A stretch of 64,000 nucleotides of DNA, taken from the NCBI GenBank assembly GCA_030835305.1, contig JAURPJ010000015.1, forward strand, positions 62,001 to 126,000, written 5' to 3'. Shown here one piece after another: positions 1 through 64,000 of the stretch. The notes beneath the pieces are model-generated. The model was not told where the DNA came from. It ran no database searches and worked only from the letters and a program-made list of their open reading frames with translations. A program made the position numbers and the translations under genes. Each line of letters opens with the position of its first letter. Positions within the stretch are counted from its first letter, which is position 1. This DNA is from Verrucomicrobiota bacterium (lineage in GTDB: Bacteria; Verrucomicrobiota; Verrucomicrobiia; Verrucomicrobiales; Akkermansiaceae).

Positions 1-9
1 TCGGGCATG

Positions 10-1098
10 TCAGGAGCGAGCTAGTTTTTTCACCGAGCCGCCATCGAAAAATTCCGGGAAGAGCAGTTTTGTTTTGGCCGTTGAGGATGTTCCCTCGACA
101 ATTTGGAGGACATTGCGGCTGACCGCACGTGCCATCATGATGGGGTCGGATCGGTAGTGGCTAATAGCGGGAATAAGATGGTCAAACCATGCTTCCGAGG
201 AAAGAGCGATTACGGAGATGTCACGGGGAATGCTAAGTCTGTGAGAAGCGAGCCAGGAGATCAGGGTGAGAATGTGGCGCGATCGGGTGGCAATCAGGGC
301 GGAAGGCGGTTCGTCGAGACCGAAGGCAATGTCAAGGGCTCGGGTGACGCTTTTCAGGTCACCTTTGTCGGTCATGGTGTGGATGGAAAGCGGCTGTGGT
401 TTTTCGGAAGCCGCTTCCTTTAGTCCGGCTTCGGTGGCGCGGAGACCGGCAAGCTTGGTGTCGGGTACCAGAAGTCCGATGCGGTGGTGTCCCATGCGCT
501 TGAGATGGAGGCCGGCGTGAAAGGCTGCAGAGCGCCAATCATCGTCGATGCAGGGAAGATCGATGGCATCGTGGCTGAATCCTCTCACGAGGGTTGGGAT
601 CTGGTTCTGGCAAAACCATTCCTGAATTTTTCGGTCGCATTGGTAGAGAATCCAGACATCGGCCTCGTGATCTTTTATGAGTTTTTCCAATCTGGCGGAT
701 GGGTTTTGGAGGTGAAAAATTCCGGGGGAGACGAGTTCGAGTTCGTAGGCTCGCTTTTGGAGAAGCTCGCGAAGGGTATCGAATTCGGCCAAAAGTTGCG
801 GGGGGAATTGGAGGAGTGTTTTGGGGGAGAGGAAGGCGACCTTTTTGGTGGAGGTGTGTGGAGGGGAGGTAGATGGGTTGAGAATGGAGCGTCGTTTTCC
901 GTGTTGCCGTCCGGAAATCACGTTTTTTTTCTCAAGGATCTCGAGTGCGGTGCGGAGGGTGTCGCGCCCGATTTGGAGCTTTGCGGCAAGCGTGCGTTCG
1001 CCGGGAATGAGGTCACGCAGTTCGCCGTGCGTAATCATTTCTTCGATGATGCTGGCTGCTTGCGAGGGAAGGGCATGGCGTTGGGGAAGGCGTGGCAT
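10..1098 (-). CDS. GntR-LacI hybrid transcriptional regulator
   Basis: The 362-residue protein starts with a GntR-type winged helix (about residues 10-75: PGERTLAAKL, then RDTLRTALEILEKK), followed by a LacI/periplasmic-binding-like sensor domain (about 85-350) with motifs such as GHHRIGLLVP and DISVIALSS. This GntR-DNA-binding plus LacI-sensor combination is common in Verrucomicrobiota and usually represses sugar or glycan use genes; the effector cannot be read from the sequence. The stop is TGA at 10-12. The start ATG at 1098 sits right before the winged helix, so the length is plausible. It is transcribed away from the sialidase-like remnant that follows, which might have been its former target, but that is inference. 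Confidence 0.85.
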   Translation of the reverse strand: MPRLPQRHALPSQAASIIEEMITHGELRDLIPGERTLAAKLQIGRDTLRTALEILEKKNVISGRQHGKRRSILNPSTSPPHTSTKKVAFLSPKTLLQFPPQLLAEFDTLRELLQKRAYELELVSPGIFHLQNPSARLEKLIKDHEADVWILYQCDRKIQEWFCQNQIPTLVRGFSHDAIDLPCIDDDWRSAAFHAGLHLKRMGHHRIGLLVPDTKLAGLRATEAGLKEAASEKPQPLSIHTMTDKGDLKSVTRALDIAFGLDEPPSALIATRSRHILTLISWLASHRLSIPRDISVIALSSEAWFDHLIPAISHYRSDPIMMARAVSRNVLQIVEGTSSTAKTKLLFPEFFDGGSVKKLARS

Positions 1099-1422
1099 CG
1101 AAAAGAAGGGTAAGGTGGTCTTTATCTAACACCAGTTAATATTTGGGGTTTCAGGGCGTATGCTCTAAAAGGATTTAATACAGAGTAATCTAGTGATGGC
1201 CTGCTTCAGGACTGCTGGCGAAGGGTGTGAAAAATTACCCCTGGGTGGGTTTGAGAAGGTTGAGAACGCGCTGGGGATCTTGGTTGCTAAAAAGGGTCAT
1301 GGCTTGATTTACGAGAGTCACGCCAAGGAGGGAAGGCAATCGCTCCGGTTGCTTGGAGGAAAAAAGCGTGAGGTGGAGTTAATTTTGAGGAACTGCTTGA
1401 GGAGAAGAAGATGCAATCTTTT

Positions 1423-1476
1423 CGGTCGAAGCGGTCGAAGCGGTCGAAGCGGTCGAAGCGGTCGAAGCGGTCGAAA
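1423..1476. repeat. Tandem 9-bp repeat, six units
   Basis: Five perfect copies of CGGTCGAAG run head to tail from 1423 to 1467, and a sixth copy (1468-1476) has one mismatch. In one forward frame it encodes (RSK)n and in another (GRS)n. It lies just upstream of a decayed sialidase-like domain, so it may be a slippage expansion in a former coding region. The unit is too short and lacks spacers, so it is not a CRISPR. Confidence 0.95.
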
Positions 1477-1577
1477 TCGAGGAAGCCATTTTTGTTCGAG
1501 AGTGAGGTTCGTGTGGGGGACGGATGGGGTGAAATTTATCGTGGGGACAAGGTGGTCCGGGTGGGTGGTTTTTCACT

Positions 1578-1832
1578 TTGTTAGAGGCGCCTTTGGCCAA
1601 GCTTCGGATTGATCTACAAGGAAGTACGGAGATCGATGCCGTGAAGTCGGTGAAGGTGCTCTTTTCGGTGGGACAAGCGAAGGCGGGAGCGGGAAAGGTT
1701 TTCGGGGTAGCGAAAAAGGATGGCGATGGTTGACTTTGTGAGGAGAAAGCCAGGCTTGTTCCCGGGCATAAATATTTTTGGGTCTCGGTGGAGATGGACG
1801 AGAGCGCTGACTTGGATGAGTTATCGGAGTGA
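1578..1832 (+). pseudogene. Remnant of a sialidase N-terminal (BNR-associated) domain
   Basis: Read in one frame from 1578, the DNA encodes LRIDLQGSTEIDAVKSVKV, then KVFGVAKKDGDG, an in-frame TGA at 1731-1733, and then LVPGHKYFWVSVEMDESADL up to TGA at 1830-1832. The pattern L-x-V-D-L-x-G-T followed by L-x-P-G-x-x-Y-F-W-V-S is that of the BNR_assoc_N domain placed before sialidase catalytic domains in Bacteroidota and Verrucomicrobiota. There is no start codon in context, no catalytic domain follows, and a stop interrupts the domain, so I call it a relic. The forward sequence from 1375 to 1570, including the 9-bp repeat, may be more of the same dead gene in another frame. The family call rests on pattern recall. 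Confidence 0.55.
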
Positions 1833-1903
1833 TGGGTTTTGGTTGGTTTTTTAGACCAGTTGCCACCCTTTGCGATTTTTGGTAAGTCAGGCAAGCTATT
1901 TTC

Positions 1904-4507
1904 ATGAAAACTGCAAAGGGCCTGATCAGAATTGGAGCGCTAGCTTTGATGAACTTGTATCTCGCCCAGCAAGTCTCTGGCGAGACTGTTTTCGGAGGGG
2001 CGGCTACGCGTGATGTGTCGAATTGGATCACGAGCTCGGTGGCGTTCGATGATGCGGTGCAATCGGGACACAGTTTGAACTGGGAGAATGTGGTGAGCAA
2101 TGAAGTGACGGTGGATTCGATGGCGAATGAATTTGATTTGACTTGGGAAGCTGGTGCCAATTACACGATTGGGCACCTTTTTATGTATGGTGAGAGTTTC
2201 GATTTGGGGAGTGTCGTCGGCGGAATTCAGGGACTTCTTTGGCATGCTAATCTTGAGACGACTGCTTTTCCAAATTGGTCACCGGTGATTGGAGTGAGGA
2301 GCGGAGAGGTGACGAGATACTATCGCTGGAATCATTCGGGCAACGATTGGAACGGAAATGGAGGATTAAATTTTTCCAATCCAATGAACGCAGTCGATGA
2401 CCGCAATGAATTTGATCTTTCCCAGTTGGGAAATGCCTCGAATGGATCATTGGGGATCTGGGGGGAGCTCAATGCGACGTCAGGGAACTTTGCGACAACC
2501 CGGGATAATCCCATCGGTCCTAATTTGCAGGCTGGCACGGGAACTGTTCAGTTTGGCTTTTTGCAATGGGCGAGTTCGGGAGGCCAGGCTCTGGAGAGTC
2601 AGGAAATTTCCACCGCTATCGATTGTTTCGAGGTCATCATTAACCCTGAGCCAGTAACGGTTTCTACTCTCGCCATCGGAGCGGCAGAGAATCTTACTGC
2701 CGTGTCAGCTACGATTGCGAGTAAGATGACGACCTTCGGGAACGCTTATTCAGATGTCACTCTGTATTGGGGGACAGCCGACGGCGGGACTGATTTTGGA
2801 GCGTGGGAGAATGCTATCCCACTCGGGGTGAGATATTGTGAATTTGGAACTGAGCTCTCTGGTCTGACACTCGATACGACCTATTTTTTCCGTTGGTATT
2901 CCGAAAATACGGCTGGGGGAAATTGGAGCAATGTGCCTGGATCATTCACGACCTTATCCACCTTGCCGCCAGCAATCGTGGTGTCAGACGGGGTGTCTTC
3001 GAGTGCAGGTTCTGCGACTTTGAACGGAGAAGTGACAGATACCGGAAATGAAGCTCCTGCGGTGACCATCTTCTATGGTTCGACTGATGAGGGAACAAAT
3101 TCCGACGGATGGGATGCAAGTGTCAATCTGGGGGCTCAAGGCCAGTCATTCTCGACAACAGTAGAGATGTTGATGAGTAACACGACATACTTCTATCGGG
3201 CCTTTGCAGAGAATAGCGCGGGAGGGACCTGGTCGCCTTCCACTGCTTCAGTGACGACCTTGTTGGTTCTGGATCCCGAGGTTGTTGTGTCAGCGGGAGC
3301 GTCTGCCTCTCCGGGAGTTGCGACTTTTTTGGGTGAGGTGACAAATACTGGAAACGAGGAGCCCGAGGTGACGATTTTCTATGGCTTGCGCGACGGTGGT
3401 ATTGATGTGGGAGCTTGGGATCAGTCGGTTTTTCTGGGGACTGTGGGAGGCCCTTTTGCCGAGGAGCTGTCGGGGCTCACGGGAAATACGACCTATTTTT
3501 ATCGCGCCTTTGTGGAGAATTCGGGTGGAGCGGGATGGGCACCAGAATCAGCGATGGTAGATGTTTTGGGCTTCCAGGGCGTATCCGGGATTTTGGCATC
3601 TGATGACTTTGACTTCCTTTATGAAATGAATGTGGATCCTTCCTCACTGAATCTAGATCTGGGTGGAAATGCGAGTGATTGGTTTCCAAACCCGGCGATG
3701 GCAACCGGAGTGGATCAGACGATGTGGATTCCTCAGGTTTATGAGGGTGGTATTGCCAAATCGAATCAAAACGCGGGCCCTCCCGAGGCATTGTTTCGAA
3801 CGGACTACACTGGAAGTGTGAGCCGGACATCGCTATCCGGAGATTTTACTTTGGAGGTTTCGGTAAAGCTCATCGAGGGATCGCAGGCAAATCCAGACTT
3901 CGATCTGGGGGGCTTTTCAATCTTTGTCAACCCTCCGGGAATGGACTCTCTGAAGCTGAATATTAATGAGGACAGTATCACGACGGGGTTCGGAGAAAAC
4001 GAAACTTTGGTTGGAAGCAATACTGACGGATTTCATCAGTTTCGGGTAGCGTATGTGGAATCAGATGAAATGTATTGGGTTTGGAAAGATGGGGTTTTGA
4101 TTTTGGGAACGAGCATCAATCCGGGTGGTGGATTTTCCGGAGATCAGGCATCAGTCTTTATGGGTGGCGGACTTTTTCTCGGAGATTATTCGGCCGACAT
4201 TAGCGGTGATTGGGAAGTCGATTACATTCGCTTGAATAATACTGCGGTCTCTCCTCCGGGTGGAGGTTTGCGAGTGACAGGCTCCGGGTTCGTGGATGAT
4301 TTCACCTTCTTTATTAATTTTGAGGGAGCTTCTAATGCCGAGTATCTCGTCAAGAGTTCTGACAATTTGGCAGGCTTCGATGAGTCTGAATTATTTTTCC
4401 TGAACGGCACCTCCCCCGTAACTGATGGAAATGGCAGAGGGCGGGTCGAAATTGATGTCACGGGCAGGGTGCCTGGTAGGCTCTACTTTCGGGTGGAGCG
4501 CCCTTAG
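1904..4507 (+). CDS. Secreted multi-repeat protein with FN3-like and LamG-like domains
   Basis: The 867-residue protein begins with a Sec signal peptide (about residues 1-26, ending VSGE). A unique N-terminal domain covers about 28-245. Three related modules of about 100 residues follow (about 252-352, 355-455, 457-553), each carrying T-x-x-Y-G-x-x-D-G-G near the start and T-T-Y-F-x-R-A-x-x-E-N near the end, a fibronectin-III-like repeat typical of large verrucomicrobial exported proteins. A concanavalin/LamG-like region (about 565-780) and a short beta-rich tail (about 790-867) close the protein. No sorting tail or anchor is seen. It converges on the CotH-family gene at 4521 with only 13 bases between the stops. 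A binding role outside the cell is inference. Confidence 0.8.
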   Translation: MKTAKGLIRIGALALMNLYLAQQVSGETVFGGAATRDVSNWITSSVAFDDAVQSGHSLNWENVVSNEVTVDSMANEFDLTWEAGANYTIGHLFMYGESFDLGSVVGGIQGLLWHANLETTAFPNWSPVIGVRSGEVTRYYRWNHSGNDWNGNGGLNFSNPMNAVDDRNEFDLSQLGNASNGSLGIWGELNATSGNFATTRDNPIGPNLQAGTGTVQFGFLQWASSGGQALESQEISTAIDCFEVIINPEPVTVSTLAIGAAENLTAVSATIASKMTTFGNAYSDVTLYWGTADGGTDFGAWENAIPLGVRYCEFGTELSGLTLDTTYFFRWYSENTAGGNWSNVPGSFTTLSTLPPAIVVSDGVSSSAGSATLNGEVTDTGNEAPAVTIFYGSTDEGTNSDGWDASVNLGAQGQSFSTTVEMLMSNTTYFYRAFAENSAGGTWSPSTASVTTLLVLDPEVVVSAGASASPGVATFLGEVTNTGNEEPEVTIFYGLRDGGIDVGAWDQSVFLGTVGGPFAEELSGLTGNTTYFYRAFVENSGGAGWAPESAMVDVLGFQGVSGILASDDFDFLYEMNVDPSSLNLDLGGNASDWFPNPAMATGVDQTMWIPQVYEGGIAKSNQNAGPPEALFRTDYTGSVSRTSLSGDFTLEVSVKLIEGSQANPDFDLGGFSIFVNPPGMDSLKLNINEDSITTGFGENETLVGSNTDGFHQFRVAYVESDEMYWVWKDGVLILGTSINPGGGFSGDQASVFMGGGLFLGDYSADISGDWEVDYIRLNNTAVSPPGGGLRVTGSGFVDDFTFFINFEGASNAEYLVKSSDNLAGFDESELFFLNGTSPVTDGNGRGRVEIDVTGRVPGRLYFRVERP

Positions 4508-4520
4508 TAGGCCCGGGGTT

Positions 4521-7500
4521 TCAATTCTTGGTCACCCGCAGGCGGAAGAACTGTGGGAATACGTTGCCTGCTGAGTTTGAACGCCAAGACGAGGTGGCGG
4601 TTCCGTCGCCATGATAGATCTCGCCCAGGAAGATCCGGCTATCGATTGAGTTTGACCAGTTTATGAGATCGGTTGACCAGAAGGCATCGGGGGTGATGTC
4701 ATCCGATCCAACCGGATAGGTGATGGAAAAAGTTGGGAAGATCGAGCCATCGGGGAGGATTATGGAGCTGAGTTGGGATTTGCCCGAGCCCTCGCTGGAG
4801 AGTGAATCTGAGGTTCCCAGGAAATGCTCGAGGAGAGCGCTCAGTCCATCGCCGTCATTGTCGAGGTTTGCAATGCCAGTGAAGGGAGGGCGGCTGTCGA
4901 AGGAGCCTGGATTGCCTCCCGGAAGTGAGCTGCAGCGCCAATTGGAAGCTTGATTATGATCCGGATTGGCTTCGGGTTTTTTGAGAATGAGGCTAAATCC
5001 CCCACCATCAGCACAAGCCGGCCATGGTGAAGAATCCAAGTAAGAGAAATTCAGGAGTTCTAGGTTTAGAAGGGTGTCCCTGATGATGATTTGGTCGCCG
5101 GAGTTTCCAAGTGATCCCGAGAACTCGCCTGCGACGGGATGATCAGGGCCATGGCGGAAGGTGAAGGCATCGAGATTATTTGCCACAATGATACGGCCGC
5201 CGGCGGGGAGCGTGATTTCCGGAAAAGTGAAAGAGATCCCACTATCAAGAACGAGAGTCGAAAGGTCGATGCCCGAGGTCCCGATATTCATAATTTCAAG
5301 GAATTCAAATTTTTTTGCTTCTTCAAATCCAAGTGCAAGCTCCGCTGGTGAGGGGTCGAGAGGATGGTAGTGGATCTCGCTGACAACGAGGCGGGGGAGG
5401 TCTTTGGTGCGGAAATAATTGCGTTCGACGGGGCCGCTCCAGCGAGAATCATCCTTGGTGCGCGCAATGATTCGGGTGCGGGAGTTTAAAGTAATCGGAG
5501 AAGAGTAGACGGAGGCGACGGGTGAAATTTCGCCATCGTGGTCACGGGGATCGGTGCCATCGGTCGTATAATAGACGGTGCCACCCGCCGTTGGTGACAT
5601 GTTGACTTGGATGGAGTTTTGAAATTCCTCGAGAGAGGGAGAGATGGATGGAAGTGATTCGTATTGGGCGTCCAAATAGTTGGCGCGGTTGATCACCCAA
5701 TTTCGGAGTGAGGTGATCCGGCTTTGCCATGTGGCAAAGTTAAGACCGCTGGCTGAGATTTGTCCGGCGTTGGGGCCGGTAGCTGCGGTATCGACGAGGT
5801 TTTGAAGGGCGCTATTGGTGATCGTTTTGAGCCGCGCTGTTTGCCAGATATCCTGATGGGTTTGTCTAAAGTCGGCGTCATTAAAGAGGCCCTTATACCA
5901 GTCACGATCGGCTGCCCAGAGCGGGGTGGTTTGAGCTGATCCCTTCCAGGTATAGGCGCGGTCGAAATCCCAGACTGGACCCATCTTGATAAGTGATGTG
6001 GGATTCTCCTGGTAAATATAGGTTGAGAGAACGTGGGCGTCTTGGTTTCTTGCGAAATTGTGAACAGTAAAGGCGCGGGCCCAGCTATCGGGATCAAGAT
6101 GAGCGCGGTATCCGGTGGCGGGATCGGAGGAGTTCGCGGACCAGATCGTGGTATCCATGGTCCGGACCTTCGACTGGACAATGCTCCGTTGATCGGTGAG
6201 GATAGAGTAGCCGTCGGGATTGTGGAAGTTAAGATAGGAGTGATAAAATTCCGAGATGTCGTCGACTGATTGCGATCCGCCGGAGTTTTGTTCGTCGTCG
6301 GGGATTTGGAGGATTCCGTTTGGTCCGGCGGCGTGGAAATTGGGTTGGATGGTGCTGGCCGGCAGTCCTTCGGGAATGGCAGGCATTCGGTCGATATTGA
6401 TCATCCATCCTCCGTTGCTCGCCGAATGATTAAGTTTCTCAAAATCTGCTCCGGCACGATTGCGTTCGATTTTCTCGGAAAAGATATAAACCCCCTCAAG
6501 ATCAGAGATCCCGATTTTCCCCCCGTCGGTATTTTGGAAAACGGCAATCACCCTTGATTCCGGAGCGAGCGCTCCGATTAGTTTGGCGAAGCCAAAGGAG
6601 ACGGGATTGTGAATGAGGGCACGATCGTAGGTTGGGTTGGGAGCATTCAGGACCCAGTCGGCTTCTTCCGCCATGCCAAAAGGGGAAAGTTTCCGCTCTG
6701 AATCATCTTCTTCCCAGAACTCGACCGAGAGCGGTTTTCGGGGGAATTGACTGGAGCTAGAGCCTCGTACCCGGCATCCGAAACGGCTCTCCAAGGTGGC
6801 TGGTTGAGAAAAGGGTTCTCCGTTTGGCGTGGGCTCAAAAATGCTCATGACATTGGCTTGACGGGGGAGTTGCTGAATGTCCCGGCCGTCGTTGGATCGA
6901 CCTTTGTTGGGATATTCTCCGGCGCCAAAGTTATCCATGACGAGGACAGGTAGATCGGAGAGATAATTACTTAAGGAGGAGTCAATGAATGCGTAGTCTC
7001 CGGCGGCAATCGGGCCGGCGGAGCGGTTGGGCTCATAGGCACGTGCTCTGAGTCTGGCGGGGTTGGAGAGAGTCAGGGGCGCGGAGTAGAGCTGGCTGGA
7101 GGGGTTGGGGGTGCTGCCGTCGAGGCTGTAGCGAATTTCACCAGGGTTCTCAGAGGTGAGAGCAATAGTGATGGTTCCTGTTTTTACTCCGGAGGGTTCC
7201 GAAAGGGTGACATTTCCCGAAGGGGCTCCAACGGGATCGCTGGTGTTGTTGAAGGTATTGATTGCGCCCGGAGTGGGCGAGGAAAAGTATCCGATTGATG
7301 GGGGGAGAGGTTCAGTTGTGGTGGCGATCAATTGAGGCCTGATGAGAAGATCGCCACTATTTGGGAATTGATTCAGTCCGTGAATGGCTAGCAGGTTGTC
7401 TTCAGAAGTGAGAAGGTTGAGGTAGGCGGTGAGGTCGAGATCCTGAAATTGGAGTGCTTGGGAATCGGGGTGGCTGACAGTGGCATTTGAGTTCCAGTCG

Positions 7501-8288
7501 AGGGACGAGGGGGCATTTATGGCGGCAACAGGAGTTCCATTTAGGAAGGCTACAAATCCGTCGTCGAATTTCATTCTCAGGGTGAGCGATACGATGCCTG
7601 CGATATCGATTTGATCGGCGAAGGGAATGCGAAGATAGAAAGTTGAGTTGATTCCCCAAGCATCTGTTTCGAGGTCGAGGCTGATTTCATTTTCGAACCC
7701 ACTGCCTCTTTCGAAGCCGGCACCGATATTGCCTTGGCGCCATGTGGAATCGTCGAAGACGGGGGTTCTCCAGCTTGTGCCGATGGCGGAGTTGTCAGAA
7801 GAGTCAGGGACGAGGGCGCGAGCCGGGGCTGAATCAGAGATGAGGGTGAGGGTGTTGCTGGTAGGTGTTGTACCATAGGAAAAGTCAGCCACTTGAGGTG
7901 GGAATTCGAAAGAGCTGGAGGGGGTTCCCTCGGGAGAAACGAGAGCTAGCGATTCGCCCCCGGCCGAGAGTTTGAAATTGGTGTGAAATTCGGAGTTGGT
8001 TCCGATGCGATTTTTCCCCGAGGCGAAAATTATGAGATAGGCGTTTGGTTGGAGGGTGGTGGCGGGGAAAGTCCACTTCGAGAGATTAGCAAGGTCGTCA
8101 GTGAGGTGCCAGCCAGTGAGAGCGAGCGGAGAGGAGGTTGGATTGTGGATCTCAATCCAGTCTGATGTGTCGCCATCCTCGTCGAGTATTCCGTTGGTGT
8201 TGCTGGCGAGAAATTCCGTGATTGCTGGATTGGCCCTGACTAAAGGCAGGCCGAGAAGCGAAGCAAGGAGGAGTCGATGAAGGAACAC
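4521..8288 (-). CDS. Secreted LTD-CotH surface protein
   Basis: The 1255-residue protein has a signal peptide (1-19, MFLHRLLLASLLGLPLVRA). Next come a lamin-tail domain (about 20-135, with ITEFLASN and DWIEIHNP), a jelly-roll-like region (about 160-325, with MKFDDGFVAFLNG), a chitobiase/hexosaminidase C-terminal-like module (about 355-435, with IRYSLDGSTPNPSS) and a CotH kinase-fold domain (about 445-835; VRGSSSSQFPRKPLSVEF and the late GPVWDFDRAY). A second chitobiase-like module (VYYTTDGTDPR) and a second lamin-tail domain (VVSEIHYHP) follow. CotH proteins are atypical kinases first known from Bacillus spore coats; the function of these verrucomicrobial forms is unknown. It is a paralogue in architecture of the protein encoded at 59113-64000. 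No PEP-CTERM tail is present. Confidence 0.85.
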   Translation of the reverse strand: MFLHRLLLASLLGLPLVRANPAITEFLASNTNGILDEDGDTSDWIEIHNPTSSPLALTGWHLTDDLANLSKWTFPATTLQPNAYLIIFASGKNRIGTNSEFHTNFKLSAGGESLALVSPEGTPSSSFEFPPQVADFSYGTTPTSNTLTLISDSAPARALVPDSSDNSAIGTSWRTPVFDDSTWRQGNIGAGFERGSGFENEISLDLETDAWGINSTFYLRIPFADQIDIAGIVSLTLRMKFDDGFVAFLNGTPVAAINAPSSLDWNSNATVSHPDSQALQFQDLDLTAYLNLLTSEDNLLAIHGLNQFPNSGDLLIRPQLIATTTEPLPPSIGYFSSPTPGAINTFNNTSDPVGAPSGNVTLSEPSGVKTGTITIALTSENPGEIRYSLDGSTPNPSSQLYSAPLTLSNPARLRARAYEPNRSAGPIAAGDYAFIDSSLSNYLSDLPVLVMDNFGAGEYPNKGRSNDGRDIQQLPRQANVMSIFEPTPNGEPFSQPATLESRFGCRVRGSSSSQFPRKPLSVEFWEEDDSERKLSPFGMAEEADWVLNAPNPTYDRALIHNPVSFGFAKLIGALAPESRVIAVFQNTDGGKIGISDLEGVYIFSEKIERNRAGADFEKLNHSASNGGWMINIDRMPAIPEGLPASTIQPNFHAAGPNGILQIPDDEQNSGGSQSVDDISEFYHSYLNFHNPDGYSILTDQRSIVQSKVRTMDTTIWSANSSDPATGYRAHLDPDSWARAFTVHNFARNQDAHVLSTYIYQENPTSLIKMGPVWDFDRAYTWKGSAQTTPLWAADRDWYKGLFNDADFRQTHQDIWQTARLKTITNSALQNLVDTAATGPNAGQISASGLNFATWQSRITSLRNWVINRANYLDAQYESLPSISPSLEEFQNSIQVNMSPTAGGTVYYTTDGTDPRDHDGEISPVASVYSSPITLNSRTRIIARTKDDSRWSGPVERNYFRTKDLPRLVVSEIHYHPLDPSPAELALGFEEAKKFEFLEIMNIGTSGIDLSTLVLDSGISFTFPEITLPAGGRIIVANNLDAFTFRHGPDHPVAGEFSGSLGNSGDQIIIRDTLLNLELLNFSYLDSSPWPACADGGGFSLILKKPEANPDHNQASNWRCSSLPGGNPGSFDSRPPFTGIANLDNDGDGLSALLEHFLGTSDSLSSEGSGKSQLSSIILPDGSIFPTFSITYPVGSDDITPDAFWSTDLINWSNSIDSRIFLGEIYHGDGTATSSWRSNSAGNVFPQFFRLRVTKN

Positions 8289-8577
8289 GAGTCATTCTAG
8301 GCAATTTTCAGGGCAAATCAAAAAGTGGAAACTGGTTTTGTTATGATACCAGTTCTTGCTTTGAGATGCTGTTTTCTTGTTTGAGGGGGGACGGGGTGGA
8401 AGCTGGGTCCTGAGAGTAGCGAGCTTAATCTCTGAACCAAGATCGGTGATGAAGGAGCTTTCAAACGACCTTCACGGAGAGAAGACTGGTTTGAGAAACA
8501 AACCTCTAAAAATTCCTCAAAAGCTGATTGATCTGAGGTAAAAGAGGAAGAAAAGAAAAATCCAAGCGCGCTTATTC

Positions 8578-9192
8578 ATGAAACTACGAAATTTTCTTCC
8601 CGTTTTCTTCGCCGGCTCTTTTGCCCAAGGGGCCGTTATCCTCGATAGTCCGTCAAGCGGAGGTGGATCTCAGGCAAACCTCACCATGACCCAGACTTTT
8701 ACGACCGATGCACTTGGTGCTGAGACCCAGCTTTTCGAGATTGGCATCTTTGCCGCTAATACAATCGGAGGAGGGGATAGTGTTGGGCCGTTTACCATCG
8801 AAATCTGGACTGACTTGGATGGGAACGCAGAAACGCAGGGTCTTGGTACTTTGGTTGCAGCATCTACGAACCAGATCACTCTTGCTAACGCTGGAGCTCA
8901 AGAGATTGCTAGTTTTTCGGGGGGGATTTTGTTTGATAATACTGTCTATTCATTGATTGCAACGTCCGGAGCATCAGGGGTTCCGGTTCTTGGTCGTTTT
9001 GGTTTGAATGGTCCAACTGCCGGAGGTATTTTTGGAAGCGATGGAAGTTTGTTTGAGGGAAGTGCGCAGCCATTCGGCAATCAATATGAGTTGGCGTTTA
9101 GTGTGACCACGGTTGCTCCTGTTCCCGAGCCAACTTCAGCTATCTTGCTTAGTCTAAGTGGACTCTTTCTAGGTTTTCGCCGCCGCAGATAG
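8578..9192 (+). CDS. PEP-CTERM sorting domain protein
   Basis: The 204-residue protein has a signal peptide (about 1-18, ending FAQG), a beta-rich body (about 20-175), and a C-terminal tail with VPEP, a hydrophobic stretch and a final FRRRR. This is the PEP-CTERM signal, which in Gram-negative bacteria is cut by an exosortase for anchoring or release with exopolysaccharide. The body resembles the choice-of-anchor type found in many verrucomicrobial PEP-CTERM proteins and has no enzymatic motif. The ATG at 8578 is followed directly by the signal peptide. A strong hairpin terminator follows. No exosortase gene lies in the window. Confidence 0.85.
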   Translation: MKLRNFLPVFFAGSFAQGAVILDSPSSGGGSQANLTMTQTFTTDALGAETQLFEIGIFAANTIGGGDSVGPFTIEIWTDLDGNAETQGLGTLVAASTNQITLANAGAQEIASFSGGILFDNTVYSLIATSGASGVPVLGRFGLNGPTAGGIFGSDGSLFEGSAQPFGNQYELAFSVTTVAPVPEPTSAILLSLSGLFLGFRRRR

Positions 9193-9216
9193 TCGGAGCA
9201 GATTCAATCATTCAAG

Positions 9217-9252
9217 ATTCCGTGCTTCCGATTGGAGGCACGGAATTTTTTG
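9217..9252 (+). terminator. Rho-independent terminator
   Basis: A perfect 9-bp stem, ATTCCGTGC (9217-9225) with GCACGGAAT (9238-9246), and a 12-base loop is followed by six T residues. It ends the PEP-CTERM gene and separates it from the glucosylglycerate operon. Confidence 0.85.
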
Positions 9253-9307
9253 CGTTCGGGATTTGGCACGGGATCCGCTAGAACGGACGCGCGTGGCTGG
9301 CGAAACG

Positions 9308-10066
9308 ATGAAATTGATGGTGGTGAGCGACCTGGACGGGACACTGCTTGATCATGATGACTATTCGTATGAGGCGGTTTTGCCGGTTCTTGACCGGATG
9401 GACGAGGCCGCGATCCCGCTGGTCGTCAATACCAGTAAAACAAGGGCGGAGTGGCTGGCGATGCGGCGGGATTTTGGGAATGTGGACCCGTACATCGTAG
9501 AGAATGGTTCGGCGATTTACGATGGCGAGAAGGTTGAGGTCTTTGGTGTTTCGAGGGCTGATATTCTGGATTTTCTTAATCCGCTTCGGTCGAAGTTCAA
9601 ATTCACCGGGTATTCCGACGTTGGTGTCCCTGAAATTATAAAGTGGACCGGTCTGGGGCGTCAATCGGCAGAAAGGTCGGCGGATCGGCATTTCAGCGAG
9701 CCTTTGGTGTGGCAGGATACGCCGGAAAAGGAGGAGGAGTTTTGTAAAATGGTAAAGGCGAGCGGTCTGATGACGCTGCGTGGAGGGCGTTTTCTTCACG
9801 TGCTGGGTGAGACGGACAAGGGAAGGCCGCTGAAGTATTTTCGGGACCAAAAGGTCGCCATCATCGCGCTGGGAGATCGCCCCAATGATCTCGCCATGCT
9901 GGAAGCGGCGGACATCGGGGTCGTGATCAAGGCCCCGGGTGATTTTGTTTTGGAAGCGGAGGGTATGCTTCGTAGCACCGAGACCGGTCCACGGGGATGG
10001 GCTGAAATGATGACTCAAATTTTCGACCAACTTCAAATCCCACAATCAACAACAAACAATGGCTGA
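9308..10066 (+). CDS. Glucosyl-/mannosyl-3-phosphoglycerate phosphatase (HAD family)
   Basis: This HAD phosphatase has the motif-I sequence VSDLDGTLLDHDD (nucleophile D8, acid D10), a motif-II threonine in VNTSKTR, and motif IV ALGDRPNDLAML near the C-terminus. It belongs to the mannosyl-3-phosphoglycerate phosphatase group, which removes the 3-phosphate from glycosyl-3-phosphoglycerate. The paired synthase suggests the glucosyl substrate. I chose ATG 9308 because motif I normally lies within the first 12 residues; a TTG start at 9263 would add 15 residues with no family support. It opens a three-gene operon and overlaps the next gene by 8 bases. Confidence 0.85.
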   Translation: MKLMVVSDLDGTLLDHDDYSYEAVLPVLDRMDEAAIPLVVNTSKTRAEWLAMRRDFGNVDPYIVENGSAIYDGEKVEVFGVSRADILDFLNPLRSKFKFTGYSDVGVPEIIKWTGLGRQSAERSADRHFSEPLVWQDTPEKEEEFCKMVKASGLMTLRGGRFLHVLGETDKGRPLKYFRDQKVAIIALGDRPNDLAMLEAADIGVVIKAPGDFVLEAEGMLRSTETGPRGWAEMMTQIFDQLQIPQSTTNNG

Positions 10067-11285
10067 TTTCCATCAAGGCGGGCCTGTCGCCACCCTTCAC
10101 AACCTGACCAACAGACCTCTTGAGGATCTGGAGGCCGAGCTCGTGGGCTTTTCAAAAAAGCGACCGATGGGCCTCTTGCTTCCATCGCTCTTTTCCGAAC
10201 TCGAGACCGAGGCCATGCCAAAGATTCTTGAGGAGGTGAAGAAGGTTCCTTACTTGAGTCAAATCGTAATTGGTTTGGACCGGGCGACCGAGGCCCAGTA
10301 TCGCGAGGCCCTGGAATTTTTCGGAGAGTTGCCACAGCATCATCGGGTACTTTGGAACGATGGTCCGCGCTTGCGGGCGCTGGATGTCGAACTCCAGGAG
10401 CAGGGGCTTGCACCGGAGGAGGAAGGGAAGGGGCGAAATGTTTGGTACTGTCTCGGCTACATGTTGGCCACCGACAAGGCCGAGGCAATCGCACTGCATG
10501 ATTGCGACATCGTGACTTACGATCGATCTCTTTTGGCACGGCTGATTTACCCGATGGCAAATCCGCAATTCAGTTATCAGTTTGCGAAGGGATATTATCC
10601 GAGGATTGCCGATGGGAGCCTCAATGGTCGCGTCACCCGACTCCTGATTACCCCGCTCTTGCGATCTCTTGAGCAGGTTTGTGGTCCCAGTAATTATTTG
10701 AGCTACCTGGATACTTTTCGGTATCCTTTGGCGGGCGAGTTTTCCTTCCGCAAGGGCGTGATTCCCGATATCCGCATGCCGAGTGATTGGGGGCTCGAAA
10801 TGGGGACGCTTTCGGAAATGTTCCGAAATTATTCCAACAATAAGCTTTGTCAGGTCGATATTGCAGAGGTTTATGATCACAAACATCAGGACATTTCAGT
10901 TGATGACCGGGATAAGGGATTGTCCAAGATGTCGATCGATATTTGCAAGTTGGTCTACCGCAAGATGGCGGTGATGGGGGTGGTTTTTAGCAAGGAAGTT
11001 TTCCGGACGCTTAAGGCTGCATACTTCCGAAATGCGCTCGATTTCGTGGAGCGCTACAAGAATGATGCGATCATCAACGGGCTCGATCTTGATGTGCACA
11101 AAGAGGAGGAAGCCGTTGAGCTCTTTGCCGAAAACATTATCGCGGCCGGGAAGAAGTTTTTGAGTTCGCCGCACGAGAAGCCCTTTATTCCAAGCTGGTC
11201 GCGGGTTCGAAGTGCGGTGCCGAACATTTATGAACGCTTAATCGAAGCGGTGGAAGCCGATCAAAAAGAATTCAGCAAAGAATGA
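10059..11285 (+). CDS. gpgS: Glucosyl-3-phosphoglycerate synthase (GT81-type)
   Basis: The 408-residue GT-A fold glycosyltransferase has the metal/nucleotide-sugar motif ALHDCDIVTYD (DCD at 148-150), and it is the usual length for the family. The family transfers glucose from an NDP-glucose to 3-phosphoglycerate, giving glucosyl-3-phosphoglycerate, the precursor of the compatible solute glucosylglycerate. The start overlaps the phosphatase stop and its own stop overlaps the next start (ATGA), so the three genes are translationally coupled. Glucosyl rather than mannosyl specificity is inferred from the sequence type and from the neighbouring phosphorylase; donor preference is not visible. Confidence 0.8.
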   Translation: MADFHQGGPVATLHNLTNRPLEDLEAELVGFSKKRPMGLLLPSLFSELETEAMPKILEEVKKVPYLSQIVIGLDRATEAQYREALEFFGELPQHHRVLWNDGPRLRALDVELQEQGLAPEEEGKGRNVWYCLGYMLATDKAEAIALHDCDIVTYDRSLLARLIYPMANPQFSYQFAKGYYPRIADGSLNGRVTRLLITPLLRSLEQVCGPSNYLSYLDTFRYPLAGEFSFRKGVIPDIRMPSDWGLEMGTLSEMFRNYSNNKLCQVDIAEVYDHKHQDISVDDRDKGLSKMSIDICKLVYRKMAVMGVVFSKEVFRTLKAAYFRNALDFVERYKNDAIINGLDLDVHKEEEAVELFAENIIAAGKKFLSSPHEKPFIPSWSRVRSAVPNIYERLIEAVEADQKEFSKE

Positions 11286-13003
11286 GTCCTCTGGATAATC
11301 TCAACCTGCGTATCGAGACCCACCTTACCACGATCTACGGGGAGACGGATCACTCGGTTCTTGTGGAACGTTTGATAGATGCAATGCGCTTGCGCGAGCA
11401 TTTTTTCGAACCATTCCCATTCACCAATCATTGGTCCGAAAAGGATATCGCGCTGATCACTTATGGGGATTCGATACTGCCGAAGGAAGGCGCTCCGCTA
11501 AAAGAGTTGGCCACATTTGTCCGCGAAAGACTGGGTAATTCGGTTTCGATTGTCCACATCCTGCCCTACTTTCCGTGGACTTCGGACGATGGCTTCGCCA
11601 TTTCAGACTACACCCAAGTGAAGCCTGATCTCGGGGACTGGTCTGATCTTGAGGATTTATCGCAGGACTACCGGATTATGTCCGATCTTGTGGTGAATCA
11701 TTGTTCAAGTTCGCACGAATGGTTTCAGCAATTTGAGAAGGATGAGGAACCGGGTCGCCGCTTTTTTTTGGAAGCGTCACCGCTGGAGGATCTCAGCGAA
11801 GTGGTCCGGCCCCGGACAAGTCCTTTGTTGCGTCCAACGCCAACGCCTTCGGGAATGAAACATGTCTGGTGCACCTTCGGGCACGACCAGGTTGATCTCA
11901 ATTTCCGCGATCACGATCTTCTGGTTGAGTTGGTGAAGGTTATAAGAAGCCATCTCGATCACGGGATCGGAGTCTTTCGTTTGGATGCGGTGGCTTTCGT
12001 TTGGAAGGAAATCGGAACCAACTGCATCAATCTCGCCCAGACCCACGAACTGGTTCGCTTGTTTCGGACTTTGATTGAGCATGTGAAACCAGATGCGGTG
12101 ATCATCACCGAGACCAATATTCCAAATCAGGAAAATTTGTCTTATTTTGGAAACGGGAATGAGGCACATGGAATCTATAACTTTTCGCTTCCTCCGCTTC
12201 TCTTGTATTCTTTGACTTTCGGGGATTGCCGCTGCTTGATCCAGTGGCTGATGAGAATGCCCCCGGCCCAGCCGGGGACAATGTATTTTAATTTTATTGC
12301 GTCGCACGATGGGATAGGGCTCAGACCGGCCGAAGGGTTGTTGTCGCAAGATGAGATCCAGTCGATGGTGAACAAGATGCTTGATTGCGGAGGTCTTGTT
12401 TCCGAGCGGGCCCTTCCGGATGGGAGCAAGCGCCCCTACGAAATTAATATTAGTCTTTCTGATGCCTTGGAGACCGAGGAAAAATTCCTCTGTGCCCACA
12501 CCATTTTACTTGGGCTGGAAGGAGTGCCCGCGTTTTATATTCACAGTCTGCTGGGAACGCGTAATGACCGGGATGGCGTCATCAATTCCGGGATTAACCG
12601 TCGCATCAATCGTCGTCAATGGAAGGCCAATGATCTGAATGACGAACTTGATGATGAGTCTTCATCTCACGCCAGGGTCTTGAGGAAGCTGCTGCACCTG
12701 ATCGGTTTGCGGAGAGAGCAGACTGCCTTTCATCCGAACGCGACCCAGTTTACTCTGCATATGGGCGATCAGGTTTTTGCTTTTTGGCGTCAATCAATCG
12801 ATCGGCGGAATAGCATATTTTGTTTGAACAACGTTTCGGGCGAAGAACAACGGATTCCGGTGGCCTCCATTAACCTAATTTCGACCGAGGAGTGGTTGGA
12901 CTTGATTTCGGGAGACGTTCTGGAGGACGAGCAAGGTGAGATAATTTTGGCGCCCTACCAATGTGTCTGGTTGGCCAACCGCCGGAAGCACCTCCCTTAT
13001 TAG
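11282..13003 (+). CDS. GH13_18 phosphorylase, probably glucosylglycerate phosphorylase
   Basis: The 573-residue GH13 barrel has the sucrose-phosphorylase-like layout: SDLVVNHCSSSHEWF (region I), GVFRLDAVAFVWK with nucleophile D235, IITETNIPNQ with acid/base E277, and FIASHDGIGLRPAEG with D343. GH13_18 includes sucrose, glucosylglycerol and glucosylglycerate phosphorylases. The last converts glucosylglycerate plus phosphate to glucose-1-phosphate and glycerate. Co-transcription with the glucosyl-3-phosphoglycerate synthase and phosphatase makes glucosylglycerate the likely substrate. Sucrose phosphorylase is the main alternative. It is cytoplasmic, with no signal peptide. Confidence 0.8.
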   Translation: MSPLDNLNLRIETHLTTIYGETDHSVLVERLIDAMRLREHFFEPFPFTNHWSEKDIALITYGDSILPKEGAPLKELATFVRERLGNSVSIVHILPYFPWTSDDGFAISDYTQVKPDLGDWSDLEDLSQDYRIMSDLVVNHCSSSHEWFQQFEKDEEPGRRFFLEASPLEDLSEVVRPRTSPLLRPTPTPSGMKHVWCTFGHDQVDLNFRDHDLLVELVKVIRSHLDHGIGVFRLDAVAFVWKEIGTNCINLAQTHELVRLFRTLIEHVKPDAVIITETNIPNQENLSYFGNGNEAHGIYNFSLPPLLLYSLTFGDCRCLIQWLMRMPPAQPGTMYFNFIASHDGIGLRPAEGLLSQDEIQSMVNKMLDCGGLVSERALPDGSKRPYEINISLSDALETEEKFLCAHTILLGLEGVPAFYIHSLLGTRNDRDGVINSGINRRINRRQWKANDLNDELDDESSSHARVLRKLLHLIGLRREQTAFHPNATQFTLHMGDQVFAFWRQSIDRRNSIFCLNNVSGEEQRIPVASINLISTEEWLDLISGDVLEDEQGEIILAPYQCVWLANRRKHLPY

Positions 13004-13219
13004 AGACCTTTTGAAAATTTCCCAACGAGTGTTTCAGATTTGATGTGATTAAGAATTGCGGCTGCGCTGATTGTTTGGAAAGCAAATCTGATGAGCTGCG
13101 AGGACTTTCAAATCCAGCCGCGAGCTCTTTTGTCCCTATTTTTGCTCTCTTCCCTCGTCGTGCCTTACGTGAGATGAAATTCCTCGGTAGCGTTCATTGG
13201 GTGTTTTTCAGGCGGCTTC

Positions 13220-13711
13220 TTAGGATTCCGCTTGGAGTCCAGTGAGGAATGGGCCGACTTCCGGGGAGTCTTCCACGGGGGACCACGGGGCGAACTCCTT
13301 GTCCGTCTCTGGGTCGTAAGGGCCTTTTTTGACTTCAAAAATCACAGTGTCCGGCGCATGGACAATCATTCCGTGCCACGTTCTTGGTTCGATGTCGATG
13401 AGCGGTGAGGTTGTGCGCAGATGGTGGCGGGCGCGAACCCCTCCTTCCGAATCGAAGATAAGAATCTCCAAATGACCGCTCAGGAGGCACACCGATTCAC
13501 TGGCGTAATCAAGTGGATGACAGTGCGGGCGAATATAAGTGCCGGGCTGAAGGAAGTTCAGGAGGCGTTGCACCTTTGCGCTTTGATTCCGTTGCACAGG
13601 GAGAATCATTCGAAGTCTGGGGCTCTCTCGGGAGGCTGATTTGCCTTGAAAGAGAAATGAATCGTTGAGGACGAAGACTTCTCCGGTGGGGTTGGGAAAG
13701 GCAGTTTTCAT
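13220..13711 (-). CDS. WbuC-family cupin-fold metalloprotein
   Basis: The 163-residue cupin has the motif PGTYIRPHCHPLDYASESV (histidines 63 and 65, glutamate 72) followed by LLSGHLEILIFDSEGGV, and a second cupin motif around PRTWHGMIV. This matches the WbuC family, encoded in some O-antigen clusters and elsewhere; its enzymatic activity is not established. Here it stands alone, convergent with the phosphorylase gene, separated by about 215 bases that hold no recognisable gene. Confidence 0.75.
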   Translation of the reverse strand: MKTAFPNPTGEVFVLNDSFLFQGKSASRESPRLRMILPVQRNQSAKVQRLLNFLQPGTYIRPHCHPLDYASESVCLLSGHLEILIFDSEGGVRARHHLRTTSPLIDIEPRTWHGMIVHAPDTVIFEVKKGPYDPETDKEFAPWSPVEDSPEVGPFLTGLQAES

Positions 13712-13797
13712 GGTTTTGCAAGGTATTAGGCCCTCTTCTCTGTGGCGAACTGTTATTTTGGGTGGATTAAGTAATTTTTGAGGCTATCATTCCCTTC

Positions 13798-14466
13798 ATG
13801 AAGTTTTTCCAAAAACTCGTCGCTTATCTTTTGGCCGGAAGTCTGACACTGACATCCTGCCAGACCGCCAACCCTTATACCGGTGAATCTCAGAAGGCCA
13901 AAGCCACTACCGGAGCGATTATTGGCGGACTCCTTGGAGCTGGAATCGGAGCCTTGTCCGGAGGCGATAGCACCGAGAGAAAGCAACGGGCCTTGATCGG
14001 TGCTGGAATTGGCGCTCTTGCCGGTGGGGGGATCGGGGCCTACATGGATAAACAGGAAGCCGAGCTCCGCCGTGAGCTTGAAGGAACCGGAGTGGGCATC
14101 AGCCGAAATGGCAACCAGATCAGTCTGATTATGCCGGGGGATATCACCTTCACGACCGGAAGCGCCGGGATTAGCGGAGAATTCTATCCAACTCTGGCCT
14201 CTGTGGCCAAGGTTCTAAACAAGTTCGACAAGACAATGGTCGCGATTACCGGGCACACTGATAATGTTGGCGGGCGCGACTACAACTACCGTCTTTCACA
14301 GGCCCGGGCCAACAGCGTGGCGCAATTTTTGCGGACCCAGAAAGTGGCTCCACAGAGATTTCAAGTGAGTGGGCGTGGCATGGATCAGCCGGTTGCAAGC
14401 AATAACTCGGCAGCGGGTCGTCAGGCCAACCGCCGGGTGACTATTCAACTGGCTCCAATGAACTAA
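13798..14466 (+). CDS. OmpA-family outer-membrane lipoprotein (YiaD-like)
   Basis: The 222-residue protein has a lipoprotein signal with lipobox LTSC (Cys21). A glycine-zipper segment follows (about 38-82: GAIIGGLLGAGIGALSGG and GAGIGALAGGGIGAYM). The OmpA C-terminal peptidoglycan-binding domain (about 100-222) includes ITGHTDNVGGRDYNYRLSQ and the late NRRVTIQ. The whole protein resembles YiaD of enterobacteria. It probably tethers the outer membrane to peptidoglycan. The gene ends in a clear terminator. Confidence 0.9.
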   Translation: MKFFQKLVAYLLAGSLTLTSCQTANPYTGESQKAKATTGAIIGGLLGAGIGALSGGDSTERKQRALIGAGIGALAGGGIGAYMDKQEAELRRELEGTGVGISRNGNQISLIMPGDITFTTGSAGISGEFYPTLASVAKVLNKFDKTMVAITGHTDNVGGRDYNYRLSQARANSVAQFLRTQKVAPQRFQVSGRGMDQPVASNNSAAGRQANRRVTIQLAPMN

Positions 14467-14489
14467 AGGTCCCGCTAGTCAATTTAACG

Positions 14490-14520
14490 GCGAAGTGGAG
14501 GTTCCACTTCGCTATTTTTT
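14490..14520 (+). terminator. Rho-independent terminator
   Basis: Stem GCGAAGTGG (14490-14498) with CCACTTCGC (14504-14512), a 5-base loop, then TATTTTTTT. It ends the OmpA lipoprotein gene. Confidence 0.9.
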
Positions 14521-14575
14521 TGGTGGATGTTTTGATTGGAAAAAAGGGGCATCCATTTTTTTTTCTCCGTATCTT

Positions 14576-14983
14576 ATGAAGTCTCTTCTATCCGTAACCC
14601 TCTTCTTTTGTGTCCTGCAATCCTGTGTCCAGCACGCAGATGGCGAACCTGATCAGCTCGACTCTTCGTACGTGCAATTCATCACGCCCTGGCAGCCGGG
14701 TGTGGGAATGGGTCTGTATGTTTGTGTGGACAAGGATGGCGAGCCTCATCCGGTGCAGGAAAATATTAGCAATTTCACAACGATTGCCAGGGGTCAATTT
14801 GCGGGAAAAGGCATCCCGGCAAGCGCGATTTCGGCGGCGAGCTTTCTGGAGGCGGGCGACTCGAAGGCGGATCTTCAGGCGATCTATGCGATCAGGCAAG
14901 CTGATGATATTCAGGTGTTTCGAGGATACTTCGTGCCGGGTTTTGGAGGGCCGGTGGAATGGGAAAGAGTAAAAATCCGATAG
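14576..14983 (+). CDS. Small lipoprotein, unknown
   Basis: The protein is 135 residues when started at ATG 14576, which places a lipoprotein signal at the N-terminus (MKSLLSVTLFFCVLQSC, Cys17). The longer reading from 14495 would run through the terminator hairpin and is unlikely. The mature part (WQPGVGMGLYVCVDKDGEP and later FRGYFVPGFGG) matches no family I know. A short, exported, membrane-anchored protein is all that can be stated. Confidence 0.65.
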   Translation: MKSLLSVTLFFCVLQSCVQHADGEPDQLDSSYVQFITPWQPGVGMGLYVCVDKDGEPHPVQENISNFTTIARGQFAGKGIPASAISAASFLEAGDSKADLQAIYAIRQADDIQVFRGYFVPGFGGPVEWERVKIR

Positions 14984-15094
14984 GGATTGGGGTGGATTCT
15001 CAGCGGGGGCGCCAGCAGGATAAAATACCGATCACGCGTGGCAGGGAATTAGTCTTCTTGACGCTACGGAAATCGGGTCCAAGTTCGCCATCCT

Positions 15095-15640
15095 GTGAAA
15101 ACAATTCGAAACATTATGTTGGCTTGCTTGATTAGTGGAAGTCTTGTAAAGGCATCGTCCATTTTGGAAACCAAAGTCGAGACGATTAAAGGCAAGGAAA
15201 CAACGCTGGCGGCTTTTAAGCCGAAGGCTATGCTCATTGTAAACACGGCTTCGGAATGTGGCTTTACGAGGCAATACAAGGGGCTAGAGGATCTTTACAA
15301 AAAGTTCAGCAAACAGGGGCTGGTAGTCGCCGGTTTCCCATGCAACCAGTTTGGAGGACAGGAGCCGGGTAGCAATGCAGAGATCGCCAAGTTTTGTAAA
15401 ACCAACTACGATATTACCTTCCCGATCTTTGGGAAGATCGATGTCAATGGCAAGAAACGTCATGCCCTCTACACTCAACTCGCTGGTGAGAAATCTTCGT
15501 TCAAAGGGGACATCGGTTGGAATTTTACCAAGTTTCTTGTCGACGCCGACGGGAAAGTCATCGCTCGCTTTGAAGCCAGAAACGCTCCTATGTCGGACGA
15601 GGTGGTGAAGGCCATCGAGACGGCTCTTAAAACAAAATAA
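15095..15640 (+). CDS. Glutathione peroxidase, cysteine type, exported
   Basis: The 181-residue protein has the glutathione-peroxidase core: NTASECGFT (peroxidatic Cys55), AGFPCNQFGGQEPG (Gln89) and GWNFTKFLVD (Trp142, Asn143), a complete Cys/Gln/Trp/Asn set. The catalytic residue is cysteine, not selenocysteine. A Sec signal peptide (about 1-21) implies periplasmic action, unlike the cytoplasmic BtuE type; the reductant is more likely a thioredoxin-like protein than glutathione, as for most bacterial members. The start is GTG at 15095, required to include the signal. Confidence 0.9.
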   Translation: MKTIRNIMLACLISGSLVKASSILETKVETIKGKETTLAAFKPKAMLIVNTASECGFTRQYKGLEDLYKKFSKQGLVVAGFPCNQFGGQEPGSNAEIAKFCKTNYDITFPIFGKIDVNGKKRHALYTQLAGEKSSFKGDIGWNFTKFLVDADGKVIARFEARNAPMSDEVVKAIETALKTK

Positions 15641-15664
15641 GACGTCCGGAAAACTATCCTACAG

Positions 15665-15696
15665 ACCTTGCCCGAGCTAACTGGGCAGGGTTTTTT
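15665..15696 (+). terminator. Rho-independent terminator
   Basis: An imperfect stem, CCTTGCCCGAG against CTGGGCAGGG (15666-15690), is followed by TTTTTT (15691-15696), right after the glutathione peroxidase gene. Confidence 0.75.
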
Positions 15697-16068
15697 GTGG
15701 ATTTGGACCCCGGGGAAAACGTTGTTTATACTTGGGAAGACCGCCGGGTATAGGGAGGGTTTTTACAAATCGCACCTTAGTTGCTGATTGTGCGCCTTCA
15801 AATGCCTGCCATTTCCATTGCCTTGGAGGTATTTTCGGAACTGGGTGTCCTCGAGCGCAATCCAATCTGAGGATTTCTCTGAGGCAGCCCTGTTCGTCCT
15901 GCCGAGTTAGCCCTTCTCGATCAAAGCAACCAGCTCGCTGAAGGAGAACGGGCCGGACCGTTCTCCAGGGTTGCTTTAGTAATGCCAAAATTGCTCGGAT
16001 TCATGCAAGAAGTCTTCTTTTTCCTATGGAGGTGATTGTGGCAACGGGCGCTGGCAAGTTTGCGTTTG
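15697..16068. other. Intergenic stretch, no intact gene
   Basis: About 370 bases without a convincing gene. On the minus strand a broken reading of about 55 codons (LVALIEKG, stop, LGRTNRAASEKSSDWIALED) has protein-like composition and may be a relic, but I cannot assign a family. A GC-rich inverted repeat, GGAGAACG...CGTTCTCC, lies at about 15942-15965. Confidence 0.4.
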
Positions 16069-16776
16069 CTAGATAAATTCCTGATAGGTGGGTTTGATCA
16101 CCAGTTCGGGCACGACGACGTGTTTGGGAAGCTGGGCGATGGCGGCGATGAGGGAGGCAATGTCCTCGGGGTGGACCATACGGGCTTTTTGTTCGTCGGG
16201 GACTTTGACGGGGCGTTCATCGAGGATGGGGGTGTTGATCTCTCCTGGGAAAATGCTGGTGATACGAATCCCGTTGTCAGCTTCCTCTGCATTGATGGCG
16301 GAGGCCATGCCGGAGACTCCAAACTTGGAGGTGGCGTAAGCCATGCCGGCGAGCGGGTAGGCGCGCTTTCCGGCGATGGAGGAAATGTTGAAAACGAGCC
16401 CGTCCTGTCGCTCGCGCATCGCTGGGAGGGCGGCGTGAATCAGGTTGAAGAAGCCGGTGCAATTGATGGCGAGGAGTTTGTCGAAGTCGGCGGGGTCGAT
16501 CTCGCTGACTTTACGTTTTACGATGTTGACGCCAGCCGAGTTGACGAGGATGTCCGGAGTGCCGAAGTCCGCGATGAGAGCGTTGACTTCAGCGCGGTTT
16601 GAGATGTCGCACACACGGGCGGTGAGTTGGTCTCCGGCGACGGCCTGAAGTTTTCCAAGGTTGCGTCCGCAGATGGTGACGGTGGCTCCGGCTTCGGCGA
16701 GTGCTTGGGCGGTGCCGAGTCCGACTCCGCTTCCTCCTCCGGTGACGAGGGCTGTTTTTCCTGTGAGAGGTTTCAT
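16069..16776 (-). CDS. Short-chain dehydrogenase/reductase (SDR)
   Basis: The 235-residue classical SDR has the NAD(P) motif TGGGSGVG (12-19), NSAG (79-82), the catalytic serine in ISSIAG (131-136) and Y147-x-x-x-K151 (YATSK). The family interconverts alcohols and carbonyls; the substrate is not predictable. Its ATG directly abuts the TAA stop of the upstream aldo-keto reductase gene, so the two oxidoreductases form an operon and may act in sequence on one substrate, which is inference. Confidence 0.9.
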   Translation of the reverse strand: MKPLTGKTALVTGGGSGVGLGTAQALAEAGATVTICGRNLGKLQAVAGDQLTARVCDISNRAEVNALIADFGTPDILVNSAGVNIVKRKVSEIDPADFDKLLAINCTGFFNLIHAALPAMRERQDGLVFNISSIAGKRAYPLAGMAYATSKFGVSGMASAINAEEADNGIRITSIFPGEINTPILDERPVKVPDEQKARMVHPEDIASLIAAIAQLPKHVVVPELVIKPTYQEFI

Positions 16777-17742
16777 TTAGTCAAAGATGGGAAAGAATGT
16801 GTTGAATGCCTTTTCGCCAAAAACGGCGGGATCGTTGAAGCGTTTGTGTTGGTCAAGATCCGAGATCGCGGTGAGTTCTTCGGGCGTAAGGACGAATTCG
16901 AAGATGTCGAAGTTTTCGCGAAGGTGGTCGGGTGATTGTGTTTTTGGGATGGGAATGGTGCCGCGTTGCATGGCCCAGCGAAGGGCAACCTGAGCGGTGG
17001 ATTTACCGTGGGCGGCTGCGATTCTTTCGAGAACAGGATGAGCGAGGATGCGTTCGGATGCCTCGGCCATGCCGAGGGGGAGGTAGGAGTCGGCCCCGAA
17101 GGGGGAGAAGGCGGTGACGGCGACGTCTTGTTCCTGACAAAAGCGGAGGAGGTTTTCTTGGCAAAGATAGGGGTGCATTTCGACTTGCAGGACGGCGGGC
17201 TTGATGCGGGCATAGGAAAGGACTTCACGAAGCATGGCGGTGCCGATGTTGGAAACGCCAATTCGTTTGGTGAGACCTGCGTCGACGAGCTCTTCCATGG
17301 CGCGCCAGGTATCGGAGTAGGGCACCAGGATGGGGCTCATGGCCTCGCCTCCGGCGGTCCAGCCGGGAGGATACATTTTGTCGAAGGGGACGAATTCGAG
17401 CGCGATGGGGAAGTGGATGAGATAGAGGTCGAGTTGCCCGATGCCGAGATCGGAGAGGGTCTTTTCGCAGGCCGCACGGACGTGTTGGGGTTCGTGGTAA
17501 GTGTTCCAGAGCTTACTGGTCACCCAGAGATCGTCGCGAGCACACAGCCCGGCGTTAAGGGCGGAAGCGATTCCTTTCCCGACAAGACGTTCATTGCCGT
17601 AGTCGGCGGCGCAGTCGAGGTGGCGGTATCCCGCTTCGATGGCCTGGTGGACAATTTGTGGTGTGAGTTCTTCGGGGATCTTCCAGGTGCCGAGGCCTGG
17701 AGAAGGGAGGGCGGAACCGTCGGAAAAGAGGTGGGCTGACAT
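16777..17742 (-). CDS. Aldo/keto reductase
   Basis: The 321-residue TIM-barrel reductase has the complete catalytic tetrad Asp43 and Tyr48 (HLDCAADYGNE), Lys77 (WVTSKLWN) and His110 (DLYLIHFP), numbering that coincides with eukaryotic aldose reductases. The C-terminal NADPH-binding motif is IPIPKTQSPDHLRENFDIF. It is a full-length AKR, probably reducing sugar aldehydes or ketones with NADPH. It is the first gene of a two-gene operon with the SDR. The SRP RNA gene lies about 85 bases upstream on the same strand. Confidence 0.9.
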   Translation of the reverse strand: MSAHLFSDGSALPSPGLGTWKIPEELTPQIVHQAIEAGYRHLDCAADYGNERLVGKGIASALNAGLCARDDLWVTSKLWNTYHEPQHVRAACEKTLSDLGIGQLDLYLIHFPIALEFVPFDKMYPPGWTAGGEAMSPILVPYSDTWRAMEELVDAGLTKRIGVSNIGTAMLREVLSYARIKPAVLQVEMHPYLCQENLLRFCQEQDVAVTAFSPFGADSYLPLGMAEASERILAHPVLERIAAAHGKSTAQVALRWAMQRGTIPIPKTQSPDHLRENFDIFEFVLTPEELTAISDLDQHKRFNDPAVFGEKAFNTFFPIFD

Positions 17743-17826
17743 TTCGGGAGGATCTTAGGAAAGGAGCACCGCATCCGGCCAATAAAAAAGCCACCTGCGG
17801 TGAAGCGCGGCAGCTAAAAATAAAAA

Positions 17827-17920
17827 GTGCCAGGAAGCCACGGCAATGAGGGACAAGCTGCGGCTGCTACTTTCGTCCTGACCGGGTCCACCAGCCCACA
17901 CTCCGTGACTCCTGACGGGG
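17827..17920 (-). ncRNA. ffs: Signal recognition particle RNA (small bacterial type)
   Basis: On the minus strand the sequence GGTCAGGACGAAAGTAGCAG reproduces the SRP RNA domain-IV hallmark: GGTCAGG on the 5' side, a GNRA tetraloop (GAAA) and AGCAGCC on the 3' side, binding site for Ffh. Flanking arms pair: CGTCAGGAGTCACGG near the 5' end with CCGTGGCTTCCTGGCA near the 3' end (wobbles and one bulge allowed), giving a long hairpin of about 94 nt. A T-rich run (TTTTTATTTTT) follows at once and would terminate it. No Alu domain is seen. The stem between the symmetric loop and the tetraloop has two pairs, one shorter than in E. coli 4.5S RNA. Exact ends are estimated to a few bases. Confidence 0.85.
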
Positions 17921-17978
17921 GAGAGTTAAGGGAGAGCCGCGGGAAGGGCAATGATTTTTATTGAGGACCTCAAGAAAG

Positions 17979-18251
17979 CTACCAGCTCTGCATCCAGAGG
18001 AGGAAGGCAAAGAGCAGCGAAGCGAGGAGAAAGACGGCTGTAATAAAGCCAAGGCCAAGGCCAATGCGATGAGGCGACGGCGCGGGCTCTTTGAGTCCAA
18101 ATTGCAGGGGCTTTTCGCCGGGCAGAAATTCCGGTCCCGCGCCTCTGGACTTACTGGAGTTTTTTTCACTCGGCTGTTTCCGGGAAGCGGCGAATTTCCC
18201 GACATAGTCTATCGAGCGATCGCGACCGGGAGTTGGAATTCTTGGGAGCAT
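17979..18251 (-). CDS. Small basic protein with C-terminal membrane helix
   Basis: The protein is 90 residues from ATG 18251. The soluble N-terminal part is rich in K, R, P and S; a single hydrophobic segment lies at the C-terminus (LGLGFITAVFLLASLLFAFLL), giving a tail-anchored topology. An upstream ATG at 18278 would overlap the preceding gene. The start is 8 bases from the stop of another small protein with the same layout, so the two look like a translational pair. Function unknown. Evidence is the clean membrane segment and the tight spacing. Confidence 0.55.
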   Translation of the reverse strand: MLPRIPTPGRDRSIDYVGKFAASRKQPSEKNSSKSRGAGPEFLPGEKPLQFGLKEPAPSPHRIGLGLGFITAVFLLASLLFAFLLWMQSW

Positions 18252-18258
18252 GGCGAAT

Positions 18259-18519
18259 TCAGTCTCCCAAAATGACATAGAAAATCACGAGAAGCATTGG
18301 GAGGGAAAGGATCAGAAAGAAGATCCCGGAAAACCCCTCGTCGGTTTTCAGCTTGGTTTTACGCAAACAGGCATCGAGAGGTTTATCGGTGCCGAGGAAT
18401 TTGACACGAGATTTCGAAATGTCCTTTTCGCGGCCCGAGCGGCCATTACGGCCATCGGCATAGCGGCTGGCATAAGAGCGGGAATCGAGGCCTTTGGGTG
18501 CTGGAAAACTTTTTCTCAT
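18259..18519 (-). CDS. Small basic protein with C-terminal membrane helix
   Basis: The protein is 86 residues from ATG 18519. The N-terminal half is strongly basic (SRSYASRYADGRNGRSGREK) and the end is hydrophobic (FSGIFFLILSLPMLLVIFYVIL), again a tail-anchored layout. It lies 64 bases after mazG and is followed within 8 bases by a protein of the same design, possibly a diverged duplicate or an interacting pair. The reading frame extends further upstream inside mazG, but only the part from 18519 has protein-like features. Function unknown. Confidence 0.55.
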   Translation of the reverse strand: MRKSFPAPKGLDSRSYASRYADGRNGRSGREKDISKSRVKFLGTDKPLDACLRKTKLKTDEGFSGIFFLILSLPMLLVIFYVILGD

Positions 18520-18583
18520 GGACGAATGATGGTTCGGAAAAAATGTCACGCCATGGTAATGGGCGAGACCTTTTATAACCGCG

Positions 18584-19396
18584 CTACTTTGCGGCGTTCC
18601 AGTGGGCGTCCATTTGCTCCAGGGTGGCGTCCTCCAGGGAGATTTGGTCTTTCTTGAGGCCCTTTTCGATTTGGTCGAAGCGGTGAAGAAACTTTTGGTT
18701 GGTCCCTTCGAGGGCGACCTCGGGATCGACATCGAGTTTCCGAGCGAGGTTGGTGACGATGAAAAGAAGGTCGCCAATTTCGGCCTGAAGTTCCTTGGAA
18801 GCAGGCATCCCTTCCACGTGCTTGGCCAGTTCCTCGCGAACTTCGGCCAGTTCCTCGTCGATTTTCCCGGCAATGCCGGTGGTGTCCGGCCAGTCGAAGC
18901 CGACCTTGCTTGCTTTCTTCTGGAGCTTGGCGGCTTTGAGCAAGGCGGGCAACCCCTTGCCCACTCCGTGAAGGTAGGGTTTTTCCTCGTGGCCTTTTTC
19001 AGCTCGCTTGATGTCCTCCCACTGGGCGAGAACGCCATCGGTGCCACCGACATTGGAGTCGCCGTAAACGTGGGGGTGGCGGCGGACCAGTTTGTCGCTG
19101 ATTCCCCGCGCGATGTCGTCGAGGTCAAAGCGCTTTCCTTCCTCGGCCAGCTCGGCATGGAAGACGACCTGCAGGAGGAGGTCGCCGAGTTCTTCTTTGA
19201 GGTTTTTCTCATCATTGGCACGGATGGCGGCAACGGTTTCGTAAGCTTCCTCGATAAGATTGGAAACCAGCGACTCGTGGGTCTGCTCGGCATCCCAGGG
19301 GCATCCGCCGGGAGCACGAAGCCGGTGCATGATGGCACGAAGGCGCTCGATTTGGCGGCCGGGCTCGGCGCAGTTGATCATTTCGTCGTCGGTCAT
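18584..19396 (-). CDS. mazG: Nucleoside triphosphate pyrophosphohydrolase MazG
   Basis: The 270-residue protein has the two-domain MazG layout. The first domain has RAPGGCPWDAEQTH, the metal-binding EEAYE (E49, E50, E53) and EELGDLLLQVVFH (E69, D72); the second has a weaker copy (EIGDLLFIVTNLARK). MazG cleaves NTPs to NMP and pyrophosphate, removing non-canonical nucleotides and lowering ppGpp in E. coli. The start overlaps the stop of the rhomboid gene by one base (TAATG), implying co-transcription. Confidence 0.95.
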   Translation of the reverse strand: MTDDEMINCAEPGRQIERLRAIMHRLRAPGGCPWDAEQTHESLVSNLIEEAYETVAAIRANDEKNLKEELGDLLLQVVFHAELAEEGKRFDLDDIARGISDKLVRRHPHVYGDSNVGGTDGVLAQWEDIKRAEKGHEEKPYLHGVGKGLPALLKAAKLQKKASKVGFDWPDTTGIAGKIDEELAEVREELAKHVEGMPASKELQAEIGDLLFIVTNLARKLDVDPEVALEGTNQKFLHRFDQIEKGLKKDQISLEDATLEQMDAHWNAAK

Positions 19397-20265
19397 TACT
19401 TGCGTCTTGCTTTGTCGAGGATGTCCCTTTCCTTTTTGGTTAGAGACTGAATGCCCTGCTCGGAGATCTTATCAAGGATCCGATCCACTTCTCTGGTTAA
19501 TTCGAGAGGGGAGCGCTTGCTTTCACGAACAACGGTGGCGTCACGGGTGCGCCGTGGACCCTTTTTCTGCGTTCCAGACCCAATTTGTGAAAGTTTAATG
19601 ACGAACTCCTTGAGCGGAGGTAATTTGAGGACAGCAAATCCAAAGATCGCTCCGCCTAGGTGGCCGGCACTTCCTCCGGCATTGTGCCAGTTGAAGATAA
19701 CGGCAAGGGATTCAATGATGAGGTAGCCGATCGCGAAGGTTCGCATCTTGAGAGGGATGAAGAAAAAGAGGAGAATGCGGGCATCGGGTGCGACAAAGTA
19801 GAAAGCTGCCAGGATTCCGAACAAGCCAGCAGATGCTCCCACCATTTGAACAGCCGGAGTGTAACCATCAAAGAATCCGGGGAGGAAGAAAAGCAGGGTG
19901 TAAAAGAGGGCTCCGGCCACTCCGCAAAGAAGGTAGAAGACCAGATACGCCCGGCTGGTCATCCAGCGCTCGATAAAGGGGCCGAAGAAAAATAGGCCCA
20001 GGCAGTTGGCAAGGAGGTGGCCGAATCCGGCATGCAGGAACTGGAAGGTGATCAGTCGCCAGATCTGAAACCCGTAAATTCCCTCTTCAATGCTGAAGCT
20101 GCCGATGCGATAGAATGCTGATTCCTGCAGCCTTTGGCCCGGGCCGGTAAGGAGGATTTGGATGAAAAGGATCCCCACATTGATGATCAGAAGCCACTTG
20201 CTGACAGGGGCGCCCTCGAAGGGGCCGGGCATGCGGGGCGGGCCGGATTGATAGCCCGGCTGCAT
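19396..20265 (-). CDS. Rhomboid-family intramembrane serine protease
   Basis: The membrane protein has about six transmembrane segments and the rhomboid signature: FLHAGFGHLLANCLGLF (His83 and Asn87 from ATG 20265), catalytic serine in MVGASAGLFG (Ser145) and catalytic histidine in GGSAGHLGG (His202). A cytoplasmic C-terminal extension of about 70 charged residues (KKGPRRTRDATVVRESKRSP onward) ends the protein. Rhomboids cut other membrane proteins within the membrane. The start is uncertain; a GTG at 20289 adds 8 residues. It heads an apparent operon with mazG and two tail-anchored small proteins, which could be substrates, an untested idea. Confidence 0.9.
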   Translation of the reverse strand: MQPGYQSGPPRMPGPFEGAPVSKWLLIINVGILFIQILLTGPGQRLQESAFYRIGSFSIEEGIYGFQIWRLITFQFLHAGFGHLLANCLGLFFFGPFIERWMTSRAYLVFYLLCGVAGALFYTLLFFLPGFFDGYTPAVQMVGASAGLFGILAAFYFVAPDARILLFFFIPLKMRTFAIGYLIIESLAVIFNWHNAGGSAGHLGGAIFGFAVLKLPPLKEFVIKLSQIGSGTQKKGPRRTRDATVVRESKRSPLELTREVDRILDKISEQGIQSLTKKERDILDKARRK

Positions 20266-20368
20266 GTACTCACGATCGTTGTATCCCACAACCAAGCAAT
20301 AACAGTGATTGGCAGGACTGGAAAATGAAACTTTTTCTTAAGGCGATTCCGGTTTGTACTTCCTAGCG

Positions 20369-21475
20369 ATGACGCTACGCGATCTCGGATGGAATGATGA
20401 CTTTGGAAAGGCCTTTGAGGAGGTTGTAAAGGATGGCTGGGTGCCTGGCCGGCTGATCCGGGAGACGAAGATTAATTTCTCGGCTCTCCTGGATGATGCC
20501 GAGGAAGTCGATTGTGTGGTGGGGGGCAAAGTCTGGCACGATGCTTCCTGCGACGCCGAGCTTCCCGCGGTGGGGGACTGGGTGGCCATCGATTTGGGGG
20601 CCGGAGAGAATGACGAACACATCATCCGTGCGAGGCTTCCGAGGCAGACTTGTTTTTCGCGCAAGGCTCCCGGTAAAAGCAGCGAGGAGCAGGTGATGGC
20701 AGCGAATGTCGACATTGTTGTGGTCGTGACCGATGCGGGCCCTGACTTCAATCTTCGGCGCATGGAGCGCTATTTCACCATTATACAAAAGAGCGGCGCA
20801 CGTTGCGTGGTGCTGGTGAATAAATCGGATCTGTTTGAACCCGGGGTCAACGAAAAGGCCCGTGAAGAGATTCAGGATCTTTCTCCCGATGCCGAGGTCT
20901 ACGTGACCAGCGCGACGAGGCACGAGGGGCTCGAGGTGCTGAAATCCTACCTCAAACCGGGGATTACCCTGACCATGGTGGGTTCCAGCGGAGTTGGGAA
21001 ATCGACGCTGGTGAATCAACTGCTGGGTGAGGAATGGTTGTGGACCGGCGAGGTGAATGAGGTCACGGGCAAAGGGCGGCACACTACGGTGGCGAGGGAG
21101 TTGGTGGTTTTGGAGGATGGCGGGATGTTGGTCGACAATCCGGGAATTCGCGAAGTCCAGATGTGGACGGACGAGGATACCCTCCGTGATAGTTTTGCGG
21201 ATGTGGAGGATTTGACGAACCAGTGCAAGTTTCGCGACTGCAAGCATCAGGGCGACAAAGGATGTGCCATCGAGGCGGCGGTGAAAGCGGGTGAGCTGGA
21301 CCCGGCCCGCTATGAAGGATACCTTCGGCTCGATGAGGAGATTGAGGAACTCAACTTCCGGCGCAAGAAGCGCCAGATGATCGTTGAGCGTTGGGGCAAG
21401 CGAAATAAGCGCGTCAAGGCGCGAAACCGCGAAGACCGGATCGAGTTGGAGAAAGAAGAGCGAGGCGAACTTTAG
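20369..21475 (+). CDS. rsgA: Ribosome small-subunit GTPase RsgA (YjeQ)
   Basis: The protein is 368 residues from ATG 20369. It has an N-terminal OB-like region, then a circularly permuted GTPase: G4 NKSD (151-154) precedes G1 GSSGVGKST (205-213), G2 threonines in GRHTT (236-240) and G3 DNPG (256-259). A C-terminal zinc knuckle has C286, C291, H293 and C299. RsgA checks late 30S subunit maturation. A TTG at 20354 could add five residues. It is divergent from the rhomboid gene. Confidence 0.95.
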   Translation: MTLRDLGWNDDFGKAFEEVVKDGWVPGRLIRETKINFSALLDDAEEVDCVVGGKVWHDASCDAELPAVGDWVAIDLGAGENDEHIIRARLPRQTCFSRKAPGKSSEEQVMAANVDIVVVVTDAGPDFNLRRMERYFTIIQKSGARCVVLVNKSDLFEPGVNEKAREEIQDLSPDAEVYVTSATRHEGLEVLKSYLKPGITLTMVGSSGVGKSTLVNQLLGEEWLWTGEVNEVTGKGRHTTVARELVVLEDGGMLVDNPGIREVQMWTDEDTLRDSFADVEDLTNQCKFRDCKHQGDKGCAIEAAVKAGELDPARYEGYLRLDEEIEELNFRRKKRQMIVERWGKRNKRVKARNREDRIELEKEERGEL

Positions 21476-21484
21476 GCAGCCTGC

Positions 21485-21964
21485 TTATTGCGGACGGCCG
21501 CGCTGCCAGCTTTCGACCCGGCCATTGGTGAATTTCACCCAGGAAGAAGCCTCGGGAATGTAGACGACACCGGTGCCAACTCCGCCATTCCATCCCCACG
21601 GACCCCAGCCGGGACCGGCGATTCCACCGCGGCGAATTCCCCAACCGGGGCCACCCCAGCCTCCGCCCCAACCACCCAAGGCCGATTGCACGACGACGGG
21701 TGAGAGGCTGTTGTAAATCCACTGCTCGTAGCGTTTGCCATTCTTTTCGCCCTCGGCCTGGCGGTCGGGGCTACCCCAAGCGAGGAAGACGGCAGGTTGA
21801 GTCATGCCGTTTTGGATTTTACCAACTTCGACGAGAGCTTGTTGCTCTGGCTTAAGAGCGCGGAAAATTTTGGGATTCTTCGCGATCCGGGCCGCAGGAG
21901 TGCGCGAATTGCTGCAGCTCACCGCAAAGAGCGCAAGAAAGGGGAGGAAGAGGAGCGTTTTCAT
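21485..21964 (-). CDS. Lipoprotein with glycine-tryptophan-rich segment
   Basis: The 159-residue protein has a lipoprotein signal (lipobox AVSC, Cys17). Residues 40-90 read LKPEQQALVEVGKIQNGMTQ followed by AVFLAWGSPDR, which recalls the small BamE/SmpA-like fold where G-M-T begins a helix before W-G-x-P. A G/W-rich stretch (about 98-130) and a final beta segment follow. A role in outer-membrane assembly would be speculative. The gene converges on rsgA with 9 bases between. Confidence 0.65.
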   Translation of the reverse strand: MKTLLFLPFLALFAVSCSNSRTPAARIAKNPKIFRALKPEQQALVEVGKIQNGMTQPAVFLAWGSPDRQAEGEKNGKRYEQWIYNSLSPVVVQSALGGWGGGWGGPGWGIRRGGIAGPGWGPWGWNGGVGTGVVYIPEASSWVKFTNGRVESWQRGRPQ

Positions 21965-22024
21965 TCACGGCAAGTTAGACGGGGCTGCCTGTCTGCGCAA
22001 ATTTTTCCGAGTTGGTCGTGATCG

Positions 22025-22443
22025 ATGTCATATTTATTGCCGGAAGGCATTTCATTTGAAACCGAGACCGCGTCGGGTAATCTCTACATCAGGGAGGAAA
22101 AAATTTTGAATGATTTTAGCAGTGACTTCGCGCTTGAGACTGGGGCGGGACAGGCCATTTCAGTAGCGGTCTCGGGCAACGAGATCGGCTCGTTCAATAC
22201 CCGGAATTGGAGTTCGTTCCCGGGAGTCCAAGCGAAACAGGGATTTCGACTCTGGCCACATTCTACGTGAAGGGTTTCGTGGGGCTGCGTTATCAAATGC
22301 AGCGGTCCGCTGACTTGGAAACTTGGGTCAACTTGGATGCTCCCTTTCACTTGAGTCAATCGGTTGAGATCAAAACAGCCGCTCACACCATTGAAGACGG
22401 CCAGTTTTACCGAGTCCGCGAAATTTCACCCACCAACAACTAA
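22025..22443 (+). pseudogene. Remnant of a large exported protein
   Basis: Two overlapping forward readings in different frames together look like the end of a verrucomicrobial surface protein. The first (22025-22270) reads FSSDFALETGAGQAISVAV. The second (to 22443) ends with GLRYQMQRSADLETWVNL and DGQFYRVREI, the closing module common in these proteins. The frame changes around 22200-22230, and no signal peptide or full domain is present. It is therefore probably a 3' fragment of a decayed gene just before the PEP-CTERM gene. A short real protein cannot be fully excluded. Confidence 0.5.
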
Positions 22444-22462
22444 AAACGAGCTTTTCAAAATA

Positions 22463-23101
22463 ATGAGAATACAAATTTTAGCTCTAATCAGTGTCACTTT
22501 TCCAGCTCTGCAAGCTGCGGTGATTTATAACGCGGAGCCACAGACGATTGTCGGACTTACGGCTAACAATACCGTTGCTTTTGATTTTGATCGGAATGGC
22601 GTGGAGGATTTGCGAGTAGAGGCTGTTTATTTGGGGCTTTCGACTCCGGTAGTTCAGTTTCTCTCACCCTCGACTACGCAACTTTTGTATGAATGGTCGG
22701 AACCTGCCATGTATGGAGTGGATTTCTTACCATATAGGTCGAGCCAACTGATTGGCCCAGACTCTGAAACAACGGTAGTTCGCTTTGTTTCTCCTGACTC
22801 AGGCGCCGGAACGAGACGACTCACCAAAGGATTTCCACTTCCTGATCCACGAGAAGCTGAACGCAATTTTCTTAATCAGACGGCCTATCTTGGATTTCGT
22901 TTTCAAGGTGAAGAAGGTCTTCATTATGGGTATGCGTTGTTCACGGACACGACCTCGCGGGGAACGACTCTTTTGGCGACGGCTTGGGAAAGTGAGCCGA
23001 ACACTGCAATTGTGGCAGGGGCGGTGCCGGAGCCTTCCACGACGCTCCTCTTGTCGCTGGCGGGTGGAAGCCTTCTCTTTTGGCGAAAACGGGCTAATTG
23101 A
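22463..23101 (+). CDS. PEP-CTERM sorting domain protein
   Basis: The protein is 212 residues from ATG 22463, which gives a normal signal peptide (MRIQILALISVTFPALQA). The body is beta-rich, with VAFDFDRNGVEDLRVEAVYL and YLGFRFQGEEGLHYGYALF, a pattern seen in many PEP-CTERM proteins. The tail has VPEPSTTLLLSLAGGSLLFW followed by RKRAN, a sorting signal for exosortase. The upstream in-frame extension belongs to the preceding remnant. No catalytic motif is seen. Confidence 0.8.
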   Translation: MRIQILALISVTFPALQAAVIYNAEPQTIVGLTANNTVAFDFDRNGVEDLRVEAVYLGLSTPVVQFLSPSTTQLLYEWSEPAMYGVDFLPYRSSQLIGPDSETTVVRFVSPDSGAGTRRLTKGFPLPDPREAERNFLNQTAYLGFRFQGEEGLHYGYALFTDTTSRGTTLLATAWESEPNTAIVAGAVPEPSTTLLLSLAGGSLLFWRKRAN

Positions 23102-23124
23102 TGACACAAGAGGGTGCTACCATT

Positions 23125-24081
23125 CTACTTCGTCAGCTGGTGGAGAGTCTGGAGGGTGAGCTTGCCGGTGTTCTCAAGAGCGCCGGGAGTGATCTTGTCT
23201 AGGGTGTCACCTTTTTCGTGCCAGTAGTCGGCATCGCTGAAGTTGCCGATGAGGTGGAGCACCGCGAGATTGGCGCGATTCATCAGGGGTACGTGGTCGT
23301 CGAGGATGGTGCCGGCGTGAGGCTGGACCCAGTTTTGCAGGTTGAGTTTTGAGGCTGCAGACAGGGTGTGGGATGCGAGCTTTTGGTGGGTGTCTCCACC
23401 GATGAGGAGGGGGATTTTGGGATCTCCGACGATATCGAGGACGATGCCAATCTGTGGTTTGATCAAGCGTTTGTCCAACTGGGCCGCGTAGTAGCGGCTT
23501 CCGTAAAGTCCGTCCTTCGACTGGATGTTTTTGAGGATGGCTTCCTCGCCGTCAAAGAAGACGAGCTCGACGTTTTTGGCGCCTTCGTTTTTGACAGAAA
23601 GGACACGCGCCATTTCGACGAGGACCCCGGTGGAGGAGCCGCTGTCGTTGACTCCGAGGAATTCGAACTCGGCAAAGAGCTTGGTATCGAGGTGGGAGCA
23701 GAGCAGGAAGGGCGTGGAGGAATTCCAGTCGGGATCGGAATCAGGTGAGTAGCGGGCGAGGAGGTTGGTGAATTCCTGCGGGCCGATTGGGGTGATCCCG
23801 GTGAAGGTTTGGCGCTTGGTTTTCCAGCCCAGTTTTGCGAGTTCGGTTTCGAGATACTGCAGGCTCTTTTGATAAGCTTCCGAGCCGATGGGCCTGGGAC
23901 CAAATGCGGTGAGGGCTTCGACGTGAGCGAAGGCATTTTTGCCGGAGAATTCCGAGACGCTTTCCTCTGAAATGGTGCCCGCGATGGCGGCTGCTGTGAT
24001 GGGCTTGGGCTCTTCTTCTTTTTCGCCACAAGCGATGAAGAGGATGAGGACAAGGATGCCGGCGAAGATGGTCTTGATCAC
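23125..24081 (-). CDS. M28-family metallopeptidase lipoprotein (glutaminyl-cyclase-like)
   Basis: The 318-residue protein has a lipobox (IAC, Cys18) and an M28/glutaminyl-cyclase catalytic domain. Candidate zinc and catalytic residues lie in CSHLDTK (His130), GVNDSGSSTG (Asp146), FFDGEEA (Glu179/180), LDIVGD (Asp216) and WHEKGDT (His288). The HLDTK and NDSGSST pattern fits the glutaminyl-peptide cyclotransferase branch better than classical aminopeptidases. It should sit on the periplasmic face of a membrane. The start is GTG. The gene begins 4 bases after the parB stop, an unusual but apparently co-transcribed arrangement. Confidence 0.8.
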   Translation of the reverse strand: MIKTIFAGILVLILFIACGEKEEEPKPITAAAIAGTISEESVSEFSGKNAFAHVEALTAFGPRPIGSEAYQKSLQYLETELAKLGWKTKRQTFTGITPIGPQEFTNLLARYSPDSDPDWNSSTPFLLCSHLDTKLFAEFEFLGVNDSGSSTGVLVEMARVLSVKNEGAKNVELVFFDGEEAILKNIQSKDGLYGSRYYAAQLDKRLIKPQIGIVLDIVGDPKIPLLIGGDTHQKLASHTLSAASKLNLQNWVQPHAGTILDDHVPLMNRANLAVLHLIGNFSDADYWHEKGDTLDKITPGALENTGKLTLQTLHQLTK

Positions 24082-24085
24082 GGGA

Positions 24086-24970
24086 TCAGTCTAGGTCTAG
24101 ACCGAGAAGGTTCAAGATTCTCCCGAGGTCATCGTTGCCGTAATACTCAATCTCAATTTTACCCTTCTTGTCGGTGTGATGAACCACGGTCTGGGTGGCG
24201 AAGTGATCGCGCAGGCGATTCTGGATGGCTGTGATATGGGGATCAACGACCTTGGATTTGCTCTTGGATTTCTTCTGTCCGGTCTTGTGGTAGTTCTGGA
24301 CGAATTTCTCGGCCGAGCGAACCGTCATGTTTTGTCGGAGGATTTGGTCTGCGACGGCGATTTGCTCGCCGGGATCTTTTACGCCGAGGATGGCCTTGGC
24401 GTGGCCCACGGTCAGGTGGCCATCGGCAAGGTGCCGCTGGATGGAGGGCTGGAGGTCGAGGAGGCGCATCGAGTTGGCGACGCTGGCCCTGGATTTACCA
24501 ACGCGTTTGGCAATGACGTCTTGTTTGAGCCCGAAGTCTTTGGCGAGGCGCACGTAACCCTCGGCTTCTTCGATGGCATTGAGGTCCTGGCGTTGCAGGT
24601 TCTCAATGAGGGCCATTTCGAGGACCTCTCGGTCGCTCGATGGTCGCTCGATGACGGGGACGGTTTCCAGTCCCAGGAGGTTGGAGGCCCGCCAGCGTCG
24701 CTCGCCGGCAATGAGTTCCATCTTGCCATCGACCTTCCGGATGATGAGCGGCTGGATAATGCCGAGTTGCTCGATGGATTGCTTCAGTTCGTCGAGTGAT
24801 CCCTCGGGAAAGCGCTTTCGCGGCTGGAGCGGGGACGGAACGAGGTCGTGGATGGGCACCTGGGTGACGCTCTCGCCGGGCCTTAATTCGACCTTGGCAT
24901 CAGGGACGGTATCAGAGGATGCGCCCTTGATCAGTGCTCCCAGTCCTTTTCCCAATGCCTTTTTCGCCAT
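24086..24970 (-). CDS. parB: Chromosome partition protein ParB
   Basis: The protein is 294 residues from ATG 24970, where MAKKALGKGLGALI matches the standard ParB N-terminus. The ParB/Srx CTPase domain includes PLQPRKRFPE and GERRWRA (89-95), then ENLQRQDLNAIEEA and a helix-turn-helix (about 149-171). The C-terminus is a dimerisation domain (about 240-294). ParB loads at parS sites and slides as a CTP clamp. The usual partner parA is not adjacent: the upstream neighbour is a divergent lipoprotein gene. Confidence 0.93.
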   Translation of the reverse strand: MAKKALGKGLGALIKGASSDTVPDAKVELRPGESVTQVPIHDLVPSPLQPRKRFPEGSLDELKQSIEQLGIIQPLIIRKVDGKMELIAGERRWRASNLLGLETVPVIERPSSDREVLEMALIENLQRQDLNAIEEAEGYVRLAKDFGLKQDVIAKRVGKSRASVANSMRLLDLQPSIQRHLADGHLTVGHAKAILGVKDPGEQIAVADQILRQNMTVRSAEKFVQNYHKTGQKKSKSKSKVVDPHITAIQNRLRDHFATQTVVHHTDKKGKIEIEYYGNDDLGRILNLLGLDLD

Positions 24971-25094
24971 ACGAGTCAGGAGATATCGAAGGACTTCGGG
25001 AAAGGAAAGACTGTAATGAATCCTTAATTCATCCGAAATGCCGGAGTGCTTCCGCAGTCTTGACGTGGCGGGGATCTCAGGGCATTCCAAATGG

Positions 25095-25775
25095 GTGAAA
25101 ACACCACTCCTACTCCTATCAATCCTCACCCTCAACGTCTGTTGTCAGGATGATGACGTTCGGGCTTCAACCGTTCCCAAGCGCAACATCGTTCCCATGG
25201 AGGTGAAGGAACGGGCCCAGGCCGCCGTTCAGGAAGTGGTGAACAAAACGATCCGGGGGGATTTTCAGGCGGCGCTGGATTCGATGAATCCCGAATTTCT
25301 GCAGGTGATGGCCCGTCCTTTTGGTGGGCCGCAAAGACTGAAAGCCCAGCTTTTAAGACAGATGCAGGACATGGGGAAAAACGGCGTGACCTTTCAGGCT
25401 GCCATCACCCGCAGGGCCGACATTGCTTTTGAGGTGGATTATGGGTTTGAAGATCTCATCGTCGACGGCAAAAAGGTGATGGGCGAGGATGGCAAGCTCA
25501 AGCAAGTGGCCCGCTATCGCAAGTGGATGGTATTTGTTCCGACCGTGAAGGATTTTCAATACCTTGACCGTTCGACAAAGCCCGCGAAACTCCGCAGCTT
25601 CCGCAAGTGGGATTTTGAAATTGCAATTTCTCCGAAGGATCAAGAGAGATGGACTTTTGTGAACGGGAATGGAATGAATGCGCTGCAGCTGAGGAAGGTC
25701 TTTAAGTTTCTTCCGAAGGAGGATAAGAAATTTCAGTTTCCCGAAATTAAGACCGAGGAGCTGGAACTCAAATAA
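25095..25775 (+). CDS. Lipoprotein, unknown
   Basis: From the GTG at 25095 the product has 226 residues and a lipoprotein signal (VKTPLLLLSILTLNVCC). Earlier starts from 25038 add a non-signal leader. The mature part has a helical segment (AAVQEVVNKTIRGDFQAALD) that resembles the start of NTF2-like DUF proteins, then beta-rich sequence with RKWMVFVPTVKDF. No family is recognised with confidence. It lies 17 bases before the SET-domain gene and is probably co-transcribed with it. Confidence 0.65.
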   Translation: MKTPLLLLSILTLNVCCQDDDVRASTVPKRNIVPMEVKERAQAAVQEVVNKTIRGDFQAALDSMNPEFLQVMARPFGGPQRLKAQLLRQMQDMGKNGVTFQAAITRRADIAFEVDYGFEDLIVDGKKVMGEDGKLKQVARYRKWMVFVPTVKDFQYLDRSTKPAKLRSFRKWDFEIAISPKDQERWTFVNGNGMNALQLRKVFKFLPKEDKKFQFPEIKTEELELK

Positions 25776-25792
25776 ATCCGTTTCAGATTAAA

Positions 25793-26374
25793 ATGGGCAA
25801 AAAGAAAAAAAAGGACCGCAAGCTCTCCAGGCACGAGGAGAAGCTCCGCATCGAAAAGCTCCGCAAACGGGGTCAGAGTGACTTTGTGGAAGTCCGGGGA
25901 TCCGAGATTCACGGACAAGGTGTTTATTGCATCGAGCCGATCAAGAGGGAGCAATACTTCATTGAATATGTTGGTAATCGCATCGACAAGGAGGAGAGCG
26001 AAAAGCGGGCGTGGAAGCAGTTCGAAGAGCACGAGAAAAACGGAGCGGCTGCGGTTTACATTTTCAATCTCACCAAGAAGTGGGACCTTGACGGAAACGT
26101 CGAGTGGAATCCGGCCCGCCTGATCAATCATTCATGTGACCCGAACAGCGAGGCGATTCAGGATGGTAAACGAATCTTTCTTCAGGCTCTTAGGGATATT
26201 GAAGTCGATGAAGAGATCACTTTTGACTATGGCTTCGACGTTGATTGTTACGAGGACCACCCCTGCCGGTGTGGTTCCGAAAAGTGCATCGGATACATTG
26301 TGGGTCGCGACTACCATGATGAGTTGGTCGAGCGCCTCGCGGCTAAGGAAAGCGAGTCGTCGAAGGCTTCCTGA
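25793..26374 (+). CDS. SET-domain protein (putative lysine methyltransferase)
   Basis: The 193-residue protein has a lysine-rich N-terminus (GKKKKKDRKLSRHEEK) and a SET domain (about 31-150): GSEIHGQGVY, the SAM-binding NHSCDPN (112-118) and EEITFDYGFD with the catalytic-type tyrosine (146). A post-SET cysteine cluster (C158, C160, C165) can join C115 to bind zinc. SET enzymes methylate lysines with S-adenosylmethionine; bacterial members occur in Chlamydiae, Legionella and Verrucomicrobiota. The substrate is unknown; the basic N-terminus could contact DNA or ribosomes. No signal peptide, so cytoplasmic. Confidence 0.85.
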   Translation: MGKKKKKDRKLSRHEEKLRIEKLRKRGQSDFVEVRGSEIHGQGVYCIEPIKREQYFIEYVGNRIDKEESEKRAWKQFEEHEKNGAAAVYIFNLTKKWDLDGNVEWNPARLINHSCDPNSEAIQDGKRIFLQALRDIEVDEEITFDYGFDVDCYEDHPCRCGSEKCIGYIVGRDYHDELVERLAAKESESSKAS

Positions 26375-26424
26375 TATTTTCGGTTATGCAAATTCCGTGA
26401 AACCGTGCAGTCTTTTGAGACACC

Positions 26425-27504
26425 ATGAAAACGATTCTATTGATCCTCACCATAACTGCGGGCGTGGCCCTGGCCGGCTCCCCCGAAAGGGCGCGATTGA
26501 TCTCGCGTGCTTATGACCAAGCCTATCAACAGTGGATTTTAGACGTCCGCAATGCTCCCGACGATAACGCGCAAAACGCAGCATGGCTCCGTCGCCCGGA
26601 TGAGAGCGAGGCAGGTCGTAAAGTGTGGGAGGAGATTCGGAACGATCTGGATAAATCGTGGACCCTCGAGCCCGCAGCCTGGTTGCTCGTGAATGCCTCC
26701 ACCTATGCGGTCAAGCAAGTGATCAGGGCACCGCGTCGCGGCGCTCCGACCCGTCCGGCGAGCCTTATCCGTGAGGCGGTCCGAAGCCATCATCTTCGGA
26801 GCCCCAAGCTGGGTTCCTATTGTATTGCGCTGACCCACATTCAGGACCCGCGTTCGATGGCTCTTCTTGAGACGGTTGAGAAGGCAAATCCTTCCGAGGC
26901 GGTTCGGGGCGCTGCCGCGCTGGCGCAGGCGATCTTGCATCGACGCATAGGAGGCGGTAAACGCGGGATGGCAATTCGACAGGAAAAACTCCGCAAGGCG
27001 ATCGTGGCCCCCGATTTGACGGTCGGGAGGACCACCACGCAGTCCATTATTAAGGACGAGCTGTTCCGCATGAGCCGGCTGAACCTCGGTGCCGAAGCTC
27101 CGGATTTCACCGGGGTGGAAGTGACCTTGGAAAAGTCCTCGCTAAGTGATTATCGCGGGAAGGTTACTATCCTCTTTTTCTGGCACGCGCTTATGCCGGC
27201 TCATGATGAAAGTCTCGCGCTCATGAAGAAATATCAGCAGGACTTTGCTGGCAAGAATATCCAGATTTTGGGCGTCAACATGGACAATCCCCGGACCTTG
27301 CGAAAGCACATCGCGGAAGGAACGGTGAACTGGAAGAACTTTTCGGATTCCACTCAATCGATCACCAAACTCTATCGTGTGGAGCAATGGCCTTTTGTCT
27401 ACGTTCTCGATGGTGAGCACAAGATCCGCTACTCCGGAGAACCGGGGGCCTTTGTGAAAATCACCGCCGAGGATCTGGCGAGGCAGATTGCTGCGGGAAA
27501 GTAG
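26425..27504 (+). CDS. Exported thioredoxin-fold protein lacking the CxxC motif
   Basis: The 359-residue protein has a signal peptide (1-17, ending ALAG), a helical N-terminal region (about 20-215, HEAT-like stretch with GAAALAQAIL) and a C-terminal AhpC/TSA-TlpA-like domain (about 225-358; GAEAPDFTGVEVTL, SLSDYRGKVTILFFWHALM, QILGVNMDNP, WPFVYVLDGEHKIRYSG). Where redox-active members have W-C-x-x-C, this protein has W-H-A-L-M-P, and the domain has no cysteine there. It is therefore unlikely to act as a thiol oxidoreductase and may be a binding or scaffold form. Confidence 0.8.
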   Translation: MKTILLILTITAGVALAGSPERARLISRAYDQAYQQWILDVRNAPDDNAQNAAWLRRPDESEAGRKVWEEIRNDLDKSWTLEPAAWLLVNASTYAVKQVIRAPRRGAPTRPASLIREAVRSHHLRSPKLGSYCIALTHIQDPRSMALLETVEKANPSEAVRGAAALAQAILHRRIGGGKRGMAIRQEKLRKAIVAPDLTVGRTTTQSIIKDELFRMSRLNLGAEAPDFTGVEVTLEKSSLSDYRGKVTILFFWHALMPAHDESLALMKKYQQDFAGKNIQILGVNMDNPRTLRKHIAEGTVNWKNFSDSTQSITKLYRVEQWPFVYVLDGEHKIRYSGEPGAFVKITAEDLARQIAAGK

Positions 27505-27508
27505 GCCT

Positions 27509-28782
27509 CTAAGCCAGAGTCTTCAAGCTCCTTGGCTTGCGGGAGGTAAAACTAAGATCGCGCTGCCCAAAGCGGTGTTGTTGAACATCCACAATGAGCA
27601 TCCGGCGCTTTGGCATAATGTGCTTCCAGGCTTCCAACGGCATGTCGGAAATAATGACCAGTGCATCCTCAGCGGGGGTCGAGTCGATCTCGGCGATCAC
27701 GTCGTGAGCCTCGGTATGATCCGCCCGCCTCGCTTGGGCAAGGAGAGTGAGGGTTTCACTCCAGGATTCAGTGTGAAAGGTTGTTTGGCTTTTCCAGGCC
27801 AGAAATCGGCCTGCAGATTTGCCGGAACTCCAATACCCCGGAGATGTCTCAGTGTTCCGCAGACCAACGAAAGCGCGCGCTCAAAAAGGTCGGTTCGAAT
27901 AAGTGTGTGATCGGTTCCAAAGCTGTGGAAAATGACAACGGCCTGGCGTGGTCGCAGACCGGGCGGGTTGTAGTCACGGACTCTGGGACTTCGACCTCTT
28001 GCTAGCGATCTTATCGTGGCGGGCCAATGGATTTGCTTGGCCCGATCGCCCGGTTGGTAGGGCCGAAGTCCACGGGGTTCACCGGGAGCATCGCCGGCCT
28101 GATAGCCTTCGCCGTCCCAGGCGTCATCAAACTCGCCACTTGCAAAGAATTCCTTGGGAACGAGGGGCTTTGGAAAGACAAGCGTTTCATGTTTCAGGGT
28201 GAGCTTTTTCGAAAAGCGAAACAGGCCCAGCGGAAAGGTCGAATGCAGGGTGCAGGGGTGTTCCGAAACTGCTCCTCTTTTGCTGATGCTTCCCCGGAGT
28301 TTGCTTGTCGACGACGAACGCGCGGCAATCCAGGTGGCGTGGGTTTCGATCCGGGAGGTCTTTGAAAGGTTGAGCTCCAGGTCCGTGCTACAGGCATCAA
28401 ACAGGCTCCGCTTGTTCAGCTGTGTGAGCCGCAGATCGAACGAGGTGTCAGCAAAGACGCGGTAAGGGGCAAAGATCTTCAGATGAATGCCGCGGAGGTT
28501 CCATTTTCCGAGGATGAATACCAGGGTGGCCAGCAAGAGCCCGGCGCTACCAAGTGCGATTAGGTTGCCATCGATTCGAAAAAATCCCGCGACGGTCAGG
28601 GTAAGCGCGACCAAAAGAAAAAGAATGCCGCGCGGAGTCAGGGTCACGGGGGCGAGTTTGAATGAAATGTTGACGGGGTCCAGCTTCCATCCAATCCGGT
28701 CCCGTTGATCTTTCTCCGAAATCGGGCTAGGCTTTCGATGTGAGAGTATTTCCAAATCAACTTTTGAAACGTCGGTTTGCAA
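27509..28782 (-). pseudogene. DUF58-domain protein, frameshifted near the C-terminus
   Basis: The first frame (start ATG 28782) gives two membrane helices (about 48-90) and a DUF58/von Willebrand-like region with the hallmark LRPYQPGDRAKQIHWPA and SPRVRDY. It then reads GVPANLQADF and, in the wrong frame, ends at 27697. In the -1/+2 frame the family sequence continues AWKSQTTFHTESWSETLTLL, ALVIISDMPLEAW, IVDVQQH, to TAG at 27509-27511. Restoring one C (TTCCTGGCC instead of TTCTGGCC, near 27801) would rejoin the frames. DUF58 proteins usually work with MoxR ATPases; none is adjacent. It is either a recent pseudogene or a sequence error. If translated as is, the product has 361 residues with a wrong tail. 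Confidence 0.8.
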
Positions 28783-28824
28783 AGATTACCCTGATGGTGG
28801 CTTGCCGTGGCCTCAACCTCGGGG

Positions 28825-29028
28825 ATGACGCAATTCATAGATCGCCGGGGGAAGGTCCGGTCACGACTTCCTCTTTCGGATGAAAGCACTCTTGTTGGGG
28901 AAGTCGGACGGCTCGAAAATCGTAATCTTTTCCAGTTGGAAGGGTGGTTGATCGTGCGGATTGCCCTCTCCGTCGCGGCTCTGGTCGTGCTTTGGCTTGG
29001 TGGGTTGCGTATTTCAAAATCGGCTTGA
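28825..29028 (+). CDS. Possible small membrane protein
   Basis: The reading from ATG 28825 gives 67 residues with a charged first half (FIDRRGKVRSRLPLSDEST) and one hydrophobic helix (WLIVRIALSVAALVVLWLGG). It lies divergent from the DUF58 gene and ahead of the tRNA. No homologue is recognised and no clear ribosome-binding site is seen; support is only the good membrane helix. Confidence 0.35.
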   Translation: MTQFIDRRGKVRSRLPLSDESTLVGEVGRLENRNLFQLEGWLIVRIALSVAALVVLWLGGLRISKSA

Positions 29029-29092
29029 AGTAGTTCCAGACTTGCCAAGATTGATTCGCTATCGAAGACTGCGCGCGCTTTTGAAGGGAAAG

Positions 29093-29175
29093 GCCTCCGT
29101 GGCGGAATTGGTAGACGCTGTGGATTTAAAATCCATTGACCCTAGGTCGTGCCGGTTCGATTCCGGCCGGAGGTA
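29093..29175 (+). tRNA. tRNA-Leu (anticodon TAA)
   Basis: The class II cloverleaf folds fully: acceptor GCCTCCG with CGGAGGT (one G-T pair at the end), D-arm GGCGGAATTGGTAGACGC, anticodon arm GGATTTAAAATCC with TAA, a long variable arm (TTGACCCTAGGTCGT) and T-arm GCCGG-TTCGATT-CCGGC. The discriminator is A and CCA is not encoded. The long variable arm and TAA anticodon identify leucine. Confidence 0.95.
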
Positions 29176-29262
29176 CTTCGCTCCTAAAGACATCGCCTCA
29201 GATGATACGCGATTCGATTTTATCGATTGGCAGCTCCAGATGATCCGGCTTTGATAGCTGCG

Positions 29263-30468
29263 ATGCGAGCTCTTCTTTATTTGTGGCCCTTCTTGATTTT
29301 GAATTCTGCTTGCACTCGAAGTTCGGGATACCGGCAGTCGCCGGGGCTGACTCTTGAAAAGCTCGCTCCGAAAATTTCGCTTGGTCACGTCGAGATCGAT
29401 GATCAGGGGGAATTGATCAGCTTTGACCAGTTAAAGCGGGTCACTGCCAAGATTAAGGCCGAGTCAACCGAGCCGCTTCTTTTGGTCGTCTATACCCATG
29501 GCTGGAATCACAACGCCTCGGGCAGGTGGATCACGGGCAATGATGATCTCAATGATTTTCGTAACATGCTCAAGAACCTTGGCAAGGCTAGCGGACAGAA
29601 GACAATGGGAGTTTTTGTGAGCTGGCGGGGGAGGTCACTGGCAACCTTTCCCGTCGGAGTGGACTATTTTCACCGGCATGCTGCTGCTCGAAGAGTCGGT
29701 GGGGTGGCAGGCACCGAGGTGCTGCACGAGTTGGGGGCGGCGGCACGCGGAGCCAATCCGGAAAATCGCATCGTGATGGTCGGGCACTCTCTGGGTGGGG
29801 CTGTGCTGGAAAGTGCGATGGCGGAAGCGATTTCTGCCAGGGTGGCGATGGATTCGGCTCGTGGGCGAAAACTAAAGCGGAAGGATTTCCCGGCCGATTT
29901 GATGGTCTCGATCAACTCCGCGGAGTCTTCGATTTATGCCCGCCAGCTTCTCTCCACTTTTAAGAATCGTGGCATCAAGAACATCGAAGGAGGACCACTG
30001 ATGGTTTCGTTGACTAGCCAGCGCGATTTCATCACGAGCGTCTTTTGGCCTATCGGAAACATCATGGGCAGATGGGTTCCCGGGATAAATTTTTTCAACA
30101 CGGGGGTCGCCGGAATGTATCGCAAGGATCCGGAGAATGACAAGTTGCGTGGCACCCAGGCTGCGGCTCATCGGTCAACGGTCGGCCATTTTAAACCCTT
30201 GTTTAGCCACCGGTTTGAAAAGGTTGCTGATCAGGAAAGGTCCCTTGAGCAACTTTACCATGACAATCGGAATGCGCGGGAGGGGAATGGCTTTATTGTA
30301 AAGGGAGAGAAAGAGGTGTATCGCTTCACAAGGCTAGGTTTGGCTTGCTACAATGACACGCCCTACTGGATTGTTCCTATTCCGGGGCCCTTTATCAGTC
30401 ACCATCAGGATCATTGGAATCCCAACTTTGTGGGTTTGCTGACCGCGATGATGTCCCTGACCCGGTAA
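29263..30468 (+). CDS. Lipase-like alpha/beta-hydrolase lipoprotein
   Basis: The protein is 401 residues from ATG 29263, giving a lipoprotein signal (lipobox NSAC, Cys17). The alpha/beta-hydrolase core has VVYTHGWNHNASG (oxyanion region), then VMVGHSLGGAVLESA with nucleophile Ser176. The H-G-W-N and G-H-S-L-G-G motifs occur in esterases/lipases often annotated as DUF900-type. The long segment between about 225 and 380 could form a lid; a catalytic acid and histidine are not assigned with confidence. Predicted at the membrane on the periplasmic side; substrate unknown. Confidence 0.75.
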   Translation: MRALLYLWPFLILNSACTRSSGYRQSPGLTLEKLAPKISLGHVEIDDQGELISFDQLKRVTAKIKAESTEPLLLVVYTHGWNHNASGRWITGNDDLNDFRNMLKNLGKASGQKTMGVFVSWRGRSLATFPVGVDYFHRHAAARRVGGVAGTEVLHELGAAARGANPENRIVMVGHSLGGAVLESAMAEAISARVAMDSARGRKLKRKDFPADLMVSINSAESSIYARQLLSTFKNRGIKNIEGGPLMVSLTSQRDFITSVFWPIGNIMGRWVPGINFFNTGVAGMYRKDPENDKLRGTQAAAHRSTVGHFKPLFSHRFEKVADQERSLEQLYHDNRNAREGNGFIVKGEKEVYRFTRLGLACYNDTPYWIVPIPGPFISHHQDHWNPNFVGLLTAMMSLTR

Positions 30469-30479
30469 AGTTGCCGGCG

Positions 30480-31277
30480 CTATTTTCGGAGCCCCAGAGC
30501 TCTTTCAATGTCGAGGTCCTTGAGCTGCTCGTCGGTGAAGGTCTCCCGTAGTTTTTTCCGGATTGCTTCATTGCGAAGAAGAGCACCAAAGTTTCGTCGG
30601 TCATAGGCTTCCTGAATAGCCGGATCGACCGGGATTGCATTGGGAATAAATTCCTCACCTTGCTTTGAGGTGATCTGGGTGAATTTCTCGAGATTCTCTT
30701 CTTTGACGATTGCAAGTTTGGCGGCAGTGGCCTCGACAGGGTCGTTCAGGAAGTCGATTTTTTGATGCCATTCCCCAATTTCGCTGCTGTCGATCCACTG
30801 TTTTAATCTTCCAAAAAAAGGCTCGGAGCTGGAGGCGTCGACCGTGCCGCTGACATATTTTGTCAATCGATCGAGCTCGGAGACCGTGCCCGCGTAACGG
30901 ACTCCGGTGAGCATGAAGTAGGCGAATCCTCCCCCGAGGAGAAGGCCGAAAGCTCCCCCGGGCATCCCGAATCCTCCGGAGCGGGTTTGACTGCCTTCTC
31001 CGCTTTTGCCGGCAAGGAAGGCGAGGATTTTTCGGATCACCACAATTGTGAGAACGAAGGTTGCGATTCCGATGGCGGGCGACATCCAGGGTTGTGGTGT
31101 CGCAATGACTTTTTGCGCGATTTCAAAGCCGTTGTTGTAGGTCCACAAGCCGGCAAGTGCCCCGAGGGCCAGTGCGATTAAGTTGAAAAAGAAGGAGGCA
31201 AAGCTCCTTAGAAATCCAAGGACGGTGAAAAGCACAAGAATACCGCCAATGAGCGTTAATGGGGTAAGCTGGTCCAT
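30480..31277 (-). CDS. CvpA-like membrane protein
   Basis: The 265-residue protein has four predicted transmembrane segments in its first 130 residues (LIGGILVLFTVLGFLRSFAS, FFNLIALALGALAGLW, IGIATFVLTIVVIRKILAF, GAFGLLLGGGFAYFML), as in the CvpA/colicin V production family, followed by a charged C-terminal domain of about 130 residues. CvpA family proteins affect envelope integrity, with unclear mechanism. It is followed upstream by the epimerase gene at 9 bases distance, suggesting co-transcription. Confidence 0.6.
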   Translation of the reverse strand: MDQLTPLTLIGGILVLFTVLGFLRSFASFFFNLIALALGALAGLWTYNNGFEIAQKVIATPQPWMSPAIGIATFVLTIVVIRKILAFLAGKSGEGSQTRSGGFGMPGGAFGLLLGGGFAYFMLTGVRYAGTVSELDRLTKYVSGTVDASSSEPFFGRLKQWIDSSEIGEWHQKIDFLNDPVEATAAKLAIVKEENLEKFTQITSKQGEEFIPNAIPVDPAIQEAYDRRNFGALLRNEAIRKKLRETFTDEQLKDLDIERALGLRK

Positions 31278-31286
31278 CGAATCAGG

Positions 31287-32159
31287 TTAGACGAGTTCTT
31301 CCATCAGCTTGTTCATGGCGTGACCGTATTCGACATAGGAATCATAGCACTGTTGCCAATCGGGCTGCTCACCTTCGGTGGCGTGGAAGACGGTGGCAAC
31401 GTGTGGTTCGATGGCGAGGCCGCCATCGTAGCCATCGTCCTTGAGAGCCTTGAGAATCTCGCGGACTTTTGCCTGTCCGTCGCCTGGAAGAGTGTACTCG
31501 GCGGGCTCGGTTTCGCCGGCCGGAGGATTGGTGCAGTCCTTGATGTGAACGTGAACAACGTGGTCCTTGACCTTCTGGTAAAACTCCATGGGGTCCTGCC
31601 AGTGGAAGGGCTCGGGCTTGGAGCGGTCGAGCTGAAAAACGGGGTTGGCGGTGTCAAAAACCAGCTTGAGGCCAGGGACCTCCTCCACTAGCCGCAGAGT
31701 GTGATCGGGAGAAAAACCACCCCAATTCATGCAATTTTCATGAATGGCCTGAAGCCCGGATTCGGAAAAACGGCCATGAATCTCGCGGAGGCGGCGAAAA
31801 CGCTCTTCTTCCTGCTGGTCGCTGCCCCAGGGCTCTTGGGCAAATGACATGATACGGATTAACTTGGTGCCGAGACGCTGCATTCGGGGGATGGCCCGCT
31901 CGATTTCGGCCAAGGTGATGTCGAAATCCGAGGTGATCTTCTTGCCCCAGTTTCCGATCAGGGAGCCAAATTCGGGGATGGTGATGCCCGCCTCGTCAAG
32001 CTGATCGGCCACTTTGTCGAATTCGTCTTGAGGGAGTTCGTGAAGATTTGCCCCGTTCACACCTCGCGCTGAAATGCGTGTCCAACCAATTTCCTTGGTC
32101 GCTTTGATTTGGGTGGCAAGGTCTTGTGCTGCTTCATCAGCGAATCCGGTCAAATACAT
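31287..32159 (-). CDS. Sugar phosphate isomerase/epimerase (TIM barrel)
   Basis: The 290-residue xylose-isomerase-like TIM barrel has candidate metal ligands in AIHENCMNWGG, LVFDTANPVF, VVHVHIKDC and GGLAIEPHVA (Glu, Asp, His, Glu). Members isomerise or epimerise sugars, inosose or hydroxypyruvate; the substrate is not visible. There is no signal peptide, so it is cytoplasmic. It is divergent from an AraC regulator with a perfect palindrome in the shared intergenic region, so it may be a target of that regulator. Confidence 0.8.
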   Translation of the reverse strand: MYLTGFADEAAQDLATQIKATKEIGWTRISARGVNGANLHELPQDEFDKVADQLDEAGITIPEFGSLIGNWGKKITSDFDITLAEIERAIPRMQRLGTKLIRIMSFAQEPWGSDQQEEERFRRLREIHGRFSESGLQAIHENCMNWGGFSPDHTLRLVEEVPGLKLVFDTANPVFQLDRSKPEPFHWQDPMEFYQKVKDHVVHVHIKDCTNPPAGETEPAEYTLPGDGQAKVREILKALKDDGYDGGLAIEPHVATVFHATEGEQPDWQQCYDSYVEYGHAMNKLMEELV

Positions 32160-32260
32160 GGACCCTGCTTAACCTGAAAATGGGAAAAGGCCAAAGCGGA
32201 TTATTTGAGAGGAGAGATCGGCTTTCCTCCCCTTGCCACAAAACAAAAGGTTGCTATTGG

Positions 32261-32275
32261 TATTGAGTCTCAATA
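32261..32275. promoter_or_regulatory. Candidate operator palindrome
   Basis: TATTGAG-T-CTCAATA is a perfect 7-bp inverted repeat around one base, in the 161-base region between the divergent epimerase and AraC-family genes. It is placed about 45 bases before the AraC start. A half-site (GCTATTGG) lies just upstream. It looks like an operator; a Fur-like or AraC-like binder is possible, but the factor is unknown. Confidence 0.45.
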
Positions 32276-32320
32276 ACAACAGTTATTCAAAAAACGCTGA
32301 TCCATCGTCAGTCCGGTAGT

Positions 32321-33133
32321 TTGGACTTTGATATTTGGCATCTCACCGGGCAGCCCGGTGAAGCGGGAACGTGGGCGGAAGTCGTGAAGCGCTCGTCGCT
32401 TCACCTTGTCTTAAACCAGAAGGGAGAGGGGCTGATGATGGACGCGGGAACGCGGTTGACTCTGCTTCCCGCGACGGCGGCGCTATTTACCACGGGCAGT
32501 CAGGCTGGCTTGATGTCGGCGACTCGATTTGCCTCGGAGTCCGGGCATGAGTTTTTGGTTCTGGTGATTCCCAGTGAATCGGTGGAGCGGGTCTTCGGGC
32601 CGGTGGGACCGATTATGAGGAGAAATCTGGGAATTCTTCGGCGCTGGTCGGAGCGTGAGTCGGATTTGTTGGGTGACCTCATCCGTCCTCCCATCCAGCC
32701 CGCAGCGGAAAAGGCGTGGTATCTCGCCAAGACGCTGGAAGTCTTATCGCTGCATCTCTTCCGCCAGCCCAAGGAGGAGCCCAGGTTCTTTTGTTCCATG
32801 ATCCGGTCCAATGCCCACCGTCACGTTCGCGAAGCGCTGACTCTTTTGGAAGGGCGGATCGATCAGTCTCTGGACCTCAAGAAATTGGCTCGCGATGTGG
32901 GATGTGCTCCTCCGTATTTAAGTCGTTTGGTGAAACAAGAAACGGGGAAAACGCTGCTGCTTCATTTGCGTGCCCTTCGAATTGAGAAAGCTTCTGAAAT
33001 GCTTTCGGAGAACCACATGAACGTGACCGAGGTTGCCCTTGAGGTGGGGTATCAATCCCTGTCTCATTTCTCGAAAGCCTTCTCACAAGAGAGAGGGATG
33101 ACGCCATCCCAGTTTATGAAACGTCAAAGTTGA
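32321..33133 (+). CDS. AraC-family transcriptional regulator
   Basis: The 270-residue protein has an N-terminal cupin-like sensor region and a C-terminal double helix-turn-helix (about 165-268): SLDLKKLARDVGCAPPYLSR, then NVTEVALEVGYQSLSHFSKA and F-x-x-x-x-G-M-T-P-S-Q-F. The reading uses TTG at 32321; the frame is open back to a TGA near 32262 without ATG, so translation may begin at another unusual codon. It resembles AraC proteins that activate sugar or siderophore genes. It shares its upstream region with the divergent epimerase gene. Confidence 0.85.
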   Translation: MDFDIWHLTGQPGEAGTWAEVVKRSSLHLVLNQKGEGLMMDAGTRLTLLPATAALFTTGSQAGLMSATRFASESGHEFLVLVIPSESVERVFGPVGPIMRRNLGILRRWSERESDLLGDLIRPPIQPAAEKAWYLAKTLEVLSLHLFRQPKEEPRFFCSMIRSNAHRHVREALTLLEGRIDQSLDLKKLARDVGCAPPYLSRLVKQETGKTLLLHLRALRIEKASEMLSENHMNVTEVALEVGYQSLSHFSKAFSQERGMTPSQFMKRQS

Positions 33134-33341
33134 GCGAAGTCCGTACTTTTTCGGAACGGGGGTGCTGCTCTACGGGCGATTGTTAATCGAGCGCGTATAG
33201 CAGATAAATGAGCGTAAGTTATTTGAGAATGCGGGGTGTTGTTTATGTCCCGAAATCACAAACATGAAAGCCCTACTTGCTGCCTTTGTAATCGTCGTTA
33301 CCGGCTCAGGTCGGCCTGGACGGTTGAACAGCCCGGGGTTT

Positions 33342-33785
33342 CGAATCCGGCTCGGCTTTCGAGTATCTTCGGAATTTTGCAACCCTTGGCTTAGGCGGAA
33401 AGATGAGAAACGGACGGTAGAAGATGAGCTGGATCCATGTTGATGATTTTGCCGTGTGATCGAGTGGATGATCGGGAGGGACAAAATCCAGGATTTCTAC
33501 AACCTCTTTGCCTCAAAACCAACGGATAATGCCGGCTGCATGGCCGGCTTCCGGAAGAGCGTGGGGAGGAGGGCCGGGCTTCCTGCGACGAAGTAGATGC
33601 TTGAGATCAGAACCTTATTGATGGGGTCGGAAACTGAGCTTGTTTTGAAGAACCGCGGGGTTCTACTGAAGCGACTTGAGGATGAAGGGTTTGAGTTCAA
33701 GTGGCGTGACTTCGAAAAAGCTTTGGAGTATTTAGAGGGAAGGCCCAGTCCAGCTTCATCTAAATCCGGGATCGTGTCGCGATGA
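33342..33785 (+). pseudogene. Remnant of a TIGR01777-type NAD(P)-dependent epimerase
   Basis: Joining frames recovers the C-terminal half of a TIGR01777/YfcH-like epimerase. It reads RIRLGF, GLGGKMRNGR, an in-frame TAG (33418-33420), KMSWIHVDDFA, a shift at about 33454 that one missing base would explain, VIEWMIGRDKIQDFYNLFAS, FRKSVGRRAGLPATK, a TAG (33594-33596) and finally MLEIRTLLMGSETELVLKNR up to DFEKALEYLEG. The last part is the DUF1731 C-terminal domain. Two stops, a frameshift and a missing Rossmann N-terminus show it is dead. Both stops fit transitions from CAG (Gln) and TGG (Trp), the residues expected there. Confidence 0.8.
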
Positions 33786-33856
33786 TGTAACTAATAAGGC
33801 TGTCCAACATCAAAGAAGGGCAGGCCGAAATTTTACCGGGCAGCTGTTTAAGAAAA

Positions 33857-34348
33857 ATGAAGCCCTTTATTATCTCAATCCTTGCGGTCTTTTGAGGCAA
33901 GGTTTTCGTGGGACCAAGCTTCACCTGGGATGTGAAGCTTGGGAAGCCGGAGCGCGGTCACCCGGACCCGGCGATTCGCGAACTTTTCGAAATACCCAAA
34001 GAATCCACAGAGGCATGGGAGCGAGGCGAGGCCGACTTTAAGGCTTATTTCGAAGCACTTGCCAAGGACCGTCAGAAAAGCAGTGCGCAGGCGGCTGTGC
34101 AACAGGGCTTTTCTTACTCTCCTGCAGTGTTTGCAGGGCTCATTGAAGATGTAAAGAATGATGGGGCACGCATTTCTTTGTGGGAGGAACTTCTTTCCGA
34201 GCTTGCTAGGCACCTCCCGCCCGAAGAGGCCGTTGATTTCGTGATCAATGAAGTCAAATTCGGGTCGTGCAGGGAGAGGTGCCTGCAACTTGTTTTTTAT
34301 TTTTCTTTGAAAGGAGATTCGTTTTGCTATCAAACCTGCCAAGTATGA
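33857..34348 (+). pseudogene. Disrupted exported protein, unknown family
   Basis: From ATG 33857 the frame reads MKPFIISILAVF, a TGA at 33893-33895, then GKVFVGPSFTWDVKLG and on to 34348. The stop cuts a typical signal peptide. The body (residues AIRELFEIPKESTEAWERGE and ARISLWEELLSELARHLPP) looks like a genuine protein, but the end (CLQLVFYFSLKGD) looks like out-of-frame sequence. A GTG at 33908 could start a 146-residue remainder. I do not recognise the family. The simplest reading is a nonsense-mutated gene next to the epimerase relic. Confidence 0.45.
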
Positions 34349-34401
34349 AGATACAACGAAAACGGAATTGTGAGGGTGGGTCCACCTTCAGAGACAACAG
34401 T

Positions 34402-35670
34402 ATGACACGCCGTCTAACCGGAGCAGTAACACTTGGTATGACGGCTTTTTTGTGGGCAGGTGTCAGCATCAGCGACCCGCTAACTGAAAATACTCCTCCA
34501 GATGAACAAACGAGATCCTTTTGCGATGCCTACCGAAACTTGGGCAAACTCTACAAGGATCCTGATAACCCTTACATTCAGAGCTTTTCGCTCTTTGGTC
34601 GGATGCACTGGCAGTATGGCCACGTTGACGGCACCGATGCCTTTGGAAGAGACATCGACTACGATACTGCGGACTTCCGTCGATTTCGCCTCGGAGCCAA
34701 AGCGACAGTTTTTAATCATTTTGGTCTGAAGGCTCAGGCTGAACTTTCCAATGACGATATCCCGCGAGGAGGAACAACCCGTGATGTGCGATTCCAGCAA
34801 ATGTGGGACATGTATGTTACTTTTGATGCGCAGGCGGCATTTGGGATCCAGTCCCTAGAGACGCTCACTTTCGGATATGGCGCTCGTGAAACCCACACCT
34901 CGTATGAGTGGCACACGTCATCAAACAAATTGAAGACGGTGGAGCGCTCCGCTCTATCGAATAAGATTTGGCCATCCAATGGCGAGTTCGCAAACGCGAC
35001 CGGAGCTTGGATGAAGTTCGGGCAAAAGGATTGGTATGCCGAGGTTGGAGTTTTCTCCACAACACAAGACGACTTTTGGGCACCGTGGTCCGATGGGCAG
35101 ATGTATTGGATGAATTATCAGCATGATTTGACCTCGGTCACCGGAGCTGATGTTTCGACTCTGTTCCTCACGGCTTACTATCAAAACTCTGATTCGACAG
35201 ATTCGTTCGAACGCCTGGCAGGAGGGACAGAGTGGTCCACCTCGGCGGCCTTCGTTTATGGACGTGATCGCTGGCAGTTTCTGGCCGAGGGTGTTTACGG
35301 CCAAAATTCCGAAGAAGTGTCTGAATCACGTCAGGGCAACTACTGGGGCTTTGTTTTTCTGCCGAGTCTCTGGCTGATTGAGGATAAGCTCGAAGGGGTC
35401 TTCCGATACCAATATCAGGGATCGGAAAATCCAGAAGGAGTCCGGATAAACAGCCGGTATGCCCGCCGAGCGGATTCCAAGTTCGACGAAGTCAATTTGC
35501 TGGGAGGAAGAGGAGATGAGCATCACGCTTATTATCTCGGCCTCAAATATCACTTTTGTAAGGACAATATTCACTCCCTGATCGGAGTGGAGTATGACGA
35601 CATCAATCGTGAAGGTCGGGACATTTATGATGGTTGGTCTGTCTTAGCGACATTCCGGATGTTCCTTTAA
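34402..35670 (+). CDS. OprP/OprO-like outer-membrane porin
   Basis: From ATG 34402 the protein has 422 residues with a signal peptide (MTRRLTGAVTLGMTAFLWAG onward). It has an alternating-residue beta-barrel pattern, a typical first strand region (SFSLFGRMHWQYGHVDGTDA), RRFRLGAKATVFNHFGLKAQ and a C-terminal strand ending in phenylalanine-leucine (WSVLATFRMFL). This fits the phosphate-selective porin O/P family. An earlier ATG at 34345 is possible but gives no signal. It precedes a PhnD/PhnC/PhnE transporter by about 110 bases, so it may supply the same anion to the periplasm. Confidence 0.75.
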   Translation: MTRRLTGAVTLGMTAFLWAGVSISDPLTENTPPDEQTRSFCDAYRNLGKLYKDPDNPYIQSFSLFGRMHWQYGHVDGTDAFGRDIDYDTADFRRFRLGAKATVFNHFGLKAQAELSNDDIPRGGTTRDVRFQQMWDMYVTFDAQAAFGIQSLETLTFGYGARETHTSYEWHTSSNKLKTVERSALSNKIWPSNGEFANATGAWMKFGQKDWYAEVGVFSTTQDDFWAPWSDGQMYWMNYQHDLTSVTGADVSTLFLTAYYQNSDSTDSFERLAGGTEWSTSAAFVYGRDRWQFLAEGVYGQNSEEVSESRQGNYWGFVFLPSLWLIEDKLEGVFRYQYQGSENPEGVRINSRYARRADSKFDEVNLLGGRGDEHHAYYLGLKYHFCKDNIHSLIGVEYDDINREGRDIYDGWSVLATFRMFL

Positions 35671-35781
35671 CAAGATAGAAAAAGAAAATCGGTCTTTTTA
35701 TAGAGCCCCTGCAGCGAGGGCGTAAACTTTGGCTGCGCTGTCGCTCAAGATATTGGCCACACCGAAAAGATAAAAACTAAA

Positions 35782-36720
35782 ATGAAACAGTTCAAAAAAG
35801 AGGGCCGGTCGGCCATCCAGAAATTAACTAGCTGCTTCGGTAGCGTTGCTATTACCGCAACAGCGCTCACGCTTTCGAGCTGTGGGGATAAGGGAAAGAA
35901 AGGTGACACTTCGAATGAAACCGCCGTGCTTCGTTTTTCTGCGATCCCCGACGAAAATACCACAGGGCAGGCTGTGCGCTTTAAGCCAGTGGCAGATTAC
36001 CTCGCGAAGGCTCTCGATGTGAAAGTCGAGTTTGTTCCTTCGGCAACATACGGGGCTTCGGTGGAGAAGTTTGAAAATGGTGACATTCACTTGGCCTGGT
36101 TCGGCGGTGTTTCCGGTGAGCAGGCCCGGCAGGCTGTCGAAGGAGCTGAAGCACTTGCCGCTGGGAAAAAGGATTTGGCTTTCAAATCTTACTTCGTGGC
36201 AAATGTCGCGACCGGTTTGACCAAGTCGGAGGAGTTCCCAACGGCTATTGCCGACATGACTTTCACCTATGGAAGTTCGGGTTCGACGTCAGGCTGTGTC
36301 ATGCCGTCTCACTTCATCATGGAGAAGACCGGAAAGACTCCGATGGAGTTTTTCCAGAAGAAGCCAATCGGGTTCTCCGGTGCACATGACAAGACTGCCC
36401 TGCAGGTTCAGGATGGAACCTTCCAGGCAGGAGTTCTCAGCTACGGGAAATATGAAAGCATGGTGAAGGAAGGTACGATTGATCCCGCGAAGTGCGTGGT
36501 TGTTTGGGAAACCCCACCCTTTGCCGACTATAACTTCACGGCACACCCCGCTCTTGAGAAGTCCTTTGGAGAAGGTTTTGTTGCGAAACTTCAAAAGGCG
36601 CTTTTAGACTGTAAGGATCCCGCTGCGCTCAAAGCACTGGGTCGTGATGAATTGGTCAAGGTGACCAATGAGACTTTCATCCCTGTTGCGGGGGTAATGG
36701 AGAAAGTCAAATTCGACTAA
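35782..36720 (+). CDS. PhnD-family oxyanion-binding lipoprotein (putative selenate type)
   Basis: The 312-residue protein has a lipobox (LSSC, Cys34) and a PhnD/type-2 periplasmic binding fold. Characteristic segments are LRFSAIPDENTTGQAVRF, VEFVPSATYGASVEKFENGD, LAWFGGVSGEQARQAV and FTYGSSGSTSGCVMPSHFI. The AIPDENTT and LAWFGGVSG pattern fits the subgroup annotated as putative selenate ABC transporter binding protein (TIGR04553), itself a prediction; phosphonate or phosphite are alternatives. It starts a three-gene transporter operon with 9 bases to the ATPase. Confidence 0.8.
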   Translation: MKQFKKEGRSAIQKLTSCFGSVAITATALTLSSCGDKGKKGDTSNETAVLRFSAIPDENTTGQAVRFKPVADYLAKALDVKVEFVPSATYGASVEKFENGDIHLAWFGGVSGEQARQAVEGAEALAAGKKDLAFKSYFVANVATGLTKSEEFPTAIADMTFTYGSSGSTSGCVMPSHFIMEKTGKTPMEFFQKKPIGFSGAHDKTALQVQDGTFQAGVLSYGKYESMVKEGTIDPAKCVVVWETPPFADYNFTAHPALEKSFGEGFVAKLQKALLDCKDPAALKALGRDELVKVTNETFIPVAGVMEKVKFD

Positions 36721-36729
36721 TAATTATTG

Positions 36730-37464
36730 ATGAGCATTCTCTCAGTCAGAGATGTCTCTCAGAATTTCGGCGCGACGTTGGCTCTGTCCGACGTCGCGCT
36801 TGATATTTCAGCAGGTGAACAAGTGGCTGTGATCGGGGCTTCGGGATGTGGCAAGACCACTTTGCTTCGATTGCTTGGTCTGCAAAATTTACCAAGTTCC
36901 GGTCAACTTGCTGCCCTTGGGTTTGATCTCTCCAGCCCCTCGCGTAAGGGGCTCCGCGAGGTGAGGTCGCGCATTGGCATGCTTCCTCAGGATCTGGGCC
37001 TTGTTCCTAATCTTAGGGTCGTCCAGAATGTCGTTTTGGGACGGTCTGGAAAACGCAATGTCCTTGGGACGGTTCGTGACCTACTCTGGCCATCCCGGGT
37101 CGAGCGGGAAAAAGTTTTCAAAATTCTGGACCGCATGGGAGTGGGCGGGAAAATGTATGACCGCACCGATTCTCTCTCGGGTGGCCAGCAACAACGGGTT
37201 GCCTTGGCTCGAACTCTCTATCAAGGAGCGGAAGTTCTTTTGGCGGACGAACCCTTGAGCTCGGTTGATCCGGCCCGCGCCCGGGATGTTCTGGAATTGA
37301 TGGCCGGTCTCTCTGCCGAGCAGGGGATCACGCTTGTGGTTTCGCTGCACCAGGTTGCTTTGGCTCGCGAATTTTTTCCGCGCATCATTGGATTGAAAAA
37401 GGGGAAGGTCCTCTTCGATGGCAAGCCAACGGACGAAGAAATTTCCACCCTTTACGATCTGTGA
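36730..37464 (+). CDS. PhnC-like ABC transporter ATPase
   Basis: The protein is 244 residues from ATG 36730, with Walker A GASGCGKTT (about 37-45), Q-loop region RSRIGMLPQDLGL, signature LSGGQQQRVALART, Walker B VLLADEP and the switch histidine in VVSLHQVALA. This is the ATPase of a phosphonate-type importer. It drives the fused permease downstream, whose GTG start overlaps its stop (GTGA). Confidence 0.9.
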   Translation: MSILSVRDVSQNFGATLALSDVALDISAGEQVAVIGASGCGKTTLLRLLGLQNLPSSGQLAALGFDLSSPSRKGLREVRSRIGMLPQDLGLVPNLRVVQNVVLGRSGKRNVLGTVRDLLWPSRVEREKVFKILDRMGVGGKMYDRTDSLSGGQQQRVALARTLYQGAEVLLADEPLSSVDPARARDVLELMAGLSAEQGITLVVSLHQVALAREFFPRIIGLKKGKVLFDGKPTDEEISTLYDL

Positions 37465-39254
37465 AAGGTGGCGCGCGTATGTGGCTCGGTCGGCGATGGT
37501 TAGTCGTGGCTCTTGGCGTGGTTTTTTTTCTTTGTTTGGCGAGACTGGGAACGAACTTTGTCACACACACACCTGGGTCCGATCCGTGGGCGTCGACAAT
37601 CCGATTTTTTAGCGGGGCGATTTCGCCTTCACTGGTCGACCAGAATCCCAGTCTGCCCGCTGATGCGGATCCGTTTCTTTCGAGGCTTGGGGATGATCTT
37701 CTGCGAACAATCCGTTATGCTCTGATTGCGACTTCGCTCGCTGTTCCCGGCGGTCTCTTGCTCGGTTTTTTTGTTTCTGAGCAATGGTGGCCCCGAAATG
37801 GAGCCCGGGTTCTTTTTCAATTGATCCGCTGGCCGGTGCGCATCTCATTGTCGTTGATGCGTTCGGTCCATGAATTGATCTGGGCGATCTTTTTCCTCTC
37901 GGCATTTGGTGATGCGCCCTTCAGTGCCTGTCTGGCTCTGGCCCTGCCATTCACGGGCACCTTGGCAAAGGTGTTCTCGGAATTGATGGACGAGCAGAAT
38001 CGTTCACCTCGTGGTGTTATTACCGCAGCGGGGGGAAGTGGGGCCCAGGGATTTGTGGCCACAATTTTCCCAATGGCTCTTCCGGATATGGTGAGTTATG
38101 CCCTTTATCGCTTTGAGTGTGCTTTGCGATCGTCTGCGGTGCTCGGCTTCATTGGTGTTGAAACAATTGGGCTTTCCATTAATCGCTCTTTCGAAAACGG
38201 ATTTTACGGAGAGGTTTGGACAGCGCTTTATGTGTTAATTACCACTGTAATTTTAATCGAGGGACTGGGTCACATGATCCGTCAGCGGATGATGTCTGGC
38301 AAGGTGAGGACGCGTTCGTCCGGACTTTCTGAAAGCGAACTTCGCAAAGCCGCACCCCGCGACTTATTTCTCAGGGTCAATGGAGTTATCTGGGTGGTGG
38401 TCATTTTCATGGCGTTTTCAATCGGTGAACCTTTGGTGACGCCGATGGTGGAGGGGCAGCGTTCGGAACGGATTTCGCGCTTCCTAACGAAGCTCACTCC
38501 CGATCCAATCGCTTCGGAGAAATCTCTCTTGAACTGGGATGCGAGGAAGGAAGCCTGGAGTGACGGTTCTGATCAATTTGTGCCGTGGCTTGCAGACCTC
38601 TGGGAGTATCCCGGGCAAGAGGCCTTGATCAATACTCTCGCGATGTCGGTGGCCGCCATTATTGTGGCGGCTTGTCTGGCGATATTACTCATTCCATGGG
38701 GGATCCGCACGTTGGCGAATCGCAACCCACTGGGTCTTGCAATGTCGCGGAGCTCTCTTCCGGGGGTGATGGGGAGTCTGGTCCGGGGTTTCTTTGTTCT
38801 GACCCGCGCTGTGCCGGAGTACCTCTATGCTTTCCTGCTGGTCGGTTTGATGGGGCCAAGCGCGTGGCCGCTCGTTCTGGCACTGGCTCTTCATAACGTC
38901 GGGATTTTGGGGCGGCTCTGGACGGAGGTAGTTGAAAACCAAAGACGAACAATTCCGAGTACCATTTTGGAGGTGGGTGGTGGACGTTTTCAGAGCTATG
39001 TGGCAGCCTTGTTGCCCATGTCGCTCAATCGCTTCATTCTCTTCTTCTTCTACCGGTGGGAATCTTGCGTCCGCGAGGCCACTGTTTTGGGGATGCTTGG
39101 GGTGAGCTCCCTCGGCTACTACATTTCGATTCAGCAGAACTTCCGGGAGTATGACGATATTCTTTTCTACACCCTGCTCGGAGCCGGGCTGGTGGTGGCG
39201 GGCGACCTTCTGTCTGACTTTCTTCGACATCGGTTGCGTGGGGAAAATTCCTAG
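37461..39254 (+). CDS. Fused PhnE-PhnE permease of oxyanion ABC transporter
   Basis: The 597-residue protein contains two complete PhnE-like permease domains in tandem. Domain 1 (about 10-285) has the ATPase-contact loop ELMDEQNRSPRGVITAAGGS and the following FRYxLY region ALYRFECALRSSAVLGFIG. Domain 2 (about 310-595) repeats it with EVVENQRRTIPSTILEVGGG and FYRWESCVREATVLGMLGV. Fusing the two membrane subunits into one chain removes the need for homodimerisation. About twelve transmembrane helices are expected. Fused PhnE pairs are known but less common than separate PhnE. Confidence 0.9.
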   Translation: MKGGARMWLGRRWLVVALGVVFFLCLARLGTNFVTHTPGSDPWASTIRFFSGAISPSLVDQNPSLPADADPFLSRLGDDLLRTIRYALIATSLAVPGGLLLGFFVSEQWWPRNGARVLFQLIRWPVRISLSLMRSVHELIWAIFFLSAFGDAPFSACLALALPFTGTLAKVFSELMDEQNRSPRGVITAAGGSGAQGFVATIFPMALPDMVSYALYRFECALRSSAVLGFIGVETIGLSINRSFENGFYGEVWTALYVLITTVILIEGLGHMIRQRMMSGKVRTRSSGLSESELRKAAPRDLFLRVNGVIWVVVIFMAFSIGEPLVTPMVEGQRSERISRFLTKLTPDPIASEKSLLNWDARKEAWSDGSDQFVPWLADLWEYPGQEALINTLAMSVAAIIVAACLAILLIPWGIRTLANRNPLGLAMSRSSLPGVMGSLVRGFFVLTRAVPEYLYAFLLVGLMGPSAWPLVLALALHNVGILGRLWTEVVENQRRTIPSTILEVGGGRFQSYVAALLPMSLNRFILFFFYRWESCVREATVLGMLGVSSLGYYISIQQNFREYDDILFYTLLGAGLVVAGDLLSDFLRHRLRGENS

Positions 39255-39340
39255 AGGGAGTTTTTTTGAGAAATTTGGCGACCCCATGCGAAAACCTAGG
39301 ATGAGCGGGTGAAGACCAAATCTTCTTCCCACTTCAAGTC

Positions 39341-39916
39341 ATGACCCCACGCCTCGACCAAGAAAACAGAATCGGAAGGAATCTCCACGAGCAGGAGGTG
39401 GTTCGGCTGCTGACTAAGCATCAAAACCTGTTCTTGTCCTTCATCAGGGGATCGGTGGCGGATCTCTCCAAGACCAAGGATCTGCTTCAGGAGGTGAATA
39501 TCACCATATGGCGGAAATCAGCCGAGTTTGAGAGTGGTTCAAATTTCAATGCCTAGGCCTGCCGCATTGTCAGGTTCTGCCTCCTGTCGTCATTTCGCGA
39601 CAGCCAGCGTGACATTCTTGTTTACGAAGATGACTACCTCGAAACTTGTTCGGACGCAGCCGTGGATTTGAGTGATCAATGGGCCTGGGAAGACCGGCAG
39701 GAAGCATTGGAAGGTTGCCTTGAAAAGCCGCCTGAGGCGTAAAGAGAGATGATTTCGAAACGGTACGAATCGAAGGAAAGCATCGGAGCGCTCGCCGACT
39801 CCCTGCAGCGCTCGAAGAGTGCGATTAAAATGATTCTCCTCCGGACAAGACGTGCCTTGCTCGAGTGCATTGAAGAAAAACCCAAAGCCCGCCCCAATCG
39901 TGATGAAACGAGATGA
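39341..39916 (+). pseudogene. ECF sigma factor (PVC type) with two nonsense codons
   Basis: One continuous frame from ATG 39341 encodes a sigma-70 family ECF factor interrupted twice. Region 2: VVRLLTKHQNLFLSFIRGSV, TKDLLQEVNITIWRKSAEFE, SNFNA, TAG (39554-39556), ACRIVRF. Region 4: EALEGCLEKPPEA, TAA (39740-39742), REMISKRYESKESIGALADS, then LRTRRALLECIEE to TGA at 39914-39916. The family has Trp after NA and a coding residue before REM, so TGG to TAG and TAC or TAT to TAA are likely. A short overlapping reading from 39903 (MKRDDPDSPGGDD) may be the start of a lost anti-sigma gene. The N-terminal 71 residues alone could not work as a sigma factor. Confidence 0.85.
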
Positions 39917-40134
39917 CCCAGACTCCCCAGGGGGAGATGATTTTTTTGGATTGGCCAAAGATTGGCTGGAAAACGATCTCTCCGGGTTTGCAATACGAAC
40001 TCCATCCAGAAAAATAACTCCGTGCGATTCAATTCGAGCTCCCTGATCCGGCGTTCGGGATTTTTTCCAAGAATTTTGGCAAAATGAATGGACAATGGCC
40101 TTTTCAAACGAGGAGGGAGCATTAGCTTCCTCGG

Positions 40135-41478
40135 GTGAGTTGGTTTCTGTCTCTTCTGTTATTCCTCTTTTGCCTCCCGGCCTTTTCGAATGAGCGCCCC
40201 AATGTGGTTTTGATTTTATCAGACGACCAGTCGTGGACGGATTATTCTTTCATGGGTCACAAGGTGCTCGAGACTCCGACCCTCGATAAGTTTGCCAATG
40301 AATCGCTGACTTACACGCGCGGTTATGTGACCTCGCCGCTTTGTCGTCCTTCACTGGCTTCGATTTTTTCCGGTCTTCACACTCCTGTTCATGGCATCAC
40401 CGGGAACGATGTGAGGAAGAAGAACTGGAAAGGAAAGTTTAGCCGGAACCATCCCGTGGAAGGGAAAATCCACGAGCAGATCTATGCGGATTTCGAGAAA
40501 CGGGATGGCTTGGCCCGTCTTCTGGGAAGAGAGGGCTACCTCAGCTTGCAAACGGGAAAATGGTGGGAGGGTAAGCCCCAGCGCCACGGCTTTACCCACG
40601 CCATGACCCATGCCGATCCCGCCAAAGGCGGGCGTCACGGAGATGTGGGACTTAAGATTTCCCGCGAAGGGATCGCTCCGATCAAGAGCTTTTTGGACGA
40701 GGCCAAGGCTGAAAAGAAACCTTTCTTTATTTGGCATGCTCCTTTCCTTCCCCATACTCCACACAATCCGCCACAGGAGCTTTACAGTAAGTATCTCAAG
40801 AAGGAGGAGAGCAAGTTTGTGGCCCGCTACTACGCGATGGTCGAGTGGTTCGACCAAACCTGTGGCGAGCTTTTCAAAGAACTTGATCAGCGGGGCTTGT
40901 CCAAGAATACCATCGTCATTTATGTCACCGACAACGGTTGGATTCAATCGGAGGACTCGGGTCGCTATGCGCCGCTTTCCAAGCAGGCTCCTTACGAAAT
41001 GGGAGTCCGGACCCCAATCATGATCAAGTGGCCGGGCAGGATTGCGCCGAGGCTGGACAAGGAGACTCTGGTCTCATCGATCGATATCGCTCCGACCATT
41101 TTGAAGATGGTTGGGGTTAAAGTTCCCCAGGCGATGACGGGAGTAGATCTTCGTGATACCGCTGCCCTAGAGAAGCGTAATGTTGTCTTCGGATACGATG
41201 GCAACCACGACATGTTTGACGTCAATAACCGGACCGCGAACGTGGAGTCCCGTTACATCGTGCAGGGCGACTGGAAGTTGCTTCTGCATGATCCCGAAAA
41301 TTACGGTTTGCCTTATGCCGGGAAATCGGCGGCGCATCCCGAAAATCCGGAAGGAAAACCCGAACTCTATCACGTGATGGAAGATCCTCACGAGAAAAAG
41401 AACCTCGCTGCAAAGAAGCCTGCGAAAGTGGCGGAAATGACCAAGGTGCTTGATGCCTGGTGGAAGCCAGCAAAGTAG
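40135..41478 (+). CDS. Sulfatase, exported
   Basis: The 447-residue alkaline-phosphatase-superfamily enzyme has a signal peptide (MSWFLSLLLFLFCLPAFSNE, start GTG), metal ligands in LILSDDQSW (Asp30, Asp31), the active-site region VTSPLCRPSLASIFSG (Cys70) and the late VIYVTDNGW. The residue converted to formylglycine is Cys70. The canonical C-x-P-x-R is here C-R-P-S-L, so the arginine is replaced by leucine, a variant seen in a group of verrucomicrobial and planctomycetal sulfatases. It should act on sulfated polysaccharides in the periplasm or outside; the exact glycan is unknown. No anaerobic or FGE-type maturase gene is in the window. Confidence 0.85.
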   Translation: MSWFLSLLLFLFCLPAFSNERPNVVLILSDDQSWTDYSFMGHKVLETPTLDKFANESLTYTRGYVTSPLCRPSLASIFSGLHTPVHGITGNDVRKKNWKGKFSRNHPVEGKIHEQIYADFEKRDGLARLLGREGYLSLQTGKWWEGKPQRHGFTHAMTHADPAKGGRHGDVGLKISREGIAPIKSFLDEAKAEKKPFFIWHAPFLPHTPHNPPQELYSKYLKKEESKFVARYYAMVEWFDQTCGELFKELDQRGLSKNTIVIYVTDNGWIQSEDSGRYAPLSKQAPYEMGVRTPIMIKWPGRIAPRLDKETLVSSIDIAPTILKMVGVKVPQAMTGVDLRDTAALEKRNVVFGYDGNHDMFDVNNRTANVESRYIVQGDWKLLLHDPENYGLPYAGKSAAHPENPEGKPELYHVMEDPHEKKNLAAKKPAKVAEMTKVLDAWWKPAK

Positions 41479-41745
41479 TTGAGCTTTGTTGAGGAGTGTT
41501 CGGGCAAAAGTGCAAACTCGTAAGTTGATTGGTTGGCTTAATGGATCAGTTGGCAACCCTGGGCGACCAAGCCTGTTGCAAGGGCGACAACTTGACCAGT
41601 AATCTTCCTGGATAGTCCGGGGAGCAAATCCGTGACACGCCGATCGATGACAATGAAGGCGATTGCAAAGTACTTCACCGCCGAGCCCAAGAAGCCGGCG
41701 ATGACTTGAAGCGATTTAGCAACCGGTGGAATTTTTTACCGGGAG

Positions 41746-43131
41746 TTATCCAATGAGTTCCCTGATCACTTCTCCGCCGAATTGCGACAGCTGTTTGTGG
41801 CGGCCGGCGTGGTAGTAGGTGAGCTTGTTGTCGTCGAGCCCGAGAAGGTGGAGGATGGTGCAGTGGACGTCGCGGATGTGGTGGACGCAGTCGACAGCTT
41901 CTGCACCGATGTCGTCGGTGGCTCCGATGGTGTGCCCGGCCTTGGTGCCGCCGCCGGCAAACCACATCGCCATGGCGTTGGCGTTGTGGTCGCGGCCGTA
42001 GCTTAAGCCGCCGCGCATGCCGTTGTCGGGCGTGCGGCCAAACTCGCCACACCAGATGACAAGAGTGTCGTCTAGCATGCCACGTTGTTTGAGGTCCTTG
42101 AGGAGGGCGGCAATGGGTTTATCGACCGAGCGGATGAGGGATCCGTGGGCGCGTGCAATGTAATCATGGCTGTCCCAATTTCCGGCGTAGGCTTGCACGA
42201 AGCGGACCCCTTTTTCGACAAGGCGGCGGGCGAGGAGGCATTTGCGTCCGAAGGCGTCGGTGCCTTTTTGGCCAATTCCATAGTCTTCGAGGGTTGATTC
42301 TTTTTCGCCCTTGAGATCGAGAATTTCAGGGACCTCCATCTGCATGCGGTAAGCGAGTTCGTAGGAGGCCATGCGGGCGCTCAGTTCGCTGCGGTCTGGA
42401 CGAGTGGAAAGGTGCCCTTGATTGAGCTTTGCGAGGAGGTCGAGGTTTTGGCGCTGGCGTTGCCGGTTCATCCCGACGGGCGGATTGAGGTCGAGTATGG
42501 GGCTTCCTTCCGGTCGGAGCGGGGTGCCTTGGTAGTCGGCAGGGAGGAAGCCATTCGACCAATTGCCGGCTCCGCCTTGCGGGTATGACGTTCGCGGAAG
42601 AACGACGAAGCCGGGAAGGTTTTGGTTTTCGCTACCGAGGCCATAGGTGACCCACGCACCAATCCCGGGATCGCCACCGAAGCGATTTCCGGTATTGATT
42701 TGATAGCAGGCGGTGGGATGGTTGACTGATTCGACCTTCGCTCCACGATAAAAGCAGATGTCGTCGACCCGCTGCTTGAGGTGGACCCATTCCGAGGAAA
42801 TATCGGCTCCGCTTTGACCACCCTTTTCAAAATCGAAGGGGCTTTTTACAAAGTAGCGCTGCCCGGAGGACATCGCACTTTGCCGCTCTCCACTCCGTTT
42901 GAATTTTTGGAGGTGTCGTTTGGTCAGCTCGGGTTTGGGATCGAAGGTGTCGATGTGGGAAGGCCCGCCCTCCATCATAAGAAAGATGCAGCGCTTGGCT
43001 TTGGCCGGGTGGTGAACTGTCCGGGTGTTCGAGGCTTGCAGGAGTGACGAGAAGGCGACCGAGCCCAGTCCGGCTCCGAGTCCGAAGAGGGCTTCGCGGC
43101 GGTTGGGGGTGGCGTGGAAATGATGGGCCAT
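41746..43131 (-). CDS. DUF1501-domain protein, Tat-exported
   Basis: The protein is 461 residues from ATG 43131, with a twin-arginine signal (RREALFGLGAGLGSVAFSSL). The DUF1501 domain, related to the alkaline phosphatase superfamily, carries IFLMMEGGPSHIDTFDPKP, FGRKCLLARRLVEKGVRFVQ, WDSHD, VIWCGEFGRTPDNG and GGGTKAGHTIGATDDIG. In Planctomycetes and Verrucomicrobiota it is almost always paired with a DUF1549/DUF1553 cytochrome, as here with 4 bases between the genes. The biochemical role of the pair is not known; it is often placed with sulfatases in glycan degradation loci, and a sulfatase lies just beyond. Confidence 0.9.
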   Translation of the reverse strand: MAHHFHATPNRREALFGLGAGLGSVAFSSLLQASNTRTVHHPAKAKRCIFLMMEGGPSHIDTFDPKPELTKRHLQKFKRSGERQSAMSSGQRYFVKSPFDFEKGGQSGADISSEWVHLKQRVDDICFYRGAKVESVNHPTACYQINTGNRFGGDPGIGAWVTYGLGSENQNLPGFVVLPRTSYPQGGAGNWSNGFLPADYQGTPLRPEGSPILDLNPPVGMNRQRQRQNLDLLAKLNQGHLSTRPDRSELSARMASYELAYRMQMEVPEILDLKGEKESTLEDYGIGQKGTDAFGRKCLLARRLVEKGVRFVQAYAGNWDSHDYIARAHGSLIRSVDKPIAALLKDLKQRGMLDDTLVIWCGEFGRTPDNGMRGGLSYGRDHNANAMAMWFAGGGTKAGHTIGATDDIGAEAVDCVHHIRDVHCTILHLLGLDDNKLTYYHAGRHKQLSQFGGEVIRELIG

Positions 43132-43135
43132 GGCT

Positions 43136-45799
43136 TTAGTCCAAATAGACGAATTCGTTTGAGTTAAAAATGACGAGGCAGAGGTGGGAGAGGCCGCGGG
43201 TGCGTGCGTCGGATTGACTGCGTTGGAGGTCGGGTTGGTAAATCTTTGAGCCGGGAAGGAATTCCTCAAAGGTATAGAGTTCGCCGGTTTTTTCGGCACG
43301 AACGGTGCGTGCGATGAAGGTGGGCGGGGTGTAGGACTCAGGTTTAAGGGTGGCTTCTTCCGCATTTGCCTTTACCCAAGCGGAGAGAAAGATTTCCCGT
43401 TCTTTCGAGATGGGGAGTCGGCCGAGGGCGAGTTGAAACGCCCGGTCGATCGCCTGCCTGTTGGTGTTTGTTTCCTTGAGAAGGCGGTGGGCAAAGGCGA
43501 GGGCGCGGTCTTGAATTTCTTGTGAATTGATGAGGGTGAGGGCTTGCGGGGCGACCGTTGAGGTTTCGCGGAGTTCGCAGGAATCACTGGTGCCGGGTTG
43601 GTTAAAGGTTTCAAAAAAGGGATCACGAAGCCCGCGAAGTTTTTCGGCATAGAGACTGCGGCGATTTCGCTGAGCCGGGGTGGGGTCGGGTTCGTAAACC
43701 GAGGCGATGCCTCCCATGATGAGAAGAGGTTGGCGGGCGACCTCGGGATTAATGTCGGGGCGGGAAGCGATGCCTCCGAATTCGCGATTGAGTTCACCGC
43801 TGGCAACAAGCATGGCGTCTCGTAGCTCCTCGGCCGTTAGGCGTCGGGGCTTGAAGATTGAGTAAAGGTTTTGTGCGGGATCGGCTTTCGCAAGGAGGTC
43901 GGGAGAAGGGTGTCGTGAACTGCGTTGGTAGGTTTCGGACGTGATAATAAAATGGTTGAGCTTCTTAACGGACCATCCGTTGTCGATGAACCATCGGGCA
44001 AGGAAATCGAGGAGTTCGGGGTGGGTGGGATTCGCGCCGGTGCCGCCGAAGTTGTTGGGGTTGCCGGCGATGGCTTTTCCGAAGTGCCATGACCAGATGC
44101 GATTGACGATGACGCGGGCGGTGAGGGGGTTGGCCGGGTCGACAATCCAATTGGCTAGAGCGAGGCGTCGCTTCCCTTTATCTCGCGGAAAGCGTGCAGG
44201 ATTCATCTCACCCAGCGACTCGGCGGCGCTCAGCGCTCCGGGGGTGACCGGGTCACCGGGAGTGTAGACATCGCCTCCGGTGAGGATGGTATCTTTTTCG
44301 ATCTCGCCTGGGCCTTTCCAGGGGTTTGCCACGGGTTTGAGGTAACCTCTGATGTGATTTTTTTGAACGGTTTTCCCGGTGTAAACGCCTTGGGCGCGGG
44401 GCTTGGTGCGGTTGCTTTCAATTTCGTGGCGGGAGATGTTTTTGAGCATGCGGGCATTGGAGGCTTCATCGCCGGGGTCGAGCCCATTGTCTCCGACTTT
44501 GGCTTCGCCGGTCTCGTTTTTCCGCGCGTCCTTCATCTTTTGCTCAAGGGCGGCGCGTTGCTTTTTGTAGCCATCGATTTTGGCCCTGACGAGTTCGTGG
44601 GAAGACTTGAAGTAGTTGAGGTTTTCCTCCGGAAGAAATGGCACGTCATGGTCCCCGAACTGGGTTGTCGAGAAGACGGCCATCATGCGGTAGTAGTCGC
44701 GCGTGGGGACGGGGTCGAATTTGTGGTCGTGGCACTTGGCGCACTGCATGGGGTGCGCCAGGAAGGTTTGGCCGACGGAATCAGTGACGTCATCGAGCCA
44801 GAATTGGCGGGTCTCTTTGAAGACCGACATCCCGGTTTGCTCCCACGGTCCCATGCGGAGGAAGCCGGTGGCGATGAGGGATTCGGGAGAGCGGGAGGGG
44901 ATTTCGTCGCCAGCGAGTTGCTCGCGAACGAAGTCGGGATAGGGCTTGTCACGATTGAAAGCTCGCACGACGTAGTCGCGGTAGCGCCAGGCGTGGGGGC
45001 GGTAATAGTCGTTGGCGAAGCCGGCGGAGTCGGCATAACGGGTGATGTCGAGCCAGTGTTGTGCAAAGTGCTCGCCATAGTGAGGTGACGCCATGAGGCG
45101 TTCGGCGTAATCGGAGGTGCTTTTGAAACCAGCCAGGTCTTCCGGCGAGGGCGGAAGTCCGGTGAGGCCGAAGGAGAGTCGGCGGACCAGTTCGCGTGGT
45201 TTTGCGCGGGGAGCGGGCGGAAGTTTTGCTTCCTTGAGGCGTTTGGAGATGAAGTGATCGATGGGATGGACTCCCCGGGGGATGGCGATCTTTTTGATCG
45301 GTCGGTAGGACCAGAGTTTTTCGGATTCGTATCGGCGGTTTTGCCAGTCTTCGTTGAGGGCCTTGGACGTGGCGACGCGTTCTCCTTCGGCGTATTGTTT
45401 TTGGATCCCGGTGATCCGTTCGTCACTGGGCCACGGGGCGCCGGCCTTGATCCAATCGCGGATGATCCAGGTTTCTTCCTCGGTAAGTTTGTCGGCTTCC
45501 TTCGGCGGCATTTCGTAGTCCTCCACGGTGCGGGTGGTGACGAGGTAAAGCTGGCTTTTTGAGGGGTCCCCGGGGACGAGGACCTGGTCTTCAAATTCAT
45601 CTCCTCCTTTGAGGATGGCTTCGCGGGTTCGCATGTCGAAGCCACCTTTGATTTTCTTTTCCTCCTCACCGTGGCAAGCCATGCAGCGGGACGAGAAGAG
45701 CGGTTTGACTTTGAGGGCAAAGAGCTTCTCGCCATCAGTGGGTGTGGCGGCGTTGGCGATAGTTATAAAGGCGAGAAGAACTAAAAGGAAATTTTTCAA
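43136..45799 (-). CDS. PSD1/DUF1549-DUF1553 planctomycete-type cytochrome c protein
   Basis: The start is set at TTG 45799 because a signal peptide (LKNFLLVLLAFITIANA) begins there; ATG starts up to 45883 lie before it. The 887-residue protein has a planctomycete cytochrome c (PSD1) domain near the N-terminus with the haem motif SRCMACHGE, then DUF1549 (about 150-360; LTRYADSAGFAND-like region DITRYADSAGF and KCHDHKFDPVPTRDYY) and DUF1553 (about 560-820; WIVDPANPLTARVIVNRIW, TSETYQRSS). It is exported to the periplasm. It forms a two-gene operon with the DUF1501 protein downstream. Confidence 0.88.
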   Translation of the reverse strand: MKNFLLVLLAFITIANAATPTDGEKLFALKVKPLFSSRCMACHGEEEKKIKGGFDMRTREAILKGGDEFEDQVLVPGDPSKSQLYLVTTRTVEDYEMPPKEADKLTEEETWIIRDWIKAGAPWPSDERITGIQKQYAEGERVATSKALNEDWQNRRYESEKLWSYRPIKKIAIPRGVHPIDHFISKRLKEAKLPPAPRAKPRELVRRLSFGLTGLPPSPEDLAGFKSTSDYAERLMASPHYGEHFAQHWLDITRYADSAGFANDYYRPHAWRYRDYVVRAFNRDKPYPDFVREQLAGDEIPSRSPESLIATGFLRMGPWEQTGMSVFKETRQFWLDDVTDSVGQTFLAHPMQCAKCHDHKFDPVPTRDYYRMMAVFSTTQFGDHDVPFLPEENLNYFKSSHELVRAKIDGYKKQRAALEQKMKDARKNETGEAKVGDNGLDPGDEASNARMLKNISRHEIESNRTKPRAQGVYTGKTVQKNHIRGYLKPVANPWKGPGEIEKDTILTGGDVYTPGDPVTPGALSAAESLGEMNPARFPRDKGKRRLALANWIVDPANPLTARVIVNRIWSWHFGKAIAGNPNNFGGTGANPTHPELLDFLARWFIDNGWSVKKLNHFIITSETYQRSSRHPSPDLLAKADPAQNLYSIFKPRRLTAEELRDAMLVASGELNREFGGIASRPDINPEVARQPLLIMGGIASVYEPDPTPAQRNRRSLYAEKLRGLRDPFFETFNQPGTSDSCELRETSTVAPQALTLINSQEIQDRALAFAHRLLKETNTNRQAIDRAFQLALGRLPISKEREIFLSAWVKANAEEATLKPESYTPPTFIARTVRAEKTGELYTFEEFLPGSKIYQPDLQRSQSDARTRGLSHLCLVIFNSNEFVYLD

Positions 45800-45881
45800 A
45801 ACGAAAGTAGACGAGGGATACGATAGGAGATGAAATAAGTTATCTGCTTTTCCTTGGGAGAAGGGAACGAAATACTCGGGC

Positions 45882-46044
45882 ATGCCATATCGCATGGCCA
45901 TTGTGGGGTCCGGGGCTGGTGGCGAGGATCTTTTTGACACGGGCGGGCCATGAAGTGGCCTTGTTCGAGCGAGCTCCAAGAGAGGAGGCGGTGGGCGCTG
46001 GGTTTTTGCTTCAGCCGACGGGTTTGGCAGTATTTAAGGAGTAG
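45882..46044 (+). pseudogene. Remnant of an FAD-dependent monooxygenase, N-terminus
   Basis: From ATG 45882 the frame reads MPYRMAIVGSGAGG, the start of a Rossmann FAD-binding fold. One frame over it continues LVARIFLTRAGHEVALFERA, then PREEAVGAGFLLQPTGLAVF and KE, stopping at TAG 46042-46044. Together they match the first 55 residues of UbiH/PHBH-type flavin monooxygenases (G-x-G-x-x-G, then E/R and A-G-x-L-x-P-N/T-G). The frame shifts around 45915 and the gene is truncated where a reversed caspase-like relic begins. Confidence 0.8.
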
Positions 46045-46439
46045 GGAACGCTGCGACAGCAGTCGAGAAAGACCAGGTTGAGGCTGGTTTTTGCGTTCTC
46101 TATGACGCTGAGAATATCCTTGAGATTAGGGCTGTTTTTTTTAGTTCGTATTTGAACTGGGCTTTGAGACCTGTCGGTAGGATATAATTCCATTCATCGA
46201 CCAGGCGCTTCGTTGCCGGAAAAGAAGAAGGCTCCGATGCAGCCGGGAGTCAGGTCGGCGTGGAATCGGCGAACTGCTTCCAGAAGTTGTTTGCTGTTGG
46301 CATCGAGATAAAAGTGAACTTTGAAGCCCAGCTTTTCCAAGGTGGATTTCATCAGGCGGGCATCGTTGCCCGGATTCTTGAGGTCGTTTTGAGTGATGTA
46401 ATTTGAATTGCCTATTACCAGAGCGACTTGCCTTTCCAA
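46011..46439 (-). pseudogene. Caspase-like (peptidase C14) relic, two frameshifts
   Basis: From ATG 46439 frame one reads MERQVALVIGNSNYITQNDL, NPGNDARLMKSTLEKLGFKV and GAFFFSGNEAPGR. Frame two continues VDEWNYILPTGLKAQFKYEL, and after a run of A residues frame three gives NLKDILSVIENAKTSLNLVF and LDCCRSVP. This is a metacaspase/caspase-like p20 domain: G-N-x-x-Y start, SGHG catalytic histidine and D-x-C-R catalytic cysteine. The histidine motif is altered to SGNE and frames shift at about 46210 and 46130. The C-terminus runs into the FAD-monooxygenase relic. The protease is inactive. Confidence 0.8.
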
Positions 46440-46486
46440 TTACTGTTGTTTTCAACAAAAATTAGTTTCGATCGGAGTGTTCCAGA

Positions 46487-46954
46487 TCAGAGGTTAAGAT
46501 GAGTGACAATCCGATCAACGAGTCTCTCGGGTGATTCGATGACATCGAGCGTGAGAGTGTTCAAAGGGATTTCCAGAGTCTCAAACTGGGATTGTAGGAG
46601 TCCGGGGGGCATGTAGTGTCCGCTCCTCTGATTGATGCGCTCTGCCAGGAGGTCGGGTGAGCCATTGAGAAAAACGAACTCGGCACCCTTGAGGATTTCA
46701 CGATAGCTTGCCTTGAGCGCCGAGCAGGCAATGATGGTAAGCTCTTCGGCCTCACGAATGAGAGTGGCTAGGATTTCCAACCAGCCTTGACGGTCATCAT
46801 CGGTTAGGGGGATTCCCGATGACATTTTAGCGACGTTTTCAGGGGGGTGAAAATCATCGCCGTCGAGGAATTCACCTCCGGTCTTTTGAGCGAGGAGCTG
46901 CCCGACGGTAGTTTTGCCGGAGCCGCTCACTCCCATGATAACGAGGGCCTTCAT
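46487..46954 (-). CDS. gntK: Gluconokinase (GntK family)
   Basis: The protein is 155 residues from ATG 46954. It is a P-loop kinase with Walker A GVSGSGKTT (8-16), the substrate region GGEFLDGDDFHPPENVAKMS, PLTDDDRQGWLE and ACSALKASYRE, all typical of GntK. It phosphorylates D-gluconate to 6-phosphogluconate, feeding the pentose-phosphate or Entner-Doudoroff route. The start overlaps the permease stop (ATGA), so kinase and transporter are translated together. Confidence 0.95.
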   Translation of the reverse strand: MKALVIMGVSGSGKTTVGQLLAQKTGGEFLDGDDFHPPENVAKMSSGIPLTDDDRQGWLEILATLIREAEELTIIACSALKASYREILKGAEFVFLNGSPDLLAERINQRSGHYMPPGLLQSQFETLEIPLNTLTLDVIESPERLVDRIVTHLNL

Positions 46955-48384
46955 GAAACCACAAACCAAACGATTGAGGCGAGAGCAATCCCGATGAAGG
47001 CCACAGCGGTGGAAACGACACTCCAGGTTTTGAGGGTTTCTTTTTCGGTCATGCGGAGGTAGCGGCTGACCATCCAGAAGCCGCTGTCGTTGACATGGGA
47101 AAATCCGGCCGCGCCGCAAGCGATGGCGACGACGATGAGAGAGAGCCTGGCATCCGAGAGGTCAAGCTTATCCAGGATCGGAACCATCAGGGAGGCCGAC
47201 ATGACCATGGCCATGGTGGCGGAACCTTGGGCGATTCTTGAGATGGAAGAAAAGAGAAATGCAAGAAGGAGGACGGAGATCCCAAGGCCATCGAGAGCGT
47301 TGGCAAGGGCGTCGCCGACTCCGGAGGCACCCAGCATACCTTTAAAAACACCACCTGCTCCGGTGATGAGAATGATGATGCCGGCAGGTCCGAGAGCACG
47401 GGTTGAGACGTCCATGAGGACATCGCGTGAAGCTCCCCGTTTGGTTCCAAGCAGCCAGAGACTGAGGCATGTGGTCAGCAGGAGCGCGATGACAGGATGG
47501 CCGAGGAAGGAAAGAGTTTGCTGCCAGTATGGCGCTTGTCCGAGGAGGTCGCGTAGCATTGCGCTGCGATCGGCTTTGCTGAGTCCACCGGGAATTGAGG
47601 CTCCGACCGCTTGTTCGACGAGGGAACCACTTACGATCAGAAGAATGGGGAGGAGCAAGATGGTGGCGATCATACCAAAGGAGGGTGGGTTTTCCTCCTC
47701 CGCATCGACGAGTTCGGGGGGTGCGATTTCGATGGTATTGGCGATACGTCCTCCAAAGACGATACCGGAAAGAATAGCGGTGGGGATGCCAACCAGCAGG
47801 CTGTAAATAATGACCGTTCCTATGGGGATCTCGAAAGCATAGGCGACCCAGGTGGGGCCGGGAGTTGGTGGGACGAAGGAGTGGGTCACCATCATGCCTG
47901 CGAGGAGGGGCATGCCATAAACGGTGACCGACTTACCGCTGCGCCGGGCGAGGGCGTAGATAATTGGAGCCAGGATCACGAGGGCGACATCGAGGAAGAC
48001 CGGAATGGAAATGAGAAATCCTGAGAACAGCATGGCCCAGGTCGCGCGCTTTTCACCGGTGATGCGGAGCATGCCATTGGCGAGACTTTGGGCTCCGCCG
48101 CAATGTTCGATCATGGCTCCAAAAATTGCCCCCACCCCAATAATGGAGGCGATGAACCCGAGGCTTGATCCCATGCTATCGACCACAATAGTGCCGATGT
48201 CCGTCATATACATGGTTCCGGAGGCGAGTCCGACAAAGATGCTGGCAAGAAGAAGCGAGATGAAGGCCTGAACCCGAAACTTTAGAATGAGAAGCAGAAT
48301 CAGGGCTATCGCGGCGACCAAGGTGCCGATCAATCTTCCGGTGCTTGCCTCGGCGAGAACCAGGTAGTTCAGTGCGTTCGTCAT
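46951..48384 (-). CDS. Gluconate:proton symporter (GntP family)
   Basis: The 477-residue protein has about 12-14 transmembrane helices and GntP-family segments: IGVGAIFGAMIEHCGGAQSL, GFLISIPVFLDVALVILAPI, HSFVPPTPGPTW and, near the end, GAAGFSHVNDSGFWMVSRYL. GntP carriers import gluconate or related sugar acids with protons. It is co-transcribed with gluconokinase downstream, supporting gluconate as substrate. Confidence 0.93.
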   Translation of the reverse strand: MTNALNYLVLAEASTGRLIGTLVAAIALILLLILKFRVQAFISLLLASIFVGLASGTMYMTDIGTIVVDSMGSSLGFIASIIGVGAIFGAMIEHCGGAQSLANGMLRITGEKRATWAMLFSGFLISIPVFLDVALVILAPIIYALARRSGKSVTVYGMPLLAGMMVTHSFVPPTPGPTWVAYAFEIPIGTVIIYSLLVGIPTAILSGIVFGGRIANTIEIAPPELVDAEEENPPSFGMIATILLLPILLIVSGSLVEQAVGASIPGGLSKADRSAMLRDLLGQAPYWQQTLSFLGHPVIALLLTTCLSLWLLGTKRGASRDVLMDVSTRALGPAGIIILITGAGGVFKGMLGASGVGDALANALDGLGISVLLLAFLFSSISRIAQGSATMAMVMSASLMVPILDKLDLSDARLSLIVVAIACGAAGFSHVNDSGFWMVSRYLRMTEKETLKTWSVVSTAVAFIGIALASIVWFVVS

Positions 48385-48904
48385 GAGGCAACTAGCTCAC
48401 CTCAATTTGGAAAGGGCGGGAAGGCAAATCTGCGTTTGGTTTGAGAATGCCTCAGCGCATGCGATGTTTTTTCCGGGGCCGGGTTCATTATTTTGTCCAA
48501 GAAAAACCAAAGCCGCTGAACGAAGGGGGTGCAGTGTCTCTGAATATTCGATTATTGGAGCGGGAATGACAGTGGGGTCCAACAGTTGGTTAAATTTTTT
48601 CGTGAAAATTTGCAGAATGACGAAGAAGAGAAAGGCATCGTGATAGAAAGGGGGAAGGCAACGGAGAGTTTATCGCTTATTTATAACTCGTTGACTTAAA
48701 ACTTGTTTTAATTTAATTTGTCGACTTCTGTAGACTTGTATTGGAACTAACAGATGTAAAAAAACAGCCAAGAAATAGCCGATTTTCAAATCCGCAAGCT
48801 AAAATTCTTAAGGGTCATTTTTTTTGAGAAATCTTCAAAAGCGGTGCTTTTATGTATGGTCGTAAATAAGACCGACAATCGAACCCAAACTGAAAATCAA
48901 AACA
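48385..48904. other. Intergenic region with promoter-like elements
   Basis: 520 bases hold no convincing gene. A perfect inverted repeat TTAAAAC-TT-GTTTTAA lies at 48696-48711 in an AT-rich stretch (about 48680-48860). A TTGACT element at 48691-48696 overlaps it and could be a -35 box, though the -10 is not clear. This region most likely drives the fasciclin gene at 48905, whose codon choice suggests high expression. Confidence 0.4.
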
Positions 48905-49393
48905 ATGAAAATTACTACTACCCTCTTCGCCGCTGCTGCCCTTCTTCTTCCTTTCTCCGCGCAGGCAGAGCCCAAGCCATCCAAGACTCTCGTCGAAATC
49001 GCTGTGGGTGCCGATGACTTCTCGACCCTCGTAGCAGCCGTCAAGGCTGGCGGTCTCGTGGAAGCTCTTTCCGGTGAAGGTCCGTTCACAATCTTCGCCC
49101 CAACCAACGAGGCTTTCGCCAAGCTTCCAAAGGGCACCGTCGAGACCCTCCTCAAGCCGGAGAATAAGGGGAAGCTTGCATCAATTCTCAAATATCATGT
49201 TGTTGCTGGTAAGGTGATGGCTGCTGACGTCAAAGCTGGCAAGGTCAAGACTCTCAACGGGGCCAAAGCAACGATCGCAATCTCCGACGGCAAGGTGACC
49301 ATAGACAAGGCGAACATTGTCAAGACCGACATCGTCGGAACCAACGGAGTGATCCACGTCATCGACTCGGTCATCCTTCCTGCTGCTAAGTAA
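48905..49393 (+). CDS. Fasciclin (FAS1) domain protein, secreted
   Basis: The 162-residue protein has a signal peptide (1-21, ending AQA) and a single FAS1 domain: TLVEIAVGADDFSTLVAAVK, the H1 box GPFTIFAPTNEAFAKLP, YHVVAGKVMA and the H2 box GTNGVIHVIDSVILP. FAS1 proteins mediate adhesion or matrix contacts. Codons are strongly C-ending (CTC, GCC, AAG, ATC), unlike the neighbours, which suggests selection for high expression. A terminator follows. Confidence 0.93.
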   Translation: MKITTTLFAAAALLLPFSAQAEPKPSKTLVEIAVGADDFSTLVAAVKAGGLVEALSGEGPFTIFAPTNEAFAKLPKGTVETLLKPENKGKLASILKYHVVAGKVMAADVKAGKVKTLNGAKATIAISDGKVTIDKANIVKTDIVGTNGVIHVIDSVILPAAK

Positions 49394-49421
49394 ATTTACT
49401 TACTTGTTCATAAAGTGCATT

Positions 49422-49457
49422 GGCCCGTTCCCTCCAAAGAGGGGCGGGTCAACTTTT
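49422..49457 (+). terminator. Rho-independent terminator
   Basis: Stem GCCCGTTCCCTC against GAGGGGCGGGT with loop CAAA (about 49423-49449), then ACTTTTT. It ends the fasciclin gene and overlaps the end of the facing pseudouridine synthase gene. Confidence 0.7.
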
Positions 49458-50102
49458 TGAAAGCCTGCTGATATGAGAGTCGATGGGCGCCTCAATTAGC
49501 AGCAGTTCCTTTGTGATAGGGTGGAGTAATTCCAGCGACTTCGCTTGCAAGAGCATCCGGGTTCCGATCCCCAGTCTCTCTCCGGTTGAGAAACAAAAGT
49601 CGTTGTCCAGATAGCGGAAGTCGCCGACTATGGGATGACCCGATTCGACAAGGTGTCGTCGGATCTGGTGAAATCGTCCCGAGTGAGGGGAGGCCTCAAC
49701 GAGCGCGAGTTGATGACTGTTTTTTTTGAGAATCCGGAACGATGTTTCTGCCGACTTGTAGGGAGCGTCCGGTGATTTCCTGAGAGGAATCCGACAAGTC
49801 CATGTGCTCCGGTGGGGATGTCCGTGAACCAGGGCGAGGTATTTTTTTTGGATCCGTCTCTTTTCGAAATCTTGTCGGAGTTTTCGGGCTGCGAAAAGAT
49901 CTTTGGTGAAGACAAGTACTCCTGATGTAGGCTGATCAAGGCGGTGGATAACGTGAACTTTTCCATCGATCTGATCCCGGAGAATTTTCATGGCGACAAG
50001 GTCGTCGACTTTTGGGTGATCGGAAGGGTGGACCAAAACACCGGGCGGCTTGTCAACCGCGACAAGCCATTTGTCCTGGTAAAGAATGGTGAGCGAATTC
50101 AC
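49449..50102 (-). CDS. RluA-family pseudouridine synthase (TruC-like)
   Basis: The 217-residue protein has the RluA catalytic motif HRLDQPTSG (53-61, nucleophile Asp56), an N-terminal DKPPGVLVHPS and GRFHQIRRHL. It lacks an S4 domain and is short, matching TruC, which makes pseudouridine 65 in tRNA; other RluA substrates are possible. The start is GTG at 50102, overlapping the stop of a broken Rrf2 gene (GTGA), so its translation may have been coupled to that gene. Confidence 0.88.
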   Translation of the reverse strand: MNSLTILYQDKWLVAVDKPPGVLVHPSDHPKVDDLVAMKILRDQIDGKVHVIHRLDQPTSGVLVFTKDLFAARKLRQDFEKRRIQKKYLALVHGHPHRSTWTCRIPLRKSPDAPYKSAETSFRILKKNSHQLALVEASPHSGRFHQIRRHLVESGHPIVGDFRYLDNDFCFSTGERLGIGTRMLLQAKSLELLHPITKELLLIEAPIDSHISRLSKS

Positions 50103-50539
50103 TTTGATGCCGATGGATCGAAAAGTGAGGCAAGCTTGGGCTTTGAGATTACTTCGTCGAGGGTGTGGGAATTCATGACCTCAAGAAACGCGCGTTGGGC
50201 CTGTGCGGAGAAGCCCTGGAGTCGACTGGCTTGCGCGATACGGCAGGCTCCCCCAATCCCGTCTTCGCAATCGACAATCTTGGGTTTCATTTCGCCTAGA
50301 TAGAGGAGTTCGCCAAGGTAAATCTCCTCCGGTTTGCGCGCCAGTTGAACCCCGCCGCCCAGTCCGTGTTGTGCGATGAGGAAGCCGTATCTCATCATTT
50401 CCTAGCAAACCTTGAAAATATGGTTGTGTGAAAGTCCATAGACTCAGGCAATTTCACGGGCAATAACCAATCGCTCCCGATGGAGCGCTACGTAGATCAG
50501 CGCGCGGTAAAGAAAGTTGGTGTTCGCGTTCAACTTCAT
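50099..50539 (-). pseudogene. Rrf2-family regulator with two in-frame stops
   Basis: One unshifted frame from ATG 50539 encodes MKLNANTNFLYRALIYVALH, RERLVIAREIA, TGA (50444-50446), VYGLSHNHIFKVC, TAG (50402-50404), EMMRYGFLIAQHGLGGGVQL, then EEIYLGELLYLGE and CEDGIGGACRIAQASRL. This is a complete Rrf2 regulator (NsrR/IscR type) with helix-turn-helix, winged glycine-rich turn and the cysteine-containing cluster loop. Both stops hit the recognition region and each could come from one C-to-T change (CGA, CAG). A remainder of 99 residues from 50398 would lack DNA-binding. It overlaps the pseudouridine synthase gene. Confidence 0.88.
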
Positions 50540-50663
50540 AAAGAGATTTAATCTTTACCGTATTTCGTTTGCGGGTAAATCCCGGAGTTGAGGAATCGCA
50601 GAGAGCGCGCAACAGTCTTTTGGAGTGTCAGTTCTTTTTTAATCTGCTTTTCTCAAATGCCCG

Positions 50664-53513
50664 ATGAAAATTCCATCCGCTCTCTTCTTCGTGATTCCAG
50701 CACTTTGTGCTGATGAATTTCCAAAGGTTTACAATAGTGAAAAGAATCGAACGGGGGAGCCGATGTCACCGGGAGCAGCTGCTGAGGCGTTTCAGGTGCC
50801 GGAGGGATTTGAGGTGACGGTTTTCGCGGCTGAACCGCAGGTGCGAAATCCCATCGCGATGGCCTGGGATGTGAAAGCACGGATGTGGGTGGCGGAGAAC
50901 TATACCTATGCCGAAAAGGGAAAGCGTTTTGATCTTAATCTTCGTGATCGGATTGTGATTTTTGAGGACGAAGATCGTGACGGAGAAGCAGAGAAGCGAA
51001 AGGTGTTTTCGGACGAATTGCAGATGCTCACCAGCGTGGAAGTTCAACCGGGTGGAGTTTGGGCGATGTGTCCGCCGCAGCTCTTGTTCATTCCGGACAA
51101 GGATGGCGACGATGTTCCGGATGGGGAGCCCGAAGTCGTTCTAGATGGATTTACGGTGGCGCAAAGTAACTATCACAACTTTGCCAACGGACTGCGGTGG
51201 GGGCCGGACGGATGGCTTTATGGACGATGCGGTGGATCATGTCCCGGAATGGTGGGAGCGCCGGGCACGCCGGAAGGAGAACGGGTTCCCTTGCGGGGAG
51301 GGATTTGGCGCTATCATCCCAAGCGGAAGTTTTTTGAGGTCATCGTGCATGGAACGACGAATCCGTGGGGGCATGATTGGGACCAGCACGGCGAAGGCTT
51401 TTTTATCAACACCGTGAATGGCCATCTCTGGCACATGATCCCCGGGGGGCACTTTGACCGGCCGTTTGGGAGGTCGGTGAATCCGCGGGTTTATGAAGCA
51501 ATTCAAATGCATGCCGACCACTGGCACTTTGATAAAACCGGGAGCTGGATCAAGTCGCGGAATGGAGCGGCGAATGAATTTGGTGGTGGTCATGCCCATA
51601 TCGGGATGTGCATTTATAAGGGCGATCATTTGCCGAACGATTGGCAGGGGAAACTACTCACGTGGAATCAACATGGACGGAGGTTGAATCGGGAGCGGTT
51701 GGAGCGGGAGGGAAGTGGATATGTCGCGCGGCACGAGCCGGACCAGTTTTTGGCGGGTGATGAATGGTTCCGTGGACTAGACATTCGTGAGGGGCCTGAT
51801 GGTGCGCTCTATGGGCTGGACTGGAGTGATACCGGAGAGTGCCACGATCACACCGGAGTACATCGGACGAGTGGGAGGATTTTTCGGTTTTCGAACGGGG
51901 AAGTGGCCCCCGTTGCCCCTGGGGAAGTTCGCTCCGTATCACCGCTGGAACGCCTCTTTTTTGCAAACGGACTCAACGAGTCAAAGAGGGGCTTGTTCAT
52001 TCAGTATCTTGACGATCCCAAGGAACACATGCGTGTGTGGGCTATTCGTTTGCTGACGGATGAGTGGGCCATTGATTCAGTTTACGGGCCGATGGCGCAT
52101 CGCAAGGTGGCTTCGGACCCGGAGCTGCGAGATCGCTTTGTGGAGATGGCGGCGGAGGATCAATCGGGCCTGGTGCGGCTGGCTTTGGCTTCGACCTTAC
52201 AACGGATAGCGATTGAGGACCGGGTTGTTTTGGCGTCGGCGTTAGCCGGACGAACCGAGGATGCCGGGGATCATAATCTGCCTAAACTGGTGTGGTTCGG
52301 TTTGATGCATTTGGGGGCAGAGAGGCTGGAGGTAGCGAAGGCAAGCGAGTGGCCGGAGCTGCTGCGCTATTTGGCCCGATCTGCAGCCGGGGAGCCTGCG
52401 ATGGTGGAATCTGTGGTGGCTCTGGCGGCGGCGAATGGAAAGAAAAGCGAGGCGTTACTCAAGGGCTTGATGGAAGGTTTCAAAGGGGTGCGAAATGCTC
52501 CGATGCCGCGAAGCTGGGAGGAGTCGGTCTTGGTTTTGGCGAAGCGCAATCCAAAGCTGACGCGCGAACTGAGTGCTCTTTTTGGAGATGGCCGGGCCAT
52601 GGAATCGTTAAAGGCGACGGTGCTGGATGAAAAGGAGACGATTCCAGTGAGGAAGCGTGCGTTGGAGGCGCTTATCGATGGCAAGGTGGAAGGGTTGCGT
52701 CCGTTATGCGAGAAGCTCTTTTGGACGAAGGGGCTTTGTGAGACTGCGGTAAAGGGCTTGGCGCAATTTGGTGATGACGAGGTTGGAAAAAATCTGGTTA
52801 AGAATCTTAGTGAAATTCGCCGACCCGGGGATAAGGCGGCGGTCGTTGATGCTTTGGTGACGAGGTCAAAATGGGCATCGCTCTTATTGGCTGGGATGGA
52901 GGCTGGGAAGATACCAAGGAAAGTGGTGACTCCGTTTCATGCCCGGCAAATCCTCGCAATGAAGGATGAGGCTTTGTCAAAGCTCCTTCGTAACGTGTGG
53001 GGTGAAGTCAGAAGGTCGGACGAAGCACTGACGAAGAAGATTTCCGCTCTCGAGAAAGTTTTGATTCCGGAGATTAGGTCTAAAGGGGACAAGGCGCAGG
53101 GACGGGTTCTCTTTCAAATGCTCTGTGCCAGTTGCCACCAACTTTATGGTGAGGGAGCAAAGCTGGGACCGGATCTAACGGGCTCGGGGCGGGCTGACCT
53201 GGGTTATCTTCTGGAGAATATCGTCGCTCCAAATTCGGTGGTCCCGGCAGAGTATCAAATGTCGATCGTGACGTTAAATGATCAGAGGATTCTGAGTGGA
53301 GTGGTCTCGTCTTCCGATGCCAAGACGACGACCCTTCGGACCCTGGCCGGTGAGGTCACAATGGAGAAGTCTTCAATTGTCAAAGTCACACGTGTCGCGG
53401 ATTCAATGATGCCTCCGGGACTACTGGATACTCTTTCCGAAGAGCAAATTCGTGATCTCATTTCTTATCTCATGCATCCGCAACAAGTTGCCCTGCCTGG
53501 CGAGAAAAAGTGA
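50664..53513 (+). CDS. PVC-type beta-propeller/HEAT/cytochrome c protein
   Basis: The 949-residue exported protein (signal about 1-15) has the N-terminal Pirellula/Verrucomicrobium domain (TIGR02604, about 40-410) related to membrane-bound glucose dehydrogenase-like propellers: GFEVTVFAAEPQVRNPIAMA, ANGLRWGPDGWLYGRCG and GLDIREGPDGALYGLDW. Helical HEAT-like repeats fill about 430-790. The C-terminal TIGR02603 domain has a c-type haem site CASCH (C821, C824, H825) and PPGLLDTLSEEQIRDLISYL. These proteins are numerous in PVC bacteria; the substrate oxidised is not known. Confidence 0.85.
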   Translation: MKIPSALFFVIPALCADEFPKVYNSEKNRTGEPMSPGAAAEAFQVPEGFEVTVFAAEPQVRNPIAMAWDVKARMWVAENYTYAEKGKRFDLNLRDRIVIFEDEDRDGEAEKRKVFSDELQMLTSVEVQPGGVWAMCPPQLLFIPDKDGDDVPDGEPEVVLDGFTVAQSNYHNFANGLRWGPDGWLYGRCGGSCPGMVGAPGTPEGERVPLRGGIWRYHPKRKFFEVIVHGTTNPWGHDWDQHGEGFFINTVNGHLWHMIPGGHFDRPFGRSVNPRVYEAIQMHADHWHFDKTGSWIKSRNGAANEFGGGHAHIGMCIYKGDHLPNDWQGKLLTWNQHGRRLNRERLEREGSGYVARHEPDQFLAGDEWFRGLDIREGPDGALYGLDWSDTGECHDHTGVHRTSGRIFRFSNGEVAPVAPGEVRSVSPLERLFFANGLNESKRGLFIQYLDDPKEHMRVWAIRLLTDEWAIDSVYGPMAHRKVASDPELRDRFVEMAAEDQSGLVRLALASTLQRIAIEDRVVLASALAGRTEDAGDHNLPKLVWFGLMHLGAERLEVAKASEWPELLRYLARSAAGEPAMVESVVALAAANGKKSEALLKGLMEGFKGVRNAPMPRSWEESVLVLAKRNPKLTRELSALFGDGRAMESLKATVLDEKETIPVRKRALEALIDGKVEGLRPLCEKLFWTKGLCETAVKGLAQFGDDEVGKNLVKNLSEIRRPGDKAAVVDALVTRSKWASLLLAGMEAGKIPRKVVTPFHARQILAMKDEALSKLLRNVWGEVRRSDEALTKKISALEKVLIPEIRSKGDKAQGRVLFQMLCASCHQLYGEGAKLGPDLTGSGRADLGYLLENIVAPNSVVPAEYQMSIVTLNDQRILSGVVSSSDAKTTTLRTLAGEVTMEKSSIVKVTRVADSMMPPGLLDTLSEEQIRDLISYLMHPQQVALPGEKK

Positions 53514-54079
53514 TATTCGTAGTCAATCACTGCAGCCCTTGAAATCGACCACAGGAAGGTGCGCAAAACGGAAAGTGACTTGCCTTCTCTGGCGCGACCC
53601 CGTCCTGAGGTTTGGGGTGGGTGCCCGTTTCAGTGTCCCGGCTGCAAGGGCACCATGAAGCCGTTCACACCGTCATCCGCCGCGAGGAGATTGAATAACG
53701 CCGGGGAATCGGAGGTGATTGAATACGTAGGAGCCGCCTCTATACGCAACCAAAAAACAGCTTGGCAACGCGGGATGGGAATTTTCGATTTCAACTCAAA
53801 AAATTTGTATTCAAATCTTCGGGTATTAGTAAAATGCAGAGGAGATCGGGATCTCCCGCAGAAATCCCGCCAATCGACAAACCAAACCATCTTCCCGGCC
53901 TCTCTTTCCCTCGCATCCTCCTTTTTCCCCCTTTGGACCGGTCCAATCGCGGTGTCAAAGTCCTCCCGCCAAAAGTAAATCTCTGGCAGCCAGAACTCTT
54001 TTGGCATTTTGTTGAATTCTCTGTTTTTCCTTACTTGCCAGTGCTGAAGACTCTCGCTTCACGCCGTCGATGATCGAGT
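53514..54079. other. Intergenic stretch with no supported gene
   Basis: Readings exist on both strands across about 560 bases but none has a credible start, family motif or composition (for example 53559-53978 forward and 53630-54007 reverse share the same bases). It is probably degraded sequence linked to the FG-GAP relic that follows. Confidence 0.4.
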
Positions 54080-54220
54080 GTGTATCTCAAGGCCTCCAAC
54101 CTCCGACAGGACGATGAATTTGGTCGGTCCGTGGCGATCTCCGGTGACACCCTGGTCATTGGAGTTGCCAAGGAGGAAAGCGGCAATCCCGCCGATGGGG
54201 ACGATAATTCAGAAGCCTGA
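54080..54220 (+). pseudogene. FG-GAP repeat fragment
   Basis: A 46-codon reading ending at TGA 54218-54220 contains YLKASNLRQDDEFGRSVAIS followed by GDTLVIGVAKEESG, an integrin-like FG-GAP repeat of the kind repeated many times in secreted verrucomicrobial proteins. Only about one repeat remains, without start, signal peptide or further repeats, so it is a fragment of a lost gene. Confidence 0.55.
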
Positions 54221-54295
54221 TTTCCGAAAGAAGTGGTATCCCGATCTTCCCATTTCGAAACTTGTTTCGCTTTGGGAACCTAGGATGATTCAGTA

Positions 54296-55342
54296 ATGAA
54301 ACGACGACATTTTCTTTCCGCTTCTCTCGCGATGTCTGCAGCCAGTGTATTCGGCGAGGAATCGACCAAGCCCCTTTTGCTGGGCTACGATAATTTCGCA
54401 GTCCGGGCAATGGGTTGGAAGGCAAAGGCGCTTATCGACTACGCGGTGAAGCTGGGGGTTGATACGGTTTTCATTACCGACCTCGATGCCTTCCAGTCTC
54501 TCGATGAAAGGCATCTCGTCAAAATTCGAAAATATGCCGATGACAAGGGGATCAAGGTGTACCTCGGAACCTGGAGTATTTGCCCGACCTCGGTGAGCTT
54601 CAAGGACAAGTGGGGGACTGCTGAAGAGCACTTGCAGCTCGGTCTGAGATCCGCGAAGGCTCTTGGATCCCCGGTGATCCGGGTGGTGCTTGGAAATGGA
54701 GGGGATCGATCAACCGATGGAGGGATTGAAGCCCGGATTGAGGACACCGTAAAAGTGCTCAGGTCCTGCAAGGGAATATGCGAAGATCTTGGCGTGAAAG
54801 TGGCCATGGAGAACCACGCCGGAGATATGCATTCGCTGGAATTGAAATCGCTCGTGGAAGCGGCTGGTCCGGATTATGTTGGGGTCAATTTAGATGCGGG
54901 TAATGCGGTTTGGACTCTTGAGACTCCTTTGGAGAACCTGGAGAATCTTGGGGAATACACCTTGACGACCAGCTTGCGCGATACACAGGTTTGGAAGAGC
55001 GAGAACGGGATCACCGCACAATGGACGGCGATGGGAGAGGGCATGGTGGATTGGCAGACCTACTTCAATCGTTTCGCGGAGCTTTGCCCGAATGCTCCGG
55101 TTCAGATTGAGACGATCTCCGGTTTTAATCGTGAACTTGCCTTTCAGAAGGAGGGCTTTTGGAAATCCTGGCCGAAGGGAAAACCGGCGAGCCTGGCGGG
55201 CTTCGAGAAGTGGGCCGCTTCCGGGAAGGCCAGGAAGCCCCATAAATCTTCTTCAAAGGAAGATGAAAAAAATTATCAAAAAGGAGAGATTGAGCGAAGC
55301 ATCGCCTACTGCAAGTCGATCGGATTAGGTGTCTCGAAATGA
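54296..55342 (+). CDS. Tat-exported sugar isomerase/epimerase-like TIM barrel
   Basis: The 348-residue protein has a twin-arginine-like signal (MKRRHFLSASLAMSAASVFG) and a xylose-isomerase-like TIM barrel with VAMENHAGDMHSLELKSLVE, VGVNLDAGNAVWTLE, TTSLRDTQVW and VQIETISGF. Candidate metal ligands are Glu, Asp, Asp and Glu in those segments. Exported members are common in PVC bacteria next to oxidoreductases. The C-terminal basic region (KARKPHKSSSKEDEKN) is unusual. Its stop overlaps the next start (ATGA), so it is co-transcribed with the di-haem peroxidase. Confidence 0.8.
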   Translation: MKRRHFLSASLAMSAASVFGEESTKPLLLGYDNFAVRAMGWKAKALIDYAVKLGVDTVFITDLDAFQSLDERHLVKIRKYADDKGIKVYLGTWSICPTSVSFKDKWGTAEEHLQLGLRSAKALGSPVIRVVLGNGGDRSTDGGIEARIEDTVKVLRSCKGICEDLGVKVAMENHAGDMHSLELKSLVEAAGPDYVGVNLDAGNAVWTLETPLENLENLGEYTLTTSLRDTQVWKSENGITAQWTAMGEGMVDWQTYFNRFAELCPNAPVQIETISGFNRELAFQKEGFWKSWPKGKPASLAGFEKWAASGKARKPHKSSSKEDEKNYQKGEIERSIAYCKSIGLGVSK

Positions 55343-56481
55343 AGCTTATCGTACTGACGTGGTTTGGTTTGGTCGGTTTTCTTTTGGGGGTCGAGCCGCC
55401 TCTTGCGGACTTGGGGAAGCAGATCTTTCTTGATACCGCCCTTTCTAATCCACCCGGACAAGGGTGTATTTCCTGTCATAGTCCGAAAGCTGCCTTTGCG
55501 GATCCACGTCGGGTTTCCCCGGGGGCGGTGAAGGGGCGGATGGGGCGGCGAAACGCGCCTTCCCTGATGTATGCAGCGCTGATTCCACCACAGCGGTTGG
55601 AAGATACTTACGACGACAATGGAGAGTTGGAATATATCGTGGAAGGTGGTCTTTTCCTGGATGGGCGGGCTCATGATCTCCTGGATCAAGTCCGCCGCCC
55701 CTTCTTTGATGAGAATGAAATGAACATTGCCAATGAAGAAGTACTGGCGGGTAAGTTGCGTAAACGGGACTATGGAAAAGAGTTTGAAGGGCTGGGTGAC
55801 AAGGAGGTCAATGAGAAGGCTTTTGACGCGCTGGTTACCTTTCTGCGCGAGCCTGTATTTCGCCCCTTTAATGCGCGCATCGATGAGTATTGGGCGGGCA
55901 ACAAGGAGGCGCTTAGTCTTTCGGAGCGGCGCGGGCTTGATATTTTTCAGACTTCAGGCGGTTGTGCCACCTGTCATCTGACGGGGGTTGCCAGTTGGCC
56001 CAAACCTTTGCTCACCGATTCGGGGTTTGATAACCTGGGTGCACCGGCAATTGGAAAGATCGATCCAGGGCTCGGTGGGGTCACTGGCAAGACAGGGGAG
56101 CTCGGCCAGTTCAAGGTTCCATCGCTGCGTAACGTCGCGTTGACGGCCCCTTATTTGCACAATGGTTCGATTCAGACCTTGAAAGAGGTGGTAGAGTTTT
56201 ACAACAAGCGTGATCTTGAACCGGAGCGCTGGGGAGTGACCAATTATCCCGGGACGGTGAATCACGAGGAGATGGGTAATCTTGAGCTGACCGATCAGGA
56301 GCTTGATGATCTGGTTGCACTTATGGATGCCTTCACCGACCGGAACTTGGTAGGAATTCCGGAAGGGAGAATTTTTCCCGAAGTGCCTCCGGGAGTTCCG
56401 ACAACCGAAGAGCGAAAAGCGTTTTTCATTCCAAAACGAAGGCACGATGTGACGGCTCCCCGGAGACCGGGTGCCGAATAA
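55339..56481 (+). CDS. Di-haem cytochrome c peroxidase (MauG/CcpA-like)
   Basis: The 380-residue exported protein (signal about 1-18) has two haem c sites, GCISCHSPK (C43, C46, H47) and GCATCHLTG (C209, C212, H213), and typical motifs RNAPSLMYAAL, FLDGRAHDLLDQ and LRNVALTAPYLHNGSIQTL. It reduces hydrogen peroxide with electrons from small c-type donors, or may act as a MauG-like oxidase. It is translationally coupled to the preceding Tat-exported TIM barrel, which hints at joint action on one substrate outside the cytoplasm. Confidence 0.9.
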   Translation: MKLIVLTWFGLVGFLLGVEPPLADLGKQIFLDTALSNPPGQGCISCHSPKAAFADPRRVSPGAVKGRMGRRNAPSLMYAALIPPQRLEDTYDDNGELEYIVEGGLFLDGRAHDLLDQVRRPFFDENEMNIANEEVLAGKLRKRDYGKEFEGLGDKEVNEKAFDALVTFLREPVFRPFNARIDEYWAGNKEALSLSERRGLDIFQTSGGCATCHLTGVASWPKPLLTDSGFDNLGAPAIGKIDPGLGGVTGKTGELGQFKVPSLRNVALTAPYLHNGSIQTLKEVVEFYNKRDLEPERWGVTNYPGTVNHEEMGNLELTDQELDDLVALMDAFTDRNLVGIPEGRIFPEVPPGVPTTEERKAFFIPKRRHDVTAPRRPGAE

Positions 56482-56484
56482 AAA

Positions 56485-56682
56485 TCAAGCCCTGGCGACG
56501 TATTGGAGGATCAAGATGATCACCTTGACGATAACGATCCCGCCAACAACAAAAAGCCAGACGGGAGTGGAGGGTCCGAACCCTGCTGATTTTGCCGGTT
56601 GGGTAGGTCGCGGTGGGTGGTAATTTTCCAGTTCGCCCTGGTCCCAGTTCCGCCGCTGACGCGTAGGTTTAGGCAGAGCCAT
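56485..56682 (-). CDS. Small single-helix membrane protein
   Basis: From ATG 56682 the protein has 65 residues: a polar N-terminal part (RRNWDQGELENYHPPRPTQP) and a C-terminal membrane helix (VWLFVVGGIVIVKVIILILQ). An earlier start at 56733 is possible. It converges on the peroxidase gene with 3 bases between stops. No family recognised; the clean amphipathic layout supports a real gene. Confidence 0.5.
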   Translation of the reverse strand: MALPKPTRQRRNWDQGELENYHPPRPTQPAKSAGFGPSTPVWLFVVGGIVIVKVIILILQYVARA

Positions 56683-56751
56683 TCCGCTACTCGAGTGCGT
56701 TCGGGGGCGGTGAAGGGCCGATGGAGTCGACAAAGTTTCCCAGAACGTCGT

Positions 56752-57021
56752 TCAGAAGGAGGGACCACCTTCCATAAGGGTAAGCGTGCCTCCCGAGGCA
56801 GAGAAGATAGGACTTCCGGAGTCTCCCGCTTTCACACGAGCCTCGAGGGTTAGAGGAGCGGTGTCATCGCGGGTGTTGCTTTGAAACAGGATGATCATAT
56901 TTTTTTCGAAGCCCGCCGTAGGCGCGGAGTTGGCCGTAACAGGCCCCGGAGTGATAAGCTGACTTGCTACCTGTTCGTAAAATTGCTTGGCTTGATTGGT
57001 TGCCAAAATATGATCTTGCAA
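56752..57021 (-). pseudogene. Trypsin-like serine protease fragment
   Basis: The 89-codon reading ends with ARVKAGDSGSPIFSASGG, the nucleophile region GDSGSP of chymotrypsin-fold proteases, preceded by NMIILFQSNTRDDTAPLTL. The catalytic histidine and aspartate regions are missing, and a different frame just upstream starts MNRRLFLHLARS. It looks like a 3' fragment of a secreted protease gene. The short match makes this tentative. Confidence 0.35.
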
Positions 57022-57055
57022 GGTGCAAAAATAGGCGTCTGTTCATCGCAGACTG

Positions 57056-58246
57056 TCAACAGGCGAGCATCCTGACTTCGAGTTTGTCGTAACCGTTCTT
57101 TCGGGAATAAGCCGGGTTTTTTTCGAGATGGGGATCTGCTTCCACGACCTCGATTGTTGCGACTTTTGAGACCAGCGCTTCGAGCAGCGAGCGTATGATC
57201 AGTCTGGCGTGCGGGGCCCCAAGGCAAAGGTGGGTGCCAAATCCGAAGGAGACATGTGGATTGGGCTTTCGATCGAGAATGACTTTTCCGGGTTGGTCAA
57301 AGACCTCGGGATCAAAATTGGCAGCTGCCCACCCAAGAGAAACACGGCCTCCGGGCGGGACTTTGTTTCCGCCGACGATCGTTTCCACAGGGCAGACTCT
57401 TCCAATATGAGTGAGGGGCATGAAAACTCGGAAGAATTCCTCTCCGGCAAGGACGAGGCCCTTGGGATTGTTACGAAGTGATTCGAGATCTTCCGGATTT
57501 TCCCCAAAATGAGCGATGATCGATGAGATGCTGTGGATGATGGTGTCACGGCCTCCTGCAAAGGTGAGGTTTGCGAAGCCCATCTTTTCTTCGTGGGTTA
57601 GAGCCCGATTTTGGAATGTTGCTTGGTTCAGGGCGCTGAAAAGATCCTCGCCGGGACTCTTTGCGGAGCGTTCGAGGGCAAAGGCGAGGTAGTCCTCCAG
57701 TTGTGATCCACTCCCATTTTCGTCATGGAAAACGTGGATACCCCAGTTGATATAGGTTTTGGCTTCGGACTCAGGAACATTTAAAAGGTAGGTCAGCGCC
57801 CGCGACTGAACAGGTAAGGCGAACTGATGGACGACTTCCACCGGGTTGTCCTGGTTCAGTTTATTTTTCAAAAGTTCATGGACGAGATTCTGTACTTTTT
57901 TCACGACTTCAGGAGTCCTGGATCGCTTGAAAAAAGGTTCGACGATTTTGCGGTACTCGGTGTGTTGTGGAGGGTTTGTTTCGATGGGGAGTTGGCGCAT
58001 CGTGCGCATTTCCTCCTCGGAGGGGATGGGGACCCTGAAAGGAGCATCAGAGCTGAATGTCTGCCAGTCCTTCGCTGCTGCTCGAACATCGGCATGACGA
58101 AGAATCATTGGAATCTCTTCTCCTTGAAACGGGCATTTGAGGATGCCTTTTTTTTGACGTGATTCTTGGAAGGAGTCTTTTGGCATAGCATCTGAGATGC
58201 AATCATGCGGGGTCGGGCTAATTTGCTCAAATCCTTTTGATTCCAT
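57056..58246 (-). CDS. Cytochrome P450
   Basis: The 396-residue soluble P450 has the I-helix motif AGGRDT (230-235), ExxR (E270, R273) and the haem-ligand loop FGFGTHLCLGAPHAR (Cys341). It is the CYP type common in bacteria that oxidises terpenoids, fatty acids or xenobiotics; the substrate is not visible. An ATG at 58186 is an alternative start. No ferredoxin or reductase gene is adjacent, so electron partners are encoded elsewhere. Confidence 0.93.
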   Translation of the reverse strand: MESKGFEQISPTPHDCISDAMPKDSFQESRQKKGILKCPFQGEEIPMILRHADVRAAAKDWQTFSSDAPFRVPIPSEEEMRTMRQLPIETNPPQHTEYRKIVEPFFKRSRTPEVVKKVQNLVHELLKNKLNQDNPVEVVHQFALPVQSRALTYLLNVPESEAKTYINWGIHVFHDENGSGSQLEDYLAFALERSAKSPGEDLFSALNQATFQNRALTHEEKMGFANLTFAGGRDTIIHSISSIIAHFGENPEDLESLRNNPKGLVLAGEEFFRVFMPLTHIGRVCPVETIVGGNKVPPGGRVSLGWAAANFDPEVFDQPGKVILDRKPNPHVSFGFGTHLCLGAPHARLIIRSLLEALVSKVATIEVVEADPHLEKNPAYSRKNGYDKLEVRMLAC

Positions 58247-58371
58247 TTTATGAGGGAGGCTGGTTGGAAGGAGAAGGGTTCTCCAGCGTGATGGTTTAGG
58301 AATTGGCGATTTTAGGTGTTTTTTTGCTAGACTGTTTAATGGGAAATTGTTATAACTCTATTAAGGAGTTT

Positions 58372-59043
58372 ATGAGAAAAACAAAGATAGGTAGCGCATG
58401 TGTGCTCATTGGAGGCATCGCTCTCTCTCAGGCAGCCACTGTAAGTTGGGGACCAGTTGGGTCTGGGATTCAAGTCGGAGACCTGATTGTCGATGGCACT
58501 CCCTATGCCGCTGTTAATGGAGGATCTGACGCCGCAGGTGCAGTAACGATTGGTGACAATGTGTTTACGGTGGGGCCGATCAATACGGCTGTCGCAGGGA
58601 CCGTTAGCAACACTGGAAACGGTGGTTTCTATTCGCCATCAAGCGGCGATGCCAATCTTGATATTGTCATGGACAGCCATACGTATATCTCGGGAGCAAA
58701 TCCTGATGGAATCGGTCAGATTGATATTCCTGTAACGCCCGGCAACTCCTATATGGTTCAATTCATTGGTGTTGGAGATGATCGTGGATGCTGTTTGACC
58801 CGGACCCAATTCGTGGCCGATGGCAATGGTAATACGTCAGGTGCTCTTACTCGTGGCAATGGAGACTGGGTGGTCGGGACTTTTACTGCTGACGATGTAA
58901 ATCAGTCGTTTTTCGTGACGGGTGCAACAGATCCAGGTCTTAGTGGATTGATCATTCGTGACTTGGGAGCCGTTCCCGAGCCAGGCACGGCACTCCTTTC
59001 CTTTGCAGGACTTTTCGGGTTGGCACTTCGCCGCCGCCGATAG
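58372..59043 (+). CDS. PEP-CTERM protein with RGCC domain
   Basis: From ATG 58372, preceded by the ribosome-binding site AAGGAG (58363-58368), the protein has 223 residues: signal peptide (1-21), a beta-rich domain (about 80-200) and the sorting tail VPEPGTALLSFAGLFGLALR then RRR. The domain has SYMVQFIGVGDDRGCCLTRT (D-x-R-G-C-C at 136-141) and ends TDPGLSGLIIRDLG. The same domain, with YQIQLIGAGDTRGCC and DPGLSAYILRS, begins the giant CotH protein encoded convergently. The paired cysteines may form a disulfide or bind a ligand. Function unknown. Confidence 0.85.
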   Translation: MRKTKIGSACVLIGGIALSQAATVSWGPVGSGIQVGDLIVDGTPYAAVNGGSDAAGAVTIGDNVFTVGPINTAVAGTVSNTGNGGFYSPSSGDANLDIVMDSHTYISGANPDGIGQIDIPVTPGNSYMVQFIGVGDDRGCCLTRTQFVADGNGNTSGALTRGNGDWVVGTFTADDVNQSFFVTGATDPGLSGLIIRDLGAVPEPGTALLSFAGLFGLALRRRR

Positions 59044-59064
59044 AGCGCATTCGGAACTAATTTC

Positions 59065-59101
59065 AAGCCGAACGTTGTCCACACGGCGTTTGGCTTTTTC
59101 G
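59065..59101. terminator. Bidirectional terminator
   Basis: Stem AAGCCGAACG (59065-59074) with CGTTTGGCTT (59087-59096), one G-T pair, followed by TTTC on the forward strand. It lies between two convergent genes and could stop both. Confidence 0.75.
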
Positions 59102-59112
59102 TGTTCGGCCAG

Positions 59113-62100
59113 CTATTCAACTGCTTTCAGGCGCATGAAGGATTTCTGCTGATCACTCACAGGCAGGGCGCTTCGATAGGTGACGGTTGAGGTGCCGTCG
59201 TCATTATCAATCTCGGAGACAAAGACAATATCGAGCGTTTCATTCCACGTCTCCAGATCGGTGGAGATTTGGGGTGTGAGAGTGACGATGTTTTGAGCAT
59301 AGAGATTTCGCTGGTAGCTGATGACGAGATAGGTGTCGGCGATTCCGGCCACAGCAAAGGGCTGGAAGCTAAGATCGACGAGGCCCCGGGTGTCGCCCTG
59401 CGAGTCGTCGCTGGAGCCAAGAGCATATTCGATCAAGGCGCGGTAGCAGTCGCCGTCGTTATCAGCATTGGGATCGCCGACGAATCCTGTGACATCGACC
59501 AGTCCCGGCGCTCCACCTTCCACGCTTGACGCGACCCAATTTGTGGCGGTCCCGTGGTCGGGAATCGGAATGGCAGGTGACTTGAGAACCATGGTGAACC
59601 CGCTTCCATCGGTGTAGGGCCAAGGGAGGGCGTCATCGTAGGTGAAATCTCGAATGACCGTGTCGGTGGCATCGAGGAGTGTGACTTGTTCTCCGCTATT
59701 GCTCAGACGCCCGCTGTATTCACTACTGCCGAGGACATCGGTGGCGATGGAAATCGAGGTGCCGTAACGGGCTTCAAAGGCCGCACGGTTTTTCACGATG
59801 ACGAGGCGTGCCCCAGGTGGGATGAGGGTATTGTCAGCAAAGTTAAAAGTGATGCCCAAGGTGAAGCGGACGCCGGTTAGGTCTATCGTTTGAGTGCCTA
59901 CGTTCATCAATTCAATAAACTCGTAGTCATCCCGGTCGGTGGAGATCGCAATCTCGGCTGGCGAGGTGGGTTCGCCGGGTTGGTAGTTGAATTCAGAAAT
60001 GATGAGATTGCCGGCATCGGCGGGGACAGTGTCCGGGGTGAAGAAGGCCGAGTTCAGTGCGCTCCATTCACCGGTGTTGCTATTGTAGGAACGAGAGAAG
60101 AGCCATCCGGGCTCGGTGATTATGACGGGCTCGGAAGTGCTGGTGCTGCCGCCGCCCGGAGGATTCCCGGTGAGGTCGAGGTTAAAGCTGATGTCAGAGC
60201 TGCTGGCGCTGACCTGGTGGATCTCGACAGCGAAGGTATTACTTCCAGCGAGGAAATTCGCAGGGAAAAGGGTCCGCGATCCGCTGTTGTTGTCGCCTCC
60301 GTTACCGGTTGCGAAGTCATCAAAGGCAGCTCCATCTGCCACGTTTTCCCGTGCCACGACCTGACCGTTCAGATAGACCACGATTCCATCATCAAAGGTG
60401 AAGCTTAGGGTGAAGTCTTCGAAGATCGAGGGATCGGCAATGGTGAAGGTCTTGCGGAAGTAGGTGGTGGCGTGTTTGTTGTTGCTGTCGCCACCAAAGC
60501 TGACTTCTGTGGCTTCATCGCCATCGCCGTATCCGAGCTGAGATGGCCCGGCCGCCCAGGATCCGTCATTGAATCCAGCGGCACGCCATGCGGTACCTTG
60601 ATTGCTGCCATCGTCCAGGTATTTCCAGTCATCTCCGCGATCGACAAAGACAGTCGTGACTGGTCCGCCTCCTCCGCCACCACCGAGGGTGATCAGTGTG
60701 GCTGCGGGGTTGATGGCTCCGCCGACAAGCCGGGGGTCGAGGGAATGTGCAAAGTCGGTGAGGTCGTCATCGCCCTCGCCAAACATGTAGTAAATCCGGG
60801 TCACGGTGGATGGAACGCGCAGGGTTGGTCCCGTGCCGGCGGGAAGGGCGCCACCGTGTTGGCTGTAGACGGGGGCTTGGATTGTGGGGTAGAGATCGGC
60901 CGAGCGGAGGGAGTCGAGGAAGCGATCATCGCGAACCGGGAACCAATTGTTGACGATGTTGTTGTACTCGTTTTCCCAGTCGGAGAGGTCGCGATTGCCG
61001 CCGTGTTGGTCGCCCCAGCGCGCTGCTTCGGGCTTCAGAATGCTCCGGTGCTGTGCGGTGACTTCGTCGTAAAGTGCGCGGGCATTTGCCGGAGTCAGGG
61101 GGCCGTCGTTGAAGAGCGCACGGTGGGCGCGGTCTGCGAAGCGAAGACGAAATTCGGGGCTGTCCTGAAGAGCATCATTGGCAGCGGCGATTCCACGGTA
61201 GTCGGTGATACGGTTATAGTTCGTATTGGAGCGGAGAAAGAGGGACCACTCGGAATCCCACATGAAAAATTTATAACCGGTGCGGGTGGGCTGGGTGCTG
61301 ATCCCGCCGTAGTAGTTTTTGTTCGGCCAGTCACTGTTCCCGCCATACCAGTTTGTGATAAAGTAGTCGGCGTTGTTGGAAGGATCGCACCAGATTGGGA
61401 ACGAGGTGTTACGAGAGCCGTCGGGATTGAATCCACAGGCCTCGAGGAATGCGGCATCGCGTGCGGCGTCGGTCCCGCCCGACGAAATATCACTGACGGC
61501 ATTTCGGAAGTTGTTCCAGTTGTTCAGGTTGGTGGAATCGTTGATGGGGGAGCCTGAGTTCTGACCTTCCCAGAGGTCTCGATCGGCATTTTCAATATAG
61601 CTTTCGGCGAAGCTGGAGTCGGGACGCTCCACGACATTGTAGAGGCCCCAGTAGACGCCATTGATATAGAGGTGGAGGTATCGGCCGTGTGGGGCGGGCT
61701 GGCCAAGGGCAAGTTGGACACGGCGGCCGAATTCATCGCGGGCGTATTGTGGTTGGCCACCGGCGCCGGACCATTGCCAACCATCATTGGACTCCATGCG
61801 GAAGATCAGAGTTTGGAATTCCCTGGCAACACCCGGATCTGTTCCGAAGAGAGGAAACTTGAGCGATCCTTCACCTCCGGTGGGTTGATCGCTGGTTCCG
61901 AACCGGGATTTGAAAAGAACACGGAATGATTTTTTGCGGGTGAGGCCGAAGCTACGGAAGGCTCCTCCCTGGATGCGAATGGCACAATTCTGCTGGAAGT
62001 TTCCAGCTCCGGTGGGGTCCGCCGGGTCGACGAGTTCGAGGGACGTTTTGCGCTCCCAGGCCTGGCCTGATGACCCGGGATTCGAATAGATGCCGGAGCT

Positions 62101-64000
62101 GCCGAACATGTCGTTCGTGTCGATCGCGATGGAGAGACTCGGGACGGTTTTAAGGTCCTCGGTGACCTCGTTTGGATCCACATTGGCGTTGTTATCCATT
62201 CCGTAGTAAGGGGCCTGGCCACCCCAATTTGGAGGAAGTCCGTAAAGGCTTTGGGTGCTCGAGGCCGTCTGCCCCGCAACAGAATCGACAAGAATGTAAG
62301 TGTGGGTGTCGATGTTGGTGGAGACAAATCCAGCTTTGTAAGCGATGGCTTTTACCGCCATGGTTCGGTTGACGGTAATCGGACCGGTGTAAATGGTTCC
62401 CCTTGTCTCGCTGGGCCAGCTGCCATCGGTGGTGTAGCGAATACTTGCTCCCGGAGTTGCGGAGATGATGGAGAGGGGAAAGGGATTGTCGTAAAAGCCA
62501 CGACTGACGCTGTAGTCGGTGTCTTTAACGAAGCCCGAGACTCCACTTGATGAGTCGTTCTCTCCATCCGGAGTGGGTTTGAGGAGGTAGCCGATTTGAA
62601 GGGGGTCGCCAAAGAAGCCATAGCTGATTCCGGCATTCTGGGGCGGATAGTCTTCGGTAGCCGATCCAAATTCAGAGAGGACGGTGGTGCCATCTGCCGC
62701 AACCAAAGCGAGGTATTCACCGCCTGCGCCGAGGCTGAAGTTGGTGTGAAGATTCTCTCCGTTGGTGGGTCGACGATCTTTTGAAGACGCAAAGATGACG
62801 AGGTAACCATTTCCACCAAGGCTGACATTGGGTATGGGCCATTTTGTAAGATTGGTTGGATCGTCGGTGAGATACATACCGCCAAGACTGATGGATCCAC
62901 TGTCGGGATTATGGAGCTCAATCCAGTCGGGAGTATCACCATCTTCGTCGGCGAGGCTGGTTGGACTGCTGTTGGCCAGGAATTCGTTGATCCGAACAGA
63001 AGAGCTGACAATGGTGAGCAAGAAAGTTGATTCAATGCTCAAGCCCGAGAGGTCGGTGCTGCGAACCCTGAATGAAAGGTTCGCTCCAAGACCGGGAAGG
63101 TCTGTGGCTGTTGACAGGGTGTTTTCACTGATAGAGAAGAGGGCATTGTTGGTGTCGCCCGCACCGGCCACAAGTTGATAGGTGTGGTTGTCGGCACTGT
63201 TAGGATCTTCGGTGGTGAAATTTGAGATATCGGTGCCTGGCGGGGTTCCCAAAAGAACGGTGTTTGCCGGGAAGGTTATGGCGGTGGGAGCCATCGCGGA
63301 CTCGACGTTGAGAGTGAACGATTTCTCGAGTGTGAGACCATCGCCATCGGTGGTGCGAATGCGAACGGAATAACTGGATCCAAATCCACCTAAGAGCGAG
63401 GCCGCGCGGAGCTCGTCTCCATTGGCGATTGAGAAAAGATTATTGTGAGTGCTGCCAGCACCTGAGACGAGTGAGTATGCGTGGGCATTGTCGCCATTGG
63501 GGTCGCTGGTAGTGAGGCTGCCAATCAAAGTGCCTGAGGCTGAATTGGGGGCGAGGTCGGTATTGCTGAGGTCAATGTTGCTTGGTAGCTGTGGAGTGGG
63601 GGGGGCAATGGATCTAAGGATGTAGGCGCTGAGACCGGGATCGACTCCGTTGTTGAGTCCAGGAAGGACATTGATGGTCTGAGTGGTTCCTCCGGCGGTG
63701 AAAGTTCCGATCACCGAACCGACTCCGCTGCGGGAGAAGTCGCCACTGACATTTTCAGGTGATTCGTCATCGCCGCCTCTTTGGTTCCGAGCAGAGCAGC
63801 AACCACGGGTGTCACCGGCGCCGATGAGTTGAATCTGATAGTCGGATCCCGCGCTCAATCCAGTCAATTGAATTGCCCAGCCACCGCCTCCGTAGCTATG
63901 GCTGTTTAGGACTGTGTTGAGACTGGCATTTCCAGTGTTGCCCCCGCCTCCCGTGAAAAATGTTCCTGTATTGGTGTTGGCCGGGCCGATGCCATTCGCA
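59113..64000 (-). CDS. Giant secreted RGCC-cadherin-LTD-CotH protein, 5' end outside window
   Basis: The frame is open from the stop at 59113 to the window edge with no start context, so it is truncated by the window. The last 1584 residues plus 44 more upstream codons show, in order: an RGCC domain (GAGDTRGCC), two cadherin-like repeats (SANSGTLIGSLTTSDPNGD-type and TTEDPNSADNHTYQLVAG), a lamin-tail domain (INEFLANS, DWIELHNP), a chitobiase-like module (IRYTTDGSWPSET) and a CotH kinase-fold domain (IRIQGGAFRSFGLTRKKSFR, FFMWDSEWSLF). After these come a jelly-roll domain (LSFTFDDGIVVYLNGQVV), a second lamin-tail domain (ISEFNYQPGEP) and a short C-terminal tail. It is a surface or secreted protein; architecture parallels the gene at 4521-8288. 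Confidence 0.85.
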   Translation of the reverse strand, partial: ANGIGPANTNTGTFFTGGGGNTGNASLNTVLNSHSYGGGGWAIQLTGLSAGSDYQIQLIGAGDTRGCCSARNQRGGDDESPENVSGDFSRSGVGSVIGTFTAGGTTQTINVLPGLNNGVDPGLSAYILRSIAPPTPQLPSNIDLSNTDLAPNSASGTLIGSLTTSDPNGDNAHAYSLVSGAGSTHNNLFSIANGDELRAASLLGGFGSSYSVRIRTTDGDGLTLEKSFTLNVESAMAPTAITFPANTVLLGTPPGTDISNFTTEDPNSADNHTYQLVAGAGDTNNALFSISENTLSTATDLPGLGANLSFRVRSTDLSGLSIESTFLLTIVSSSVRINEFLANSSPTSLADEDGDTPDWIELHNPDSGSISLGGMYLTDDPTNLTKWPIPNVSLGGNGYLVIFASSKDRRPTNGENLHTNFSLGAGGEYLALVAADGTTVLSEFGSATEDYPPQNAGISYGFFGDPLQIGYLLKPTPDGENDSSSGVSGFVKDTDYSVSRGFYDNPFPLSIISATPGASIRYTTDGSWPSETRGTIYTGPITVNRTMAVKAIAYKAGFVSTNIDTHTYILVDSVAGQTASSTQSLYGLPPNWGGQAPYYGMDNNANVDPNEVTEDLKTVPSLSIAIDTNDMFGSSGIYSNPGSSGQAWERKTSLELVDPADPTGAGNFQQNCAIRIQGGAFRSFGLTRKKSFRVLFKSRFGTSDQPTGGEGSLKFPLFGTDPGVAREFQTLIFRMESNDGWQWSGAGGQPQYARDEFGRRVQLALGQPAPHGRYLHLYINGVYWGLYNVVERPDSSFAESYIENADRDLWEGQNSGSPINDSTNLNNWNNFRNAVSDISSGGTDAARDAAFLEACGFNPDGSRNTSFPIWCDPSNNADYFITNWYGGNSDWPNKNYYGGISTQPTRTGYKFFMWDSEWSLFLRSNTNYNRITDYRGIAAANDALQDSPEFRLRFADRAHRALFNDGPLTPANARALYDEVTAQHRSILKPEAARWGDQHGGNRDLSDWENEYNNIVNNWFPVRDDRFLDSLRSADLYPTIQAPVYSQHGGALPAGTGPTLRVPSTVTRIYYMFGEGDDDLTDFAHSLDPRLVGGAINPAATLITLGGGGGGGPVTTVFVDRGDDWKYLDDGSNQGTAWRAAGFNDGSWAAGPSQLGYGDGDEATEVSFGGDSNNKHATTYFRKTFTIADPSIFEDFTLSFTFDDGIVVYLNGQVVARENVADGAAFDDFATGNGGDNNSGSRTLFPANFLAGSNTFAVEIHQVSASSSDISFNLDLTGNPPGGGSTSTSEPVIITEPGWLFSRSYNSNTGEWSALNSAFFTPDTVPADAGNLIISEFNYQPGEPTSPAEIAISTDRDDYEFIELMNVGTQTIDLTGVRFTLGITFNFADNTLIPPGARLVIVKNRAAFEARYGTSISIATDVLGSSEYSGRLSNSGEQVTLLDATDTVIRDFTYDDALPWPYTDGSGFTMVLKSPAIPIPDHGTATNWVASSVEGGAPGLVDVTGFVGDPNADNDGDCYRALIEYALGSSDDSQGDTRGLVDLSFQPFAVAGIADTYLVISYQRNLYAQNIVTLTPQISTDLETWNETLDIVFVSEIDNDDGTSTVTYRSALPVSDQQKSFMRLKAVE

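Follow-up and report, generated by a model that had tools for sequence, protein, structure and literature searches.

A rhomboid–mazG gene pair with a DUF6576 tail and a candidate orphan family of small basic proteins between mazG and ffs

Gene content of the locus

The window analyzed here is a 64-kb stretch of DNA from a 4.45 Mb assembly of 133 contigs. Its minus strand carries, in this order, a rhomboid gene, mazG, two small protein genes, the SRP RNA gene ffs, an aldo/keto reductase gene and a short-chain dehydrogenase gene (Table 1). The original prediction united the first four into one operon, and all four minus-strand frames are present, the rhomboid having first been taken as 19396–20265. 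The rhomboid and mazG overlap, as described then, by one shared base (TAATG), and 64 bases separate mazG from small protein 1; the gap between the two small protein genes is 7 bases and not 8. The earlier description left out ffs, which lies directly downstream of small protein 2. On the other side, the synteny comparison within the genus places rsgA upstream of the rhomboid in 20 of the 25 stretches. A frame of 159 aa at positions 21485–21964 of the minus strand begins like a lipoprotein and matches nothing in Pfam; in 10 further genomes of the genus, a relative lies 14–22 bases from rsgA.

Table 1. Genes and sequence features of the locus, in window coordinates
Feature	Position	Strand	Basis
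Rhomboid intramembrane protease with DUF6576 tail (probable start)	19396..20289	−	PF01694 E 1.7e-23, PF20216 E 9.1e-10; relative-like N-terminus
Presumed catalytic Ser codon (GASAG, Ser145 of 289-aa form)	19831..19833	−	Alignment column, codon read
Presumed catalytic His codon (AGHLGG, His202 of 289-aa form)	19660..19662	−	Alignment column, codon read
DUF6576 tail, EVDRILDKISEQGIQSLTKKERDILD region, predicted two helices and short turn	19411..19494	−	PF20216 match, residues 258–285 of 289-aa form
mazG, full-length two-domain nucleoside triphosphate pyrophosphohydrolase	18584..19396	−	NF007113 315.7 bits; PDB 3cra E 3.8e-61
Small protein 1 (86 aa), basic, with a single C-terminal helix	18259..18519	−	dN/dS 0.11 vs G021
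Small protein 2 (90 aa), probably a paralogue of small protein 1	17979..18251	−	dN/dS 0.31 vs G021; family alignment
SRP RNA gene ffs (Bacteria_small_SRP)	17825..17917	−	RF00169 covariance score 48.6 bits, gathering score 40
rsgA, divergent neighbor upstream of rhomboid	20354..21475	+	PF03193 E 1.8e-44; synteny
Aldo/keto reductase, common neighbor after ffs in the genus	16777..17742	−	PF00248; synteny
Short-chain dehydrogenase, after aldo/keto reductase	16069..16776	−	PF00106; synteny

The rhomboid scores 83.9 bits against PF01694, above the curated cut-off of 22.6. Its translation probably begins with the GTG codon at position 20289, because several relatives outside the genus begin with M-G-x-x-D-R-D-Y and the window reads VGYNDREYMQPGY at this position; the protein is 297 aa long from this codon and 289 aa long from the ATG at 20265. 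The Ser-His catalytic pair—the serine in a GxSx motif and the histidine in a later helix—is present as Ser145 and His202, and is kept in all 25 rhomboids of the genus, including that of the window. The C-terminal tail matches DUF6576, a family of unknown function in Pfam. An open-access literature search found no paper naming DUF6576, and none containing both 'rhomboid' and 'mazG'. No solved structure matches the rhomboid by sequence at E 0.001. A structure model built from the one sequence is poor (mean pLDDT 56.0), with the last blocks reaching pLDDT 82–90, and the DUF6576 end is predicted to form two helices.

The window MazG exceeds the NF007113 cut-off (208 bits) as a full-length protein, and its residues 14–269 match PDB 3cra, which we take to be E. 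coli MazG. Unlike E. coli mazG, the gene is coupled to a rhomboid gene, and the neighbors seen here are other than relA or mazEF. MazG proteins are regarded as house-cleaning pyrophosphohydrolases. In the original prediction the enzyme was one that lowers ppGpp. Such an effect of E. coli MazG is indeed cited within PMC6850273, but the same article reports that the MazG proteins of Synechococcus and a cyanophage neither bind nor hydrolyze (p)ppGpp, leaving open an indirect role. As a general activity of MazG, ppGpp lowering is doubtful, and the ppGpp idea is weak for this gene pair.

Conservation of the rhomboid–mazG pair

Of the 27 genomes of the genus, 26 have a mazG match, and the rhomboid gene directly precedes mazG in all 25 testable ones; the count excludes G015, where the contig starts inside mazG, and G004, which has no mazG match. 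The distance between the matched rhomboid and mazG stretches is −1 to 15 bases when the rhomboid stop codon is left out. Outside the genus, we counted as paired any same-strand DUF6576 match lying upstream of mazG at a distance of at most 150 bases. This arrangement holds for 89 of 111 genomes in the rest of the family, the 111 being those with DUF6576 and mazG both among the matches listed, and the spacing ranges from −1 to 148 bases. Two genera are without the link, g3 (0/8) and g10 (0/9). Further unlinked genomes are found in g9 (2/10) and once each in g28, g31 and g49, the g31 case lying at a contig edge; the two genes are also unlinked in G030 of g5. Among other families, both f6 genomes with the two matches show adjacency (G047 of f6 has neither match), while adjacency is seen in none of the 16 genomes of f2–f5 that have both, three more being without a rhomboid match. 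Most of the genomes behind these counts are drafts.

We infer that the rhomboid and mazG are co-transcribed. The predicted neighborhood is conserved to this extent: the rhomboid and mazG form a tight pair within and beyond the genus, but the small protein genes are absent from genomes in which the pair persists and are not a fixed part of the gene order, so that a four-gene operon stands only in its first half.

Rhomboids without the catalytic pair

The first mazG neighbors noticed to be without the catalytic His come from G027 and G031. Both match DUF6576 above its cut-off; against the Rhomboid cut-off of 22.6 bits one falls just below (21.2) and the other above (25.6). Pfam DER1 is also matched by the G027 protein, though weakly and under the cut-off. 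Of 140 surveyed DUF6576 proteins of rhomboid length, 121 keep Ser and His, and 19, from 7 genera, are without the pair. The surveyed set consists of the window protein, 31 proteins from earlier loci and 108 of 115 newly taken in. The latter derive from 124 DUF6576 places outside the genus among the matches listed (one per genome), 5 of which were present in the earlier loci and 4, all from g3, were left out; seven frames below 180 aa (six from g10 and one at a contig end) were excluded. The share of proteins lacking the pair is 1/1 in g2, 2/2 in g6, 6/11 in g9, 4/4 in g10, 4/4 in g28, 1/1 in g29 and 1/14 in g49, compared with 0/25 in the genus of the window.

The pair-less relatives keep open reading frames and the tail. 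Eleven of the 17 with a mazG place listed still precede mazG, with gaps of −1 to 148 bases (G027, G031, G161, G121, G226, G124, G249, G240, G259, G193 and G223), and six lie apart from it (G228, G230, G035, G254, G241 and G245); for the remaining two, G265 and G224, the mazG place is not among the matches listed. Against a consensus built from the Ser-His-bearing set, the identity of the membrane core is 0.24 in proteins without the pair versus 0.63 in those with it. The identity of the 29-residue tail to the same consensus is 0.63 versus 0.70. At least 158 genomes have a DUF6576 match, and all those listed except G229 have a single place, so the pair-less rhomboid is the sole DUF6576 protein found in its genome. 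These findings run against the protease-centered stress unit of the original prediction as a family-wide model: while the genus of the window invariably keeps the pair, cutting as an essential step fails across the family, because pair-less rhomboids keep the tail and, in 11 genomes, the place before mazG.

Phylogeny places 13 of the 19 pair-less proteins in a clade of their own (SH-aLRT 100). Four pair-less g9 proteins group with two Ser-His-bearing ones, and those of G249 and G161 sit on long branches within the Ser-His-bearing half. The tree requires at least three changes of the Ser-His state, but it is a quick tree of 67 of the 140 proteins with long branches, and the number of losses is therefore uncertain; the clade of 13 could be one old, fast-evolving lineage instead of the product of many losses. 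In six g10 genomes DUF6576 is found in short frames without a rhomboid. Short proteins of this kind are encoded at loci L160, L162, L163, L167 and L174, and some of them have a hydrophobic N-terminus. By eye, the neighbor in five of the six loci is a tyrosyl-tRNA synthetase-like gene and not mazG, and a glutaredoxin-like gene is located near the short DUF6576 frame in L160, L163, L167 and L174.

A family of small basic membrane proteins

Both small proteins are basic and end in a single hydrophobic stretch, as the original prediction had it. Computed values for small proteins 1 and 2, respectively, are a pI of 10.0 and 10.4, a 19-residue mean hydropathy of the C-terminal stretch of 2.94 and 2.63, and a net charge before this stretch of +9 and +6. 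Comparison with the near relative G021 (dN/dS in Table 1) reveals a single length change inside the frames, a 6-base in-frame gap in small protein 2. The low dN/dS and the in-frame nature of the only length change rule out chance ORFs and identify the frames as real genes, and by this comparison both proteins are under purifying selection in the window and G021. The two are probable paralogues, since both queries match the same places in G009, G015 and G020 (small protein 2 weakly, E 1e-4 to 0.05) and they share 33% identity over 82 aligned residues.

Eleven intact copies of the family are present in 8 of the 27 genomes of the genus: two each in the window genome (G000), G021 and G009, and one each in G020, G015, G006, G010 and G018. 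Copies were considered intact at E below 1e-20, and these supplied the alignment; matches at E up to 0.1 are listed in 14 of the 27 genomes, and the count leaves out the partial matches of G003 and G026, the weak ones of G016, G019, G008 and G007, and a weak second place in G018. The weak G016 match (E 0.013) is an 87-residue frame without a clear start. Shortened remnants occupy the gap between mazG and ffs in G003, G026 and G017, and, by eye, in G002. The possibility raised with the original prediction, that the small frames are not preserved in relatives, is borne out for most of the genus, because intact copies occur in only eight genomes, but not for the nearest relative G021. The small genes thus appear dispensable in most of the genus and kept by selection in the window genome and its nearest relative.

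Family members share a positive N-terminal part of ~60 residues, a single C-terminal helix and an invariant Gly near the helix start, and most of the 11 rows have a middle motif around FLPxxKPL. A low-confidence structure model computed from five sequences (mean pLDDT 63.5) puts the helix of small protein 1 at residues 63–85. The usual rhomboid client is N-out. The charge pattern, by rule of thumb, predicts an N-in, C-out topology for the small proteins, the reverse of such a client. A rhomboid acting on C-terminal membrane anchors is also described for the rhombosortase/GlyGly-CTERM system (PMC3237569). Membership of the window rhomboid in this group was rejected, as its TIGR03902 match is weak (E 7.5e-9, 35.7 bits versus a cut-off of 84). 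A further difference from that system is that net positive charge after the helix is absent in 10 of the 11 small family rows.

Searches of Pfam and NCBIfam to E 0.1 and of PHROGs to E 1 give no match for small protein 1. Small protein 2, compared in a 99-aa form, has none in Pfam and a single NCBIfam match of 13 bits, below the cut-off of 60; PHROGs gives none for this protein either. When all 11 members are compared with Pfam, five families match one member each, with a best E of 0.059. An order-wide search finds matches in 4 of 189 genomes, those of the window and G021 plus G084 and G182 (stops inside), and a pattern-based search of genome contigs returns four loci, apparently from G021, G009 (twice) and G020. 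These searches revealed no spread beyond the genus, and we regard the small proteins as an orphan family. A viral origin was considered and rejected: none of 29 pattern matches in viral contigs was confirmed, and PHROGs gives no match.

The small genes lie between mazG and ffs in the window, G021, G020 and G006, with the ffs core within ~120 bases after the small gene; the position is the same in G015, at 3.66 kb from ffs. In G010 and G018 the small gene adjoins mazG and ffs is on another contig. In G009 the two small genes precede ffs cores (by 220 and 355 bases) on contigs other than that of rhomboid–mazG. ffs itself is found in 24 of the 27 genomes of the genus.

Interpretation

With moderate confidence, we read the locus as a conserved rhomboid–mazG operon encoding a scaffold for capture and recruiting, next to a separate orphan family of small proteins in the mazG–ffs gap. 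The first layer would be a rhomboid-fold membrane protein with a helical DUF6576 tail, translationally coupled to MazG. The rhomboid fold may capture membrane proteins that are faulty or unassembled, and the tail, presumably cytosolic, may recruit a partner or hand clients over to one. Cutting would be an additional, dispensable activity, as in the case of YqgP and FtsH in B. subtilis, and the co-expressed MazG would clean the nucleotide pool. The second layer is the family of basic proteins that end in a single helix, encoded between mazG and ffs and present in tandem in the window genome and its nearest relative.

By analogy, the best reading of the rhomboid is a membrane quality-control receptor or adaptor like YqgP, co-expressed with MazG. 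YqgP is both a rhomboid protease and an FtsH adaptor, and the latter role is independent of protease activity (PMC7231995). YqgP and the rhomboid described here both carry an additional extramembrane domain, but that of YqgP is N-terminal and metal-binding, whereas here it is the C-terminal DUF6576; the mazG neighbor and the lineages without the catalytic pair are further differences. Protein quality control is given as the primary role of inactive rhomboids in a review (PMC12615303). The eukaryotic pseudoproteases, derlins and iRhoms, similarly have a rhomboid fold that lacks catalytic residues and is kept in evolution (PMC8641752 and PMC6451368); the proteins described here differ in being bacterial, in their DUF6576 tail and in lying next to mazG (11 of the 17 testable ones). 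That the active site has been lost while the tail, and in these 11 cases the mazG neighbor, has been retained fits the adaptor reading better than it fits the cutting of specific small proteins.

More tentatively, the proteins could form a protease-optional rhomboid family, in which the DUF6576 scaffold stays by mazG, the catalytic pair has been lost, probably several times, and the products act like bacterial derlins, drawing a cytosolic partner, perhaps MazG itself, to the membrane. Several points weigh against the scaffold reading of the operon: contact of the rhomboid or its tail with MazG is purely hypothetical, the gene pair is not universal, 6 of 17 pair-less rhomboids are located apart from mazG, and DUF6576 occurs in the short g10 proteins. 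The gene pair gives DUF6576 a first testable role, and the natural catalytic and non-catalytic rhomboids in related genera make a ready comparison of protease and scaffold roles.

It is also possible, if rather doubtful, that the rhomboid and mazG are neighbors for shared expression only and perform separate jobs, membrane protein quality control and nucleotide housecleaning. Their separation in g3, g10 and the 16 genomes of f2–f5 and the variable spacing outside the genus (−1 to 148 bases) agree with this, but the pairing is kept in 89 of the 111 other family genomes listed, including 11 with a pair-less rhomboid. The substrate model of the original prediction, in which the two small single-helix proteins serve as rhomboid substrates and membrane proteolysis is tied to MazG and stress, is improbable. 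The genes do share a strand with gaps of 64 and 7 bases, the window rhomboid keeps Ser and His, and single-pass proteins make up the vast majority of rhomboid substrates according to PMC12615303. Against these points, 8 of 27 genomes have intact small genes, compared with 25 of 25 testable ones that have rhomboid–mazG, the G009 small genes accompany ffs away from the rhomboid, the predicted topology is N-in, and the shortened remnants show that small genes are lost. We consider it highly improbable that the small proteins work with SRP RNA, as basic membrane anchors aiding membrane targeting of ribosomes or SRP: their strong positive charge and proximity to ffs in five genomes, in G009 even away from mazG, would fit, but the small gene stays by mazG with ffs on another contig in G018 and G010, ffs is 3.66 kb away in G015, and ffs is far more widespread (24 of 27 genomes) than intact small genes (8).

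Separate from the adaptor reading, some variation was observed in the SRP RNA genes. G009 has two of them (L159, on contig C62, and L151, on C36), each preceded by its own small protein gene, although C62 is 3,730 bases long and may be a foreign contig or binning error. The bases just before the two small gene start codons of G009 are alike. The SRP RNA of the window and G021 is without one base pair of the apical stem, reading AC-GAAA-GT versus ACG-GAAA-CGT, a feature of 2 of the 23 core sequences. Only these two genomes, with the shortened apical stem, were seen to carry the small protein genes in tandem.
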